Assembly (NCBI RefSeq): GCF_004295345.1
Contig: NZ_CP036200.1
Location: 1,922,001-1,986,000 of the forward strand
Reading direction: 5' to 3'
From: Shewanella maritima
GTDB lineage: Bacteria; Pseudomonadota; Gammaproteobacteria; Enterobacterales; Shewanellaceae
Length of the DNA stretch: 64,000 bases
Shown here one piece after another: positions 1 to 64,000 of this stretch (position 1 is its first letter; every line of letters begins with the position of its first letter). A model generated the notes under the pieces. That model made no database searches. It was not told the DNA's origin and saw only the letters and a list, made by a program, of their open reading frames with translations. Position numbers and translations under genes: made by a program.

Positions 1-710
1 TGGGCGGGATTATTGGCGGCCCGGTTGCTCAGCGTTTGATTAACAAAAATGACCTTGAGTCGGCGTACGGTGTCGGTGGAAATCATCATAAGGATCATCC
101 AGATCTGGTCACATACGATCAGTTGGAAGAAGACAGGGTGACAGCCAAGAGCATTTTAGAAGTACTGTTTATCCTGCTACTTTGTGTTGCTGGCGCGCAG
201 TGGATTGGCAACTTGGTAGCCGAGCATAATATTGGCTTTTTAAAAATGCCAAACTTCGTCTATGCCCTATTTTTAGGCGTAGTGATCACCAATATCACTG
301 AAGTATCTAGTGGCTATAAGATTAACAGTGAGTGCGTGGATATTCTGGGTACAGTATCACTATCATTATTCTTGTCGATGGCGTTGATGAACTTAAAGCT
401 TTGGGAAATCTTCGATCTGGCTTTACCGCTACTGGTCATTCTGATGGCTCAAACCGCCATTTTGGCAATGTTTGCTTACTTTGTTACCTTCCGTCTTATG
501 GGGAGTAACTATGACTCAGCGGTTATCGCTGGCGGTCACTGCGGCTTTGGCATGGGCGCAACCCCAACAGCTGTAATGAACATGGGCGCACTAGTATCAC
601 GCACTGGCCCATCACCACAAGCATTTATGATTGTGCCGATTGTCGGCGCATTTTTCATTGATATTGTTAACGCCATTATCTTGCAGGGTTATTTGAGCTT
701 TATTGGGTAA
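1..710 (+). CDS. gltS: Sodium/glutamate symporter GltS, C-terminal part
   Basis: This is the 3' end of a gene that enters from the left edge. The open frame runs from base 3 with no stop, beginning GGIIGGPVAQRL, so the TTG at 36 is internal. About 235 residues are visible, against roughly 400 for the family. It is an inner-membrane carrier that imports glutamate with sodium. What identifies it is the glycine-rich HCGFGMGATPTA stretch followed by NMGALVSRTGPSPQAF, a conserved GltS region, among several hydrophobic helices. The protein ends about 80 bases before a hairpin terminator. A sodium-dependent transporter of the same fold with another substrate is the alternative, but the motif match is good. 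Confidence 0.88.
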   Translation, partial: GGIIGGPVAQRLINKNDLESAYGVGGNHHKDHPDLVTYDQLEEDRVTAKSILEVLFILLLCVAGAQWIGNLVAEHNIGFLKMPNFVYALFLGVVITNITEVSSGYKINSECVDILGTVSLSLFLSMALMNLKLWEIFDLALPLLVILMAQTAILAMFAYFVTFRLMGSNYDSAVIAGGHCGFGMGATPTAVMNMGALVSRTGPSPQAFMIVPIVGAFFIDIVNAIILQGYLSFIG

Positions 711-788
711 AGCGCTGCTAGATTTGTAACGTACTAGTTTGTAGCGCTCTATTTGGCTGAGATAAGCATACTTAACAGCAAAATAAAG

Positions 789-816
789 AGCCCACCTTCT
801 GAAGAAGGTGGCTTTA
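789..816 (+). terminator. Terminator after gltS
   Basis: CCACCTTC at 792-799 pairs with GAAGGTGG at 804-811 across a TGAA loop, followed by a short T stretch. It lies about 80 bases beyond the gltS stop codon. Confidence 0.7.
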
Positions 817-867
817 TGTTAGCAGTCGAGAAGGGAGCATAGCCTAAACAGCTAAACTTAAAGCATA

Positions 868-959
868 GTTGCGATGACATTTAAAGCCGTTGAAAACATG
901 GATGTTTTCGTCGAGTCCACACGGAAGTGTTCACGACGTGCTTTAAATGCCATTGTAAC
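868..959. repeat. Structured intergenic repeat (three-way-junction fold)
   Basis: The outer arms are 868-887 and 940-959, which pair at 17 of 20 positions and include a perfect 10-base block (CATTTAAAGC with GCTTTAAATG). Inside are two further hairpins. GAAAACAT pairs with ATGTTTTC at 892-909. CGTCG at 909-913 pairs with CGACG at 934-938 and encloses ACAC-GGAA-GTGT, a stem capped by a GNRA-type tetraloop. A 21-codon reading frame starting at 900 runs through it but is probably incidental. I associate this type of sequence with dispersed Shewanella intergenic repeats, but only one copy is visible here. Confidence 0.6.
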
Positions 960-1028
960 GTGAGCTAATTGATAAAGTTACCTGATCTGAAGAACACTAG
1001 AAATTACAGGTAAAGCCTAATTGATGAT

Positions 1029-1052
1029 AACCACCTATTGAAGTAGGTGGTT
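1029..1052. terminator. Hairpin, terminator-like
   Basis: AACCACCTA at 1029-1037 pairs with TAGGTGGTT at 1044-1052. The CCACCT/AGGTGG core matches the hairpin at 792-811, so the two may share an origin. The T-run is weak in either direction. Confidence 0.45.
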
Positions 1053-1065
1053 TAGCGCTGAAAAC

Positions 1066-1101
1066 AAAAATGCCAGTCAGATTAACCTGACTGGCATTTT
1101 T
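1066..1101 (-). terminator. Terminator of the hcp-hcr-yecH operon
   Basis: AAAAATGCCAGTCAG at 1066-1080 pairs perfectly with CTGACTGGCATTTTT at 1087-1101 around a six-base loop. It sits 46 bases beyond the yecH stop and has a T-run on either strand, so it can act in both directions. Confidence 0.85.
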
Positions 1102-1146
1102 ATTATGAACCTTATGTCGAGGCACTATTGCGCTCTCGGGCAAGCA

Positions 1147-1401
1147 TTAATCGTGGCTATGTCCGTGACCACCACAACCGCACTGATGAATTGCGTAACC
1201 TTCGCCTTCGTCAGTAATGCGGCCATTGCCAGCGAACAGATCAAACAACTGCTCAGCACTCATATCTTGTGCCTGACAAGTAAAGTAAGTTGCATCGCCG
1301 CCAAATTCAGATGCCATTAACGCTAACCACTGCTCACGCGGCTTTGGTTTGTGCTGCTGCATTAACTGAATGACATTACGACCATGAATTGATTTTGACA
1401 T
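1147..1401 (-). CDS. yecH: YecH-family metal-binding protein (DUF2492)
   Basis: This 84-residue protein begins MSKSIHGRNVIQLM, and the IHG...V start and the later TFTCQAQDMSAEQLF type segment match the small YecH family. The C-terminal tail CGCGGHGHSHD is rich in Cys and His and is the likely metal site. The cellular role of the family is unknown. It is the last gene of a minus-strand run after hcp and hcr, 127 bases downstream of hcr, and a strong bidirectional terminator follows it. The position suggests a part in handling metal or iron-sulfur clusters during nitrosative stress, which is inference from neighbours. Confidence 0.8.
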   Translation of the reverse strand: MSKSIHGRNVIQLMQQHKPKPREQWLALMASEFGGDATYFTCQAQDMSAEQLFDLFAGNGRITDEGEGYAIHQCGCGGHGHSHD

Positions 1402-1528
1402 TAGCGACTCCTACATCTTTAAAGACTAATTATACTGCTTGGGTTGTACTCAGGTACGTGCGTTAGCTCATGTTTTACTCACGCTGCACCCGTGACGGCT
1501 TATATTGAATATTTGGGTTTTACTAGCA

Positions 1529-2890
1529 CTACAACGCCAAACTGGCATCTGAAGTTAGCTTGCTAGAACACGCCAGTACATATCCTTCAGCCACTTCTTG
1601 TGGTGTCAGCCCTGCGCTGCTTTTGCTATTAACTTCACCCTTGGTGACTTTACATTTACATGAGCCGCATACACCGCTTCGACACGCCGCCACAATAGGT
1701 AGCCCTGCCGACTCTATGCCTTCAAGTAAAGACTGCGCACCAGTAAGTTCAATGGATGTGGCTGATTGCCCTGCTGCAGACACCTCAAGCATAAAGCGCG
1801 CAGATGCATCACCACCTGCTGAACTAGCATCAAGTTCAGTTGGCGCACTACCAAAGCTCTCTTGGTGAAAGTTCGCCATGTTAAACCCAGCTTGCTCTAG
1901 CATTTGCTTAACCGCTTGCATGTATGGGTCTGGCCCGCAGATAAACACGGTACGGCTTTGATAATCTGGCACCAGCTTAGCAAGCTTATCAATGTCTAAA
2001 CGCCCAGACTCTAGTGCAGTATCTTGATATAACTTGGTTAAATCACTCTGACTCTCTGCGCTTTCAAGTACATAACCTAGCGACATGCTTTGATTACGCT
2101 CAGTCATCTGCGCCATGGCTTTAGCGAAAATCACATCGCTTGCACTTCTTGCGCTATGCACAAATGCGATATCACTGCCCACCTGAGTATCGTTAAGCCA
2201 GCGCGACATTGAATGCATTGGCGTCACACCACTACCGGCGCTTAAAAACAGGTATTTTTCGGCCTGAATATCAATCAAATTAAATAGTCCGTCTGGCCCA
2301 GTTACGCTAACGGTATCGCCAACGTTTAGAGTATTGGCTAAGTGATTAGATACTAAGCCATCAGGAATTTCCTTAATTGTGACCACTAGCGAATATGGTC
2401 GCGATGGTGATGACGCTATGGTATAGCTGCGATAAACCTGCTTGCCATCTATGTTGAGTTTGAAGGTTAAAAATTGCCCCGGTTTAAAGTTGAATTTAAC
2501 CGGCTTTAAACCCTGAAAACGAAAGCTAACTACATCATGAGTTTCATGCCATTTCTCGATACAGTTAAGCTCAACTTCACCGCGCTGCCACTCGGCGGCG
2601 GTTAATAAAGACTTACCATCAAGCTGACTCTCAATGGCAGCAATTTGCTGACCTGACTGTTTTTCACCTAAAGCACTAGCAAAAGAGAAACCACTGCCAC
2701 CAGCAGGTTTATCTGCAACTTTACTCGTTTGAGCATCAGACTGTTTAGCTGCATCAGCGCTGGCTTGCTTAGTGGAAAGCGCAGTGGCAAATGAAAATCC
2801 ACTCGACGTTACAGGCTTAGTCTCTTGAGTTGATTTTTCGGCTTGTTTGTCAGCCAACGCGGATGAGAAAGAAAACCCAGACATTGTCAT
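1529..2890 (-). CDS. hcr: NADH oxidoreductase Hcr with repeat-bearing N-terminus
   Basis: This is the electron donor for the hybrid cluster protein Hcp: it takes electrons from NADH through FAD and a plant-type [2Fe-2S] centre. The flavin site is seen in RSYTIASSP (about residue 155) and the NAD site in GSGVTPMHSM (about 220). The ferredoxin domain at the C-terminus has CRSGVCGSCKC and a fourth Cys about 33 residues on. At 453 residues it is about 100 longer than typical Hcr. The extra N-terminus carries three copies of SGFSF-x2-AL-x2-KQ near residues 4, 30 and 66, joined by Ala/Ser/Lys/Gln-rich linkers. It lies 151 bases downstream of hcp, with a strong hairpin between them. Either ATG (2890 or 2884) could start it. 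Confidence 0.92.
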   Translation of the reverse strand: MTMSGFSFSSALADKQAEKSTQETKPVTSSGFSFATALSTKQASADAAKQSDAQTSKVADKPAGGSGFSFASALGEKQSGQQIAAIESQLDGKSLLTAAEWQRGEVELNCIEKWHETHDVVSFRFQGLKPVKFNFKPGQFLTFKLNIDGKQVYRSYTIASSPSRPYSLVVTIKEIPDGLVSNHLANTLNVGDTVSVTGPDGLFNLIDIQAEKYLFLSAGSGVTPMHSMSRWLNDTQVGSDIAFVHSARSASDVIFAKAMAQMTERNQSMSLGYVLESAESQSDLTKLYQDTALESGRLDIDKLAKLVPDYQSRTVFICGPDPYMQAVKQMLEQAGFNMANFHQESFGSAPTELDASSAGGDASARFMLEVSAAGQSATSIELTGAQSLLEGIESAGLPIVAACRSGVCGSCKCKVTKGEVNSKSSAGLTPQEVAEGYVLACSSKLTSDASLAL

Positions 2891-2924
2891 ATCACACCTA
2901 TGCAGTAGGGTTAGTTGTACGATT

Positions 2925-2981
2925 AAAGCGGCGACACATTTACCTGAACTAGGGAGAGAGGAGGGTTTGTGTCGCCGCTTT
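2925..2981 (-). other. Long perfect hairpin between hcp and hcr
   Basis: AAAGCGGCGACACA at 2925-2938 is a perfect 14-base inverted match to TGTGTCGCCGCTTT at 2968-2981, with a 29-base loop. Read on the minus strand the loop is pyrimidine-rich and contains CCTCC and CCC blocks that could pair with a Shine-Dalgarno sequence. No long T-run follows. It may act as a partial terminator or an mRNA-stabilising stem that sets the hcp:hcr ratio. Confidence 0.55.
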
Positions 2982-3041
2982 GCTTTACACCGCTATGGGT
3001 TATATAGCGATTCTTTATACAAGGTTTTATACCCTGATAGC

Positions 3042-4703
3042 TTATGCCGCCTTGTTAAGCATGGCTGTTAGGTCAGTTTGCACATCAGTGGTGTTACGCA
3101 GACCAAATTGCTCTTCAAGGATTTTAGCTAGGTTTTCAGTTAAGAACGCTGGCGGTGTTGGACCTGTGCGGATGTTCTTCACACCGAGTGATAGCAGCGT
3201 TAGCAATACCACAATCGCTTTTTGCTCGAACCAAGAAAGTACTAGGTGTAGCGGCAGCTCATTAATATCACACTCAAAAATATCTTTAAGTGCTAGTGCT
3301 AATTGAATCGCAGAGTAAGCATCATTACACTGACCAATATCCAGCAGGCGTGGAATACCGTTGATATCACCAAAATCTAGGGTGTTGAACTTGTACTTAC
3401 CACAACCTAACGTCAGGATTAATGAGTCATCCGGTACTGATTTAGCAAGGTCAGTAAAGTAGCTACGCTCTGATTTATCGCCGTCACAACCACCGATTAA
3501 GAAGAAGTTTTTAATCGAGCCATTTTTCACATTTTCAACCACAGTTGGCGCTGCAGCCATTAGGGCGTTGCGGGCGAAGCCTATGGTGATCATGTGTGGG
3601 ATTTCATCGTACTTGAAGCCTTCAAGCTCAAGCGCTTTATTGATTACGATGCCAAAATCATCGCCTTCAACGTGAGTAACACCAGGCCAGCCAACGATGC
3701 TGCGGGTAAAGATGCGATCGGCGTAATCACCTACATTCGGGTCGATAATACAGTTAGAGGTCATCACAACTGCGCCAGGGAAAGTACCAAATTCAGACTG
3801 CTGGTTTTGCCAAGCGCTACCATAGTTACCAACAAGGTGTGGGTACTTCTTCAGCTCAGGGTAAGCCAGTGCTGGTAACATTTCACCGTGGGTGTATACG
3901 TTAATGCCCTTACCTTCAGTTTGCTGCAGAATAAGCTCAAGGTCTTTCATGTCGTGACCTGAAACCAAAATCGCTTTACCAGCGACACTCTTAGTGTTCA
4001 CTTGCGTTGGCTCAGGGTGACCAAACGCAGCTGTTTCACCACTATCTAGCATTTCCATCACGCGGTAGTTCAGCTGGCCGATTTCCATTGCGGTGTTAAA
4101 TAGCTTGTCAGCATCCGCTGAATCTTCACCAACAAAGGTCATAATTTCGTGGAACTTAGCAGCCACATCGCTATCAACTTGATCAAGTACGCGAGCATGC
4201 TCCATGTACGCAGCAGCGCCTTTTAGGCCATATAAACAAAGTAAACGCAGACCTAAAATATCTTCGTGAACATCACCACGGTTAGGTAATGCTACAGGTG
4301 CTTGCTCTAGCATTTCTAACTGAGTTGCCGCTAGATTTAGCTCACCTTGGTTTGGCACTTCAACTGGAGTTTGACCGTTCGCTTCACAAGCTGCAACGTA
4401 AGCTGCTTTTAACTCTTCACGGTATGCTTGAGCTTGACGAGCATAGCCAGTAATACGCGCATCATCAAAGTTCACGTTAGTTAAGGTTGCGAAGAATGCC
4501 TTCGGCACAAAGGTATCTACATCCGCATTGATAATGCCAAATTCACGGGCTTTCACTGCATAAGCTGACACGCCTTGCAGCATATAGATAAGTAAGTCTT
4601 GAAGATCTGAAGTTGAAGCTAATTTGCCGCACATACCTTGCGCATAGTTACAGCCATTACCTTCTGGGGTTCTAATCGTTTGTTCACACTGCACACAAAA
4701 CAT
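3042..4703 (-). CDS. hcp: Hydroxylamine reductase / hybrid cluster protein Hcp
   Basis: This 553-residue cytoplasmic iron-sulfur protein acts in nitrosative-stress defence, as a high-affinity NO reductase and hydroxylamine reductase. The N-terminal cysteines are spaced C-x2-C-x11-C-x6-C (CVQC, then C and C within GCNYAQGMC), which is the class 2 arrangement found in E. coli. The hybrid-cluster ligands appear in [27 protein letters not shown] and [11 protein letters not shown]. The ATG at 4703 is preferred over an upstream GTG because AGGAG sits nine bases before it. It heads the hcp-hcr-yecH unit and has FNR and NsrR-like sites upstream, which fits induction without oxygen and by nitric oxide. 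Confidence 0.95.
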
Positions 4704-4719
4704 AATCACACACTCCTAT

Positions 4720-4742
4720 ATCATGCATATTATTTACATGTT
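4720..4742 (-). promoter_or_regulatory. NsrR-like operator upstream of hcp
   Basis: Two 11-base half-sites, ATCATGCATAT and ATTTACATGTT, flank one base and are complementary at 8 of 11 positions. This is the 11-1-11 shape known for the nitric oxide sensor NsrR. It lies between the FNR box and the hcp start, where a repressor would block transcription. Confidence 0.55.
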
Positions 4743-4807
4743 TTAAGGCGAGTCTACTCTCAAAGGCTTTTTCGCAACAGAACTTTCTAGGGTAAATGTG
4801 CCAAACT

Positions 4808-4821
4808 TTGATTCAAATCAA
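4808..4821. promoter_or_regulatory. FNR/EtrA box upstream of hcp
   Basis: TTGATTCAAATCAA is an exact match to the FNR consensus TTGAT-N4-ATCAA. It is centred about 111 bases upstream of the hcp start codon. Confidence 0.8.
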
Positions 4822-4964
4822 TTTAAGCGATTTCGCATCTAACGCTTATAGTTTGTTTTATATGGATTTTTATAAGTTACGGCAAAATAGAACTGTATCA
4901 AGACTGATACTTTTGCCTGACAGGTGGGGAAAACAGTTAAGCTATTATTCGCGGGTTAGCCAGC

Positions 4965-5345
4965 CTAATTGACATTAACAGACTGATATTGCGCCGAATA
5001 TAATTCTCCAGAATAGGAATCAGTAAGCTCAGAAATATCAAGTTGAGGGCTGGTACTAAGGTTCCAAACTAAACCCATTAGCGCTAGTAAAGTCAGCAGC
5101 GCCGTTAAAGCATAACGAAAGCTAAAACCAGAATGACGGAGTCGCTTAATAGAACAAAACAGCGCGACGCCCCAACAAATAGCAGCCCCAAGCAACATGG
5201 CGACACCGAGAAATGCAGCCAGTCCAAAAGGTAGGTTATAGACCATTAGCAACGTCACCATGGTGAACATGCCAAAGTATAGCGCCACTCCTAAGGCTGC
5301 AAGCAACCAAGGGCTAGACTCTGTGTGACGCAGAAAAACTTTCAT
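4965..5345 (-). CDS. Small hypothetical membrane protein
   Basis: I do not recognise the family. The 126-residue protein has three hydrophobic segments: WLLAALGVALYFGMFTMVTLL near residue 13, GLAAFLGVAMLLGAAICWGVAL near 42, and YALTALLTLLALMGLVW near 77. The C-terminal tail is polar and acidic. The start at 5345 is chosen because GAGGA lies six bases upstream; the ATG at 5351 overlaps that ribosome site. It stands alone, separated from hcp by its regulatory region. Confidence 0.6.
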   Translation of the reverse strand: MKVFLRHTESSPWLLAALGVALYFGMFTMVTLLMVYNLPFGLAAFLGVAMLLGAAICWGVALFCSIKRLRHSGFSFRYALTALLTLLALMGLVWNLSTSPQLDISELTDSYSGELYSAQYQSVNVN

Positions 5346-5444
5346 CGACATTCCTCTAAAACAGCTTGCTATAGCTAAGGTAAACGCTAGCTAGAATTCA
5401 TCACCAACAAATAACGTCTCGAGCTAAATGCGTATTTATAGCTA

Positions 5445-5706
5445 GGGTCTGTTGATCTTTGCTGATTAGAATTTGTTCGAATTAAAAGCACTTTAATCAA
5501 GACGCGAGCTATGCAGTTTAGTCGACTAAACAAGTGGCTCGTAACGCAGAGTAAAGCGCTTTTAAACGAACCTTTCAGGCAGCGCTTGTTGTCATTTCTA
5601 CTGCGTTAACGACTTATCATGTGGAACAACCACACATCAAAGTCTTTGCCTTGTATAAACTTCCAACAAGCAGCTGCAAAAATAATCTTGAAAGGTCAAC
5701 AGACCC
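5445..5706. mobile_element. MITE with TA target-site duplication (262 bp)
   Basis: The ends are inverted repeats. GGGTCTGTTGATCTTT at 5445 is matched by AAAGGTCAACAGACCC ending at 5706, with 15 of 16 positions paired. TA dinucleotides flank both ends (5443-5444 and 5707-5708), as expected for elements moved by an IS630/Tc1-mariner-type transposase. It has no reading frame of useful size and therefore depends on a transposase elsewhere. It fills most of the 500-base gap between the small membrane protein and the FG-GAP gene. Confidence 0.75.
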
Positions 5707-5845
5707 TATGTGGTTAGCGATGAATATAAGTAAGGAAAGTTAACTGAAGCTTATCAACTGGATTAATTTGCGTTAATTGTGGGCTAATCGTGCGCTAGGC
5801 ACAAAACGCCATTAACCCAGTTGATTTAATTCTTAAAGAGGAAGG

Positions 5846-7474
5846 TTAGTCATCGGCAATAAACAGATGAATTTGACGTTGCAATGCTTTGTCATCTTGT
5901 CTGCCATATTGCACTAATAGGTCATCACGACCATCGCCGTTAACGTCTGATACCGACAACATTGAGCCTTCAGTTGGCAAGGTAAAATTGAGTTGGTGAC
6001 TCTTACGCGAAAACGGCTGACTACCCGATTGACCGACAAATATCTTAAGCGTGTCATCACTGTCAGACAATAATAACTCTTTAAAGCCATCACCGTTAAT
6101 ATCGGCTAGTGCCACTATTGGCTCACCACTTTGCCCTGAGGTTAAGCTAAAGTTGAGCTCAACCTGCTCTGACTCATTAGCTTTTTTAGGAAACTTACTG
6201 TTGGCATCCATCTTAAACACGTACACGTCTTGATCTATGCTGCCAGACAACAACGCACCGATAATTTGCGACACGCCAATATCAAAGCCTGATACCACCA
6301 CTTCATCAATCTTATCGTTGTCGAGATCGCTAAAGCGCAGCCCAGTTAAGGTGCCATCCGCGCGAATAACAGTAGCGGCCTCGCGACCGAAATTAATGCT
6401 TGCTTGTTGGGTCTCGCCAACGAGCTGCTTGCTGCCAAGGTACACTTCATAGTCATTACTGCGATCAAACACGCCGGAGCTTTTGGTGTAACGCACCACA
6501 AGATCGGTAATACCATCGCCGTTAATATCTTTAATCTGCTCTACTTTACGATACAACAAATCACTTTGGTCTAACTGCCGGCCATAAGCGTCACGCTTAT
6601 TCCACCAGTTAATACCACTAATAGGCTGACTCACGGCAACAAAGTTAGCCACACTGTCGAAACTGCCGTCATCAAGCTGATGATAAACTTCAAGCATACC
6701 CTCACCGACTCGAACTAAATCTGGGCGAGCATCGAAGTTCATATCGGCGGAGAACACTTCAGGGCGACTATACTCAGCGCCGCTACGGGTCACTTCAACT
6801 ATCGGTTTTAACGGCACGGATTGCTTTTGCAAACTGCCATCTTCCTGAGCAAGCAACAAATGGCTTTGGGTAAAATCACTTAAAAATACATCGCCATAAC
6901 CGTCGCGGTTAATGTCATAGGCGAAACGGCCTCGAGCAATATAGTCTGCATTATCAGTCACAGTGATTGAGCTAATATCAGCAACTTTTTCTAACTGGCT
7001 ACTAGTATCTAACTGACTGCTAAAAGCGTCTGAGCGAGGAACATATTGATAAAGGCTATCAGCCGTGGTGAAAAACAGCTTTTGTTGTTTGTTCTTGCTA
7101 CTAGGGTGAGCTTGCGGATCATTTTCGGCTTGGTAAACGTCATAGCGCAGCAGATCATTGGTCAGCAGCATACGATCTAGCTCCACCAGCTTGTTGCCTT
7201 GATAACCATAAACCATCAAGTAACGCTGGTAGCTGTCATTCACACCAACAGCAATCAGCTCTTTTCCTGGCTGAGGTAGAATGTTGGCGCTAATCACCGC
7301 TTGTGTCAGCTCAATATCTGCATTGAGCTTGTAGTCGTTAAACGCAATAGCCAGCGCTGGGTTCGCAACGGTGCTCGCAGCCAGCCCCAAACTCATCACA
7401 CCCAGCGCGACCAACATTGGCTTAACCTTATCACTCACAGTCAGTCGGCTACTACACACGGCTGATTTTTCCAT
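5846..7474 (-). CDS. FG-GAP/VCBS repeat secreted protein
   Basis: This 542-residue protein has an N-terminal signal sequence ending near residue 43 (NPALA). It then carries a series of calcium-loop motifs of the FG-GAP/VCBS type: DINRDGYGDV, DMNFDARPDL, DINGDGITDL, DLDNDKIDEV, DINGDGFKEL and DVNGDGRDDL. Such repeats form a beta-propeller that binds calcium and usually serves adhesion or carbohydrate or protein binding. No catalytic domain is visible. It is a single-gene unit, with a GGGG ribosome site ahead of the ATG. The specific ligand cannot be told from sequence. Confidence 0.8.
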   Translation of the reverse strand: MEKSAVCSSRLTVSDKVKPMLVALGVMSLGLAASTVANPALAIAFNDYKLNADIELTQAVISANILPQPGKELIAVGVNDSYQRYLMVYGYQGNKLVELDRMLLTNDLLRYDVYQAENDPQAHPSSKNKQQKLFFTTADSLYQYVPRSDAFSSQLDTSSQLEKVADISSITVTDNADYIARGRFAYDINRDGYGDVFLSDFTQSHLLLAQEDGSLQKQSVPLKPIVEVTRSGAEYSRPEVFSADMNFDARPDLVRVGEGMLEVYHQLDDGSFDSVANFVAVSQPISGINWWNKRDAYGRQLDQSDLLYRKVEQIKDINGDGITDLVVRYTKSSGVFDRSNDYEVYLGSKQLVGETQQASINFGREAATVIRADGTLTGLRFSDLDNDKIDEVVVSGFDIGVSQIIGALLSGSIDQDVYVFKMDANSKFPKKANESEQVELNFSLTSGQSGEPIVALADINGDGFKELLLSDSDDTLKIFVGQSGSQPFSRKSHQLNFTLPTEGSMLSVSDVNGDGRDDLLVQYGRQDDKALQRQIHLFIADD

Positions 7475-7706
7475 TGCTTACCCCTAAATTCGAATATTCA
7501 CTTACTCTTAACAAAATACTTTACCTTAATCGGTTAACTTATACACAAGTGAATTGTTACTAATTAAAACATTTACTTATTACCGATTATCGTTCTGTAA
7601 TTCAGAGACTTAGCATTGTGACTAAGCTCTAAAAACTCAGTAAAGAGACTACGCAATGCCATAAATAGTCTTACTATAGCGCTTCACTAATTGAGAGGGT
7701 TCTAAA

Positions 7707-7916
7707 ATGAAAATCAGCGCACGTAATACACTAAGCGGTAAAGTAAAAGCGATTTCAGAAGGTTCAGTAAACAACGAAGTTGTGATTGAACTAGCACCAG
7801 GTGTTGAAATTACTTCAGTAGTAACCAAAGCGTCTTGTGAGCACCTAGGTCTAACCGTTGGTGGCGACGCTTACGCTATCATCAAAGCAAGCAATGTAAT
7901 GGTTGCTGTAGACTAG
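7707..7916 (+). CDS. Molbindin (Mop/TOBE-domain molybdate-binding protein)
   Basis: This 69-residue protein is a single TOBE/Mop domain. It starts MKISARNTLSGKVKAISEG, followed by VNNEVVIELAPGVEITSVVT and a C-terminal GGDAYAIIKASNVMV, all typical of molbindins. Such proteins form hexamers that bind molybdate or tungstate in the cytoplasm and may store it for molybdenum-cofactor enzymes. GAGGG lies ahead of the ATG. A weak hairpin terminator follows. It stands alone and is not linked to mod transport genes in this window. Confidence 0.88.
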   Translation: MKISARNTLSGKVKAISEGSVNNEVVIELAPGVEITSVVTKASCEHLGLTVGGDAYAIIKASNVMVAVD

Positions 7917-8001
7917 TTTAGTCGCTTCACTCTAGTGCAAGAAAGCTAGTACAAAGTAGTACAGAAAGCCTTGCACAAGCAGTTGAAAAGGCACTTCAGT
8001 A

Positions 8002-8031
8002 AAGTCGCTGGCACTCGCCTGCGGCTTTTTT
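8002..8031 (+). terminator. Terminator after the molbindin gene
   Basis: AAGTCGC at 8002-8008 pairs with GCGGCTT at 8021-8027 (one G-U pair) and is followed by a run of T. Confidence 0.6.
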
Positions 8032-8299
8032 GTTTTCTGCACATACCCCACCTCAACTCGCACACAGCGAGCGATGCCAAACTAGCTCTTTTCAGGCGGT
8101 TACAAGTCGCTCATTGACACATAGTTAGAGATAGCTCGCATTTCCATTAGCAATTGATTGAATAACATCAACAGTTGACCAACAATTGAGCTAATACAAA
8201 CGAATACCTACAAAGTGGTATTCACTTTACTCTAAGAGTGAAAGGGCTGTAATTCACGTCCAAAATGGAATTTAGACTTAATAAAATAAATATAATGAC
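8032..8299. other. Intergenic region ahead of the LysR gene
   Basis: No gene is seen. A short inverted repeat near 8225-8243 (CACTTTACTCT then AGAGTGAA) could be an operator or a weak hairpin. The A/T-rich stretch from 8270 to 8299 presumably holds the promoter and leader of the regulator. Confidence 0.4.
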
Positions 8300-9271
8300 A
8301 TGACTCAAACAAACCTTAACAAAATCAAAGATCTTGATGTATTTGAGCTATTCGTATTCAAGTATATATTCGAGCACAAGCACGCCAATAATGTTGCTAA
8401 ACTACTGAATGTTTCGGCGCCTAAAGTCAGTCGTAGTTTAAGCAATTTACGCAACACCTTTGATGATGAACTCTTCTATCGACGACAAGCGGAGCTAAAA
8501 CCTACTCCCGTCGCCAACGGCCTTTACGACAGCATTTGCGAGTTTTGCCGTATCGTTGAAAAATTAGAAACCCCCGTGACACCAGCTCAGGCTACACAAG
8601 AAGAGCAAGTGCTGCATATTGCGGTGCCGCAAATCTTATTTACTGGTATAGCAAGAAGCCTAAAACATGCTCAAGACCAAGGCAGAATAACTAAAGTACG
8701 TTTGCACTCATGGCATGAGAACACGGCTGACGACATCTACAACGGTAAACTGGACTTTGGTGTTGGTTTTGAAAATGCGCTTAGCAAAGAGCTAACCATC
8801 GCTCCCTTGGGGCACTTACAAGCTTTGTGTGTGGTTGGAGCAGAAGATCACCCAATTTGGTCTCAACATGAAAATGTCAGACTCGAACACTTAACCGAAT
8901 ACCCCTTCATTTATATTGCTGAAGCAGGCTTTAACGATAAAATAGATCCTTTCGAATTGTATTGTCGCAACCATGGCCTGACTCCAGCCAAAATAGAAAG
9001 CGTTTCGCGAAGAGAAGAATGGTATAGCCACATGCTGAATATGGGCAGCTTGTCATTTCTCACACCAGTAGAAGCCGACTTTTATAAAGATGTACCTTCT
9101 ATTCATACCGAACGGTTATTAGATAAAGACTACTTCTCACTTCATGGTAGACAGCATGGTCCAATGCTGCATTTCATTGAAACCCAAAAACAATATCGCC
9201 ACTACAACAGCAAGCAACGCGAAGCCATTGCTGACGTTATTCGTCACGCCATTATTACCAAGCCTCATTAA
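8300..9271 (+). CDS. LysR-family transcriptional regulator
   Basis: This 323-residue protein has an N-terminal winged helix-turn-helix at about residues 12-70, with the characteristic run NNVAKLLNVSAPKVSRSLSN and DELFYRR. A LysR substrate-binding domain follows to about residue 300. The effector is unknown. It is read toward the decaheme cytochrome gene 180 bases downstream and is separated from it by a strong hairpin. The cytochrome is a candidate target, but nothing in the sequence proves it. No clear ribosome site precedes the ATG, which is common for autoregulated LysR genes. Confidence 0.85.
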   Translation: MTQTNLNKIKDLDVFELFVFKYIFEHKHANNVAKLLNVSAPKVSRSLSNLRNTFDDELFYRRQAELKPTPVANGLYDSICEFCRIVEKLETPVTPAQATQEEQVLHIAVPQILFTGIARSLKHAQDQGRITKVRLHSWHENTADDIYNGKLDFGVGFENALSKELTIAPLGHLQALCVVGAEDHPIWSQHENVRLEHLTEYPFIYIAEAGFNDKIDPFELYCRNHGLTPAKIESVSRREEWYSHMLNMGSLSFLTPVEADFYKDVPSIHTERLLDKDYFSLHGRQHGPMLHFIETQKQYRHYNSKQREAIADVIRHAIITKPH

Positions 9272-9291
9272 ACTGATAAGCAAAATACATG

Positions 9292-9330
9292 ATTTCAGTT
9301 TACAGAATTATTGATTCTGTAAACTGAAAT
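9292..9330. terminator. 17-bp perfect inverted repeat
   Basis: ATTTCAGTTTACAGAAT at 9292-9308 and its exact reverse complement at 9314-9330 flank a five-base loop. It lies 20 bases after the LysR stop. There is only a TTTG tail, so it may be a terminator or an operator for the cytochrome gene. Confidence 0.5.
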
Positions 9331-9450
9331 TTGCGTATCTAAATCTTTAATTCACAGTCACAAGTTAACAACCAAAAACTTACGTTTTAAGGTTATTTTA
9401 ATCATAGTTATCCTGCAGAAAACAAAAAATACCTAAAAAGGGATACTGCT

Positions 9451-11739
9451 ATGATGAGACATAAAAAATCACTTCTCGCGCTTGCGTTGATCACGGCATT
9501 CAGCATGACCGCATGTAGCGATGGTGAAGATGGTAAAAACGGTGAAAATGGCGAAAACGGTGAGAATGGTGAAAACGGCCTTCCAGCGGGTTCATTTACT
9601 GAACATGTTGCCACTGCTGCCGACTTTAAATTAACACTAAATCCAAACGACATTGTGGTGGTTGGCAGTGAACCATTCGCTTTGAAGTTTTCGGTCACAG
9701 GCAAAACTGAGCAAGGCAAAGAAGTGCCCTTCATGGGCCTTGATAAGATTGCTATCTATGTAACCAACCAGTATGAAAACACTGCAGAAGGTGGCGCGCC
9801 ATATTTATGGCAGAACAACGCCGTGGCAAACGATGCTGGTTACTCTATGTACTGTACCCCTGAAGGCAAGACAATTTCTTGGGGCAATGAAGTTAACGCT
9901 TGTACTTTAGTTGAAGACACAGAAAACCCAGGTACCTATACAGGAACATGGGAGCATGATGGTACAGCTCCGATTGTACTGGCAGATGGCAACGCAAATA
10001 ACCTGCATCGCGTAATGGTGCGTAGCTACAATGTGACTGATTTTTCAGGCAGCGGCATTTCCGACAAGCTTCTTTCAATGCCTATAGATTTTATTCCCGC
10101 CACTGGTGAACTAGCAGTATCAATGAAAGATGCAGTGTCTAACGAAGCTTGTATTAAGTGTCACGCAAGCCTTGATGGGTTCGCTGAGGACGATAGCCGT
10201 ATTGCAAATGTCCATGCCCACCACAATTATCAAGAAGTAGACAACTGTATCGCCTGTCATAACCCTGCGATTGCCGCCGATCAAAACGACCCAGACAAGG
10301 GCTATAACCCTAACTGGAACGCTATGATCCATACGATTCACGCCGGTCACCATTTAGATTTACAAGGTGAAGCAAAAGAAGAGTTTGGTGAAGTCGGTTT
10401 CCCTGATGAACTTCATGAGTGTACCGCTTGTCACGACAATGGCATGCAATGGCAAGAAAACATCTATGCTGAAGCATGTGTATCGTGCCACACCAACATC
10501 GACTTTGAAACTGGCGACAACCATGCTGGTATCATCCCTGGTGGTGACGAAGCATGTATCTTATGTCACGGTTCAGGTAGCTTAAGTCCAGCAGTAGCTC
10601 ACCAAGTAGGCCAGCGTGAAGAAGCACAAGGTAACTTCGTCATTGATATTCAATCAGTGGAAGTACAAGATTCAACAACGGCTGACATGAGCAACCTTGT
10701 GGTCACCTCAAAAGTCACCATGAATGGTGAAGCGCTAGATGCAACTACCTACGCAGAGATCACCGATTACATGACTAATGCTAATCGTCCATTCCTACTG
10801 GGTAAACTCAACCCTGAAACAGGTGCAATTGCACACGGCTATGGTAGTGACGGTTTATTCCGCCCTGCATTTACAGGTGGTACTCTAGCTGATGGTGGCA
10901 TGCTAACAGTTAGCCAAGAGTTCGCAACAGCGCTACTTGAAGGTCCTATCTACGCGACTGCAGAAGTTCAGTTATGTGCTAGCCAAACCAAGATTGTTAA
11001 GTGTGATTCCGACGCTTACCAACTTGCAGTAGCAAACACAGCCGAAACTAAGTACTTCAACCTAACTGATGCAAATGCTGACCCGGTAATGACACGTATT
11101 ACTGACCCTGAGCGCACCACGGTGAGCGAAGCTAAATGTAATGCTTGTCATGGTAACTTAACCCACATTAAAGGCTCTCACGGTGTCACTGAGTTTAGTC
11201 AATGTGTCGTTTGTCACAGTGAAAACAAAGGCAGTGTTCCAAGCTATCACCCAACAGTAACTTACAAAACTGATGACGTGGATGCTGATGGCAACGCTAT
11301 TTGGGCTGAAGTGCCAGGTCTAACATTCGCCAACCGCGACCTAGTGACAGTAGCTCACCGTTTCCACAATGCTCGTTGGGACGACACACCACTTGTATAC
11401 CGCGATGCAGAGGGCACACTACATGGATACCCAGCGCCTGAGGCAGACTGTCATGCTTGTCACAAAGAAGACAGCACGCTATTTGCAGCTGACGGTGGCT
11501 TAACATCTGGTAAGCGCGCAATTGAAACAGATGCAGGTTTTATCTCACCTGTCGCCGAATCATGCCGCAGCTGTCACGTGAAAGAGTCAGCTCTTGCTCA
11601 CTTCAAGAGTAATGGTGCTTACGTTCAAGATGATGCAGCTACCACAGCAGACTTACCAATTGAGTCTTGTGCAACTTGTCACGCGGAAGGTAAAACTTAC
11701 GGCGTAGATGTTGTGCACAACGGTAGCGCAGCGCACTAG
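9451..11739 (+). CDS. OmcA/MtrC-family decaheme c-type cytochrome, outer-membrane lipoprotein
   Basis: This 762-residue protein belongs to the surface cytochromes that pass electrons to minerals, flavins or other extracellular acceptors. The signal peptide ends in a lipobox (SMTAC), so the mature protein is a lipoprotein. Directly after it come seven collagen-like Gly-x-y triplets, four of them GEN. Ten CxxCH haem sites are present in two groups of five, at about residues 234-373 and 563-744 (first CIKCH, last CATCH). Beta-rich domains lie between them, including a CX8C pair near residue 510 of the kind that forms a disulfide in this family. It has no mtrA or mtrB partner nearby, so its porin complex must be encoded elsewhere or it works differently. 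It ends just before a row of hairpins. Confidence 0.93.
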   Translation: MMRHKKSLLALALITAFSMTACSDGEDGKNGENGENGENGENGLPAGSFTEHVATAADFKLTLNPNDIVVVGSEPFALKFSVTGKTEQGKEVPFMGLDKIAIYVTNQYENTAEGGAPYLWQNNAVANDAGYSMYCTPEGKTISWGNEVNACTLVEDTENPGTYTGTWEHDGTAPIVLADGNANNLHRVMVRSYNVTDFSGSGISDKLLSMPIDFIPATGELAVSMKDAVSNEACIKCHASLDGFAEDDSRIANVHAHHNYQEVDNCIACHNPAIAADQNDPDKGYNPNWNAMIHTIHAGHHLDLQGEAKEEFGEVGFPDELHECTACHDNGMQWQENIYAEACVSCHTNIDFETGDNHAGIIPGGDEACILCHGSGSLSPAVAHQVGQREEAQGNFVIDIQSVEVQDSTTADMSNLVVTSKVTMNGEALDATTYAEITDYMTNANRPFLLGKLNPETGAIAHGYGSDGLFRPAFTGGTLADGGMLTVSQEFATALLEGPIYATAEVQLCASQTKIVKCDSDAYQLAVANTAETKYFNLTDANADPVMTRITDPERTTVSEAKCNACHGNLTHIKGSHGVTEFSQCVVCHSENKGSVPSYHPTVTYKTDDVDADGNAIWAEVPGLTFANRDLVTVAHRFHNARWDDTPLVYRDAEGTLHGYPAPEADCHACHKEDSTLFAADGGLTSGKRAIETDAGFISPVAESCRSCHVKESALAHFKSNGAYVQDDAATTADLPIESCATCHAEGKTYGVDVVHNGSAAH

Positions 11740-11761
11740 GGTGAACCTTACCTTAAACATC

Positions 11762-11839
11762 TTGGAGCAGCTTCATCCCTGCGGCGGCTCCAATTTGTAA
11801 GATAACGTGGCATCACCCGCCGTTCATCAGCGTTATCTT
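11762..11839 (+). other. Two successive hairpins after the decaheme gene
   Basis: TTGGAGC at 11762 pairs with GCTCCAA ending at 11793, and AAGATAACG at 11799-11807 pairs with CGTTATCTT at 11831-11839. Together with the terminator that follows they make three tandem stems, probably protecting or ending the long cytochrome mRNA. Confidence 0.5.
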
Positions 11840-11841
11840 CC

Positions 11842-11871
11842 AAACGCCTCGGTCCCCACTGAGGCGTTTTT
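11842..11871 (+). terminator. Rho-independent terminator
   Basis: AACGCCTC at 11843-11850 pairs with GAGGCGTT at 11861-11868, and the stem runs straight into TTTTT. Confidence 0.85.
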
Positions 11872-12013
11872 CCTATCAACGCTCTGTCTCTATCAGTAAT
11901 AGGTCACCCTCACTGGGGCCCCAAACGGCAAACAGTGCGAAAACTTATAGATTTAAATCATGTAATTACGCCCTTTGAACTTGATTTAAATTCAATTCAA
12001 CAAAAACGCAGAG

Positions 12014-12029
12014 TGTGATCTAAATCACT
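12014..12029. promoter_or_regulatory. CRP-like site upstream of the hydrogenase operon
   Basis: TGTGATCTAAATCACT resembles the CRP consensus TGTGA-N6-TCACA, with one mismatch in the core. It is 215 bases upstream of hyaA. CRP controls anaerobic respiration in Shewanella, which makes the match relevant. Confidence 0.6.
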
Positions 12030-12135
12030 CATAAATATAAAGCTGAGACATTCTGTCTTTTCACACATTAAACAGGGATCGCAATCATAAATCTGCCGTG
12101 CATTTTTGTGACCCAAAGCACAAAACCTCACCAGT

Positions 12136-12149
12136 TTGATTTACATCAA
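12136..12149 (+). promoter_or_regulatory. FNR/EtrA box of the hydrogenase operon
   Basis: TTGATTTACATCAA is an exact FNR consensus. Its centre is 42 bases before a start site placed seven bases past the -10 hexamer TATATT at 12172-12177, the spacing of a class II activated promoter. Confidence 0.8.
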
Positions 12150-12171
12150 TTCTTAGTTCAAAGCTCAGCCC

Positions 12172-12177
12172 TATATT
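12172..12177 (+). promoter_or_regulatory. -10 element of the hydrogenase promoter
   Basis: TATATT lies 22 bases beyond the FNR box and about 50 bases ahead of hyaA. No -35 hexamer is needed at a class II FNR promoter. Confidence 0.5.
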
Positions 12178-12228
12178 GGAACAAATGGATACAAATTAAC
12201 CCATGTTCAATGATCAGAAGGTTAGCTT

Positions 12229-13365
12229 ATGGACACCCACTCAGCGCTCTACCAACAAGGTAAAAAACGCCTCGAATACCTACGCCAATTCGCGCCTAGG
12301 CAGCAAGTTTCACTAGAACAAAAAATGCAAGAAGCGGGCATCACCCGCCGTGAATTCATTCAATGGACTGGTGCCGTCACCGCTATGCTGGCACTGCCAC
12401 TACCCTTTAGTACCCTAGTTGCTGAAGCGGCAGAATTAGCCGACCGCGTGCCGCTAATTTGGTTGCACATGGCCGAATGTACTGGCTGCTCAGAGTCGTT
12501 AATTCGCACCGACACCCCTAATCTCGACACCCTCATTTTTGACCATATCTCCCTTGAGTACCATGAAACGCTCATGGCTGCAGCGGGCTGGCAAGCAGAG
12601 GAAAACCTTGAGCACGCCCTTGCTGAGTATCAAGGTCGTTACTTACTTGCGGTTGAAGGCGCGGTGCCAACAGCCAACAATGGCGCTTACTTAACCGTAG
12701 GTTGTAAGGGACATACCGGACTGCACATTGTTAAAGAAGCAGCAGAGCACGCTGCGGCAATTATCTCTGTGGGCACGTGTGCAGCATTCGGTGGTATTCA
12801 AGCTGCACATCCAAACCCGACGGGTGCCAAAGGTGTTGGCGCCGTGGTCAACAAACCCGTGATTAACCTCGGCGGCTGCCCGCCAAGTGAGAAGAACATT
12901 GTCGGCACTCTGATGTACTTCATCATGTTCGGTAAATTGCCTGCACTCGATATGTTTAACCGTCCTAAATGGGCATATGGTGCACGCGTACATGACAACT
13001 GTGAACGCCGCGGCCGCTTTGATGCTGGTGAATTTGTTGAAACCTTTGGTGATGAAGGAGCCAAACAAGGCTACTGCCTCTACAAGGTTGGCTGTAAAGG
13101 CCCTTACACCTATAACAACTGCCCTACTGAGCGCTTTAACCATCACACCAGCTGGCCAGTACTGGCAGGTCACGGCTGCATGGGCTGCTCTGAGCCTAAC
13201 TTCTGGGATGACATGGCAGACTTTGAACGCCCACTAGGCAGACAACTACTACATGGCATAGACGCAACAGCCGACACCATAGGTGCCGTCATTTTAGGCG
13301 CAACCGTTGTGGGTATTGGTGCTCACGCTGTCACTAGCCTTTTCGCTAAGCCATTGGAGGAATAA
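12229..13365 (+). CDS. hyaA: [NiFe] hydrogenase small subunit precursor
   Basis: This is the iron-sulfur subunit of a periplasm-facing, membrane-bound uptake hydrogenase that passes electrons from H2 through cytochrome b to quinone. The 378-residue precursor has a twin-arginine signal, with RR at residues 40-41 in ITRREFIQW followed by a hydrophobic stretch. Cluster ligands follow: C84 and C87 in ECTGCSES, then [19 protein letters not shown], and Cys-rich segments near the C-terminus ([33 protein letters not shown]). A C-terminal hydrophobic anchor near residues 345-370 marks the quinone-reactive type. It is first in an operon whose second gene follows after two bases. The FNR box upstream fits anaerobic expression. 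Confidence 0.93.
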
Positions 13366-13367
13366 AC

Positions 13368-15070
13368 ATGAGTAATCGCGTCGTTATCGACCCTATCACC
13401 CGTATCGAAGGTCATTTACGTGTAGAAGTTGAGGTTGATGAAAACAACACCATTACTAAAGCCTGGTCCTCATCGACACTTTGGCGAGGCATTGAGGTCA
13501 TCCTCAAAGGCCGCACACCAATGGATGTTGGCTTAATTGTGCAGCGTATTTGTGGGTATGTACCTACTCGCACTACCGCTGCGGTACTGAAGCGGTTGAG
13601 AATGCATTGGGTGTTGAAATTCCGCTAAACGCTAAATACCTGCGCTCGCTCATGCAAACCTCGCTGTATATGCATGATCATATTGTGCACTTCTATCATC
13701 TGCATGGTTTGGACTGGGTTGATGTTGTGTCAGCGCTTAGCGCAGACCCAGCATTGGCAGCTCAGGAAGCACTGAAATACACCGCCAATCCGATTGCGGC
13801 AGGTGAAGGTGAGCTTAGAGCCGTTCAGGAACGTGTAAAAGGCTTGGTTGAAACCGGCAAGCTTGGCCCATTTGCCAATGCTTACTGGGGCAACGGTACC
13901 TATAAGTTCACTCCTGAGCAGAACCTAATTGCGGTTTCTCACTACTTAAAAGCACTTGAAGTACAACGTGTTGCGGCTGAAATGCTGGCTATCTTTGGTG
14001 GTAAGTCACCGCATCCACAATCCCTTGTGGTGGGTGGTGTGACAGCAATTCGTGACATGCTCAGCCCAGCGCGCCTGCAAGAATGGAAGCAAAAACACGC
14101 CATTGTTCATGACTTTATTATCCGCGCTTATAAAGCCGATATCGTCATGGCGGCAGCGGCATTTGGCAATGAGCCATCGGTACTTGGCGGCGTTAACGTT
14201 AACAGCTTCTTGGCCACCAGCGACTTCATTCTTGCCAATGGTGAGTACATGTTCGACTCAGGTGTGATCATGCACGGCGATTTAGCAGGCGTGAGTGATA
14301 TCGACCCTGACTCAATTAAAGAAGATGTAACCCACGCTTGGTACAAAGCCGATAGTGCTCAGCACCCGTACGATGGCACCACAGAGCCTAACTACACGGG
14401 CTTTGTTGAGCGTGATACGGTTTACGGCAAACTGCCAACAGTAGATGGCGATGGCAAATACTCTTGGGTGAAATCACCTCGTTACAAAGACGAGCCTGTC
14501 GAAGTTGGCCCATTAGCATCACTACTTGTGAGCTATGCTCGCGGTAACAAAGTCGTCGTTGATGCAGTGAATGGCTTACTGCAAGCCACAGGCCTGCCAA
14601 TTGAAGCACTATTCACCACCCTTGGTCGCACCGCAGCGCGCATGCTACAAACCGTGATTGTCGCTGAAGAAGGCTTAAAAACCTTTGAAGCCATGCTTGT
14701 GAATCTACAAAGCGATGAAAGCACTTATGTCACGCCAGAAATCGACCCGAATACTGACTATGTGGGTCACGCCATGATTGAGGCGCCGCGCGGCATGCTA
14801 AGTCACTGGGTGCGCATTAAAGGTGGCAAGATTGAGAACTATCAAGCGATTGTGCCAACCACTTGGAACTCTGGCCCAATCGACGCTAACGGCAAAATGG
14901 GACCTTACGAGGCATCACTCATCGGCCTTAAGCTCGAAGATCCAACCAAGCCGCTAGAAGTGATCCGTATTATTCACTCATTCGACCCATGTATGGCCTG
15001 TGCAGTACATGTGATGGACTACAACAAGCAAACCCTGGGTCAGTTCCGTATCGACCCTAACAGTTTGTAA
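13368..15070 (+). pseudogene. hyaB: [NiFe] hydrogenase large subunit, frameshifted at the active-site motif
   Basis: This is the catalytic subunit that holds the Ni-Fe(CN)2CO centre. The first frame (13368-13628) reads normally through QRICG and then goes out of register. The rest ([20 protein letters not shown] onward) continues in another frame to 15070. A single missing base near 13554-13556 explains it: TGTGGGTATGTACC stands where TGTGGTGTATGTACC would encode CGVCT. The break therefore falls between the two cysteines of the proximal L1 motif RxCGxC. With one base restored the protein is 567 residues, normal for the family. The distal motif DPCMACAVH and the short tail removed by the maturation protease are intact. 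Either the gene is newly inactivated or the sequence has an error here. Confidence 0.88.
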
Positions 15071-15100
15071 TTGACAGCAAACTATGGGGAAGGAGGGATT

Positions 15101-15766
15101 ATGGCTACTACAGCAACCCATACTCGGCAGCTAATATTCACGCCTGCCATTAGGATATTTCACTGGCTTAGAGCACTCGCCATCTTAGTGTTAGTGCTCA
15201 CCGGGTTTTACTTGTCTTGGCCATTTTTGGTGGCTCCTGCCACCAACGACATCCAGGTGCAAAGCTATATTCGCTTTGCCCATGTGGTGTTCGGCTTTGT
15301 GCTTACGGCCATCACCATTGTGCGTTTTTACTTGTTTTTCTTTTCTAGAAACGACATCGAGCGCCGCTCGTTTAAAGACGTAATGAGCCTTAATAGCTGG
15401 ATAGTGCAGCTTAAGTCTTATATCTGGATGGGGCACTTAAACAAAGCCGGTATTTACGGTCCACTGCAATTTGTGACCTATGTAGCAATATCATTCGTCG
15501 CTTTGTTTATTTGCATTACAGGTCTAGTTCTATATGCCAATGTTTACCATGAAGGACTTGGCGGCGCGCTGTGGGACGTATCAGCTTGGTTCACCGCGCA
15601 AATGGGTGGTCTCGCCAACATTAGAATTTGGCACCACTACCTCACCTGGGCATTTATTGTGTTTGTGGTGATTCACGTTTACATGGCGGTTTGGTCAGGT
15701 ATTCGCTTTAAGCACAACTCAGTGGACTCGATCGTCTCGGGTTATGACTATCACAAGGACCATTAA
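15101..15766 (+). CDS. hyaC: Ni/Fe-hydrogenase cytochrome b subunit
   Basis: This 221-residue dihaem cytochrome b anchors the hydrogenase and reduces quinone. It has four main membrane helices. Haem-ligand histidines are seen in IFHWLRALAIL, RFAHVVFGFVL and IWHHYLTWAFIVFVVIHVYM, as in the HyaC/HydC family. The ATG at 15101 is the start because AAGGAGGG lies just ahead of it; the frame is open further up to 15071 but without a ribosome site. It follows hyaB by 30 bases and precedes the protease gene by five. Confidence 0.93.
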   Translation: MATTATHTRQLIFTPAIRIFHWLRALAILVLVLTGFYLSWPFLVAPATNDIQVQSYIRFAHVVFGFVLTAITIVRFYLFFFSRNDIERRSFKDVMSLNSWIVQLKSYIWMGHLNKAGIYGPLQFVTYVAISFVALFICITGLVLYANVYHEGLGGALWDVSAWFTAQMGGLANIRIWHHYLTWAFIVFVVIHVYMAVWSGIRFKHNSVDSIVSGYDYHKDH

Positions 15767-15771
15767 TACTA

Positions 15772-16338
15772 GTGAATAACATATTATTGCTAGGTATTGG
15801 TAATGTATTGTACGCCGACGAAGGTGTCGGCGTGCACTTTACTAATTACATCAAGGACAAATACCAATTTAGCCATACAGAGCACCTGCTCGATATTATC
15901 GATGGCGGCACCCTTGCGCAGGGGCTTATTCCACTTATTAGTCGTTACGACAAGCTGATTATTGTCGATACCGTTAATTGCACCACCGCCAACCCTGGCG
16001 AAGTTTACTTTTTCGATTTTGACCAAGCGCCAGCTGAAATTGACTGGCAAGGCAGCGCCCATGAGGTAGAAATGCTGCAAACCCTAACCATGATGGACAT
16101 GGTAGGTGACCGCCCACAAACCCAAGTATTAGGCGTAGTACCCACCGTAATTGAACCTATGACGCTCGGGCTTACCCCATCGCTCCACGCCGCGATTCCG
16201 CTTATGGAGCGCACGCTTATCAACTACCTTGAGCAGCTTGGATTCAATACAAAAGCGCAAACTCAGATCACCATTGATGAGGTGATCCCCGATGCATATA
16301 AACGAGGTGGCAATCATGCAACATCTGATTCAGTTTGA
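15772..16338 (+). CDS. hyaD: Hydrogenase maturation protease
   Basis: This 188-residue endopeptidase cleaves the C-terminal tail of the large subunit once nickel is inserted. It has the family start LLLGIGNVLYADEGVGVH, in which Glu17 is a nickel ligand. DTVN near residue 65 and the His of SAHEVEMLQTLTM near residue 98 supply the other two ligands. It starts with GTG five bases after hyaC. Its end overlaps the next gene by 23 bases, so the two are probably translated together. The protease gene looks intact, although its substrate gene is frameshifted. Confidence 0.92.
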   Translation: MNNILLLGIGNVLYADEGVGVHFTNYIKDKYQFSHTEHLLDIIDGGTLAQGLIPLISRYDKLIIVDTVNCTTANPGEVYFFDFDQAPAEIDWQGSAHEVEMLQTLTMMDMVGDRPQTQVLGVVPTVIEPMTLGLTPSLHAAIPLMERTLINYLEQLGFNTKAQTQITIDEVIPDAYKRGGNHATSDSV

Positions 16339-18153
16339 GTTTATTTGCTCACAAGCCGTGCCGCTCTATGACCACTTATGTCAGCAGTACCAGCAGCACC
16401 CTAATGTCGAGATCCACACCGCGAAAATTATCGACGAGAAATTCAATTGCCGCTATGTATTGGAAGCTGACGGTGCACTGGCTGACTTGGAGCAGCTCGC
16501 CGATGATATTGCAGCGGATTTTCTACTATCTGTTTGGCTGCTCGACACCAAGATCACCCGTTTGGAGCATCCACAACTGGCAGCAAACAACACAAGCCAG
16601 CAGAAAGCCAGCGAGCAACAAGCAAATCATCAGTTTGCTCCGCTTAATTTTTGCCAGCACTGCCAGCCACAGTTTGCCGATAACCAACACTCGCAATTCG
16701 GTAATATCGATTTAGCCTGTGAACATTGCGGCGGCGAGACTAAATTGTCGGTCACCGAACGCGCCCTTACTACACAAGATATTTTTGCCTTTGCAGATCT
16801 GCTGCTCGATAAGCAAACCTTGCACTTACCAGATGACAACATGACGTTATCGATTGCTCAGCCTGGCAATGTGATGGAGCGCCCAGCAATTATCGTGTGT
16901 AACCCTAATGCGCTTAATGGTTATTTCAATGTCACTGAGCAACAAGTATTAGCACTATCAAGCATTGAAAAGCCTTGCTTAAAGCTGCACACCAATGAAT
17001 CAGGCATGCGTTGCATCAAAGCCCCATTAGTCGACGTGCAATTTGCCGACTCTCGCTTAATGGCAATCTTGTGTGAGCGTCTGCGCCAAAAAGGCATTAA
17101 TTGGCTGTATAGCCATTCAAATCAACCTGGGGAGCATCACGGTAATCCGCCACTAAAACTTGCCTGGATAAACCAACGTTGGGTTGCTAAGCAACAAGTT
17201 GCTGCAGGTCAATGTATTAGCCAGTTCCCAGCACTACACGATGAAGCGCAATCGCTGATCAGCAACCTGGCTTACACAGCAACAAGCAAAGGCAGCAGCA
17301 AGTTCATCCGCTGGCAAGCTATGCATACTCAAAACCAAGAGGTATTGCCTAAAACCCACGCAGCGCAATGCGCTATGCTAGCGGGACTACAGGCACAAAC
17401 GCCGCCACCTAAATGCAAAAAGCCCAAAAATGCCGCTGTGTTGTTTTTCAGCCGCTATCAAGCCAGCCAAATTGTCAGCCTCGATGGTCAAGGGCAAACC
17501 GAGCTATTCTTCGAGCTAGCGGCGATGCCAAGCTCAGGTTATGAGATTTGCCACTTGCTAAGTCAAAGCCGCGAAAAAGCCCTGTTGGATAAATTCAAGC
17601 AAGCCTACCCGAGTGCTACACCGCACTGCTTGATATTGAGCTCACTACCCATTCGCAATCACTTACCAGCTTTATGGCGGTTGCGGCTGCGATCATTGGC
17701 TGCAAAATCCACCACGACTCACCGGAGTCAATCACCCAGCAATTAGCCGACAGCTTTGTCGCAGATGCTGCTGCGTATCGTGGCAATAATGCACCGCGAG
17801 TGGACTTCCCACTCACTAAGGGCGAGGCGCACCGCAGTATTAACTGGTGTAAAACCTTGGGTACCTTGATGAGTTTTCGCCTAGCCGGTGAAACCGATAC
17901 CAAGATGCTGGCGTTTGCTTTCCATGACTCGCTCGCTGACTACCTAAGCAACTGGATTGAGCATGTGGATCAAAATATCGGCGTGCAACATCTAGTGCTT
18001 GCCGGTAGTGAATTCGACAATCCGGTGCTGGCACAGCGGATTAATTTGCGCATTGGTAACAACACTCCAATTTTGGTGAACCATCAATTAGATCTAGAAG
18101 GTGCAAATTTAGCAGTCGGAGGCATTTTTCTTGCGCAACGTCGACGTAAATAA
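16316..18153 (+). pseudogene. HypF-like hydrogenase assembly protein (HydE-like), frameshifted
   Basis: Two frames together encode about 612 residues. The first runs from ATG 16316, preceded by GAGGTGG, to the break. The second takes over near 17608-17611 with ECYTALLDIEL and continues to 18153. One missing C in TACCCGAG explains the shift. A zinc-finger-like pair (FCQHC ... CEHCGGE) lies near residue 120. The C-terminal half resembles the Kae1-type carbamoyltransferase part of HypF: compare HLVLAGSEFDNPVLAQR here with HVFCGGVFQNKVLLKQ in hypF downstream. Its place fits hydE of epsilonproteobacterial hydABCDE operons, but that equation is from synteny and memory. It may be a non-catalytic HypF paralogue. 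The frameshift could be decay or a sequencing error. Confidence 0.65.
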
Positions 18154-18230
18154 CAAATAAAGCAGACAAAATGGTATCCAGATAAAGGTATACCAATCAG
18201 CACAAATGGCTAACGCGGCAAGGAAATTAG

Positions 18231-20762
18231 ATGATCAAAGAGCAAGTTAATATTTTTATTAAAGGCATAGTGCAAGGGGTAGGATTCCGCCCGTTTGTGT
18301 TTCGCCTTGCCGATGAGTTTAATCTCAAAGGCACTGTGCTCAATGATCATCGTGGCGTGTCGATTGTGTTTCAAGGTGAAGCCGCTTTGCTCAATCAGTG
18401 CCTAGTCAAACTCGAGCAAAGCCCGCCGCCGCTGGCACGCATCGACAGTATCGACACTCATTACAATTGCATCGACACTGAGTTTGACAGCTTTAGCATC
18501 ATCGAAAGCGATAAGGGTGATGAACAAGCCGTTGTGGCATTGTCAGCCGACAAAAGTACTTGTAATGACTGTTTGGATGAAATGCGCGACCCAAGTAATC
18601 GCCATTACCTTTACCCGTTTACCAACTGCACCAATTGCGGCCCACGCTACAGCATTATCAATGCCCTGCCCTATGACAGACACAACACCTCAATGGCAGA
18701 CTTTGATATGTGCGCTGAGTGCGCTAAAGCCTATAAGAATCCAATGGATCGCCGCTATCACGCTCAACCCGTGAGTTGCCCAAATTGCGGCCCTAAACTC
18801 ACCATCTGTGAGCTTAGCTATGATGCGCCAAGCCAAACCACCCGAATCCTCAACACAGTAAGTGACAACATCATTGAGCAAACCGCTAAGTTACTTGAAC
18901 AAGGAAAAATCCTGGCGATTAAAGGTTTAGGCGGATTTCATTTGGTGTGTGATGCCACCCAAGATAAAGTGGTTAATCTGTTGCGCCAGCGCAAACAACG
19001 CCCTGCAAAACCGCTGGCAGTGATGGTGAAAGATCTTACTCAAGCCAAGTTGTACGCCACAGGTACTGACGCAGAATGGCAACTACTGCAAAGCGCAGAA
19101 AAACCCATTGTAGTAATGGATAAGTACGCGCCAGTAACTAACGATGCTCAACTAAGCGACGCTGTGGCACCCTTGCTAAGCGAAGCTGTTGCACCCAAGT
19201 TAAGCAATACTATTGCGCCAGGCATCGACCGTATTGGTTTATTCTTACCTTACACGCCGCTACACCATCTATTGATGCAAACCTTTGGCAAACCAATTGT
19301 CGCCACTAGTGCTAACCGTAGCGGCGAGCCCATTATCTGCAGCGCTGACGACATCATTGACGGGCTTGGGCATGTGGTTGATGCCATTGTTGACCATAAT
19401 CGCCCTATCATTAATGCCTGCGATGACAGCGTAGTGCAAATGGTGGATGACCAGCTTCAGGTTATTCGCCTCGCTCGGGGTTATGCACCGTTAACGCTTC
19501 CTACAGGTAAAGTAGAGCTTGCTAACAAAGCAGTGTTAGCCGTTGGCGGTCAGCAAAAAAACGCCGTGGGCTTTGCCTTTAAACACAATCTTATTTTGTC
19601 ACCGCATATTGGTGATTTGTTCTCCCTTGAAGCCCAAAGTTATTTTGACCGCAGCCTAGCAACCTTTAAACGCTTATATGACTTCAAACCAACAGAGTTA
19701 GTAAGCGACAAACACCCTGAGTATGCCCCAAGCCAGTGGGCACAAAACTACCACCAGCAAACCAAAACACCCGTAACTAAGGTGCAACACCACTATGGTC
19801 ATGTACTCGCAATAATGGCTGCCAACCAAAGCACACAAACAGTATTAGGTTTTAGCTTTGACGGCACAGGACTTGGCGACGACCTAGAGTCAGGCGAAGG
19901 CTCAAGCAAATGCCTTTGGGGCAGCGAAGTCATGCTCGCCAATACTGACTCATACCAAATACTGGCGCACTTTAGCGAATTTAAACTGATTGGTGGCGAG
20001 CAAGCGATCAAGCAGCCAGTGCGGATTCTATTAGCCTTGCTGTTCGATGTGCTGCCGTTAGAGCAAATTCGAGCGTTGCCGATCAAGGCAATTCAAGCGC
20101 TGTCAGACAACCAGCTAAACAACCTTTACAAACTGTGGCAAAACCCAAATCACGGCATTATGTGCCGCTCGGTTGGGCGACTATTCGATGCTATGGCAGT
20201 GGCGCTGAATTTGATTGAAACCAATCAATTTGAAGGCCAAGCAGGCATGTTAATTGAGGCGCAGGCCACACAAGCAGTTTTGGCTTTAGATAATATCCAA
20301 AGCCTTTCACAGCGGGAGCTAGCAAGCTCGTATATACAACTAGAGTCAACCCAATATTCTGCCGTTAGCACGGCTATCTCTAATGAGCATGATCAGATTA
20401 TTTGTTGGAGCTCGCAGCAAGTGTTTAAGCAAGTGGTTGACGCGCTGTTAACCGCTAGTGCTAACAATGACAGTAGTGACAGCGATGACTGTAATGACAA
20501 CAACGAGTTATGCCAACAAACGAGCGCCAGCCTTTGTCTGCAGTTCATTAATATGCTGGCAGCGGCTGTGACTCAAGTAAGTAATGAGCACAAACAACTC
20601 GCGCATGTATTTTGTGGCGGCGTATTTCAAAACAAGGTGCTCCTGAAACAATGTTTACAACATTGTCAGCAGCATCAACAACAAGTTTTAGCAAGTCAGC
20701 AAGTCCCCGTAAGTGATGGCGGACTTGCTTTAGGGCAGCTCTGGCATGCCATTCACCAGTAA
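18231..20762 (+). CDS. hypF: Carbamoyltransferase HypF
   Basis: HypF converts carbamoyl phosphate to the thiocarbamate on HypE that becomes the cyanide ligands of the Ni-Fe centre. The 843 residues show the usual order: acylphosphatase domain (VQGVGFRPFVFRLA, residues 1-90), two zinc fingers (CNDC...CTNC and CAEC...CPNC, about 105-185), a YrdC-type domain, and a Kae1-type domain with HHYGH, DGTGLGDD and FCGGVFQN. The usual HHHAH appears as HHYGH, keeping the HxxxH spacing. Two local oddities are a 24-base unit repeated three times at 19152-19223 (LSDAVAP-type heptads) and an Asp/Asn/Ser-rich insert near residue 745. It starts 77 bases after the HypF-like gene. No hypA, B, C, D or E follows it. 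Confidence 0.95.
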   Translation: MIKEQVNIFIKGIVQGVGFRPFVFRLADEFNLKGTVLNDHRGVSIVFQGEAALLNQCLVKLEQSPPPLARIDSIDTHYNCIDTEFDSFSIIESDKGDEQAVVALSADKSTCNDCLDEMRDPSNRHYLYPFTNCTNCGPRYSIINALPYDRHNTSMADFDMCAECAKAYKNPMDRRYHAQPVSCPNCGPKLTICELSYDAPSQTTRILNTVSDNIIEQTAKLLEQGKILAIKGLGGFHLVCDATQDKVVNLLRQRKQRPAKPLAVMVKDLTQAKLYATGTDAEWQLLQSAEKPIVVMDKYAPVTNDAQLSDAVAPLLSEAVAPKLSNTIAPGIDRIGLFLPYTPLHHLLMQTFGKPIVATSANRSGEPIICSADDIIDGLGHVVDAIVDHNRPIINACDDSVVQMVDDQLQVIRLARGYAPLTLPTGKVELANKAVLAVGGQQKNAVGFAFKHNLILSPHIGDLFSLEAQSYFDRSLATFKRLYDFKPTELVSDKHPEYAPSQWAQNYHQQTKTPVTKVQHHYGHVLAIMAANQSTQTVLGFSFDGTGLGDDLESGEGSSKCLWGSEVMLANTDSYQILAHFSEFKLIGGEQAIKQPVRILLALLFDVLPLEQIRALPIKAIQALSDNQLNNLYKLWQNPNHGIMCRSVGRLFDAMAVALNLIETNQFEGQAGMLIEAQATQAVLALDNIQSLSQRELASSYIQLESTQYSAVSTAISNEHDQIICWSSQQVFKQVVDALLTASANNDSSDSDDCNDNNELCQQTSASLCLQFINMLAAAVTQVSNEHKQLAHVFCGGVFQNKVLLKQCLQHCQQHQQQVLASQQVPVSDGGLALGQLWHAIHQ

Positions 20763-20859
20763 GTTACTTAACGCGCTTTGATTTGCTTTAACCGACTCTC
20801 ACTTTCTTGAGTCAGTTAAATAATCAAGCCGTTAAGATTCAAGCAGTAAAAAGGAAGAT

Positions 20860-21027
20860 ATGATGAAAAAGCTTATTTCGACCGCAGCACTCGCTGCTAT
20901 TTCTACTAGCGCAATCGCACATGAAGGCCACGGTGGTGTGGGGCTATTCCACCACGTTGCCGAGCTAGTACCGGCCATTGCGCTAGTCGCAATCGTTGCC
21001 TTTGTAATTTGGAAACGCTCAGAGTAA
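20860..21027 (+). CDS. Unrecognised 55-residue His-rich membrane peptide
   Basis: This short gene has a clear ribosome site (AAGGA) just ahead of ATG-ATG. The product has a signal sequence of about 21 residues ending in SAIA, then a mature start HEGHGGVGLFHH with four histidines, then a single membrane helix (VPAIALVAIVAFVIW) and a positive tail KRSE. It would sit in the inner membrane with the His cluster in the periplasm. The placement, 97 bases after hypF and before a terminator, suggests it is the last gene of the hydrogenase unit. The AHEGHG start resembles the beginning of nickel-transport HupE/UreJ proteins, but the rest is absent. A role in metal binding is inference only. Confidence 0.65.
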   Translation: MMKKLISTAALAAISTSAIAHEGHGGVGLFHHVAELVPAIALVAIVAFVIWKRSE

Positions 21028-21049
21028 CTGCTTATGCACGGTGACACTT

Positions 21050-21088
21050 ATCCCCTGTGTTATGCCAGGGGATTTGCTACTATTTTTT
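21050..21088 (+). terminator. Terminator of the hydrogenase unit
   Basis: ATCCCCTG at 21050-21057 pairs with CAGGGGAT at 21066-21073, followed by TTGCTACTATTTTTT. It lies 23 bases after the small His-rich gene. Confidence 0.8.
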
Positions 21089-21135
21089 AACAAATGAACA
21101 AGGTACACTCATTAGTGACTTGTACCGAGGTTTAT

Positions 21136-21636
21136 ATGTTTAAAAAAATAGTGTTGTTTATCGGCAGCTTACTGGCTAGTTCAGCCTACGCTAATATTTA
21201 TCAATGTGGTGAAAATCGATTCCAAGATCGTCCATGTGATGAAAACAGCATACCGCTAGACTTAAGCGGCGTTGGTAGCATTGTTGTGCCTCTTGAACGC
21301 ACGTCTGTTGATTCTGACGAGCCAATGGCTGTCGACCAAGCTAAAGTCACTGATCAAAAAAACCAAATCTCTAGCTATATCCGTCGTCAACAAATCAACC
21401 GCGACATTGACAAACTAAAACGCGATCGCAAGCGTGTGCTGCAAAATCGTGATAAACAAATCACTCAATTAAGAAACAGCCGCAATCGCGCCAACAATAA
21501 CTTAGCTGGTGCAACCTGGGAGCAAAGTTTGGCGCAAGAAATGACCGCAGTGAATCAACAAGCCGACACTGAAGTAGCAACGATTGATCGCCAAATAGAA
21601 GCTTACCAAAAGCAGCTTCAAAACCTGCGACCGTAA
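21136..21636 (+). CDS. DUF4124-like secreted coiled-coil protein
   Basis: This 166-residue protein has a signal sequence (MFKKIVLFIGSLLASSAYA), followed by IYQCGENRFQDRPCDENS. That is the short DUF4124 pattern with two cysteines likely to form a disulfide. The C-terminal half, from about residue 75, is a charged Lys/Arg/Gln-rich helix (RDIDKLKRDRKRVLQNRDKQ) predicted to coil. The function of the family is unknown and periplasmic location is expected. The frame is open back to an ATG at 21094, but the signal sequence argues for 21136. Confidence 0.7.
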   Translation: MFKKIVLFIGSLLASSAYANIYQCGENRFQDRPCDENSIPLDLSGVGSIVVPLERTSVDSDEPMAVDQAKVTDQKNQISSYIRRQQINRDIDKLKRDRKRVLQNRDKQITQLRNSRNRANNNLAGATWEQSLAQEMTAVNQQADTEVATIDRQIEAYQKQLQNLRP

Positions 21637-21743
21637 CACTAGCCCAACACCACACAATTGGTTCGACCAAACACATCAACAAGTGATTTAGTGCGAAACC
21701 ATTTGCCGATAAAATAGGGTAAGTTTTCAAGCAATAGATTGCC

Positions 21744-22796
21744 ATGGCTTTATCACAACAGCAGCGCCAACAAATACTCGACCTCACCCAAGCAAGCAGT
21801 ATCGCTGACATTCAACTCATCCAGAACCTGTGGAGCGGTTACGGACAATTACTGCGTCTAAGTTTAAACGGCGGTAAGTATTCAAGTGTTATCGTAAAGT
21901 ACATTGCCATTCCCGAGTCACAGCTAGCTGCTAAACCTCACCCTAAAGGTTGGAATACCGAGCTGTCACACCAACGCAAGGTTAACTCTTACCAAGTGGA
22001 ATACGCTTGGTACAAGGAGTTTGCCAAGCTGTGTAGCAATGAAAGTTACCTGCCTCAATGTCTGCTAGCTGAAAAACAAAGCAACAATATGTTGCTGGTA
22101 TTAGAAGATTTACATACCAAAGGGTTCGATAAGGTCATCAGCCAAGCTAGCCACTCGCACATTTCAGCTTGCTTGTATTGGCTAGGGCAATTTCATGGAC
22201 ATTTTTTATGGCAACAGTCGACTGCCGACAACCCCTGCATTAACGATAAATTATGGCAACAAGGCGGTTACTGGCATCTCGCTACACGTCCGGATGAATT
22301 AGCGGCGCTCGCTGACAACAAGCTTAAACAAGCGGCACACCAAATGGATGCGCTATTGAGTCAATGTGACTATCAAACCGTTGTTCATGGTGACGCTAAA
22401 CTGGCTAACTTTTGCTTCAATCAGCAAGGAACACAAGCTGCGGCAGTCGACTTTCAATACGTGGGTTATGGCTGCGGCATGAAGGATGTAGCGCTGTTTT
22501 TAAGTAGTGTGCTGACATTTGATGAAACCGATGAGCAAGTTGAAAACTACCTTAAGCTTTATTTCAACTCATTAAGACAAGCCGCCAAACAACATCAAGG
22601 CATCGAGCTAGATGCGCTTGAAAGTAGCTGGCGAGCACTATTCCCTGTCGCATGGGCTGACTTTCAACGTTTTATTAAGGGTTGGAGCCCGCAGCATGTG
22701 AAAATCAACCCGTTTACCGAGCGCTTAACTCAACAGGCATTAACCTCATTGCCCAAACTCATGGCTGAAAATAGCGAGCGACTAGGCAATAGATAA
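21744..22796 (+). CDS. Aminoglycoside-phosphotransferase-fold kinase
   Basis: This 350-residue cytoplasmic protein has the kinase fold shared by aminoglycoside phosphotransferases and choline/ecdysteroid kinases. The catalytic loop is VVHGDAKLANFCF near residue 215 and the metal-binding Asp is in AVDFQYVGYGCGMKDVALFL. An N-lobe Lys is likely the one in SSVIVKYIAI, and VLEDL marks the hinge. The substrate cannot be read from sequence; resistance is unlikely, since such genes are common housekeeping paralogues in marine gammaproteobacteria. It is a single gene between the DUF4124-like gene and the diguanylate cyclase. Confidence 0.8.
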   Translation: MALSQQQRQQILDLTQASSIADIQLIQNLWSGYGQLLRLSLNGGKYSSVIVKYIAIPESQLAAKPHPKGWNTELSHQRKVNSYQVEYAWYKEFAKLCSNESYLPQCLLAEKQSNNMLLVLEDLHTKGFDKVISQASHSHISACLYWLGQFHGHFLWQQSTADNPCINDKLWQQGGYWHLATRPDELAALADNKLKQAAHQMDALLSQCDYQTVVHGDAKLANFCFNQQGTQAAAVDFQYVGYGCGMKDVALFLSSVLTFDETDEQVENYLKLYFNSLRQAAKQHQGIELDALESSWRALFPVAWADFQRFIKGWSPQHVKINPFTERLTQQALTSLPKLMAENSERLGNR

Positions 22797-23020
22797 GCGA
22801 GCTTTATCTAACGGTAATTGAGTGCCAAAGTGCTAACACTTGATCATTAACACATCGCATACGGTATCACTAGGCAATATCATTCAAAAGTAAACAATTT
22901 GGGTAATTAATTCGATAAATCAACTACCTTGGTATAGCTTTAAAGGTATTGTTGGATAGAACGTGCCCTTATGAAAACAGCTGATGCCAGTAGCCTAGTA
23001 ACCCTGTTTTCTCTAGCATA

Positions 23021-24127
23021 ATGCTGGCAGTCATCTTTTTTATGGCCTGGCACTCTATGGGCAAACAGCGTTTTGCATTATTCTTTTTTGCCTCATTTGC
23101 TATCTCAGCCGTCATGTGGGCCATCAACCTCGCCAAACCCATCTTTGGTCAGGTGAGTTTTTATTGGTCGCTCGTCACCAGCTTATCCATGATAGCCGTA
23201 TTGCTCGGTACATGGGGACATAAGCTCAGAGCAAACACCAGGCTGTCACCCTATGTATTTATCGGGCTATTTATCATTGGGTTTAGCGGTACCTTTTACT
23301 TCAGTGCAATAGACCGTCATGCGGGCTTGATGATGTCCTGGTACTTGTATGTAGATGTGATTTCCTTGCTGCTCTCAAGTTGGATTATTTATCGTCATCG
23401 AGTCAAACCGCGCCCAGCTGAAATTGGTGCTGCAGTTATCCATCTAATATTTGCGATTTGTTTGGCTGTTGCAGCTTCTATTGCGCTCGCGCAAGGCAGG
23501 CAATTCGACCCTGAGCTAATTGCGTTATATTCCATAGTGAACTTTACTGCGCTGCCCGCCGCCTATGTGGGGATGTCCGTCTTTGTTTTGTATATGCTAG
23601 CGTCTGATCTTGCCGAAGATATGAAGTCACTGGCGATGACTGACCCTCTCACCCTATGCCTTAATCGCCGCGGTTTTTTCGAGCAGGCACAGCAGCAAAT
23701 CTACCAATACCATCAACGCAATCAGCATGTATGCTTGATTTATTGGGATATAGATAAGTTCAAAAGCATTAACGACAACTATGGTCATAGCGCCGGTGAC
23801 ACCGTTCTCATCACCACTACGCGTCGAGTGCAGCGCCACATTAAACGTCATGACTTAATTGGGCGTTTGGGCGGCGAAGAGTTTGTCATCTTAATTGCCC
23901 GAGCTGAATACCGCGATGCGGTGAATGTTGCAGAAAGGCTGAGGGTGTTACTCGCCAAAAGACCGGTAAAAAGTGGCAAAGTTAAAATTCCAGTTACCGC
24001 CAGCTTTGGTGTTGTCGATATTCCGCCTAGCTCGCCCGAGTTAGAGAACGCCATCAACCTGGCTGATAAAGCCGTGTATTTAGCTAAAGAGCAAGGGCGA
24101 AACCAGGTGGTATTTAGTCAAGCTTAG
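23021..24127 (+). CDS. Membrane GGDEF diguanylate cyclase, N-terminus probably frameshifted
   Basis: This protein makes c-di-GMP from two GTP at the inner membrane. The open frame gives 368 residues: about six membrane helices (to residue 200), then a GGDEF domain (DPLTLCLNRRGFFEQA, later GRLGGEEFVIL). The inhibitory I-site position reads KRHD rather than RxxD, so product inhibition may be weak. The ATG at 23021 has no ribosome site and leaves the first helix short. Another frame starting at ATG 22971 encodes KTADASSLVTLFSLA and stops at the junction. Restoring one A (GCATAATG to GCAATAATG) would join them as ...FSLAIMLAVIFFMAW, a full helix. The true gene is therefore probably 22971-24127 with a one-base loss. 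Confidence 0.85.
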   Translation: MLAVIFFMAWHSMGKQRFALFFFASFAISAVMWAINLAKPIFGQVSFYWSLVTSLSMIAVLLGTWGHKLRANTRLSPYVFIGLFIIGFSGTFYFSAIDRHAGLMMSWYLYVDVISLLLSSWIIYRHRVKPRPAEIGAAVIHLIFAICLAVAASIALAQGRQFDPELIALYSIVNFTALPAAYVGMSVFVLYMLASDLAEDMKSLAMTDPLTLCLNRRGFFEQAQQQIYQYHQRNQHVCLIYWDIDKFKSINDNYGHSAGDTVLITTTRRVQRHIKRHDLIGRLGGEEFVILIARAEYRDAVNVAERLRVLLAKRPVKSGKVKIPVTASFGVVDIPPSSPELENAINLADKAVYLAKEQGRNQVVFSQA

Positions 24128-24293
24128 GTTTGAAGTACTTAAACGCTAAACCAACTCAACATCTGCATGCATACTCATAAAGAGATAGACATTTAACTAC
24201 CGAATTTTATTGAAGAAAAACTCTGCAACTTTTTACTTAACGCTATACTAATACTCACAAGGATTGTTATTTAGCTTAAGTAAGGAAGCGTGC

Positions 24294-26288
24294 ATGTTTA
24301 AATCTCTCAGTATTAAGCAGAAACTATTTTTACTGCCGATGATTATCGCCCTCGCCCTCATTGGCGAGGCGACTCTGGTGACTTACACCTTAATGCAGAA
24401 CGAGTCTGACACCTCAATCATTAATATTGCGGGTCGTCAGCGTATGCTAACCAAAAAATACTCGGCTGAAGAACTATTCCACGCTGAATATCTCGACCAT
24501 AAAATGCCAGCCCCGCTTGCGGCATCTCACACGGTCAACCTATATGAAACCTCTCTAAAAGCGCTTAAGTACGGCGGTAAAACTTACTCAGATCTATCCA
24601 TGACCAAACCAATCGAGCTGCCTAAAGTAGACTATCAGCCATTTCTAGAACAATTAAAGGTGGTTGAGGGGTTATGGCAAGAACAGTTACGAGTCGCTCA
24701 AAAGCTTGAGCATGACTTTAACTTACAAACGGCCGATGAGTTTCTAATCGCCAACCACAAAGCGCTGGGCGCAATGAATAAAGCCGTTGGGCTATTTGCA
24801 CAGCATTCGCGCAGTAAACTGGATATCTTAATCTGGGAAAGCATCATACTGGCCGTTGTGATCAGTATTTTGTGTATTGGGTTTGCCCTCATGATCATAC
24901 GCAACATCACCACCACTATTAATTTGCTGGTTGGCATTAGTCGTAAGATTGGTGAGGGTGATTTAAAACAAGACCCAAAACTACTTGATGCCATCAACAG
25001 CAACGAACTTGGCCGACTGGCACAAAATATTGAGATCATGCGGCAATCTCTGCAAGACACGCTTGGTGAAATCCAGCTTGCTTCAAGTAGTATCAACCTT
25101 TCTTCAACCCAGGTATCTGATTTATCGTCACAAATTAACGCAGCCAATCATACGGAAAGGCAACGTTTTGAGATGATCCACAGCAACTCAAAATCACTAG
25201 ATCAATCCACCATTAGGCTTGTTGAAATCACCTCAGAAACTCTGGATATGGCAACCCAATGCAATCAGTTATCAACCGAGGCATCTGAGCTAGTGACCAA
25301 AAACATCGCCATGATGAAAACCACCTCCGATGAAACCGAAAAAGCCACCAACTTTATTCAAGAGCTTAGTGACACGGCTGAGCAGGTCTCAGGTATTGTC
25401 GACTCGATTCGCGCCATTTCTGAACAAACCAACCTACTAGCACTTAACGCCGCCATTGAGGCTGCTCGAGCCGGTGAGCAAGGTCGGGGATTTGCTGTCG
25501 TCGCCGATGAAGTTCGCGGACTGGCTGCGCGAACGGGTGATTCTACCGATGAAATTGCCAAGTTGATTAGTCAACTTACAGAGGGCGTTAAGCTGGTAGT
25601 AAACAGCATGGGGGAAGTATCTAGCCGGGTTGAGCAAAGCCGTAACACCTCGAAACAAACAGCTGAAGGTATTATTGAGGTTACCGAGCGAATCCAACAA
25701 GTGGCCACCGCCCAGCAAAGTATTGACGAACAAGTAGAGCAACAAAAACAGCAACTCGATGAACTAAAAAACACCCAAATAGAACTTGAAGACATTATTA
25801 ACGAAAGCCACAAAAAATCCCGCACTTCGACCCTTGTGGCGAAGCAGCTTTCAAAAGTCTGTATTGATATTACCGAGGTGATTCAAAAGTTCTCGGTGGA
25901 CGTAACCTTGAACTCCACTAAGAAGAAAGATGACTGTAACCGCGCTCACCCAAGGGTTAAGACTGGCTTGCATTATGAATTAACTCAGGGTGATAAGCAC
26001 ATTCAGGGTTTAACCGATGACATCAGTTTTGGTGGTACGCGTTTAATACTACCTGCTGGTACTCATAACCTTGATGAAAACCAAACCGTCACAGTCGATA
26101 TAGACTATCTATACCAAGGTAACAGCAAGCGTATGCGCATTGGTGGTCGTATCATTCACCAGCATCAGCCCAAAACTAACAAGCTATTGTTGCATATCGA
26201 TTTCGATACCCCTAATGCCAGCCAAACACAAGCACTGGAAGAAATCTATTTCGAACATCAGCACAGCGGCGAGTTTAAACATGGCTAA
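24294..26288 (+). CDS. Methyl-accepting chemotaxis protein with PilJ-type sensor and C-terminal PilZ
   Basis: The 664-residue receptor has a first membrane helix (residues 11-33) and then a periplasmic domain opening with [20 protein letters not shown], the signature of the PilJ/type IV pilus transducer family. A second helix lies near 185-205, followed by HAMP and a methyl-accepting signalling domain whose tip is [20 protein letters not shown]. After the coiled coil comes a PilZ domain (about residue 550 on) with both c-di-GMP motifs intact, RAHPR (RxxxR) and DISFGG (DxSxxG). The receptor can thus bind c-di-GMP and signal to CheA. It lies directly downstream of a diguanylate cyclase gene. 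The start at 24294 is set by AAGGAAG ahead of it. Confidence 0.9.
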
Positions 26289-26372
26289 TAGCGCACAGTT
26301 AATCGCGCACGGATAGTCGCATACAGCTAGTCGCGTCTAGTTACCCACACAGAGTCGCTCTAACCTAAAAAC

Positions 26373-26401
26373 AAAACCACCTCGAGTCAGAGGTGGTTTT
26401 T
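26373..26401. terminator. Bidirectional terminator
   Basis: AAACCACCTC pairs with the AGGTGGTTT block around a short loop, with A-run and T-run flanks. It serves the chemoreceptor gene and the convergent SDR gene. Confidence 0.8.
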
Positions 26402-26450
26402 ACTTATGTGCTCTAAGACTAACGTTGGTTACTCCCAACACACAACTGAG

Positions 26451-27164
26451 CTAACCGCGCTGAATGGTCAAATCGGCCACATAGCCATGTTCGGTTGCCG
26501 GCAGCGCTTGAATCAGCATAGTTGCGGCCTCATCTGCGCTCATAAAACTTGATGTATCGACATGCTTACCACTTGTTGGCCAAAAGCCTGTATCCATGCC
26601 GCCAGGGTAAACTGCAATTAGCTTCATTGGTAAGCCTTTAAGCTCCAACCGTAACGACTCAACAAAGCCCCTAACCGCCCATTTAGCCGCGCAATAAGTG
26701 GTTTCTCCCGCTTTACCACTCAACGCTGCGGTAGACATCACAACCACTAGCTTTATCGGTTTGTGCTTAAAGTGCATCACCAATTGCTGCAGCAACATAA
26801 TACTAGAGGTTACATTGTTATCAATCAGCTCACGAATCGCTTGTGGCTGCTGCTTTTCAAGCTCGCCAAAATAGCCACTGCCAGCACAATGAATAACTTT
26901 TGCAAGCATCTGCCCGTCGGCTTCCATTTCATGGATTTTCTCAATCAATTGCTCGACTGATTCATCCTGACTTAACTCGCAGCTAAGCGACTGAATACAA
27001 GTATTATTATCAGCAAACTCTGGTGCAGCTAATCTGCAGCTAGCCAGTGTTTTTTGCAACCGCTCCTGGCTGCGCCCGGTTAGCAATAACGCATGGCCTT
27101 GCTCTGCATATTGCTTGGCAACTGCCGCGCCTAGGCCGCTGCTGGCTCCAGTAATTAATATCAT
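26451..27164 (-). CDS. SDR-family oxidoreductase
   Basis: This 237-residue protein has a short-chain dehydrogenase/reductase Rossmann fold. The nucleotide site TGASSGLGAAVA opens the protein. A conserved Asn region (NVTSSIML), the catalytic Ser in VMSTAALSG and the YCAAK motif (YxxxK) follow in order. The arginine in LLLTGRS after the second strand suggests preference for NADP(H). The substrate is unknown. AAGGAG precedes the ATG. It is a single gene converging with the chemoreceptor. Confidence 0.87.
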   Translation of the reverse strand: MILITGASSGLGAAVAKQYAEQGHALLLTGRSQERLQKTLASCRLAAPEFADNNTCIQSLSCELSQDESVEQLIEKIHEMEADGQMLAKVIHCAGSGYFGELEKQQPQAIRELIDNNVTSSIMLLQQLVMHFKHKPIKLVVVMSTAALSGKAGETTYCAAKWAVRGFVESLRLELKGLPMKLIAVYPGGMDTGFWPTSGKHVDTSSFMSADEAATMLIQALPATEHGYVADLTIQRG

Positions 27165-27447
27165 CTGAATGTTAACTCCTTAACTTGGGTGTAGTACCAA
27201 TCTAGCGGCTAAATTTCAGCATCATCTTAATGCGCTAAAACCGTTACTTAATGAAGCAAACTTAATACGACTAATTAGTTACAAAAGTGTTGATATGTAA
27301 TAAGGTTGTTAGATACGTTTGCCCGATGCTTGATAAGCAGTAAAGCCGTTAACTAACGAAAATTACAGAACTTATTACTCGCTTCGGCGTTATCGAGCTC
27401 ACGCTCAATAGTAAAACCATTTTCATTCATAAAAAAAGGGACTATTT

Positions 27448-28989
27448 ATGATGTTTAGCCCAAAACTAAAGTTTTTGCCGCTAGCTCTGGTAACAACACT
27501 TGGTTTATCTGCTTGTGGTGGCAGTGATTCAGATTCTATTTGGGTAGAAGGACAGTTCGCTCCATACCAACAATTTGCCCAGCAATGTACTTCATCCGAT
27601 GGCATTAATGAAAAGATGTGGATGCGCTCTTGGAGTAATGATACCTACCTTTGGTACGACGAGATTATTGACCGCGATCCAGCTAACTTCAGCGTTGAGG
27701 ATTACTTCAATGTGCTCATTACCAACGAACTTTCAGAATCAGGCAACCGTAAAGACAACTTCCACTTTTCTATGCCAACAGATGAATGGCAGCAGCTAAA
27801 CCAATCTGGCGCTTCATTCGGTTATGGCATGAACTACAGCTTGCGTAACGCCAGTGCCACAACCAGCCGTCAGGTAACCGTAACCTTTACCGATCCTAGT
27901 ACTCCTGCTGCTACTGCAAACGTTAGTCGCGGTGCTGTACTTGTTGAAATTGATGGCGTCAATGTGGCAAGCGCTGCGACCCAAGCTGAAATAGACATAT
28001 TAAATGCCGGACTATTCCCAACCGACAACGGTAAACAGACTGAATTTGTTGTTCGCGACCTGGGGTCATCACAACTAAGAACGGTTAATCTTACTGCGCA
28101 AACTGTCATTGCCACACCAGTACAGAACACTAAAACCATTCAAACTACGTCAGGCAAAGTGGGTTACCTGCAATTTAATACTCATATCGCCACTGCTGAG
28201 CGCGGGCTATATGACGCTTTCACCACGCTAGCCAATGAGGGCGTTGATGACCTAGTGATTGACCTGCGTTACAACGGCGGCGGCTTACTAGCCATTGCAA
28301 GTCAAATGGGCTATATGGTCGCGGGCGAGCAAGCCACAACAGGCAAAACTTTTGAGCAAATGCGCTTTAATGACAAATACCCCAATAGCGATCCTGTCAC
28401 CGGTGCAACACTTGAGCCTACGCCATTTATCCCTATTTCGTTAGGCTACAACGAAGACCTCTTAGGACGTGGTGTTGCACTACCTAGTCTAAATTTAGAC
28501 AGAGTATTTGTACTGACTACTGACAGCACTTGCTCAGCGTCTGAAGCCTTTATGAACGGACTACGTGGTATCGACATTGAAGTGATTCAAATTGGGGACA
28601 CTACCTGTGGTAAACCTTATGGTTTCTACCCAACCGACAACTGTGACACCACCTACTTCACTATTCAGTTTAGAGGTGAAAACCAAAAAGGCTTTGGCGA
28701 CTACTCTGATGGCTTTATGCCATCAATGAACCCTGTCATTTCAAGCCAGGTTCAAGGTTGTGTGGTTGAAGATGACCTAAATCATGCGTTGGGCGACAGC
28801 AGTGAAGGGTTGTTAAGCGCTGCGCTACATTACCGCGCAAATGGCAGCTGCCCAGCGGTCGCACAATCTAAAGCTCTTGCTGCTCCTGCCGCGCCATTCG
28901 ATGACCCTGGTTACATACTAGAAGACACGCGCAAACAAAGCCTGTGGCGCAATAACCGCATCTTAACGGATATCAATGGAGCGCAATGA
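27448..28989 (+). CDS. S41-family peptidase, lipoprotein
   Basis: This 513-residue protein has a signal peptide ending in a lipobox (GLSAC) followed by GGSDSDS, so it is lipid-anchored outside the cytoplasm. The S41 (tail-specific protease) core is recognised by the PDZ-like segment before it, DLRYNGGG near residue 275, the nucleophile region TDSTCSASEAFMNG and the catalytic Lys in GDTTCGKPYGF. These proteases cut proteins with exposed C-termini. The next gene overlaps it by four bases (ATGA), so the two are translationally coupled. Confidence 0.88.
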   Translation: MMFSPKLKFLPLALVTTLGLSACGGSDSDSIWVEGQFAPYQQFAQQCTSSDGINEKMWMRSWSNDTYLWYDEIIDRDPANFSVEDYFNVLITNELSESGNRKDNFHFSMPTDEWQQLNQSGASFGYGMNYSLRNASATTSRQVTVTFTDPSTPAATANVSRGAVLVEIDGVNVASAATQAEIDILNAGLFPTDNGKQTEFVVRDLGSSQLRTVNLTAQTVIATPVQNTKTIQTTSGKVGYLQFNTHIATAERGLYDAFTTLANEGVDDLVIDLRYNGGGLLAIASQMGYMVAGEQATTGKTFEQMRFNDKYPNSDPVTGATLEPTPFIPISLGYNEDLLGRGVALPSLNLDRVFVLTTDSTCSASEAFMNGLRGIDIEVIQIGDTTCGKPYGFYPTDNCDTTYFTIQFRGENQKGFGDYSDGFMPSMNPVISSQVQGCVVEDDLNHALGDSSEGLLSAALHYRANGSCPAVAQSKALAAPAAPFDDPGYILEDTRKQSLWRNNRILTDINGAQ

Positions 28990-29477
28990 TGCAATTGATT
29001 AGACCTTTCGCTGGTGTTGCTCTTGTTGGTGCTGCAGCTATTAGCATTGCCACCCTCACCGCTTGCAGCGCAAGCAGTGATCAACAAGCTGTAGCTCCTC
29101 AAGCAAGTAGTCAACAAAGCGCAACTGTGCAACAGAATACAACCGCGGCGGATAAAATGGTGAGGAAGAAACCACAACCAACGCCGGCATTAGTTGCCAA
29201 AGCGACAGATAAGGGTCATCTTGAGTTAAGTCAGGCAATTGCTAGCCTGCTTGAGATTGAGTCAGTGCGAATCGCCAAATCGGCATTTACTCAAAGCCAT
29301 CAAATCACCCTAGAGCACGCCGCTCACAAGGATGCTAATGGCAACCCCATAATGGGTAGAGTTATGAGCAAACCTGAGCAATTTAGCCTGTTCATCGAGT
29401 TCGGTCAGTGCGTGGTGCGCCGCGACAGCAACCTTAAGACTGTGGTGTTGAAGCAAACTCAATGTAAGTTTCAATAA
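28986..29477 (+). CDS. Hypothetical lipoprotein coupled to the S41 peptidase
   Basis: I do not recognise the family. The 163-residue product has a signal peptide with lipobox TLTAC, then a Ser/Gln/Ala-rich linker, then a compact C-terminal part. Two cysteines near the end (CVVRR and TQCKF) may form a disulfide. Its ATG overlaps the stop of the S41 gene, which suggests a partner or substrate of that protease. A strong terminator follows the stop by 27 bases. Confidence 0.7.
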   Translation: MMQLIRPFAGVALVGAAAISIATLTACSASSDQQAVAPQASSQQSATVQQNTTAADKMVRKKPQPTPALVAKATDKGHLELSQAIASLLEIESVRIAKSAFTQSHQITLEHAAHKDANGNPIMGRVMSKPEQFSLFIEFGQCVVRRDSNLKTVVLKQTQCKFQ

Positions 29478-29504
29478 TGGTTTAATTTCACCATCTTTAG
29501 ATAC

Positions 29505-29532
29505 AAAAAACGCCGCAAATGCGGCGTTTTTT
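29505..29532 (+). terminator. Rho-independent terminator
   Basis: CGCCGC at 29511-29516 pairs with GCGGCG at 29521-29526 around AAAT, with six A before and six T after. Confidence 0.92.
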
Positions 29533-29919
29533 ATGACTTAACTCTTTATTAAAACAAAGCTAAAACCTAAGTGATTAATTGCGAACTAAACAGGCCTATC
29601 TGCTGGTCGGAACTTTCGTACAACTGTTCGAATCTGAATTATTAGCGTTCTCTCTCTGCTTGAAACAACGCTCGCATACTAACCTAAAAAACGTGACTTA
29701 ATCCCACTTGTGTATTGTTTAAATGCGACAAACCTCACTCAGCTCTCAGTTTAGGGGCTGATTTCGCTCAGTTTTAGTTCAGTTTGTAGCAATTAACGTC
29801 AGATTGAATACAATGGAGTAAGTTGCAAATCACTAAAGTAGATTTTGTACACATAGTACTGAGCAAGACGGTCATATCGCTCAATCCACTAACCCTAGCT
29901 GATTGGAGAGCACCCAATA
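29533..29919. other. Intergenic region ahead of the response regulator
   Basis: No gene is seen. Three TCAGTTT words occur close together at about 29755-29790, which could be regulator binding sites. The rest is ordinary A/T-rich leader. Confidence 0.35.
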
Positions 29920-30279
29920 ATGGACCAAGCAAAAATTTTGATCATTGATGACGACCCAGTATGTGCGGGTCTACTGCTGGCAATTTTAGGTGATGACTAC
30001 CTAGTAATGAGCGCTAACTCAGGTGAAGGCGCGATTGAGATCCTAAATTCAATGACTCCCGATCTCATCTTTCTTGATATCGCCATGCCAAACATTAACG
30101 GCTATCAGGTGATTAAACACATTCAGCAAACCACTGATACTCCGCCACCAGTTGTGGTGATAAGCTCGCTTGCAGAAGCGTCAGACAAAGAGTTTGCCCT
30201 TAAACTTGGCGCCAATGGCTACCTAACTAAACCTATCGTGCCAAACGAAATCCAAGGGATTCTAAGTCACTATCTATAA
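29920..30279 (+). CDS. Single-domain response regulator
   Basis: The 119 residues form one receiver domain and nothing else. The acidic pocket is DDD at 10-12, the phosphorylated Asp is D53 in LIFLDIAMP, the switch Ser is in VVVISS and the conserved Lys is in LTKP. Proteins of this size act as CheY-like outputs or phosphate shuttles. No histidine kinase is adjacent, so its partner is elsewhere. GGAGAG precedes the ATG. Confidence 0.9.
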   Translation: MDQAKILIIDDDPVCAGLLLAILGDDYLVMSANSGEGAIEILNSMTPDLIFLDIAMPNINGYQVIKHIQQTTDTPPPVVVISSLAEASDKEFALKLGANGYLTKPIVPNEIQGILSHYL

Positions 30280-30377
30280 CAGCACTGTTTTTCTTTAGAT
30301 AGTGCCCAACTCAAATTTTGCTAACGCTAGCGCCAAAGATGTAAGCAAAGTTTGAATGCTCACCGCACGAATAAACT

Positions 30378-30404
30378 AAAGGCTGCCAATTGGCAGCCTT
30401 TATT
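30378..30404. terminator. Bidirectional terminator
   Basis: AAAGGCTGCCAATTGGCAGCCTTT is a perfect palindrome followed by ATTATTTT, lying between the convergent response-regulator and S9 peptidase genes. Confidence 0.82.
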
Positions 30405-30432
30405 ATTTTACTTGCAAGCTAGTGCTCAGCGC

Positions 30433-32460
30433 TTACTTCGCACCTGGGGTTGCAAAGCGTCCCATCCAATCTTGAACCTGGTTATACCAATAGATTGAAT
30501 TGTTTGGCTTCATAATCCAGTGGTTCTCGTCTGGGAAGTAAATCATCTTCGACTCAACACCACGGGTTTGCAACGTGCGGAACAGCTCAAAACCTTGACC
30601 TACAGGCACGCGATAGTCTAGTTGACCATGCACCACTAAGGTTGGAGTTTTGAAGTTCTTAGCATTGTAGTGTGGCGAGATAGACTTGTAGATCTCTGGG
30701 TTATCCCAGTAGCTACCAAAACGCGTGCTATGGACTGAGAAATCAGCCGCCATTTGCGAGTACATGTTGTATACCGCAGCATGGATAAATAGCGCGTTGA
30801 ATGGATGCTCTTCACCTAGAATGATTGAAGTTAGGTAACCACCATAACTGGCACCACCAGCCACTAGGCGATCGTTATCAATCCAGTCTTTTTGCTGGAA
30901 CCACTCAGTTGCTTTAAACACATCTTCAAGCGACTTGTTTTTCCAATCAGGGTTAATGCTGTCGGCAAACTCTTGACCAAAGCTGCTAGAGCCGTGGAAG
31001 TTAGGCCATGCAGTCACATATCCCCAAGATGCAAAGGTTTGCGCATTCCAGCGGAAATGGAAACCATCAGAAATCGCATTGTGTGGACCACCGTGGATTA
31101 GCATCATCAACGGGTACTTCTTCGACTTATCAAACCCTGGAGGGTAGTGTACCCACATTTGAATGTCGTCACCGTTGTAACCCTTGTAGGTCACAGACTC
31201 ATAAGTGCCCATATCAACATCCGCTAAGATATCATCATTAAACTTATCTAGGCGTGTAGTTTTGCCATTACGCTTGTTGATTTTAACGATACGCGCTGGG
31301 TATAAGAAGCTGTCGTTTGCGGCGACCAAAGTGCCGTCTTTTGAGATTGCAGGCTTACCGAAGTTAGTCGCTTTAGTGATTGGCTTCACTTTACCGTTTT
31401 TAGCACTGATATGATAAATACGGCGAGTCGCTGCATCATCAATCGCGCTGTAGAAACCTTTACCGTCGTCAGTCCACACGAAGTTACTCACGCTGCGGTC
31501 AAAATCACTAGTCAACACTTTCTCAGTGCGTTTAGCCATATCTAGCAGCACTAGGTTTGAAGTATCCGCATAGAAACCCGGAATCAACTGACGCGTGAAT
31601 GCCAGTGTTTTACCATTAGGGCTAAAGGTTGGGTTAGCGTCTGGGGCATTGTTTTTCGGGGTTAAGTTTACCGCTTTACCGCTGCCAATTTTCGCAAGGA
31701 AGATATCAATTTTAGGGTCAACTTGGTTGTCCCAACCATTGCTGTTAAAGGCAATGTATTGCTCTTTCGGGTCAATATCATAGTTGCCAGCACTTTGAGA
31801 TGCGCGCGGTAACTGCTTGCCTAGTGGCTGAGTAATCGCCTCAACGTCACCACCTAGTGCAGGAATACGGAATACGTGGGCTTCACGATCTTCTTCAATC
31901 CAGTGATCAAAATAAGAATAAGGTAGTGCGTTCCACTGCCTTGCTGACACTTTATTGTCTTTATTGGCTTTTAGTTGCTGCGCCATTTCATCCCAGTTCT
32001 TGCCTGGGAAAACACGGCTAATAAAGTAGATGTGCTTACCTACCCACTTTAAACCTTTTACGCCACCAGGTACGTCAGTTAAACGCTGTGCTTCACCCGC
32101 TTGCTCCATTGGCAGTAGATAAACCTGACCAGCTTCGTCTTTATCACGCTGACTAATAAAGGCAAGAGTTTTGCCATCTGGTGAGAATACAGGCTCGCTT
32201 ACACGCATACCTTTAGCGGTTAATGGGCGCTGAGTTTTACCATCTTCGTCAAATAACCAAAGCTGTGTGGTGCCTTTATCTTCAGGCACATCATATTCAG
32301 TTACTGGCGCAATAATGTGCTCACCATTAGGTGAAATAATTGGTGACCCAACTCGGCTTAGCTGCCACAAGACATCAACCGACAGGGTTTTATTTGCTTG
32401 CTCTGCCACAACCATAAAAGGCGTGAGCAGACACATAAGCAGTATCCCGACTTTCTTCAC
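30433..32460 (-). CDS. S9-family (prolyl oligopeptidase) peptidase
   Basis: This 675-residue exported peptidase belongs to the acylaminoacyl-peptidase/DPP-like branch. A signal peptide (KKVGILLMCLLTPFMVVA) is followed by a beta-propeller with repeated SPDGKTLAF/SPNGKTLAF blades. An alpha/beta-hydrolase domain holds the nucleophile in GGASYGGYL, the Asp in HGQLDYRVP and the His in DENHWI. I place the start at the GTG at 32460 because AAGGAGA lies seven bases upstream and the signal peptide then begins correctly. The longer frame to 32484 would include that ribosome site in the coding part. Single gene. Confidence 0.9.
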   Translation of the reverse strand: MKKVGILLMCLLTPFMVVAEQANKTLSVDVLWQLSRVGSPIISPNGEHIIAPVTEYDVPEDKGTTQLWLFDEDGKTQRPLTAKGMRVSEPVFSPDGKTLAFISQRDKDEAGQVYLLPMEQAGEAQRLTDVPGGVKGLKWVGKHIYFISRVFPGKNWDEMAQQLKANKDNKVSARQWNALPYSYFDHWIEEDREAHVFRIPALGGDVEAITQPLGKQLPRASQSAGNYDIDPKEQYIAFNSNGWDNQVDPKIDIFLAKIGSGKAVNLTPKNNAPDANPTFSPNGKTLAFTRQLIPGFYADTSNLVLLDMAKRTEKVLTSDFDRSVSNFVWTDDGKGFYSAIDDAATRRIYHISAKNGKVKPITKATNFGKPAISKDGTLVAANDSFLYPARIVKINKRNGKTTRLDKFNDDILADVDMGTYESVTYKGYNGDDIQMWVHYPPGFDKSKKYPLMMLIHGGPHNAISDGFHFRWNAQTFASWGYVTAWPNFHGSSSFGQEFADSINPDWKNKSLEDVFKATEWFQQKDWIDNDRLVAGGASYGGYLTSIILGEEHPFNALFIHAAVYNMYSQMAADFSVHSTRFGSYWDNPEIYKSISPHYNAKNFKTPTLVVHGQLDYRVPVGQGFELFRTLQTRGVESKMIYFPDENHWIMKPNNSIYWYNQVQDWMGRFATPGAK

Positions 32461-32781
32461 AAGTGGTCTCCTTGAAGTATCCATAATTCATTATTGTTAT
32501 CTAACCTGGGTTCAGGTTGTTTGCAGCAATCTGTTTAGTGCTAACTAAATGTTGCCAACATCACTTAAAGACTGTTGTATACAATAAGTTTAATCGATCG
32601 CGTCGACAGTATAGCTGTAAAAGCCCTAACGCGGGTACGACCATTTTAGCCAGATTGTGGCAAGGTCACATTCTAGTCTAGCTAACTGAAATGATACTTA
32701 ATCACATACATCATCCACAAGCTTGTATATACAAACCAAGACACTGATTTTAAGCGGTTTAATTTTGATATTGTAAACAAC
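32461..32781. other. Upstream region of the S9 peptidase gene
   Basis: No gene is seen. Two short palindromes occur: TTGTATACAA at 32575-32584 and TTGTATATACAA at 32723-32734. They may be regulator sites. Their centres differ in length, so they are unlikely to be one motif. Confidence 0.35.
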
Positions 32782-32816
32782 AAAGCGTAAGCAAAAGATA
32801 CATTTGCTTACGCTTT
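32782..32816 (-). terminator. Terminator after the dGTPase gene
   Basis: AAAGCGTAAGCAAA at 32782-32795 pairs perfectly with TTTGCTTACGCTTT at 32803-32816. It lies 23 bases past the dgt stop. Confidence 0.82.
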
Positions 32817-32838
32817 TCGTCCATTGGGTTGAATGGTT

Positions 32839-34338
32839 TTAAAACTCATCAATCACATTAAATGCGCGATACTCGTCATAGGCAAACTGATCTGTCATGC
32901 CGCTGATGTAATCTATCAATAAGCGAGTGCGGAAATAAAACTCGCGGCATTGCTCGTCATCAATTTGCGCAATCAACGCATTGTCATCCATCGCTGCTTT
33001 GTATGCTGCGATATGCTTAGAAGATAGCTTTTTAAATAGCCGCTTAGGGTAAATCGGGATATTGATGTCGCTAATATCTATCCCCTTTTCACTAGCACCA
33101 GACTTTCCGTAAGCAAGCAGGGTAAACTGTTCACCAGATAACGCGAGCAAAGGCTTATAGCACGCCATTAAACCGCTAATTACCCGATACCCTTGCAGCT
33201 CCCTAGCCTCTACTTCTGCATGACAAAATGCCTGCTCTAGCGCCACTTGCTTAAAGGTTTCTACCAGCATGTGGTTAACGCTGTTATCTTCAATCAGTGC
33301 CTGATTAAGGGTGCCATCAAACACGGCTTGAAGGTTATCGACAAAACGTTTTTGTGCATGTTGAGGCAAGCGCTTATTCACTTCGACCCGCAAGAATACA
33401 AAGAACATGCTGTCGTAACTGCCTTCGTTCTTACTGGCTAGATACGCAGCTCTATCTAGCATCTGCTGCATCAAAGCTTGTTCGCTTTTGCTTAAATGTG
33501 TGCTCAGTTCGGTAAACTTATCAAGTAAGGCCCGACGCATTTGTTCAACACTCAGTACATCTTTCTCAACCGCGTCTTCTAAATCAGCAATACCGTAAGA
33601 AATATCATCAGCCGCCTCCATGATGTAGGCAAACGGCGAACGGCAACCTGGTGCGATACTTAAGGTGCTAGTTAACTTGTCGATGTAGTCGGTCTCAGAC
33701 AGATAAAAGCCGACCTTCTTTTTCAAGTAGCTTTGCGGATCACTACTACCCTTTTTCGGCTTTGCCTCAGTGCCGCAGCGGGTGTATTTTAAAATGCCTG
33801 ACGCTTGTGAGTAGGTAAGATTGAGTTTCAGCAAGGTATGGATCAGGCGAATGCCTTGCGCATTGCCCTCAAAGTGGCATAAATCATTAGCGATTGTCGC
33901 AGGTAAATTCTTACCAGACATTTGCTGATATATATCGCCTAAATGGTTTTCTAACCAATCAATTAACGCCGCCTCACCAAAGTGACCAAAAGGGGGATTC
34001 CCCACATCGTGCATCAAACATGACATCTCAACAATGGTTTCTAGCTCGCGAGCAAAACTAGATAAATCGGTATTTTGATAGTTTTTTACCGCATCACAGA
34101 CAAGCTGGCTGATATAACGCCCTACCTGTTGCACTTCCATAGAATGGGTCAACCGGCTACGCACCGCGGCATTGCGCTCTAATGGAAAAACCTGAGTCTT
34201 TTGCTGCAGGCGCCGAATCGCTGCTGAATTAATAATACGACCACGGTCGCTTTCAAACTGCCTCAAAATCGGCGCAGACGACGCTTTAAATTGGATTGGT
34301 CGATCAATTTTAATTTTACGGCAAAATTCGATTGTCAT
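32839..34338 (-). CDS. dgt: Deoxyguanosinetriphosphate triphosphohydrolase (dGTPase)
   Basis: This 499-residue cytoplasmic HD-domain enzyme hydrolyses dGTP (and in some members other dNTPs) to the nucleoside and triphosphate. The N-terminal region has RRLQQKTQVFPLE and RSRLTHSMEV, with the first metal His. MHDVGNPPFGHFGE carries the HD pair, and DDISYGIADLEDA carries the last Asp. The length matches the E. coli Dgt class rather than the shorter YfbR class. The family limits dNTP pools and in some bacteria restrains phages. It is a single gene with its own terminator. Confidence 0.92.
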   Translation of the reverse strand: MTIEFCRKIKIDRPIQFKASSAPILRQFESDRGRIINSAAIRRLQQKTQVFPLERNAAVRSRLTHSMEVQQVGRYISQLVCDAVKNYQNTDLSSFARELETIVEMSCLMHDVGNPPFGHFGEAALIDWLENHLGDIYQQMSGKNLPATIANDLCHFEGNAQGIRLIHTLLKLNLTYSQASGILKYTRCGTEAKPKKGSSDPQSYLKKKVGFYLSETDYIDKLTSTLSIAPGCRSPFAYIMEAADDISYGIADLEDAVEKDVLSVEQMRRALLDKFTELSTHLSKSEQALMQQMLDRAAYLASKNEGSYDSMFFVFLRVEVNKRLPQHAQKRFVDNLQAVFDGTLNQALIEDNSVNHMLVETFKQVALEQAFCHAEVEARELQGYRVISGLMACYKPLLALSGEQFTLLAYGKSGASEKGIDISDINIPIYPKRLFKKLSSKHIAAYKAAMDDNALIAQIDDEQCREFYFRTRLLIDYISGMTDQFAYDEYRAFNVIDEF

Positions 34339-34450
34339 GGCAGCACGCGCGAGTCTAGTTAGATTGCAATCAAACTACCTTACAAGTGCATATCAATCAA
34401 TGATTTGCGATTTAGCCAATCAAGAGTATTTGGCTAAGCCAATAGTTGAA

Positions 34451-34750
34451 CTATCTGCGGATGTTATGAATAGCGTCGTTATCAATCATCGCCTGCAACT
34501 GTTTTAACGACTGCTCTGTTTGCTGTTGTTCTTGAGCTAATGTATCAAGTGGCGGCTTACTTACATGCGGTATTCGCTGCTGCTTTTTGAGGTAACGGTT
34601 GTGTTTAGTCTGCTTGTTCTTGCGGCTTTGCGCTTTCGATTTCTGGCTTGAATGAATCAGAATCAGGCCAAAGCAGATTATGATAAGTCCCATCAGCAAG
34701 TTAACAGAGATAGCTAACACAATACCGAAAAATATAAGTAATGCAGCCAT
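34451..34750 (-). CDS. Small hypothetical membrane protein
   Basis: The 99-residue protein has one long hydrophobic region of probably two helices (ALLIFFGIVLAISVNLLMGL and IIICFGLILIHSS). A Lys/Gln-rich basic stretch (KSKAQSRKNKQTKHN) and a Gln-rich tail follow. The ATG at 34750 is preferred because GGGAG sits eight bases ahead; the frame stays open to 34768. I do not recognise the family. A 17-base palindrome at 34809-34825 lies about 60 bases upstream. Confidence 0.55.
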   Translation of the reverse strand: MAALLIFFGIVLAISVNLLMGLIIICFGLILIHSSQKSKAQSRKNKQTKHNRYLKKQQRIPHVSKPPLDTLAQEQQQTEQSLKQLQAMIDNDAIHNIRR

Positions 34751-34808
34751 AGCATCTCCCATTAACAATTAGTACTCTCTGTGACTTAAGAGCAGCATGA
34801 ACAAAAAC

Positions 34809-34825
34809 AAACAGATAATCTGTTT
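34809..34825. promoter_or_regulatory. Operator-like palindrome
   Basis: AAACAGAT and ATCTGTTT flank one central base, a perfect 8-1-8 palindrome upstream of the small membrane protein gene. The regulator is unknown. Confidence 0.35.
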
Positions 34826-35005
34826 ATCCCGCCCATCCTAGGGAGTTAAAAATCACTACGCATTTTCACATTTCTTAGTAAAAAATAGTGATGATTATTT
34901 TTTACAGCGATAAAAAATCCAGATAAAACCAAATAAACTACACCACAACGAATGAACAACAATCGCAACACAAAGGTCTAATTAATCAGAGTGTTGCAAA
35001 AAAAG

Positions 35006-35533
35006 CTAGATCAACTCCCTAACTTGATTGAGTGCATCAACAGCAAAACCCTGATCATAAAAATAAATAACTTCACCTTGCTCGTTGAGTAACACTACCC
35101 GCGCGTTATTAGGACTTTGGTTACCCGTTAACGCCTGCACCAAGGCACCGTCTTGATAAATCGTGACTACGCCTTTCCATAATGGCTTAGGGATACCTGC
35201 GCGCATACCGTTATCAATCATGGTGCTGAACATACGCGGAAACATGCCCTGAATTGTAGGTAACTCGTACACATCAACACGAGTTTGGGTCATGTCCAGA
35301 CCTATCAACCAACGGTCAATATCGAACTGGCTATCTTGCTTATATCCGATCAGTAGTAACGTTTTTTTACCCAGCACATCGTCAGGAAACACCATTTCCT
35401 GTTGTTCTAAACTGGTACCGCTCACTTTTGGAAAAACCTGCCCAGTAATATCCTGATTAGGATATTGAGTCGCGCAGCCAGTTAACACTGATGAAGCTAA
35501 CACTAAAATAAATGTAATGAGAATACGCTGCAT
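35006..35533 (-). CDS. Hypothetical lipoprotein with thioredoxin-like fold
   Basis: The 175-residue protein has a signal peptide and lipobox (VLTGC). The rest resembles a thioredoxin-fold pattern: KTLLLIGYKQD, then VDVYELPTIQGMF, then VVTIYQDGALVQALTG and RVVLLNEQGEVIYFYDQGF. No CxxC is present, so it would not be a redox enzyme. GGGAG precedes the ATG. Its role is unknown and the fold assignment is tentative. Confidence 0.65.
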   Translation of the reverse strand: MQRILITFILVLASSVLTGCATQYPNQDITGQVFPKVSGTSLEQQEMVFPDDVLGKKTLLLIGYKQDSQFDIDRWLIGLDMTQTRVDVYELPTIQGMFPRMFSTMIDNGMRAGIPKPLWKGVVTIYQDGALVQALTGNQSPNNARVVLLNEQGEVIYFYDQGFAVDALNQVRELI

Positions 35534-35768
35534 AGAAACTCCCTTTCGAATAACTCTTAAAAGTGAAAATAATTAATGATTTATAGACCCACTACGTTAC
35601 GAGTATCAGATTAGTTTAAGTGATTAAGTAAAAAGTAAACACATGGCTCACAACCACGGATAACAGTGCAAGTAGTCGCAACTAAATATACTCACCCTAC
35701 CGCACTCTCAAAAACCAAGTATTAATGATAAAATAGCCACAACAACGCAAACTAGATTAGGTAACACG

Positions 35769-36020
35769 ATGAACCCAATTATTGCCCTGCTTAAAGAGCA
35801 CAACATTAGTGATGAGAAGATTAACGAGGTATTTCAGGCATTAACTGAGAACCCTATGATGGCGATGAGCATTATTGGCCAACTTGGTATTGCACCTGAA
35901 AAGCTACAACAGCTAATGGCGATGGTGATGCAAAACCCAGCACTGATTAAAGAAGCCACTGAAGACTTAGGTTTAGACTTTGCTAAAGTGCAGGAAGCAC
36001 AAAGCAAACTAAATCAATAG
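35769..36020 (+). CDS. DUF2999 family protein
   Basis: The 83-residue helical protein begins MNPIIALLKEHNISDEKINE, followed by ENPMMAMSIIGQLGIAPEKL. I recognise it as DUF2999, a small cytoplasmic family found in Shewanella and relatives, with no known function. It has many methionines in the middle (MMAMS, LMAMVMQ). Single gene with a terminator about 100 bases downstream. Confidence 0.78.
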   Translation: MNPIIALLKEHNISDEKINEVFQALTENPMMAMSIIGQLGIAPEKLQQLMAMVMQNPALIKEATEDLGLDFAKVQEAQSKLNQ

Positions 36021-36116
36021 AAGCTAGACCAATAAATAATCAGCTAGCGCTAGACGTTGAAGCTAAACATTGCCGGTAACCGACGTTTACGCCTCAGCAC
36101 ATAGCAATACCAATCT

Positions 36117-36142
36117 AAAAGCCAGCATCTCGCTGGCTTTTT
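36117..36142 (+). terminator. Rho-independent terminator
   Basis: AAAAGCCAGC pairs with GCTGGCTTTT around ATCTC and ends in T5, downstream of the DUF2999 gene. Confidence 0.85.
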
Positions 36143-36255
36143 CGTATCTGCAACACGCCAAATGAACTCAAATTGAGCTAGAAAGTTGCTAATTGCTCGC
36201 CTCATCGACTAGGAGATCAAATTACTATCGGGCTAATTCTTAATCTCGATCACAA

Positions 36256-36270
36256 TATTGTAATACAATA
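36256..36270. promoter_or_regulatory. Palindromic operator upstream of the alginate lyase
   Basis: TATTGTA-A-TACAATA is a perfect 7-1-7 palindrome 59 bases before the lyase ATG. A second partial site, TATTGTAGTATT, follows at 36272-36283. The same core occurs, reversed, upstream of the KdgM-family porin at 42770-42784. Confidence 0.65.
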
Positions 36271-36328
36271 GTATTGTAGTATTCTGAGCAGTTTAAGAGA
36301 CTTGAATAAGATCTTTGGGGAAACCAAT

Positions 36329-37390
36329 ATGAAAAAAATCTACCTAAGCCTATTAGCAGCAAGCGTTATCGCAGGTTGCTCATCTACCGCACCTGCGCCA
36401 CAAGTAAAGCATGAGTTTAACTACGACTACTCAAAGTACAATCTAGACCCAACTAAAGCCCCTGCGCAAAACTTTGATCTATCTAACTGGAAAATCACCT
36501 TACCAGAAATGACCACTGAAGGTTCTCGCAAAGGTAAAGCGTTAGAGATCAACAAGCATGAGCTTAGCAATCAGCAAACGCCTTATATTCACCCAGAGTG
36601 GTTCTACACGGATAGCAAAACTGGTGCACTGGTATTCGTATCTCCAAACCAGGCTCCAACAACCAAAAACAGTAAAAATACTCGCTCAGAACTGCGCGCC
36701 ATGCTTGCCGAGCAATACAATGACCCAAAAAACAACTTCGTAATCAAATCGCATCCTCAAGCCAACAGCTACGGCGCGATTGGTGGCCAGTTAAAAGCAA
36801 CACTGTCTGTAGACCAGGTGAGCACCAGTGGGGAATACCGTAAAAACAACGCCTTTGCGGTAGTCATTGGTCAAATCCATGGTTCAGACAACGAGCCATT
36901 AAAAATCTCTTACCGTAAACTGCCAGGTCATGAGTTTGGCTCATTATCTTGGAACTACGAACTAAACCCAGTGCCAGACCTGCAGGATGCTCGTGATAGC
37001 AACGGCAAAAAGCTACGTAAAGATATTCGCCACAATGTATTTGGTAAGTACAACCTACGTGAGCACCACGACGATCCAAAAGACGGTATTCGTTTAGGCG
37101 AAATCTTCTCTTACGAAGTCAATGTTAAAGACAACATCATGCACCTAACTTTCACTAAGAACCCAGGTGAGAAAAATGAAATCGTTAAGACCTTTGAAGT
37201 TGACCTAGCCGAAGGTAACTACAAAGGCCATGAAGTTGACCAGGGCTATGGCGACGACTGGATGTACTACAAAGCCGGTGTTTACAATCAATGTAATACC
37301 AAAGCGAGCAGCTCAAACTGTGAGTGGCGTGGTATGGAAGCAGGCGACTATGCTAAAGCTAGCTTCTACGAGTTAGAACTCAATCAATAA
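36329..37390 (+). CDS. Polysaccharide lyase family 7 alginate lyase, lipoprotein
   Basis: This enzyme cuts alginate by beta-elimination. The 353-residue precursor has a lipobox (VIAGC), so it is membrane-anchored, most likely facing outward. All three PL7 signature strands are present in order: RSELR within NTRSELRAM near residue 115, the QIH motif in VVIGQIHG near 180, and YYKAGVYNQC near residue 315. They hold the catalytic His, Arg, Gln and Tyr. The ATG at 36329 starts the signal peptide; the frame is open to 36302. It stands alone, without other lyases, and shares an operator sequence with the KdgM-family porin 5.7 kb downstream. Confidence 0.9.
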   Translation: MKKIYLSLLAASVIAGCSSTAPAPQVKHEFNYDYSKYNLDPTKAPAQNFDLSNWKITLPEMTTEGSRKGKALEINKHELSNQQTPYIHPEWFYTDSKTGALVFVSPNQAPTTKNSKNTRSELRAMLAEQYNDPKNNFVIKSHPQANSYGAIGGQLKATLSVDQVSTSGEYRKNNAFAVVIGQIHGSDNEPLKISYRKLPGHEFGSLSWNYELNPVPDLQDARDSNGKKLRKDIRHNVFGKYNLREHHDDPKDGIRLGEIFSYEVNVKDNIMHLTFTKNPGEKNEIVKTFEVDLAEGNYKGHEVDQGYGDDWMYYKAGVYNQCNTKASSSNCEWRGMEAGDYAKASFYELELNQ

Positions 37391-37483
37391 CACCTAATTA
37401 CTGGCTGGGTAACTAAACCAGCAGTCGCTAAATAATAACACCTAATTACTGGCTGGGTAACTAAACCAGCAGTCGCTAAATAA
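37386..37483. repeat. Tandem duplication, 48-bp unit, two copies
   Basis: The block starting CACCTAATTACTGGCTGGGT at 37391 recurs exactly at 37439. Each copy contains a small hairpin, GCTGG pairing with CCAGC. The repeat follows the lyase stop codon directly. Confidence 0.85.
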
Positions 37484-37489
37484 TAACGT

Positions 37490-37539
37490 AAAGCCCATCG
37501 CTAATAGCCATAATAGTGCCATTGACGATGGGCTTTTTA
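37490..37539 (+). terminator. Terminator after the alginate lyase
   Basis: AAAGCCCATCG at 37490-37500 pairs with CGATGGGCTTT at 37526-37536, ending in T-run, with a long 25-base loop. Confidence 0.75.
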
Positions 37540-38109
37540 TTTATCTCGCTATATTTCTTTACGTATTTATTCCTATATTACTTTAAAACACCTTTAACTA
37601 TATGAGCGAACCCTAATTTAGCTAACGAATCTTTTAAAATAATAATTAATAAATATTCAGCTAAAAAATATAATTACCCCAAACTTAAAACAAAGTTAAA
37701 AACACTAAAACTAAATATCTAAAAATCATCCCAATTAACCCCCAGATAAATTTTAAGATAAAATTAATCATTGACAAAACAAGCCATATGCATAAGTAAA
37801 TTTGGTTATAGATCACAAAACAAAATAGCAAGCTTATTACAAACAAACACTTACCCACGCACGCCCTATATAAAATCAAACCCTAAACAACTAAACCATT
37901 GTTTAAAAACAAATTATTTAGTGAAAAATCAACTAACGATTTATTTAGACCAAGCTCACATAACATGCCAATTAAAAGCCTGTTTAAGAAACAAGCATGT
38001 TACTTATATGTTTGCCGGCAAAACAAAACTTAACAATAAGCCAATATTTACTTTTACTGAATGTGAATAAAGATGATGAATATTCACTTGAAAAAAGTAA
38101 TTAGGAGTG
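37540..38109. other. AT-rich region upstream of nrfA
   Basis: This is markedly A/T-rich with no convincing gene. The open frames in it are poor in codon character and lack ribosome sites. A half CRP-like word (TATAGATCACA near 37807) and a possible -10 (TATAAA near 37868) suggest a long regulated leader for nrfA. Confidence 0.4.
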
Positions 38110-39768
38110 ATGATGAAACTACAAAAACTCGCAATTGCTGTAGCAGTGATGACCGCACTTAGTGCTTGTGGCAGCAGTGATGACGATCCAATCACTTGTA
38201 AGGATGGGGAAATACTAAATCCTGACACAAACGTCTGTGAACCTGAACCTGAGCCAGAACCAGTCGACTACTACAACAGTGACAACTGGAAGGAAGCCTT
38301 CCCTGAGCAACATGAGTCTTGGGCGAAAACTGCAGAAAATAACCCTGAATCTGGCAAGCCAACCGACTTACTTGAAGCCAACCCTAACCTAGTTGCGGCT
38401 TGGGCTGGTTACGGTTTTGCCAAAGATTACAACCGCGCTCGTGGCCACCACTTCGCCCTTACAGACATTATCACCACACTGCGCACTGGTGCGCCTATGG
38501 TGGGTATGGACGGAGAAATTGTTGGTGAAACAATGGCAGCTAGCTGCTGGTCTTGTAAAACCACTGATGTAGCACGCTTGTATGAAGAAAAGGGTGAAGG
38601 CAAATTCTCTAACAACGGCTGGTCTGTTTGGGGCGATGAAATGGGCAACACCATTGGTTGTTCAGATTGTCACGACCACGGTAAGAGCGATTTACGTTTA
38701 AGCCGCCCTTACACAGATCGTGCAATGACCATTATCGACAAAACCTTTGCGGCGCAAAGTCACGATATGCAATCTAGCCAGACTTGTGCTCAATGCCACG
38801 TTGAGTATTACTTTGACGGCACAGATGAGAAGAAAGTGCGCTACCCATGGGACTTCTGGGTACCAGGTGTTGAAACCGACTACGCTGACAAAGTTGCCTA
38901 CCAAGGTACCGATGACTTGTATAAAGGCTTTGCAGCTGAGGCTCAGCTAGCTTACTTTGACGACAAAGGCTTTAAAGATTGGACCAACGCTATCTCAGGC
39001 GCGCCTATGTTAAAAGCACAGCACCCTGAATTCGAAAACTTACTTGACCGCACCAAGGAAACACACCCAAGCCCAAGTAATCACCTCGAATTCAGCTGTA
39101 ACACTTGTCACATGCCGAAATCTACCAATGCAGAGGGTGAAGAGTACTCTAACCATCAGGTGAATTTCTCAATGGCTAAGTTGCCAAGCGACTGTACAGG
39201 TTGTCACACTGAAGGCGGTATATTCGACATCAACAAAATTGTTGAAGAACGCAAAGCTGAAATTGACGCGCTACGTTTTGGTGAAAACGGTACTGACTTA
39301 CGTCTAACTGAAGTTCACTTTAAAGCACAAGCGATTTGGGCAGCCAACAATATTGAAGGTTTAGATGCTGGCAAATCAATTGGCGAAGCTAAAGCTAACT
39401 ATGAAGCTGCATTAGCTGCAGGCAATGAGCTAGCAACTGACATGAATAGCCTGTTAGTTAAAGTGCGTAACGCACAATGGTTCTGGGACAGCGCAACCGC
39501 TTCACATGGTATTGCAGCGCATAACCCTGCCGAAGCTAAGCGTCTACTGACTAAAGCTAACACTGTCTTAGATGCCGCAATCGCTGAAGCAGACACCTTA
39601 CTAACTAAGTATGGTTCTAGCTACACGTTTGATAAGACCATGTACGATTCTAAAGCTAAACTGCAACCACTTGCAGGACTAAACTTAGATCAAATGAATG
39701 CAGACAAAGAAACATTCATTAAAGAACGTGTTGAAAAAGAGTGGCCTGCAAAATTAGAAAGCTACTAA
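38110..39768 (+). CDS. nrfA: Ammonia-forming cytochrome c552 nitrite reductase, lipoprotein form
   Basis: NrfA reduces nitrite to ammonium with six electrons. The five haem sites are visible: CWSCK, the lysine-ligated active-site haem near residue 150, then CSDCH, CAQCH, CNTCH and CTGCH. The active-site Arg/Tyr/His region surrounds them (SDLRLSRPYTDRAM, HVEYYF, NHQVNF). Unlike standard soluble NrfA it has a lipobox (ALSAC), then a short loop with a Cys pair and an EPEPEPEP linker before the enzyme starts at about residue 60. It is therefore expected to be anchored to a membrane. No nrfB, nrfH or nrfCD is adjacent, so the electron donor is elsewhere. GGAG precedes two ATG codons. The 552 residues include the linker. 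Confidence 0.92.
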   Translation: MMKLQKLAIAVAVMTALSACGSSDDDPITCKDGEILNPDTNVCEPEPEPEPVDYYNSDNWKEAFPEQHESWAKTAENNPESGKPTDLLEANPNLVAAWAGYGFAKDYNRARGHHFALTDIITTLRTGAPMVGMDGEIVGETMAASCWSCKTTDVARLYEEKGEGKFSNNGWSVWGDEMGNTIGCSDCHDHGKSDLRLSRPYTDRAMTIIDKTFAAQSHDMQSSQTCAQCHVEYYFDGTDEKKVRYPWDFWVPGVETDYADKVAYQGTDDLYKGFAAEAQLAYFDDKGFKDWTNAISGAPMLKAQHPEFENLLDRTKETHPSPSNHLEFSCNTCHMPKSTNAEGEEYSNHQVNFSMAKLPSDCTGCHTEGGIFDINKIVEERKAEIDALRFGENGTDLRLTEVHFKAQAIWAANNIEGLDAGKSIGEAKANYEAALAAGNELATDMNSLLVKVRNAQWFWDSATASHGIAAHNPAEAKRLLTKANTVLDAAIAEADTLLTKYGSSYTFDKTMYDSKAKLQPLAGLNLDQMNADKETFIKERVEKEWPAKLESY

Positions 39769-39886
39769 TTATTGACGGCTTTTATGGCTAGCTTAGTAAG
39801 TGCAAATGAATGTTCCCAACCTCAAAGCACAAACTAAAAGCAGCTAGCTATCAAGACTAGTCAATAAGCTAGAATGCTTACGCTCG

Positions 39887-39923
39887 ATGCCAGTCAGAGA
39901 TATTACCTTTGACTGGCATTTTT
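39887..39923 (+). terminator. Terminator after nrfA
   Basis: ATGCCAGTCA pairs with TGACTGGCAT and runs into TTTT. Its arms resemble those of the terminator at 1066-1101. Confidence 0.8.
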
Positions 39924-40140
39924 GCTTATAAACTGAGGCGTTCAATCGCTTAGAACAAGGCTCAAATAGCAGTGAGATAATTATCCCACGTTCAAAATAG
40001 CTAACATACATATAAACCACTTTTACCAATAAGAATTAAGGAGTAAACATGCTCATATGCTCGTACTGATTAGTATAAGCTCGCAGTTATTGCCATTATT
40101 GCGTAAAATTTGCTCCGCATACGTTATTAATGGATTGATT
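39924..40140. other. Leader region of the MscS gene
   Basis: A strong ribosome site (AAGGAG at 40037-40042) precedes ATG 40049, which opens a seven-codon frame ending at 40069. The MscS frame itself is open from 40057 but has its signal peptide only from 40141. The short frame may be a leader peptide or a chance. Confidence 0.35.
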
Positions 40141-41958
40141 ATGAGCAGCAAACGGTTAGCCCACGTACTCCTACTAAGTTTCACTTTTATTGCCTGTTTA
40201 ACTCAGCCAGGCTATGCCTCAGACATAAACCTCAAAAAAGTTTCTGATGCAGAAAAGCGCAGTGAAGAAATCGCTGAAAGTCAGTTATCTTTAGGTTTAA
40301 CAAAGCCTGGAGAAACGCCTCTTTCTACCATGATAGCGATAACTGAAGCTGCCGAGGTAGGAGACTGGCAAACGGCAGCCGAGTATGCAGACCTGCGCTT
40401 TTTGCCTAAATCAATGAGCGCGGAAAAAGGCCCAGAATATATGCGTAAGCTGGGTATTCTGTGGAGCAAACAACAGATCCTAGACCTCTCGCAAATTAGC
40501 GACTCACCAACAGGTCATGCCAACGACAAACTGCCAAGTTATCGCGACTTAATCGGTACCTTAGAAACTCAGCAAGGGCCAGTACCCGTGTACTTGCAAC
40601 ATGTACCTGATGGTAAATCAGGTAAGGTTTGGAAGATCTCCAACGCCACAATAGCCAAAATACCTGAGCTGTGGAGCGAGTTTGGCTACCACCCTTACGC
40701 TGAAAAACTTTCGCTAATGTTGCCCGAGTTTTACCTGATGCATATGGAGAACTGGCAAGTCATCGTATTCTTCAGTGCTTTATTCTTAGGCTGGTTTGCT
40801 AGTGGGTTGGTGAGCTACTTGGCTAAGCGAATTGCCCAGCGCTTTGAGCAAAAAATATCGGGATTAATGCAGTTTTGTGGTCGTAGTTTACGTTGGTTTA
40901 TTTACCTCTCATTCTTGCAACACTTAGCTCTATCATTGGGACTATCGGTTCGAGCTAGGGTATGGTTCGACAACAGCACCTTACTCTATATCGCTAACAC
41001 CATACTGGCACTCGGTATCATTGAGCTTTACTGCAACTACAAATCTAAACAGCTGCATGCTCAAGACAAAGGCTACAGCGTTGCTTTGCTCAGACCACTG
41101 GTTGCGATTATCAAAATTATCGTGGTCATCATTATCTCGCTTATGTGGTTGCAAAGCTCAGGCTATAACATGGCAACCGTATTAACCGGCTTGGGTGTAG
41201 GTAGTTTAGCCATTGCGTTAGCGGCGCAAAAACCACTAGAAAACATCTTTGGCGCGCTCACCTTGTACGCAGCGAAACCGATTAAACCCGGCGACTTTTG
41301 CCGCTTTGACAAAACGCTCGGCGTGGTTGAAGAAATCGGTCTGCGCTCAACCCGCATCCGTAAGCTAGACCGCACTGTGGTACACATTCCCAATTCAATT
41401 TTTTCCTCAAAAGAGCTAGAAAACTTTTCGGTAATTGACCGTCGCCGTTACAAACACGACTTGCGTATTAGTCTCAATACCAGCAAGCAGCAATTACAAT
41501 TGTTACTGATGGAGCTGCGCAAACTATTGCTGTCACACCCAAGAGTGCTAGCAGAGGCCCAAAGAGCTAGGTTTATTGGGATTGAGCGCGACGCGTTTGT
41601 GGTTAACGTCAACGCCTATATTGATACCGGTGACATCAACGAGTACTTTGCCATCGCAGAGGACTTGAATTTTCATATCCTAAGTATGCTTAATCAACTC
41701 GATGTGCACATTGCACCAATAGGACAAAATGTGGTGTTGCAACGTGCCGATAGCGCTAACCTTGAAGTTCAACGTCAAGCAGAGCAGCTAGTACAAGAAA
41801 TGATTGAAGACAATCAACTCCCCTTCCCCAATTACACAGAAGAAGAGCGCAATGCATTTAAAGGCTCAATAGAGTATCCACCTACAGGTAGCATTACTAA
41901 GCCAAAGGATGTGGTGCGTTTTTCAAAAGAAGATGAAGAAACCGAAATACGCAGCTAG
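40141..41958 (+). CDS. MscS-family mechanosensitive channel with periplasmic domain
   Basis: The 605-residue inner-membrane channel opens under osmotic downshock. A signal peptide (HVLLLSFTFIACLTQPGYA) leads a periplasmic domain of about 180 residues. Several helices follow, and the pore helix is MATVLTGLGVGSLAIALAAQ (about residue 345), rich in Gly/Ala as in MscS TM3. The cytoplasmic beta domain follows with PIKPGDFCRF and RTVVHIPNSIF. The start is set at 40141 by the signal peptide, although no good ribosome site precedes it. Single gene. Confidence 0.88.
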   Translation: MSSKRLAHVLLLSFTFIACLTQPGYASDINLKKVSDAEKRSEEIAESQLSLGLTKPGETPLSTMIAITEAAEVGDWQTAAEYADLRFLPKSMSAEKGPEYMRKLGILWSKQQILDLSQISDSPTGHANDKLPSYRDLIGTLETQQGPVPVYLQHVPDGKSGKVWKISNATIAKIPELWSEFGYHPYAEKLSLMLPEFYLMHMENWQVIVFFSALFLGWFASGLVSYLAKRIAQRFEQKISGLMQFCGRSLRWFIYLSFLQHLALSLGLSVRARVWFDNSTLLYIANTILALGIIELYCNYKSKQLHAQDKGYSVALLRPLVAIIKIIVVIIISLMWLQSSGYNMATVLTGLGVGSLAIALAAQKPLENIFGALTLYAAKPIKPGDFCRFDKTLGVVEEIGLRSTRIRKLDRTVVHIPNSIFSSKELENFSVIDRRRYKHDLRISLNTSKQQLQLLLMELRKLLLSHPRVLAEAQRARFIGIERDAFVVNVNAYIDTGDINEYFAIAEDLNFHILSMLNQLDVHIAPIGQNVVLQRADSANLEVQRQAEQLVQEMIEDNQLPFPNYTEEERNAFKGSIEYPPTGSITKPKDVVRFSKEDEETEIRS

Positions 41959-42038
41959 ACCAATATTGCTGCGGTTACGGCAAATCTACAATGCACAGCT
42001 TACAAATTGTTTGTTGTGCATTGTAGGTTTAATCGGTA

Positions 42039-42731
42039 CTAAAACTGGTACTTGATACCAACACGGCTACGAAGCTCGCGTTTGTCGGAGGTAGCGCTAA
42101 CAGACACATCACCTACCTCAAACCAAGGGCTCCATTTTCCCTGACTGTAACGAACGGTTAGGTTGTTTTCATAATTAGAGCGGCCGTTGTCATACAAATG
42201 ATAGTTGCCATCTGCAGCGTAATACTGGTTTAACTCTAAAGCATATGCCCAACGATTGTGTTTGTAACCTAGGTTTGCGGTATAACGGTGGCGAAAACGT
42301 TTAACGCTTTCATGAGGTTTAACGTCCAAGCGGTAACGAGCGCTAATGGATAAACCATCAACGGATAAGGGTTTGTAGGTTAAGCGTAACTGTGGTTTAT
42401 AGGTTGCATTGTCGCCACTAAACTCGACCGGCATACCAGGGATAAGCTCCCATTCATCTGCTAGCTTAAACTTATAGCCAGTATCAATTTCAGCGCCAGT
42501 AGCCTCTACTCCGTCCATAAAGCCACCAGTTGGGCTTTTAAACTTTAGCTCTAATGACATTGAGAGGTTTTTAGTTGGTGAGCCCCCCATCTTCATGCGG
42601 CTAGCATGCTTTTGCGAGTCATTCTTATACTCATGACGGAAATCAACCGAAATAGCCGAAGCATAAAAACTCGCCATACTGACAGGTAAAGCCACCATTA
42701 AAGCAATAACTAAAGCTAACGAACGCTGCAT
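42039..42731 (-). CDS. KdgM-family oligosaccharide porin
   Basis: The 230-residue outer-membrane beta-barrel belongs to the oligogalacturonate-specific porin family, whose members in marine bacteria also pass alginate oligosaccharides. A signal peptide (residues 1-24) is followed by alternating strands such as SVDFRHEYKND, RHRYTANLGYKHNRWAYALE and RSRVGIKYQF. The final Phe marks a barrel. The ATG at 42731 begins the signal sequence. The operator 40 bases upstream matches the one of the PL7 lyase, which makes alginate oligomers the likely cargo. It is a single gene. Confidence 0.88.
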   Translation of the reverse strand: MQRSLALVIALMVALPVSMASFYASAISVDFRHEYKNDSQKHASRMKMGGSPTKNLSMSLELKFKSPTGGFMDGVEATGAEIDTGYKFKLADEWELIPGMPVEFSGDNATYKPQLRLTYKPLSVDGLSISARYRLDVKPHESVKRFRHRYTANLGYKHNRWAYALELNQYYAADGNYHLYDNGRSNYENNLTVRYSQGKWSPWFEVGDVSVSATSDKRELRSRVGIKYQF

Positions 42732-42769
42732 ACTTGCACCCAATATTGTATATAACAGAGGAGTATTTA

Positions 42770-42784
42770 ATTTGTATTACAATA
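42770..42784. promoter_or_regulatory. Palindromic operator upstream of the KdgM-family porin
   Basis: ATTTGTATTACAATA matches the reverse complement of the alginate-lyase operator at 13 of 15 positions, with the core TTGTATTACAA identical. A related half-site, TATTGTATATAACA, lies at 42743-42756. Confidence 0.62.
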
Positions 42785-43102
42785 AGAAAATATTCTCTTT
42801 CCAATATACGAGCATGCATTCTGTGATCTAGGCAGTTCAATCTGCTAGTAACACCGCATAGTGCAGACAATTCGTTTACATTAGCACAACACTAAATAAG
42901 CAATACATACATAAGTCATCACTTAATAAGCAATAAATCCTCCCTCAAAACCAACAAGTTTGGGTCAGTGTAAAAATAGGCAAAAACAAGCCAATTGAGC
43001 AATCAGCTTCAATTTTATGAAATCAGTAAGATATTGAAAAATAGAAAATAATTTAGATAACCGACGAACAAGCTAACTGGCGAGCACAGTAAAACTTAAC
43101 AT
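42785..43102. other. Intergenic region
   Basis: No gene is seen. A TAATAAGCAATA-type word occurs twice near 42896 and 42925. The end of the region leads into a TTTACTCTGACCC repeat. Confidence 0.3.
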
Positions 43103-43120
43103 TTTACTCTGACCCAACCT
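43103..43120. repeat. TTTACTCTGACCC dispersed repeat, copy 1
   Basis: The 18 bases TTTACTCTGACCCAACCT are identical to 52090-52107. The complementary strand, GGGTCAGAGTAA, forms the final codons and stop of the GDYXXLXY gene. Confidence 0.7.
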
Positions 43121-43757
43121 CCCTTGCGTTAGGCTCAATGAGTTGCAACTGCTCGTCATACATGGACGTAAGCAAGGGCTCACCTTTGGCGTTGACGCTA
43201 AACAAGCCATATTGCGCAGCTTCATATAACTTTGCGTGGCCTTCTTGAAAGAAAAACGCGTTGGTTGCAAACTTCACTCGCCCATCACGAACTCGGTATT
43301 GCACTCTTAACTGCTGCGCCTTTAATGGCTGACTAATTTCAGCCATTGATTCAATTGCAGCAAATTGAGCCACACCATGAGTGTCTACATCTACAATCAC
43401 GTAGCCTTGCTGATTAGCCAGAGATTGCCAAGTTAATGACCGCTGCTCTTGGCCTGACGTTGTGGATTGCTCCTCTAACTCGTCACGGATCTGATTAGCC
43501 AGCTCAAAACGCAGCGCCATGTAATCACCCTGCATTAGCGACCTTGGGTCAACAGGAGCTAATTTGAAAAGCACCTTATCTCCCGATATTAAGTGCTGCT
43601 CTTTAACGTAGATTTGCCAATTGACTAACCCCAGCATTAACACCAAAGCAGCAAACACCAGCCACCAGTGACGTGCACTTACTCGTTCACAGTGGTGCGC
43701 ATGGTCAATTTGCCTGTGACTCGTTTGCCTATAGTTAGCCTGTCCATTATCAGTCAA
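43104..43757 (-). CDS. GDYXXLXY-domain membrane protein
   Basis: The 217-residue protein has one N-terminal membrane helix (HWWLVFAALVLMLGLVNW) and an outer domain holding QGDYMALRFEL, the defining GDYxxLxY motif. It is the third gene of a DUF2157-DUF4401-GDYXXLXY trio. I place the start at TTG 43757 because GGAGGAG lies nine bases upstream and the codon overlaps the stop of the DUF4401 gene. The frame stays open to 43784. Its last codons and stop are formed by a dispersed repeat. The function of the trio is unknown. Confidence 0.8.
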   Translation of the reverse strand: MTDNGQANYRQTSHRQIDHAHHCERVSARHWWLVFAALVLMLGLVNWQIYVKEQHLISGDKVLFKLAPVDPRSLMQGDYMALRFELANQIRDELEEQSTTSGQEQRSLTWQSLANQQGYVIVDVDTHGVAQFAAIESMAEISQPLKAQQLRVQYRVRDGRVKFATNAFFFQEGHAKLYEAAQYGLFSVNAKGEPLLTSMYDEQLQLIEPNAREVGSE

Positions 43758-44883
43758 TGTTGGACTCCTCCATGTTAGCCCCAATCAGCCCGGAAACTGC
43801 GACATAACGAAGCATCCCCCAGCGAACGATAAGTAATAATGCGCCTGTCACCAGCAAGATGCCTGACTTAGCCACTAAACTCACATCTAACCAGTAATAA
43901 TAGGCACTCATAAAACTCACTAGAGCTAACACTCCCGCACCTATAAGCAAATTATTACTCGCAGACATTCCCAATAACATCACCAAAACGCCGACAATTA
44001 AGCCATGAGCCTGCATCGTCAACATCGCGAGTAAGCCTATGATTATTAGTACTGCAGCACGAACGGTGACGGGTATACCTGAGTAGCGACTGAGTATGGT
44101 ACGTGTAATGAAAAGTGCCACTAGCCCCATCAATAAATCCCCCATCCAGGGCGATGTAAATGCCGCTTCGGAATAACGAAAACTCACCTGCTTGATCCAG
44201 TTATACTCAAACGCAAGAAAGCAGGTTTGCAAAACACTGATAAACAGCAAACCATAAGCAACGGCCATACGATGATAACCAGCACTGGATGCCGCAAAAA
44301 GCTGGTACCAGCGCGGAAGTGGGCGTTTATACAAGTCAAACTCAGTCAGAATCAAATAACTGGCAAGCGCAAAAAGTAGCGCCTCAGCTAAATATGGCAA
44401 TCCCCACAGAGACATGGACGCCATTAAACACATCCCGGCCAATGCCGCTGAGCAAAAGCGATGTATCACGTTAGGCATCAGCAAGATCAACCCAAACTGC
44501 ACAATACTGGCAATGACAAAACACGCCTTAGTATCAAAATGTTCAGCAAAGCCAATCATCAACACAGCTTGCCCAGTGAGGCTCAACGCCAGCGCTAAAT
44601 GCTCATAAAATTCGTTCCCCTTGCGAGCAAATAACACACCTGCAGCCAAAATAATCCCTGGACCAACGATAAATGGCAGCGCATCTTCTTCAAGTAAGAA
44701 GCTCAAACTCAAGAAAATAAACCCAAGCAAGAACAAGGCTGCGAGCCAACCCGCTGCAGCGAGTAACAGTTTTACAAACCAAGGCGAGTCCACATCTTCA
44801 CAAAGCGTTGGTTTGTCGCCAGTCACCAGGTCAAGAGTGTATAACTGCTGCCACATTTCTGATGCTTGCCTCATTGCTGCCAC
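43750..44883 (-). CDS. DUF4401 multi-pass membrane protein
   Basis: The 377-residue protein has about ten hydrophobic helices (for example LLLAAAGWLAALFLLGFIFL and LPFIVGPGIILAAGVLFARK) and is of the DUF4401 family. It lies in the middle of the three-gene unit. Its start overlaps the end of the DUF2157 gene by 13 bases and its stop overlaps the next start, so the three are translated together. The role is unknown. Confidence 0.82.
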   Translation of the reverse strand: MAAMRQASEMWQQLYTLDLVTGDKPTLCEDVDSPWFVKLLLAAAGWLAALFLLGFIFLSLSFLLEEDALPFIVGPGIILAAGVLFARKGNEFYEHLALALSLTGQAVLMIGFAEHFDTKACFVIASIVQFGLILLMPNVIHRFCSAALAGMCLMASMSLWGLPYLAEALLFALASYLILTEFDLYKRPLPRWYQLFAASSAGYHRMAVAYGLLFISVLQTCFLAFEYNWIKQVSFRYSEAAFTSPWMGDLLMGLVALFITRTILSRYSGIPVTVRAAVLIIIGLLAMLTMQAHGLIVGVLVMLLGMSASNNLLIGAGVLALVSFMSAYYYWLDVSLVAKSGILLVTGALLLIVRWGMLRYVAVSGLIGANMEESNID

Positions 44884-46007
44884 TCCCGATTTAACTTACG
44901 TAACCACACCGCAGAGCTAGCTGCCATTGCAATAATCGACATACCTATAAATAGAAACGCGCCACCGTCCAACCTACTCAATAAGTGATGGACCAAGAAG
45001 CTAATAATCACCAGATTGACCGACACCAATGCCAACGCCACCATAAATAAGTCTTGTCGCTTGTAGATGTAGCCCCAATACATTGCCAGTAACCATAAAG
45101 GCCAACCAATAAACGACTGCCAACCAAAGTCTTCAAAGTTAACAATGGTTCCAATCATAAGTATGGTTATTGGCACCGCCGCATATATCGCTATCAACCT
45201 TGCAGACCATGCGTTTTTCATCCAAAGGCGCGAGCGGCTAAAATACTCCCAGCAAACTATGGCGAGTGTGTTTAACAGCCAAGCATGCCACAAACCATTG
45301 AGCTCAGGCGTGCTTAACCAGCCAAAGTCTCCTCTAAAATTCATGTGATAGAGTGACGCTGCAACATTCAACAGTGCTAACCACAGCACCCATAGTGGCG
45401 CAAAGCGGCTCACAATAACCCAAGGGGTGACCAACAGCGCCCAGTTAAAGAACAGTTGCCAGGGATCGGCCCCAGTTTGGTAAGTTTGACCAAACAAAGC
45501 TAATAGCACGCCCAGTAGTATTGCCGCTACAAATAAAGGGATTTGATTAATGCCTGGCTGTACTATGCCAGCCGCTTGCCCGCCAAGGTTGGCAGATGAT
45601 TGAGTGGTAGATGAGCCACTATGTGGCTCAGAATTAAAGCGGCGACTTGAGCCTTGTTGATGAATACAATCTTGCTGAGTGCAAGAGTGTTGACGGCTAG
45701 AGTTAGCTGCGCGGCTTATTTTTATTTTGTAGAGCGTATAGTAGGCTATTACGCTTAACACCAATAGCACCTCTACCAGTGCAAACTTAGCAAAACGTCC
45801 CATTTCTGCCCAATTATAGGCAATAAAAAACAGCACAGAAAAAACGAATGACAGTGCGCCTAGCCAGAGTAAAGTTCGGTCTAAAAACTTCAACCAGTCA
45901 TGCATTTGTGGGCGAACTTCGGTTGCAACCAACGCCTGCTCGACTTTTTCAGGCGCAATTGCATTGTGCTCTAGCAAGGAAATAACCTGCTGACGATTTG
46001 AAGCCAT
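44871..46007 (-). CDS. DUF2157 multi-pass membrane protein
   Basis: The 378-residue protein opens with a short cytoplasmic part (ISLLEHNAIAPEKVEQAL) and then about ten helices. FVFSVLFFIAYNWAEMGRFA is the DUF2157 signature. A Ser/Gln/His-rich cytoplasmic loop of some 45 residues lies after helix 2. It is the first gene of the trio and presumably carries its promoter, with a MITE lying just upstream. The role is unknown. Confidence 0.82.
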   Translation of the reverse strand: MASNRQQVISLLEHNAIAPEKVEQALVATEVRPQMHDWLKFLDRTLLWLGALSFVFSVLFFIAYNWAEMGRFAKFALVEVLLVLSVIAYYTLYKIKISRAANSSRQHSCTQQDCIHQQGSSRRFNSEPHSGSSTTQSSANLGGQAAGIVQPGINQIPLFVAAILLGVLLALFGQTYQTGADPWQLFFNWALLVTPWVIVSRFAPLWVLWLALLNVAASLYHMNFRGDFGWLSTPELNGLWHAWLLNTLAIVCWEYFSRSRLWMKNAWSARLIAIYAAVPITILMIGTIVNFEDFGWQSFIGWPLWLLAMYWGYIYKRQDLFMVALALVSVNLVIISFLVHHLLSRLDGGAFLFIGMSIIAMAASSAVWLRKLNREWQQ

Positions 46008-46046
46008 ATCGAATCCATTCTCTATCTATGATGCTTTACAAAAGCG

Positions 46047-46226
46047 TAATACCAATCGGTATAAATAATCAGTCAGAGGTTTCGCAGGAAAAGCTGCTTT
46101 AAACAAGGCAGAGATTGCAGCGAGCCAGTTGTTCTAACTTCAAAGCTTCTAACCAATTGATAAGCCATTTTAAACAGTAAGAGTTAACCGGTATGAATGG
46201 TCACACACTTTTGCTGATTGGTATTA
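46047..46226. mobile_element. MITE-like element (180 bp)
   Basis: The ends are inverted: TAATACCAATC at 46047-46057 and GATTGGTATTA at 46216-46226. The extended ends match at 12 of 13. It contains no gene. It fills the space between the DUF2157 gene and the diguanylate cyclase. A solo end-like word (TACCAATCAGCA) occurs near 18190. Confidence 0.6.
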
Positions 46227-46391
46227 GCTGCGTTTGCGTTCAAAAACATTGATAACAACATCGATTATCTTTGTTCAAAACCCAACTAATTACAATGTGT
46301 TAAACAAAGTTTAATGGATTAATATTGGTATGAGCGACTCATGAGCCAACCGAACTGCTATTCAACATTATTCAGTGATGTCAAACACAAC

Positions 46392-48149
46392 TTAACCCGC
46401 TAACTGCACCTGGTTTTTACCACTGGTTTTAGCCTGATATAAGGCATCATCAGCAAGGTTAATCATCACTTCAACACAATCCTGGCTTACGGACTGCCCA
46501 GCAAAGATGTGATAACTACTGCCGGCAACACCCAAGCTTGCGCTGATTTGATGCGTTCTAGGCAGTTCGCTACATTTAGTCCGCTCAATCGCCACGCGGA
46601 TCCGCTCAGCGTGGAACTGTGCTTGCTCCTGCGAGGTGTTTGGCAACAGCACAATAAACTCTTCGCCGCCCCACCTAGCTATCACATCACTGCCACGACA
46701 TGCTTGCTTGATTGAGTTAGCTACTGCCTGCAACACTTTGTCACCAACATGATGACCATACTGATCATTAATGCGCTTAAACAAATCGATGTCGATTAGT
46801 ACCACCGACATATCAAGTTGCTCACGCTCAATACTCGCCAACACCGGCTTGATTTGGGTATGAAAACCACGGCGATTATTAAGCTGAGTAAGAGGGTCTG
46901 TACGGGCGAACTTTTCTGCCACCAGCTTATCAATTTGCGCCTTACGAAATTGCCCGGCGAGAATCGATGCCAGCAAGATGGCCTCCACCGCCATGCCGAC
47001 TTCAATCGCTTTAAAGGTATAGTCATTGTATGGCACCAGAATGCCAGCGACTGCGAGGGTCGAAACCGTAATACAAATCGCTGCAGTGACCGAAGACAAT
47101 ATAAACGTCATCGCAAATGGCTTTTTGGCATAGAGCGCTCTCACCCCCATAGCAATGAATAGCAGCACAAAACAGGTGTTAAGGAAAAACGCCAACACCA
47201 TAGAGAAAAACAGCTGGCTAAATACAAAGCCAATCAACATCCCTAATGGAATATACAAGGTGGTGCGCAGTACAAACTTATCAAGCTTTGGCGCATATTC
47301 TTTGGTTTGTAGCAAGGCGCGAGCAAAGTGCAAACCCGCTACGCTGTAGGTGATCATCAAAAAGATATCGAGCCAATCTTGAAAATACGGCCCAAAGTCA
47401 TAGGTAATAATGGTGTGTAATTGCCCAGTGTAGGACAAGCTATTAGTAACAAAACCGAGTAAATATAGACCGTACAAGCCATATTCTTTACGGCGAATGA
47501 AGAAGTACAGCACCAGGTTATAAAGTGCTAAGGCAATCATAATGCCGTAAAGCGCGCCGTACTGGTAACCACTGTTAATATCACGGTTAATAGCATTTTC
47601 AACCGAGCTAAACTGCAGTGGAATTGCCATAGGTCCAAGGGTTTCTACCCGCATGATCACCTGAGTGACGCCCGGCGGATACACATACTCAAATGCGTAG
47701 TAGCGATACGCCATAGGCCTTTTCTCAAAAGCATAGCCATCACCACCAGCGACATACTTAACCACTTCGCCATCGCGTATAAGCCAAGTATCAATATAAT
47801 CTAGCCAAGGGGTTTCTGCAGATAAACGGTATAGCTGGCCAAGATCGGAAGTATTACGGATCTCAAAGGTCATCCACACTGGGTCAACATTAATTCCTAG
47901 TGAAATCGAGTTACTGTTACCTTGCGTCAGCTCATCACTAGCAAACCTCAATCTGGCTTGCTCAAGCGAGATAATCCCATCTCGCTCGCGAAAATACTGA
48001 GTGTGTTTACCCAGGCTTCCCTGACTAAAGCTTGGAATAACAACTGTTTCTGCATTGGCAAACGGTAAGATACTGGCGCACAACAGCAACATCACTAGCA
48101 AAATTTGCCAGCTATGAACTGAGTGAAGCTTGTCCTTACTTGTGGTCAC
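46392..48149 (-). CDS. 7TM-DISM diguanylate cyclase
   Basis: The 585-residue sensor has a signal sequence, a periplasmic DISM-type sensor domain (to about residue 190), seven membrane helices and then a GGDEF domain (DPLTQLNNRRGF, ARWGGEEFIVLL). The I-site RGSD (RxxD) is complete, so it should be subject to feedback by c-di-GMP. The sensor probably binds a sugar-like ligand, as suggested for the family. It starts with GTG 48149. Single gene. Confidence 0.9.
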   Translation of the reverse strand: MTTSKDKLHSVHSWQILLVMLLLCASILPFANAETVVIPSFSQGSLGKHTQYFRERDGIISLEQARLRFASDELTQGNSNSISLGINVDPVWMTFEIRNTSDLGQLYRLSAETPWLDYIDTWLIRDGEVVKYVAGGDGYAFEKRPMAYRYYAFEYVYPPGVTQVIMRVETLGPMAIPLQFSSVENAINRDINSGYQYGALYGIMIALALYNLVLYFFIRRKEYGLYGLYLLGFVTNSLSYTGQLHTIITYDFGPYFQDWLDIFLMITYSVAGLHFARALLQTKEYAPKLDKFVLRTTLYIPLGMLIGFVFSQLFFSMVLAFFLNTCFVLLFIAMGVRALYAKKPFAMTFILSSVTAAICITVSTLAVAGILVPYNDYTFKAIEVGMAVEAILLASILAGQFRKAQIDKLVAEKFARTDPLTQLNNRRGFHTQIKPVLASIEREQLDMSVVLIDIDLFKRINDQYGHHVGDKVLQAVANSIKQACRGSDVIARWGGEEFIVLLPNTSQEQAQFHAERIRVAIERTKCSELPRTHQISASLGVAGSSYHIFAGQSVSQDCVEVMINLADDALYQAKTSGKNQVQLAG

Positions 48150-48448
48150 AGTCCGTTATTCCCTTAATGGCCGAATACTCAGTATAAGTGATAAATGTTA
48201 ATACTTTGATACTAACACCAATTAGGCAGTAAAAACATGCAGTGGCTAAGGCTTAGCGGCTAGTTTCCTATATCGATAATGTAAGCAACTGTGAGCTTAA
48301 GCTTACACCTGTGCATGACTAAACAAACAAGCCTATGGGATTGGTGCAACCTAAAGGTATATGTGCCACATCTGGGCGCAAAGCGGATAAATCCTAACGG
48401 AAGGACAAATGAAATCTGAACTGGCACACAGTAAAACACAGACAACAA
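48150..48448. other. Intergenic region
   Basis: No gene is seen between the diguanylate cyclase start and the hmp terminator. GTAAGC at about 48280 and GCTTAC at about 48300 can form a small hairpin. Confidence 0.3.
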
Positions 48449-48486
48449 AAAAGCCCCAATATGCTATTGATTGTATTGGGGCTTTA
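48449..48486 (-). terminator. Terminator of hmp
   Basis: AAAGCCCCAATA pairs with TATTGGGGCTTT around a 12-base loop, 43 bases past the hmp stop on the minus strand. Confidence 0.85.
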
Positions 48487-48528
48487 TTGATGCGTTAGTT
48501 ATGAATTTACAAGCAAAGTTTGTAGTGA

Positions 48529-49722
48529 TTACAAACTTGCGTGAGGACCAAATACCTCATAGTGCATTTGCGACTCAGCCACATTTAGTGCTAATAACTG
48601 CTGCTTAACCGCTGACATAAAGCCAATTGGACCACAGAAGTAATACTTGGCATTTGGTTGAATATGCTTCGCTACCTTATCTAACTCAACTGTGCCGCTA
48701 AAGTCATAATGCTCTACCTGTTTGTCATCAGCTAATGGCTCACGATACCAAACATAGCTACTAAGCTTGTCGTGCTCAGCAGTTTTATCATTAATCGCTG
48801 CAGCAAATGCGTGTTGCTCACCATCTTCACAAGCATGTACCCAGGTGATCTCACCATTATGTTGTTTAGCAAGCAGTTGGTTAAGCATGCTTTTCATTGG
48901 TGTTTGCCCTACACCAGCAGAAAGCAGCACCACAGGCGTGTCGGCGTCAGCATCTAATACAAAATCACCAGCAGGTGCAATCACATCAATTTCATCGCCT
49001 TCGTGATAGTGCTCGTGCAATAGGTTAGAAACTTTACCGCCTTGCTCAGCCTTAACGCTAATGCGGTAAGTGCTGCCATTTGGCGCATCTGACAGCGAAT
49101 ACTGGCGAATTTCAGTGTTCTCTAGCTGCTCATGCCCAAGCGACAAACTCAGGAATTGACCCGGCACAAAATCCACGACAGCTTCACCATCGACAGGAGC
49201 AAGCACAAATGAAGTAATCACTGAAGACTCAACTTGTTTAGCTTTAATCACAAAACGGCGCGTACCTTGCCAGCCACCTTGTTTATCAGCAGTTTGCTTA
49301 TAAAGCTCAGCTTCACGATTAATAAAGATGTCAGCTAAAAGGCCATACGCCTTACCCCAAGCGCTTAATACTTCTTCAGTTACCGCTTCCCCACCAAGCT
49401 CTTGCAAGGTTGCAAGCAAGTGACCACCAACAATGGCGTATTGCTCTGGCTTAATTAAAAAACCTGTGTGCTTATGGGCAATTTTCTCAACTGCGCCAGC
49501 AAGCGCACCTAGGTTATCAATGTTCTTTGCATACGCAGCAACAGCATTAAACAGCGCCACAGGCTGACCACCACTGTGCTGATGCGATAGGTTAAATACA
49601 TCTTTTAGTTCAGGGTTATGTTCAAACATACGCTGATAAAAATGCTTAGTCAGTGCTGGGCCTGCAGCTTCAAGAAGGGGAATCGTGCTCTTTACAACGT
49701 CTTTAGTATGCTGATCTAACAT
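48529..49722 (-). CDS. hmp: Flavohaemoglobin (nitric oxide dioxygenase)
   Basis: Hmp converts nitric oxide and oxygen to nitrate using NAD(P)H. The 397 residues show the globin domain (proximal His in KIAHKHTGF, about residue 84), then a ferredoxin-reductase-type FAD domain (RQYSLSDAP) and the NAD domain (GVGQTPMKSM; YFCGPIGFM; the C-terminal YEVFGPH). The ATG at 49722 is used because GAGG lies six bases ahead. The region upstream holds an NsrR-like palindrome and an exact FNR box. It pairs with hcp-hcr as the oxygen-using side of NO defence. Confidence 0.94.
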   Translation of the reverse strand: MLDQHTKDVVKSTIPLLEAAGPALTKHFYQRMFEHNPELKDVFNLSHQHSGGQPVALFNAVAAYAKNIDNLGALAGAVEKIAHKHTGFLIKPEQYAIVGGHLLATLQELGGEAVTEEVLSAWGKAYGLLADIFINREAELYKQTADKQGGWQGTRRFVIKAKQVESSVITSFVLAPVDGEAVVDFVPGQFLSLSLGHEQLENTEIRQYSLSDAPNGSTYRISVKAEQGGKVSNLLHEHYHEGDEIDVIAPAGDFVLDADADTPVVLLSAGVGQTPMKSMLNQLLAKQHNGEITWVHACEDGEQHAFAAAINDKTAEHDKLSSYVWYREPLADDKQVEHYDFSGTVELDKVAKHIQPNAKYYFCGPIGFMSAVKQQLLALNVAESQMHYEVFGPHASL

Positions 49723-49733
49723 AAACAACCTCT

Positions 49734-49756
49734 AATATGTATTTAATATGCATGTT
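49734..49756 (-). promoter_or_regulatory. NsrR-like operator of hmp
   Basis: AATATGTATTT and ATATGCATGTT flank one base and are complementary at 8 of 11 positions, the 11-1-11 shape expected for NsrR. The ATG start is 12 bases downstream, so a bound repressor would block early transcription. A further half-site, AACATGTATTT, lies at 49772-49782. Confidence 0.68.
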
Positions 49757-49780
49757 TCGAACTGGATACTAAACATGTAT

Positions 49781-49794
49781 TTGATTTAGATCAA
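49781..49794. promoter_or_regulatory. FNR/EtrA box upstream of hmp
   Basis: TTGATTTAGATCAA is an exact FNR consensus, centred 65 bases before the hmp start. In E. coli FNR represses hmp; here the effect is unknown. Confidence 0.78.
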
Positions 49795-50050
49795 TAGAAT
49801 TCCAAATAATTATTAATCTAAACAGAACGATAGCCTAAATAAACAACAATAAAGATAAGTTAACTGGCCAGGTTTAATGTTCACCTGACTACTTCATATG
49901 GTTGTTCAACAAATTAAACACCGCACCTTAACAAATTAACCACATCAAGCTTGACTGTTCAGCAGATTTTGGCTGTCATACTTCAGTGCAATTTTTCATT
50001 GGGCAGCTCTATTTTTATCCGTTGTATCTCATTAATTTTAAGGAGTAATT

Positions 50051-51271
50051 ATGACTACTTACACGGAACGTAACCGCAAATCTCTCAAGCTAAAACTTCT
50101 CCCACTTGGAGCCGTTGCATCAGCGATTATTTCAACATCAACAATGGCTCATCAGTTTGACGCGCGCTCATATGCAATGGGTGGCGTAGGAGCAAGCAGT
50201 GCTGACTACTTAACCGCGCCTTTCCATAACCCAGCCCTTGCTGCTAAATACGAACAAGATGATGACATTGCCCTACTATTTCCTTCTATTGGTGCAGATG
50301 CCAATGATCCAACCGATATTATTCAAAATGTAGAGGACTTTTCAGACATCTATGACGAATTCAAGGGCATGAGCAATCCAACTGAAGCGGACGCTCAAAA
50401 GGTGATTGACCAGTTAAAATTGGTTCAAGGTGACTATGCTCAGGTTCAAGCTGGTACACATCTCGCGCTGGCGATACCCAATGATTTGGTATCTGTTAAC
50501 GTATTTGCGCAGGCTTATGCTGACGCACTGGTATTTGCAGATATTACCGATGAAGATCTAGTGCCTGAGAACATTATTAAGCAAGACCTCAGCTCGCAAG
50601 CACTGACTATGGGTGTGGTGGTAAGTGAGTTTGGTGTCAGCCTTGCGAAATCGTATAAGCTACCTACTGCAACCATTTATTATGGTGTATCACCTAAGTA
50701 TCAAAACGTTAAAACCATTAACTACATCAGTGATATTGAAAACTACAAGTTTGATGATTGGGACGATGACCGCTATCAATCTGACGACAATAACTTCAAT
50801 GTTGATTTAGGCATTGCCTATCAGCACAACGCTGGCTTTGGTGTCGCGCTTGCAGCAAAGAACGTGATTAAAAATAGCTACAACACGCAAATCATCAAAG
50901 GCGTTCAAGGTCAGTATGAAGTCTCGCCAACTTATACTCTAAGCGGTAACTATCAAAACCATTTACTCACTGCGGCTATTGATATTCAATTGAATGAGTC
51001 TGAAGGTTATAAGGGCATCACTGGCACCAGCAACGCCTATGATGCAGAAGCCGATAACCGCCAATTTGCCGCATTAGGTGTCGAGTTCTTCCCTGAGAGC
51101 TGGTTTAAGCTGCGCGCAGGTTATCAAACCGATTTAACCAACAACACTGACGACAGCATCACCGCAGGTCTTGGTTTCTCGCCATTTGATGTATTCCATT
51201 TTGATCTATCAGCTCGCTACGCCGACAGCAAAGACATGGGTGCAGCACTACAAACTAGGTTTACTTTTTAA
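50051..51271 (+). CDS. TraF-like outer-membrane protein (TraF_2 family)
   Basis: The 406-residue protein has a signal sequence and mature start HQFDARSYAMGGVGASSADY, a pattern of the conjugal-transfer TraF/FadL-like beta-barrel family. GVVVSEFGVSLAKSY and FGVALAAKNVI are typical strands. The final residues are RFTF. There is no conjugation system nearby, so the TraF label is only a family name; a lipid or hydrocarbon porin role is possible. AAGGAG precedes the ATG. A terminator follows. Confidence 0.75.
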   Translation: MTTYTERNRKSLKLKLLPLGAVASAIISTSTMAHQFDARSYAMGGVGASSADYLTAPFHNPALAAKYEQDDDIALLFPSIGADANDPTDIIQNVEDFSDIYDEFKGMSNPTEADAQKVIDQLKLVQGDYAQVQAGTHLALAIPNDLVSVNVFAQAYADALVFADITDEDLVPENIIKQDLSSQALTMGVVVSEFGVSLAKSYKLPTATIYYGVSPKYQNVKTINYISDIENYKFDDWDDDRYQSDDNNFNVDLGIAYQHNAGFGVALAAKNVIKNSYNTQIIKGVQGQYEVSPTYTLSGNYQNHLLTAAIDIQLNESEGYKGITGTSNAYDAEADNRQFAALGVEFFPESWFKLRAGYQTDLTNNTDDSITAGLGFSPFDVFHFDLSARYADSKDMGAALQTRFTF

Positions 51272-51303
51272 AACACTAAAACGTACAACTAGCTAAAATG
51301 AAT

Positions 51304-51335
51304 AAGCCCTCAAAGCGTTAATATTGAGGGCTTTT
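51304..51335 (+). terminator. Rho-independent terminator
   Basis: AAGCCCTCAA pairs with TTGAGGGCTT around ten bases and ends in T, after the TraF-like gene. Confidence 0.82.
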
Positions 51336-51518
51336 AATTAATAGAAGCGTTAACTTTTACTTTTAGCTGTTATGTAGATAAAGCCATACGTATTCTCAAC
51401 TAAATTAAATCTTGATGTGTATAAATCGCTGTATGTAATTTTTAAATTGAAGATTGAATTTTCTCGTTGAAATTCAAGGTGTAGAATAACAAATCAACTT
51501 CGCTAAAAGGCTTATTTT

Positions 51519-52079
51519 GTGGAACAAGGAAAGTTAGTCCGTTGGAATGAAGAAAAAGGTTTTGGCTTCATCAAACCTACAACTAGTGCAAATAAAAAAG
51601 ATGTGTTTATTCACATATCCATACTCAAGCACATGGCCAGAAAACCTGTAGTGGGTGACCAAATCAACTATTTTTCAGAGACTCAAAGCGATGGAAAATT
51701 AAAAGCGGTAAAGGCTAATATCGAGGGCGTAGCGGTTGTCGCTACCCATCAACCCAATCGCAGTCGCAGTAGACGGGGTAATAGAAAATCGTCTAGCGGT
51801 TTGCTCATCCCTACGTTAGTAATATTAATCCTTGGCATTTTTGGTTTTCAGAAATATAAACAAGTGACCGCAACACCAATGCCAACTGACAAAAATATTG
51901 AACAAATGCCGTTTAAACCAGTTCAAAACTTCCGCTGCGAGGCTGGTAAAACCCACTGTAGCCACATGCGTTCATGCGAAGAGGCGATTTTCTATATCAA
52001 AAACTGCCCTGATACAAAAATGGATGGCGACAACGATGGCGTCCCATGTGAGAAGCAATGGTGTAACTCATGGTGGTAG
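51519..52079 (+). CDS. Cold-shock domain / membrane / Excalibur fusion protein
   Basis: The 186-residue protein joins three parts. A cold-shock domain (residues 1-70) begins MEQGKLVRWNEEKGFGFIKP and includes DVFIHISIL, both RNP-type motifs being present. A basic linker (RSRSRRGNRKSS) leads to one membrane helix (LLIPTLVILILGIFGF). The C-terminal Excalibur domain has paired cysteines and the calcium loop DGDNDGVPCE. The nucleic-acid-binding part should face the cytoplasm and the Excalibur part the periplasm. It starts with GTG. Single gene. Confidence 0.83.
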   Translation: MEQGKLVRWNEEKGFGFIKPTTSANKKDVFIHISILKHMARKPVVGDQINYFSETQSDGKLKAVKANIEGVAVVATHQPNRSRSRRGNRKSSSGLLIPTLVILILGIFGFQKYKQVTATPMPTDKNIEQMPFKPVQNFRCEAGKTHCSHMRSCEEAIFYIKNCPDTKMDGDNDGVPCEKQWCNSWW

Positions 52080-52089
52080 AGTAATTAAC

Positions 52090-52107
52090 TTTACTCTGAC
52101 CCAACCT
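52090..52107. repeat. TTTACTCTGACCC dispersed repeat, copy 2
   Basis: TTTACTCTGACCCAACCT is identical to copy 1. It lies in the gap between convergent genes. A second weaker echo (TACTCTGCCCCGACCT) follows directly. Confidence 0.65.
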
Positions 52108-52148
52108 ACTCTGCCCCGACCTAAATTGCAGCTCTTTGACAATTTCCA

Positions 52149-52838
52149 TTAACGGCGAAGCACTGCAATCCAGCGGCCAAGATTGAGCAGGCTTGCCAGT
52201 GAGCCAGCCACATAGGTGAGTGCCGCAGCCTTGAGAATCTTCTCTGCATGCTTTAGGTCACCGTCATGTAGGTAGTTGCCCTCTTGTAGCATTGGAAGCG
52301 CCTTGCCATAACTGGCATCAAACTCCACAGGCAAGGTCACCAGATGCACAATGGTGCTTAAACCCATCGACAGCACGCCAATTAAGATGGTCAACATGCC
52401 AGCTTGCGGTATACGGGTGAGCAGTATGACCAATGGCGATGCCAACATCATTACGCTGGCAATACGCTCACCAACCATCGCGGCGCCAGCGAGCTTCTGC
52501 CGAGCTAGAAATAGCGACTCGCCGCGAGAATCTTGCACAGCATGCCCCACCTCATGAGCGGCGACAGTAATAGCGGTCAGGGAGTAACCAGAATAATTAT
52601 CTGGCGACAGGCGAACAGCCTTAGCGGCTGGGTCATAATGATCGCCGCCGTTAGTCTCTTCAACCCTAACGTCTTTCAGCCCAAAACGATCTAGAAGATG
52701 ACGCGCAAGCTCACCGCCGTTACCTTTACCACGATAACGATCTGTCGGCTGATGATACTTGCTCATCACGTGGTTAACCCACCAACCAGGCAAGAATACA
52801 CAGCAAGCAATAACGAGAATTAGAATTATCCAAAGCAT
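52149..52838 (-). CDS. Zinc metallopeptidase, YugP family
   Basis: The 229-residue membrane protein has a helix at the N-terminus (LWIILILVIACCVFLPGWWV), then the zinc motif AAHEVGHAVQD (HExxH-type) near residue 113. A pair of further helices follows (VGERIASVMMLASPLVILLT, MLTILIGVLSMGLSTIVHLV). DASYGKALPMLQEG supplies the later conserved part. It matches the YugP/DUF2265-type neutral zinc metallopeptidases, whose substrate is unknown. Single gene. Confidence 0.88.
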   Translation of the reverse strand: MLWIILILVIACCVFLPGWWVNHVMSKYHQPTDRYRGKGNGGELARHLLDRFGLKDVRVEETNGGDHYDPAAKAVRLSPDNYSGYSLTAITVAAHEVGHAVQDSRGESLFLARQKLAGAAMVGERIASVMMLASPLVILLTRIPQAGMLTILIGVLSMGLSTIVHLVTLPVEFDASYGKALPMLQEGNYLHDGDLKHAEKILKAAALTYVAGSLASLLNLGRWIAVLRR

Positions 52839-52950
52839 GAAAGTCAGTATGCCATAAAGTGGGTTTAACTCTCACGGCATTTGTCTAGTGTAGTGATTGG
52901 AGCGTAGATGGGTGTGTTTGCGAGATAGAGTAGTTGGCGAAGATTAAGAG

Positions 52951-52964
52951 TTTACTCTGATCCA
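52951..52964. repeat. TTTACTCTGACCC dispersed repeat, variant copy 3
   Basis: TTTACTCTGATCCA differs by one base from the core. It precedes the accessory stretch. Confidence 0.5.
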
Positions 52965-53090
52965 TACAAACAACTGGATCTGATGAATTTAGGCAGAGCC
53001 AAGAACTAAACCCCAGTTCCAGGAAGTACTGGGGTTACATGTTAACGATTAAACGCAGTCAACCGCATTAATATGAATAATCTGAGATGC

Positions 53091-54182
53091 TTATTTAGTA
53101 TCGCAATTTCTTACTTTGGATACTAAAGCCCAGTATTTGCTAAGACCAACTGAATTCAGCTCTAAGACTTTTAACTCACAGTTAGCAGGAACAGACTCTA
53201 TAGCCGCAGGAATTGAATAACTAGGAAATCTTGGCTTATCAACTCTAAGGGACTTCTGCTCTGTAACCTTAACAACTTTATCCACTAATTCAGATATTTT
53301 TGGGGAGCCATTAATTGCAGAAATCTTATGGAAACCACTTAACAGGCTGGTTTCATTTGGATAATGACCGATATATAACCAACCTGCAGCACTTTCATCA
53401 AGTTCAGCTTTTTCGGGCAATCTGTACCCTAAAACGCTCGGTTTTAGAACAACATCTTTATCTGAATAAAGTAAAAGTTGAATTTTTTGTACGCCATCGA
53501 ATGCTGTGGATAAGGTTTCTGGACTCAAGTCTTTGGTTAAACCGGGAAAAACCATCTCCGTCACCTTGCCATTAATACCAATTCGTTCAAAAGAGACCGT
53601 CCCCCTAGATTCACTTGTCTGCGCAGCTATTGCGATACTTGGTAAATCAGTAAGGTCTATACCGGCAGAAGTATTGTAAATCTTCGCTACAATGCTTACG
53701 CCAACACCTATTTTGTATAACGCTTCATCACCTTCGACTTGTTCATTTGAAGTGCTTTTTAGCTCAGGCTCTCTCATCCAGGTAAACTTAGACCAATTCA
53801 TTGAGACTTCATAAGAGTCCCCTTTAGCGCTGACTGTGCTTGTTGCAACTTTGGTTTCTAAGCCTGATTCAATCTTTCTAATGACGATATCAGAGTTGCT
53901 ATTGGTTAATAAGCTCAAATAGCAAGTTGAAGGGTTATCATACTTTTGATTGTTAACAGTGACAGGGTTCTGAGTCGTTGCTGTTTCACACTTCTCAAAG
54001 TTGTCATAAAGCTCTTTCGCACTTGCTCGCCCTCCCCAGGCCGAATCTAAGTGCATTGGAGTCGGATTGACAATAAACCAACTCGTAGAGCCGCCTACTA
54101 GATCTTTCGGATCAGTCCTTGGTTCTTCATTTGTCGTTGTACAACCAGTAACTATTACGAGTAACAAAACTATCCATTTCAT
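53091..54182 (-). CDS. Unrecognised large lipoprotein
   Basis: The 363-residue product has a short signal peptide and lipobox (VIVTGC) followed by TTTNEEPRTDPKD. The remainder is mixed strand-helix with no motif I know. A Cys is present in NFEKCETATTQ, another in STCYLSLLTN, and two near the end. The start 54182 is preferred for the signal peptide, with GGGA upstream; the frame runs to 54269. The neighbours on both sides are short accessory genes, and codon use is A/T-richer than in the neighbourhood. Function unknown. Confidence 0.6.
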   Translation of the reverse strand: MKWIVLLLVIVTGCTTTNEEPRTDPKDLVGGSTSWFIVNPTPMHLDSAWGGRASAKELYDNFEKCETATTQNPVTVNNQKYDNPSTCYLSLLTNSNSDIVIRKIESGLETKVATSTVSAKGDSYEVSMNWSKFTWMREPELKSTSNEQVEGDEALYKIGVGVSIVAKIYNTSAGIDLTDLPSIAIAAQTSESRGTVSFERIGINGKVTEMVFPGLTKDLSPETLSTAFDGVQKIQLLLYSDKDVVLKPSVLGYRLPEKAELDESAAGWLYIGHYPNETSLLSGFHKISAINGSPKISELVDKVVKVTEQKSLRVDKPRFPSYSIPAAIESVPANCELKVLELNSVGLSKYWALVSKVRNCDTK

Positions 54183-54441
54183 CTTGATAAGTCCCTTTAT
54201 CTCATTCATTCTGAAATACAATTTATACAACACCCTGTTCTCTATCAAAATCACTTTAATTAAAGCCAATTGATATTCAAACTAAAGTCTTATTGCTCTA
54301 AGGAAGGTTACTTGTGTCCAAATTCTAAGCCCCAACCTTGTTATAAGCGCAACTGGTCTGGCAAACAGAACTTTACCTAAGCCATTGATTATGTTTAGAT
54401 GAAACTGCTTTTTTATCATACTGAATGGATGCTGTTGATAA

Positions 54442-55443
54442 ATGATCCTCAAAACTAAATCTTCACAAACGGCTACCTCTGCAATGGCGATAGCTGGTCA
54501 GAAACAAGAACATCAAGTCGCTTTCTACCTACGCCGCGCCTTCAAAGACAACCCCGAAATATTGGTCATCAATGATTTTAAGTTCACATTTAATGACGAA
54601 ACCGCACAAATCGATCATCTAATTATTTACCCCTATGGTTTTGTACTCGTTGAATCTAAAAGCATCAAAGGCAATGTAAAAGTAAACAAGCACGGGGAAT
54701 GGACAAGAAGCTTCAATCAAAAGTGGTCTGGAATACCATCACCAATCAAGCAGGTAGAACTACAACAAGATTTGTTGCACTCACTACTTGATCATCACCG
54801 CCTTGAAGTTTTAGGGAAATTCCTAGGAATTAAACAAGGATTTGGCGGACGCTGCTGGGATCACCTATGCGTAGTTTCAAGCGATGCGATTATCGACAGA
54901 GACACCATGCCAAAAGCGGTATCCAGCAAATTGGTTAAGTCTGAGTTCTTAGTCGACAAACTCAAAAAGTTAATGAAGATTAGAAACAAGCTTCTCCGCA
55001 AAGTGAATGTTTACGACACTCGACCTTACTTTAACCAACAAGAACTCGACTCAATTAGCCACTTTCTTATTGAACAAGATATCAGCCAACAAGAGTCCCC
55101 AGCTAGCAATGACAAAACTGCGGATGAATACATGGCAATACCAAGCACACCACAACAAGTACAAGTCCCCACAGCGGTGTTTCAGCACACAATAGGTACA
55201 GAAGCCGGTAAACGTAACACTTTGCAAGTCACCTGCAAACATTGCGGAGAATCAAGTAATTATATCCCTATGTATGGCAAGTTTGGCTATTACATCAAAT
55301 GCAATGAGTGCACTAAAAACACGCCGATGAAACAAGCTTGTCCACAGTGCCAAAGCAAGAATACAAAAGTGAAGAAACACAAAGATACTTACACGCTAAA
55401 TTGCTCAGAATGTCTCTATGAACAACGGATGATTAGTCGTTAG
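54442..55443 (+). CDS. NERD-domain protein with C-terminal zinc ribbons
   Basis: The 333-residue protein has a nuclease-related domain (residues 20-150): QIDHLIIYPYGFVLVESKSIKG shows the conserved Asp-His and the E-x-K of the restriction-endonuclease-like fold. The C-terminus carries Cys pairs (CKHC, CNEC, CPQC, CSEC) that form two zinc ribbons. Such proteins are thought to act on nucleic acids but the role is not established. The adjoining region contains a truncated paralogue. It starts at ATG 54442. Confidence 0.83.
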   Translation: MILKTKSSQTATSAMAIAGQKQEHQVAFYLRRAFKDNPEILVINDFKFTFNDETAQIDHLIIYPYGFVLVESKSIKGNVKVNKHGEWTRSFNQKWSGIPSPIKQVELQQDLLHSLLDHHRLEVLGKFLGIKQGFGGRCWDHLCVVSSDAIIDRDTMPKAVSSKLVKSEFLVDKLKKLMKIRNKLLRKVNVYDTRPYFNQQELDSISHFLIEQDISQQESPASNDKTADEYMAIPSTPQQVQVPTAVFQHTIGTEAGKRNTLQVTCKHCGESSNYIPMYGKFGYYIKCNECTKNTPMKQACPQCQSKNTKVKKHKDTYTLNCSECLYEQRMISR

Positions 55444-55503
55444 GTAAAGTGTATTCTTACAACTTATTTACTGCTATTTTTTCTCATTTTAAAAGGCTAG
55501 ATT

Positions 55504-55608
55504 ATGTTCAATGAGCTTTTTCACATACCTAATTCTGTAACAATAATTATTTTGTTTTTAATTCCTCTTAGCGCATACGCTTATGTAAACTCAGAGCCTA
55601 ATGCTTGA
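55504..55608 (+). CDS. Possible 34-residue membrane peptide
   Basis: An ATG preceded by AAGG opens a 34-codon frame encoding one hydrophobic stretch (VTIIILFLIPLSAYAYV). It could be a remnant of a longer gene or a real small protein. Nothing else supports it. Confidence 0.25.
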   Translation: MFNELFHIPNSVTIIILFLIPLSAYAYVNSEPNA

Positions 55609-55647
55609 TAAGCCTCCCATTTTCAACTTATTCTTTACAAGAAAAAG

Positions 55648-55662
55648 TTTACTCTAACCCCA
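55648..55662. repeat. TTTACTCTGACCC dispersed repeat, variant copy 4
   Basis: TTTACTCTAACCCCA, on the same strand as the other copies, lies between the NERD gene and its truncated paralogue. Confidence 0.5.
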
Positions 55663-55706
55663 CTTATCTAATAGCCAAGTTAAAAACGAATGGATGCGAC
55701 TGATAG

Positions 55707-55853
55707 ATGATTGTTAACACTAAAACCCTTAATCACCAGCAGACACAAGCAGCTGAAATAACACAAATCAAATCCGGCCAAAAACCGCAACAAGAAATCG
55801 CCTTCTTTTATTCCGCACTTATACAACCGCAGATTAAGGAAAGTGTATTTTGA
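55707..55853 (+). pseudogene. Truncated NERD paralogue
   Basis: The 48-codon frame starts MIVNTKTLNHQQTQAAEI and continues IKSGQKPQQEIAFFYSALIQ. This lines up with the N-terminus of the intact NERD gene (MILKTK..., AGQKQEHQVAFYLRRAF). The DNA just upstream is also alike (GAATGGATG-N5-GATA-N-ATGAT in both places), so a segment was duplicated or two alleles are present. It stops at 55853, where the next gene begins with an overlapping TTGA. Confidence 0.62.
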
Positions 55854-56770
55854 AACCTAATACAATCAAGCTTCGCTATGTCGTGCTCCCGATAATGTTT
55901 AAAGCTGTTGCCATAGCCTTCATTTTCTTCGTTATATCATTCTTCTATCAAGATCATTTAAGCATCGCTATTGGCAAAAGTACGTTCTATCACAAATACT
56001 TATCTGAGATAAAATGGAACGATTCTATTATCTTATTCGTAGCTGCGATGTCTATATTTTTGGTCTCTCCATTTTGGCTAAAAAAGCCAATAGCATTTTT
56101 AGAATTTAAGAAATCACGTCAATTAAACTCAGTCATTTATTTATCTTTACCACTTTTTCAAGGTGGGTTATTACTATTAGCATATTCTTTAGCTACCTAT
56201 GCCTCACAAAAGACATACAACTTAGACAGCTTCAATGATTGGGAATCAAACGATAAGCCAATTTATTTTAATATTCAGCATGCTGAAATTAGTGGCGTTA
56301 GAGATATGGAGATCCGCTATAACTACCTAAGCAAAAATCCTAAAACTTATGATGTGTTCTGCACCGTTTTACTAGATAGGAATAATAACCTGTGGCTTGG
56401 TATATCTGATCATTTTTTCGTTAACCGAGGAGTAGACGACCCTAAGGCTGTCATTATCGAGAAAATAATCAATGCGAATAAGAAATGTGATAACACCACA
56501 ATTATAAAGAACGCCTCTTTCAAAACCAGCAATTTCAATCTTGAAAACAATGGTTTTCTTGCTGCCGCTAAGCGTCTTAATGAATCAAGGGAGCTTAACC
56601 TAGAAAACGCGCAATTGCTGGTTCACTCCAAAAGAAGCATGGAAGAACTGAGAGATTTGGGATTCAGTTTCTCGTTTATTCTGGTATTGCTATCCATATT
56701 GTTCTTATCGTACGACACATATAATGCTCGCATAAACTGGAATAAGTACCGAGAAACCAAACATAACTGA
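55850..56770 (+). CDS. Unrecognised membrane protein
   Basis: The 306-residue protein has three N-terminal membrane helices (YVVLPIMFKAVAIAFIFFVI, IILFVAAMSIFLVSPFW and LPLFQGGLLLLAYSLATYA). A region of about 130 residues, probably outside the membrane, follows, and one helix near the C-terminus (FSFSFILVLLSILFLS). It begins with TTG, preceded by AAGGA, and overlaps the stop of the truncated NERD frame. The layout suggests it was once coupled to a full NERD gene. I know no family for it. Confidence 0.6.
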   Translation: MKPNTIKLRYVVLPIMFKAVAIAFIFFVISFFYQDHLSIAIGKSTFYHKYLSEIKWNDSIILFVAAMSIFLVSPFWLKKPIAFLEFKKSRQLNSVIYLSLPLFQGGLLLLAYSLATYASQKTYNLDSFNDWESNDKPIYFNIQHAEISGVRDMEIRYNYLSKNPKTYDVFCTVLLDRNNNLWLGISDHFFVNRGVDDPKAVIIEKIINANKKCDNTTIIKNASFKTSNFNLENNGFLAAAKRLNESRELNLENAQLLVHSKRSMEELRDLGFSFSFILVLLSILFLSYDTYNARINWNKYRETKHN

Positions 56771-56836
56771 GCAAAATAACTTTAATTGATGGTATCTGAC
56801 TGGGCTTAAGTATGAAAACACCTTTACCAGAAAACA

Positions 56837-56868
56837 AAAGCCCCGATATCTCTCGATATCGGGGCTTT
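56837..56868. terminator. Terminator of groESL
   Basis: AAAGCCCCGATATC at 56837-56850 pairs perfectly with GATATCGGGGCTTT at 56855-56868 around four bases. It is bidirectional, between the convergent membrane-protein and groEL genes. Confidence 0.9.
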
Positions 56869-57023
56869 CAATTTTTAACTTAGCTTGTAGCTATGAACTA
56901 TAAACAACAGAGCATCTAACGCAGGAAAAATGGGCTTAGAGCAAGGCTTTTTGTAGCGACGTGTAGCGCTTTTCTACACGAGCTACAAAGTAACGCAGCT
57001 ATAACCCATTTTAACCAGTTAGA

Positions 57024-58679
<1,656 letters not shown>

Positions 58680-58716
58680 TCAATAATTGATTAAGTGAAT
58701 AACTAGTTGGGGAGGC

Positions 58717-59007
58717 TTAGCCTACTACCGCTACTAGGTCAGATTCAGACAGGATAAGTACTTCTTCACCGTCAATTTTTTCTTTTTTCACGCCGTAACC
58801 TTCGTTGAAGATCACCACGTCGCCCACTTTTACGTCTAGTGGTTGAACTGTGCCATTTTCTAAAATACGGCCGTTGCCCACGGCTAATATTTCACCACGC
58901 GTTGAAACTTCTGCAGCGCTACCAGTCAATACAATGCCACCCGCTGAGGTTGACTCAACTTCGGTACGCTTAACGATTACGCGGTCATGTAATGGACGAA
59001 TATTCAT
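58717..59007 (-). CDS. groES: Co-chaperonin GroES
   Basis: The 96-residue lid of the GroEL chamber begins [14 protein letters not shown] and has the mobile loop [25 protein letters not shown] ends give way here to [21 protein letters not shown] precedes the ATG. It is the first gene of groESL. Confidence 0.97.
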
Positions 59008-59085
59008 CTATGAACTCTCCTAATGATGTGATGCCCAATATTAACAAGGCGTTTTAAAACAGGGTTACCCCTAGATGGATGTTGA

Positions 59086-59113
59086 TATGGGGGTAATCGA
59101 TCACAGATCCAAG
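59086..59113 (-). promoter_or_regulatory. Heat-shock (sigma-32) promoter of groESL
   Basis: On the minus strand CTTGGAT is followed after 13-14 bases by CCCCATAT, close to the sigma-32 consensus CTTGAAA and CCCCATNT. It lies about 80 bases before groES. Confidence 0.75.
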
Positions 59114-59213
59114 GGGATTGGTAAAAAAATCTATAATTTTTTTAAGTCGGTTTTATTAATGGCTGGTTAATCCTGTTAGAATTCGCCTCCCTTATTGATG
59201 TCCTAGTTGTTGC

Positions 59214-60587
59214 ATGAACGATAAACACGGTTTACTCACTCAACCTATTGGGCGTGTGTTAATGAACATGACCCTACCTAACCTACTCGGTATTTTAACC
59301 GTGTTGGGTAGCAGTTTGGTGGACATGTTTTTTATCGGAAAGCTTGGCACAGAGCCGTTAGCAGCGATTAGCTTCACCTTCCCGGTTACTCTGGTTATCT
59401 CAAGTATTGTGATTGGTATAGGCGCAGGGCTTTCGACCAACCTTGGTAGGCTGATAGGTTCGGGCAATCAGCAGACCGCCAAGGTGTTTTTGTTCGATGT
59501 AATCTGCATCACATTTACCATCATTAGTGTCCTGTGCCTGATTGGCCTGATGTTCATTGACCCATTATTTACGCTGCTGGGTGCCAACAGTGACATCTTA
59601 TTGCTGATCCACGACTACATGATTTATGCCTTTCTTGGTGCACCGTTTTTAGCGCTATTGATGGTCGGTAATCAGGCACTAAGAGCTACTGGCGATACTA
59701 AGCCACCTGCGCAAATTATGATTTCAGCAGCGATAGTAAACATCATCCTCGACCCGATTTTAATCTTTGGCGTTGGCCCAATTCCGGCAATGGGATTAAA
59801 GGGTGCAGCGATTGCGACCACTGTATCTTGGCTAGTGGCGCTGTCTGTTTCTGGGTATTTGATTTTAATCAAGCGTGAACTGGTAAAATTTGCGCCGTTT
59901 TGCCGCGCGCGCTTAGTTAAAAACTGGCGCTCATTAGCACATATCGCCAGACCCGCTGCACTTATGAACATGATAAACCCGATTGCCAACGGCGTACTGA
60001 TGGCAATGCTAGCAAGGGTTGACCATGCTAGCGTGGCGGCATTTGGTACTGGGGTAAAAATCGAATCAGTCTTGTTGATTGTGGTAATGGCGCTGTCATC
60101 AAGCTTATCGCCGTTCATCGCACAAAACTTAGGTGCAGGGCAACCGCAAAGAGCGAAACAGGCGCTGTTAATGTCGCTCAAGTTTGTGCTGATATTCCAA
60201 AGCTTGCTGTACATTCCACTGCTGTTTAGCGTCGATTTCTTAACTGGCTTGTTTACCGACGACCCACAAGTAGTCAAAGGGCTAAGCTTTTACCTCACAT
60301 TTCTGCCGCTGGCTTATGGGCCATTAGGCATGGTGATTGTGTTTGCCAACAGCTTAAACGCCTATCATCAGCCAGTAACGTCACTGCTGATTAACCTCAC
60401 CCGCTTGTTCTTAATCATGCTGCCTCTGGCAGCACTGGGCTTAGCCATTGGCGGTGAAACAGGGTTAATGTTGGCGCTGCCAATTACCAATACCATTATG
60501 GGCGCCGCTTGTTATTACATGGCAACCAGAGTAAGTGAGCCAACACTGGCGCAGCGCCGCCATGCTGCCGATGCAGTCATTGAATGA
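59214..60587 (+). CDS. MATE-family efflux transporter
   Basis: The 457-residue membrane protein has twelve helices in two similar halves. LLGILTVLGSSLVDMFFIGKLG begins the first half and the second half carries PAALMNMINPIANGVLMAML. GNQALRATGDTKPPAQIM is a typical MATE segment. It exports cationic compounds using Na+ or H+; the substrate cannot be predicted. The start ATG 59214 is divergent from groES. Confidence 0.9.
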   Translation: MNDKHGLLTQPIGRVLMNMTLPNLLGILTVLGSSLVDMFFIGKLGTEPLAAISFTFPVTLVISSIVIGIGAGLSTNLGRLIGSGNQQTAKVFLFDVICITFTIISVLCLIGLMFIDPLFTLLGANSDILLLIHDYMIYAFLGAPFLALLMVGNQALRATGDTKPPAQIMISAAIVNIILDPILIFGVGPIPAMGLKGAAIATTVSWLVALSVSGYLILIKRELVKFAPFCRARLVKNWRSLAHIARPAALMNMINPIANGVLMAMLARVDHASVAAFGTGVKIESVLLIVVMALSSSLSPFIAQNLGAGQPQRAKQALLMSLKFVLIFQSLLYIPLLFSVDFLTGLFTDDPQVVKGLSFYLTFLPLAYGPLGMVIVFANSLNAYHQPVTSLLINLTRLFLIMLPLAALGLAIGGETGLMLALPITNTIMGAACYYMATRVSEPTLAQRRHAADAVIE

Positions 60588-60738
60588 TTTAGTGAATAGC
60601 ATTAACGAATAAGTTGGCCAAGTAACCGCCTAAAAGTCATCTCAGCGAATACAAAATTGACAGCACTTGAGCTTGCTGCATAACTTGCTTAACCTAGCAG
60701 TATCCTCCAACCGCGCTAAACTTTTAGGCTCAAAGTAT

Positions 60739-61107
60739 ATGAAAAAAGCCAATAAAGCGGCGATGTTGTCCGCGCTCATTTGCCCCGGCCTTGGGCTATT
60801 TCACCTCAAGCAACGCCTCCTCGGCGCGGCGTTTATGCTGGCTGCATGTGCACCACTATTTATGGTTGCGAAGCTTATTTTTGCTCAAGCCAACAAAGTG
60901 GTAGATAGAATACTGAGCGGTGAAGTGAGCAACGACTTTTTAAGCATTCACGCTGCGGTAACCGAGCTTCCCAAAGGCGAGGCAAGCGAGCAATTACAGC
61001 TCTACACCTTATGTTTTATAGGTGTTTGGCTAATCAGCATTGCGCTTTCATATATGCTTGGGCGTCGGCTAGACAAGCAGAGTACAGATAGAGATACCTC
61101 TCAATAA
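60739..61107 (+). CDS. Small hypothetical membrane protein
   Basis: The 122-residue protein has a Gly/Pro-containing motif ALICPGLGLFHLKQRLLGAA followed by a helix, a polar loop and a second helix (LCFIGVWLISIALSYML). The start 60739 begins with a basic KKANK end; the frame is open to 60667 and no ribosome site is strong. It may be a TM2-domain-like membrane protein, but I cannot assign a family. Confidence 0.55.
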   Translation: MKKANKAAMLSALICPGLGLFHLKQRLLGAAFMLAACAPLFMVAKLIFAQANKVVDRILSGEVSNDFLSIHAAVTELPKGEASEQLQLYTLCFIGVWLISIALSYMLGRRLDKQSTDRDTSQ

Positions 61108-61272
61108 TCGCAATGTTCTGCTTTTAGCTATTAACTCCCCAAACTCAGCGATAGTGTCACTTACCTACCGTTAAATGGCCTTATATTGCTTTTGGCTAAT
61201 TTTCTACTAGGCTCAAATTATTACAGAAAAGTTACAGCCAATTGAGTGGCTCCACTCGCGGGAGAAACACGG

Positions 61273-63084
61273 ATGTTCAACGCAGATATTAGTCTACGCA
61301 GTAAGTTGATTGTTCTGATCAGCTTTGTCATCGGCAGTCTACTGCTGCTGTTTTTGTTCTCACATTACTTCTCAACCAGGCAAGACAAACTGGCCGAAAT
61401 CAAAGCTACAGTGTTAGATATCAATATCATTGCCCTGCAGCTGCGCCGAAACGAAAAAGACTTCTTACTGCGTAAAGATGAAAAATACCTCGATAAGTTT
61501 CAAGGCAATTATCAAACACTCGTTAATCGTATTGAGGCTCTGGATGTTGATGAATCTGTGCTCAATAAAGCCAGTCTTGTCAACAACTTCACCCAATATC
61601 AAAGCTACTTTGTTAGCCTAGTAAACACCATGAAGCAAAAGGGGCTGGATGAAAAGTCAGGCCGTTATGGTGAACTAAGAGCGGCAACCCACAAACTTGA
61701 GTCTCTACTTAATCAGCACAACAAACATCAAGATTTAATCTCGATGCTGACGCTACGCCGTCACGAAAAAGACTACATGCTCAGGCAAAATGACAAATAC
61801 CTACAAAGACTCGATGCTGAAGCAGCCAAACTTGCAACATCACTATCGCAACTGCCGCAAGCTTTAGAATTCTTACAGGGTTACCGCAACGGTATTAGTG
61901 CTTACGCCGAACTCAACAATCAAATAGGACTGACTCCAAAATCTGGTCTGCGCGGACAAATGCGTGAAGCGACCCATCAAGCAGAAGAGCAACTTAAGCA
62001 AGCTACCACTAACCTAGGTGACTACTTAAACACACAGGCGCGTATCGCATTTTGGCTGTCGCTAACGCTATTCTTACTTGTATCAATTGGGCTAACACTG
62101 GCAGTAGTTAAGCTTAGCCGCAATATTCGTAAACCCATTCGCGATGCCGTAAACAGCATTCACGGCATTATTAATGAGCGAGACTTTAAATTACGAGTCC
62201 CTAAAAAAGCCGATGACGAATTTGGGCAGATTATTGATGCCATTAACGACTTCATCTCGTTTGCGCAGAAGATTAACCTATCTATGCGCGAATTAAGAGA
62301 AGTCACCCAAGAAGTTGAGTCGCGCGCATTACTCAGCGAAGAGCAGCTACAACAACAGGCGCAAAAGTGTGAATCTGTCGCGGCGGCTTCTAATGAACTT
62401 GAATACTCAGTTGATGAAATTGTACAAACCACCAGCAAAACAGCCGAGACCACAGGCGCTATTGCAACGCACGTTGACGACGGCACCGAACAGCTTGATG
62501 TGATGCATGGCAAGTTTAATGATACCGCTGACAGCCTGGTTAAATCTGCTGAACATATTGAAGTACTTAAAAGTAAGACCCACAACATCAATAACTTTAT
62601 TGACGAAATTCAAAGCATTGCAGAGCAAACCAACCTACTTGCATTAAACGCCGCAATCGAGGCTGCGCGTGCAGGAGAGTCTGGTCGCGGTTTCTCGGTG
62701 GTCGCTGATGAAGTGCGCACGCTGGCAGCGCGTACCCAGGAGTCGACGCAGCAAATTACTCATATTATTGCCGAGCTACAAAAGCTCACTCAAGACGCCT
62801 TTACTGAAGTAACCGACTGTAAGAATATGAGTATGAGCAACCTTGATGAGGTCGACAAGTCACGACAAATCCTCGCTAACGTCGCAACTGAGGTTGAGTC
62901 AATCCACGACATGGCGACCAATATTGCCACCTCGGTTGAACAGCAAAGCTGTATGCTCAAAGACATTAATGAAAACATAACTGACATTAAAGAAAGTTGT
63001 GACATACTCACCGAGCGGGCGCGCAATAACCACAAAACCTGCTCAGTTGCGAACGAGAAGACCCTGCTGATTGGTCACTTCTAG
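61273..63084 (+). CDS. HBM-type methyl-accepting chemotaxis protein
   Basis: The 603-residue receptor has two membrane helices (residues 16-36 and about 265-285) around a large helical periplasmic sensor. The sensor shows the helical bimodular pattern, where [16 protein letters not shown] and [16 protein letters not shown] are the two equivalent segments, near residues 57 and 166. HAMP and the signalling domain follow ([20 protein letters not shown]). Known HBM receptors sense small organic acids. GGGAGA precedes the ATG at 61273. No C-terminal pentapeptide is present. Confidence 0.9.
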
Positions 63085-63132
63085 TTACATAGGTACATCG
63101 GTGCAACTCGACTACCTGTGAGTAGCAACCAC

Positions 63133-63170
63133 AAAAAAGGCATTAACCTTATCGGTTAGCGCCTTTTTTT
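63133..63170 (+). terminator. Rho-independent terminator
   Basis: AAAAAAGGC pairs with GCCTTTTTT across a loop containing a second small stem, TTAACC with GGTTA, ending in T7. Confidence 0.82.
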
Positions 63171-63210
63171 GTGATTTAGTCCTAATGGTCAGCGTTCAGT
63201 TTAAACAAGT

Positions 63211-63225
63211 TTACTCTGACCCAAA
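63211..63225. repeat. TTTACTCTGACCC dispersed repeat, copy 5
   Basis: TTTACTCTGACCCAA lies 10 bases after the fxsA stop codon on the plus strand. It has the same orientation as the other four copies. Confidence 0.65.
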
Positions 63226-63235
63226 TGTTAACAGA

Positions 63236-63814
63236 TTAACTTTTTTCTTTGTCATCTGAGCTTGGCTTGCGCTCTGCTTCGCCTTCAATCACATCCTCTT
63301 GCTCTAATTGGTGTGAGCGTGGGCTTGGGTCTTGCTTGCGCTCAAAATCGCCATCGAAGGTATTGCCTTGATCAAATGGGTTACCTTGTTCGAACGGACC
63401 TTGTTGAAATGGTCCTTGCGGACCAAAGCCGCCACGGAACTGGCTATTAGACATCACCTTTAACTTCATACGCTTAAACACAAAGCTAGCGATGGGTGCG
63501 CGGGTAATTGGAGTAAGTAGCAGCAGACCAACAAAGTCGGTCACAAAACCAGGGATGAGAAGTAGCACACCAGCCATTGCTAGCATCATCGCCTCAGCAA
63601 TTTCTTGCCCTGGCGCTTCGCCTTGGGCCATTTTTTGCTGCGCTGTCATCAAGGTGCTAATACCTTGGCTGCGAACCAAAGACACACCGACAATGGCGGT
63701 GAAAAACACCAAGCCCACTGTCGTCCACGAACCTAATACTTCGCCAACCTGGATCAACACATTTAACTCAACTACGGGAATAACCACAAATAGCAAGATG
63801 AAAAAGAAGAACAT
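63236..63814 (-). CDS. fxsA: FxsA family membrane protein
   Basis: The 192-residue protein has the FxsA core of four helices in the first 120 residues: FFFFILLFVVIPVVELNVLI, TTVGLVFFTAIVGVSLVRSQG, LAMAGVLLLIPGFVTDFVGL and LLLTPITRAP. The C-terminal tail holds short repeats (QGPFQQGPFEQGNPFDQGN) and acidic residues. FxsA affects phage F exclusion in E. coli and is linked to membrane stress; its activity is unknown. The ATG at 63814 begins the first helix, with GAGG upstream; the frame runs to 63868. Confidence 0.85.
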   Translation of the reverse strand: MFFFFILLFVVIPVVELNVLIQVGEVLGSWTTVGLVFFTAIVGVSLVRSQGISTLMTAQQKMAQGEAPGQEIAEAMMLAMAGVLLLIPGFVTDFVGLLLLTPITRAPIASFVFKRMKLKVMSNSQFRGGFGPQGPFQQGPFEQGNPFDQGNTFDGDFERKQDPSPRSHQLEQEDVIEGEAERKPSSDDKEKS

Positions 63815-63947
63815 AACAACCTCGTGTGTGGTGGCTTGCTGAGTTTGAGCAAAGTCACTGTTTGACAAATTTTTCTAACGTCGTTGAATACTTTATGGGG
63901 TTGTGCGGTCTTAATTCAAGACAGCTCACGAATATCGCGGCACAATA

Positions 63948-64000
63948 ATGAAACTTGCCGTTAAAAATCGTACAGTACCCATAATTATCGCTTTATTAGC
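63948..64000 (+). CDS. Possible 5' end of a gene leaving the window
   Basis: An ATG at 63948 opens a frame starting MKLAVKNRTVPIIIALL that runs off the right edge. It looks like the start of a signal or membrane segment, but no ribosome site is evident and only 17 codons are seen. Confidence 0.3.
   Translation, partial: MKLAVKNRTVPIIIALL

Follow-up and report, generated by a model that had tools for sequence, protein, structure and literature searches.

A frame break inside the first CxxC motif of a Shewanella maritima hydrogenase large subunit most likely reflects an assembly error

The uptake [NiFe] hydrogenases of Shewanella are encoded in an operon that runs from the small subunit to hypF, and the large subunit of the relatives considered here is annotated either as 'nickel-dependent hydrogenase large subunit' or as 'quinone-reactive Ni/Fe-hydrogenase large chain'. 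Genes can also appear fragmented for technical reasons: PMC12007338 and PMC8011154 describe indels in short runs of G or C as common in long-read assemblies, which tend to lose a base there. We analysed a window of 64,000 nucleotides (bases 1,922,001 to 1,986,000) from the one-contig genome of Shewanella maritima (4,718,011 bases). Between its positions 12229 and 20762 lies an uptake [NiFe] hydrogenase operon with the row of genes known from the genus, i.e., small subunit, hyaB, b-type cytochrome, protease, accessory gene, and hypF (Table 1); it differs from the other Shewanella operons in that hyaB and the accessory gene each carry a frame break. Homologue and protein searches both place the relatives of its hyaB within Shewanella, and the large subunit is mostly 79-92% identical to those listed for the genus, with lower values for one genome (G001) and for the second copy of another (G005). 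The small subunit carries a Tat-like signal, whose PF10518 match, at 22.1 bits, is just under the Pfam cut-off. The initial annotation had described four neighbours of hyaB, the small subunit, the cytochrome, the protease, and hypF, as intact in appearance, which is right, all of them being full length by their family matches; the split accessory gene had been overlooked. We conclude that this is very probably an ordinary operon of its kind in an assembly where some small indel errors remain, among them the hyaB break.

Table 1. Genes and frame breaks of the hydrogenase operon, in positions of the window.
Feature	Position	Strand	Family match or basis
[NiFe] hydrogenase small subunit, 378 aa, full length	12229..13365	+	PF14720, PF01058, TIGR00391
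hyaB 5' open frame, 86 aa	13368..13628	+	PF00374 positions 1-28
hyaB frame break at ~13556, between both cysteines of the first CxxC, at GGG	13545..13565	+	tblastn junction with four relatives; letters
hyaB 3' open frame, within the family from VCTYSHY at 13556	13550..15070	+	PF00374 positions 25-508
b-type cytochrome subunit, full length	15101..15766	+	PF01292, TIGR02125
Hydrogenase maturation protease, full length	15772..16338	+	PF01750, TIGR00072
Split NiFe hydrogenase accessory gene, first part; out of the family at ~17612	16316..17746	+	
Split accessory gene, second part (HypF_C_2); relatives match from 17608	17674..18153	+	PF22521, tblastn
hypF, 843 aa, full length	18231..20762	+	TIGR00143 positions 2-738 of 741

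The hyaB break is present in the letters of the window. The 5' frame follows the family through residue 63 (...VQRICG) and lies outside it afterwards, and when the full-length proteins of the relatives G011, G027, G030, and G062 are aligned by tblastn, the frame switches at 13556 without a missing or duplicated residue; three of these four had also placed the switch in the first of the surveys described below. The PF00374 match is divided over the two frames, and the window has no full-length match in a single frame. The frame change divides the N-terminal CxxC pair, and the C-terminal DPCMACAVH motif lies in the 3' frame. The change had originally been located between the cysteines of RICG-VC, in agreement with the open frames and with the junctions of the four relatives, and the prediction that one restored base would give a protein of 567 residues has the length right, since it is that of an existing database protein (P0001). 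Three G stand at 13556 in the window. In 12 of the 78 named loci to which our counts refer (from the best 80 of 233 hyaB relatives found), the same place reads GGGG, and the remaining 66 have another third base in that glycine codon. A run of G shortened at this point is a plausible form of the error.

We found no sign that the break is a feature of the lineage. The comparison of hyaB with close relatives, suggested from the outset, showed that all 78 named loci encode the motif within a single stop-to-stop frame, 566 codons long or more. Likewise, hyaB is one open frame of at least 567 codons in 25 other Shewanella genomes (L005-L029), a set that partly overlaps with the named loci. Matches to hyaB occur in 30 of 60 genomes, this one included, and G044, G051, and G059 are distant members of that group. 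In another Shewanella genome, hyaB is divided at a different place (L030, G001:C71), and a second hyaB-like copy lies about 4 kb from the first in L078, L086, and G005.

These comparisons bear on two further explanations of the break. Programmed ribosomal frameshifting within the CxxC could join the two frames, which overlap and meet at 13556 without loss of a residue, into a full-length protein, but a frameshift at the motif was seen in none of the named loci, and an identical protein exists in unbroken form. By eye, the junction contains no slippery site of the type X XXY YYZ, and the 101 nt downstream, folded without pseudoknots in search of a stimulatory structure, do no better than their shuffles (z 0.58). 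We reject this explanation, whose chance of being right is minimal, on account of the single-frame motif and of the downstream fold; the initial annotation had itself doubted it. The gene could also be an old pseudogene under relaxed selection, and the operon does contain two split genes. Yet the rest of the hyaB frame is open, and the sites at which it differs from seven of the named loci are mainly third codon positions (59/20/280 by codon position against L034, 66/21/264 against L035). Such counts show a gene that strong purifying selection had preserved at least until very recently, as expected of an error or of a lesion of very young age but not of an old pseudogene. The latter is rejected as well and is hardly credible.

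The initial annotation had left the choice between a loss of H2 oxidation and a sequencing error, and three arguments favour the error and disfavour the loss. First, P0001 comes from one contig of 1,237,819 bases, which is not the contig of the window, and it is identical to the two frames described here over 63 of 63 and 504 of 504 residues, with zero mismatches; it gives a full-length PF00374 match in one frame, at 670 bits. Second, a gene about 0.5 Mb from hyaB shows the same pattern. Apolipoprotein N-acyltransferase, the product of lnt (family TIGR00546 is reached by the G062 protein), is normally an essential enzyme of Gram-negative bacteria. The gene, at L198:17750-19317 and near genome position 1,438,457, changes frame here at about L198:18457, and its unbroken form (P0248, 522 aa) comes from one contig likewise of 1,237,819 bases. 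The two versions of lnt are identical except for two residues where one alignment overruns the junction. Two genes that are both split in one assembly and both unbroken in the other are best explained by errors in the first. On this reading, the 1,237,819-base contig would belong to the same or to a near-clonal strain.

Third, frame breaks are more frequent in this genome than in most of those with which it was compared. A first survey, at an identity floor of 45% and against G027, G030, and G011, covered 7 kb of a 224-kb stretch, because shared gene order was lacking. We therefore added G062, in which the best unbroken match to P0122 lies, and drew 20 spaced stretches from each of three genomes, this one, G062, and G011. 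In total, 624 kb of this genome were compared with stretches of four relatives, of which 58,220 bases were comparable at the 50% identity floor used for the densities quoted here. They contain six breaks, and the same procedure gave none in 64,630 bases of G011, none in 98,140 of G027, two in 98,570 of G030, and four in 91,740 of G062. For the excess, one-sided p is 0.0007 against G011, G027, and G030 pooled (two breaks in 261 kb) and 0.003 against all four genomes. One of the six events, at L198:8987, is uncertain on account of a short query and an odd geometry, and leaving it out gives one-sided p values of 0.003 and 0.012, respectively. Compared singly, the density is raised relative to three of the four genomes. 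At a looser floor (35%), four such places were counted in 27 kb of this genome and five or six in 37 kb of G062, itself break-rich, and by this measure the genome is not the worse of the two. In the survey at 50%, the five breaks other than that of hyaB depend on G062 alone; the one in the accessory gene is further backed by P0122, P0124, and G011, and the one in lnt by P0248. Elsewhere in the genome, at L134:7027-9925 (about 1,889,027-1,891,925), two breaks 1.6 kb apart interrupt the relative of a G062 protein of 947 residues, for which NCBIfam gave no match.

These breaks resemble the gene-fragmenting indel errors of long-read bacterial assemblies (PMC12007338 and PMC8011154): they are spread over the genome, each of the three junctions that we inspected coincides with or adjoins a short run of G or C (of C for the accessory gene and for lnt), and one of them hits a presumably essential gene. 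The exact base lost or gained can be placed here only approximately, from the assembled letters.

The main competitor is a true and recent frameshift in the sequenced strain, which would have abolished the large subunit and H2 uptake while a sister strain kept both. It would account for a break that is visible in the letters, and if the 1,237,819-base contig belongs to another strain, the lesion may be a true difference between strains. The accessory gene also speaks for it. This gene (16316-18153) changes frame at about 17612, within the same operon, and the 119 matches of the protein search included none that was unbroken and came from the 1,237,819-base contig. It is matched in 108 of 129 genomes of the genus, including this one, and the other matching genomes have an open frame of at least 575 codons (judged by eye), except G118, where it is split, and G148, where it has an internal stop. 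In the database, its first piece comes from one contig of 4,718,011 bases, and its cluster has a second member. The accessory-gene break may thus be either a real lesion or an error made in both assemblies. Finally, a loss could be tolerated, since the genome has a second, Hyf-like hydrogenase cluster (gene names by eye). Against a true loss stand the similar break in lnt, expected to be essential, the high density of breaks where the genome could be compared, the otherwise undecayed state of hyaB, and the identity of P0001 and P0248 to the pieces found here outside the junctions. We consider a true recent loss unlikely. A broader version, in which the operon is now being lost in the lineage, with the accessory gene broken in the species, the large subunit just hit in this strain, and the Hyf-like hydrogenase retained, is also quite improbable. 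A literature search on frameshifts in Shewanella hyaB or hydrogenases gave, judged by titles, no account of a break of this kind.

An assembly error thus remains the preferred explanation, and the break in hyaB is most likely not real biology. A small indel left in the assembly would split the gene, and the organism would most likely have an unbroken hyaB and a normal large subunit of 567 residues, in an operon that presumably works. If so, the position of the break at the catalytic motif is a coincidence. The result mainly cautions against counting the frame breaks of this closed genome as gene loss, and a claim such as 'cannot oxidise H2' drawn from the genome would be unsafe. Were the lesion true, it would capture a single strain shortly after it had lost H2 uptake.

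Two other regions of this genome contain genes related by position or kind to those discussed above. Directly upstream of the operon, at 9451-11739, lies a large multihaem cytochrome-like gene with many CxxCH motifs (by eye). The Hyf-like cluster, recognised by eye as one of formate-hydrogenlyase type, spans L205:1382-16936 and encodes an unbroken large-subunit-like protein of 598 aa, and hypD is found near it, at genome positions 3,322,824-3,323,885.
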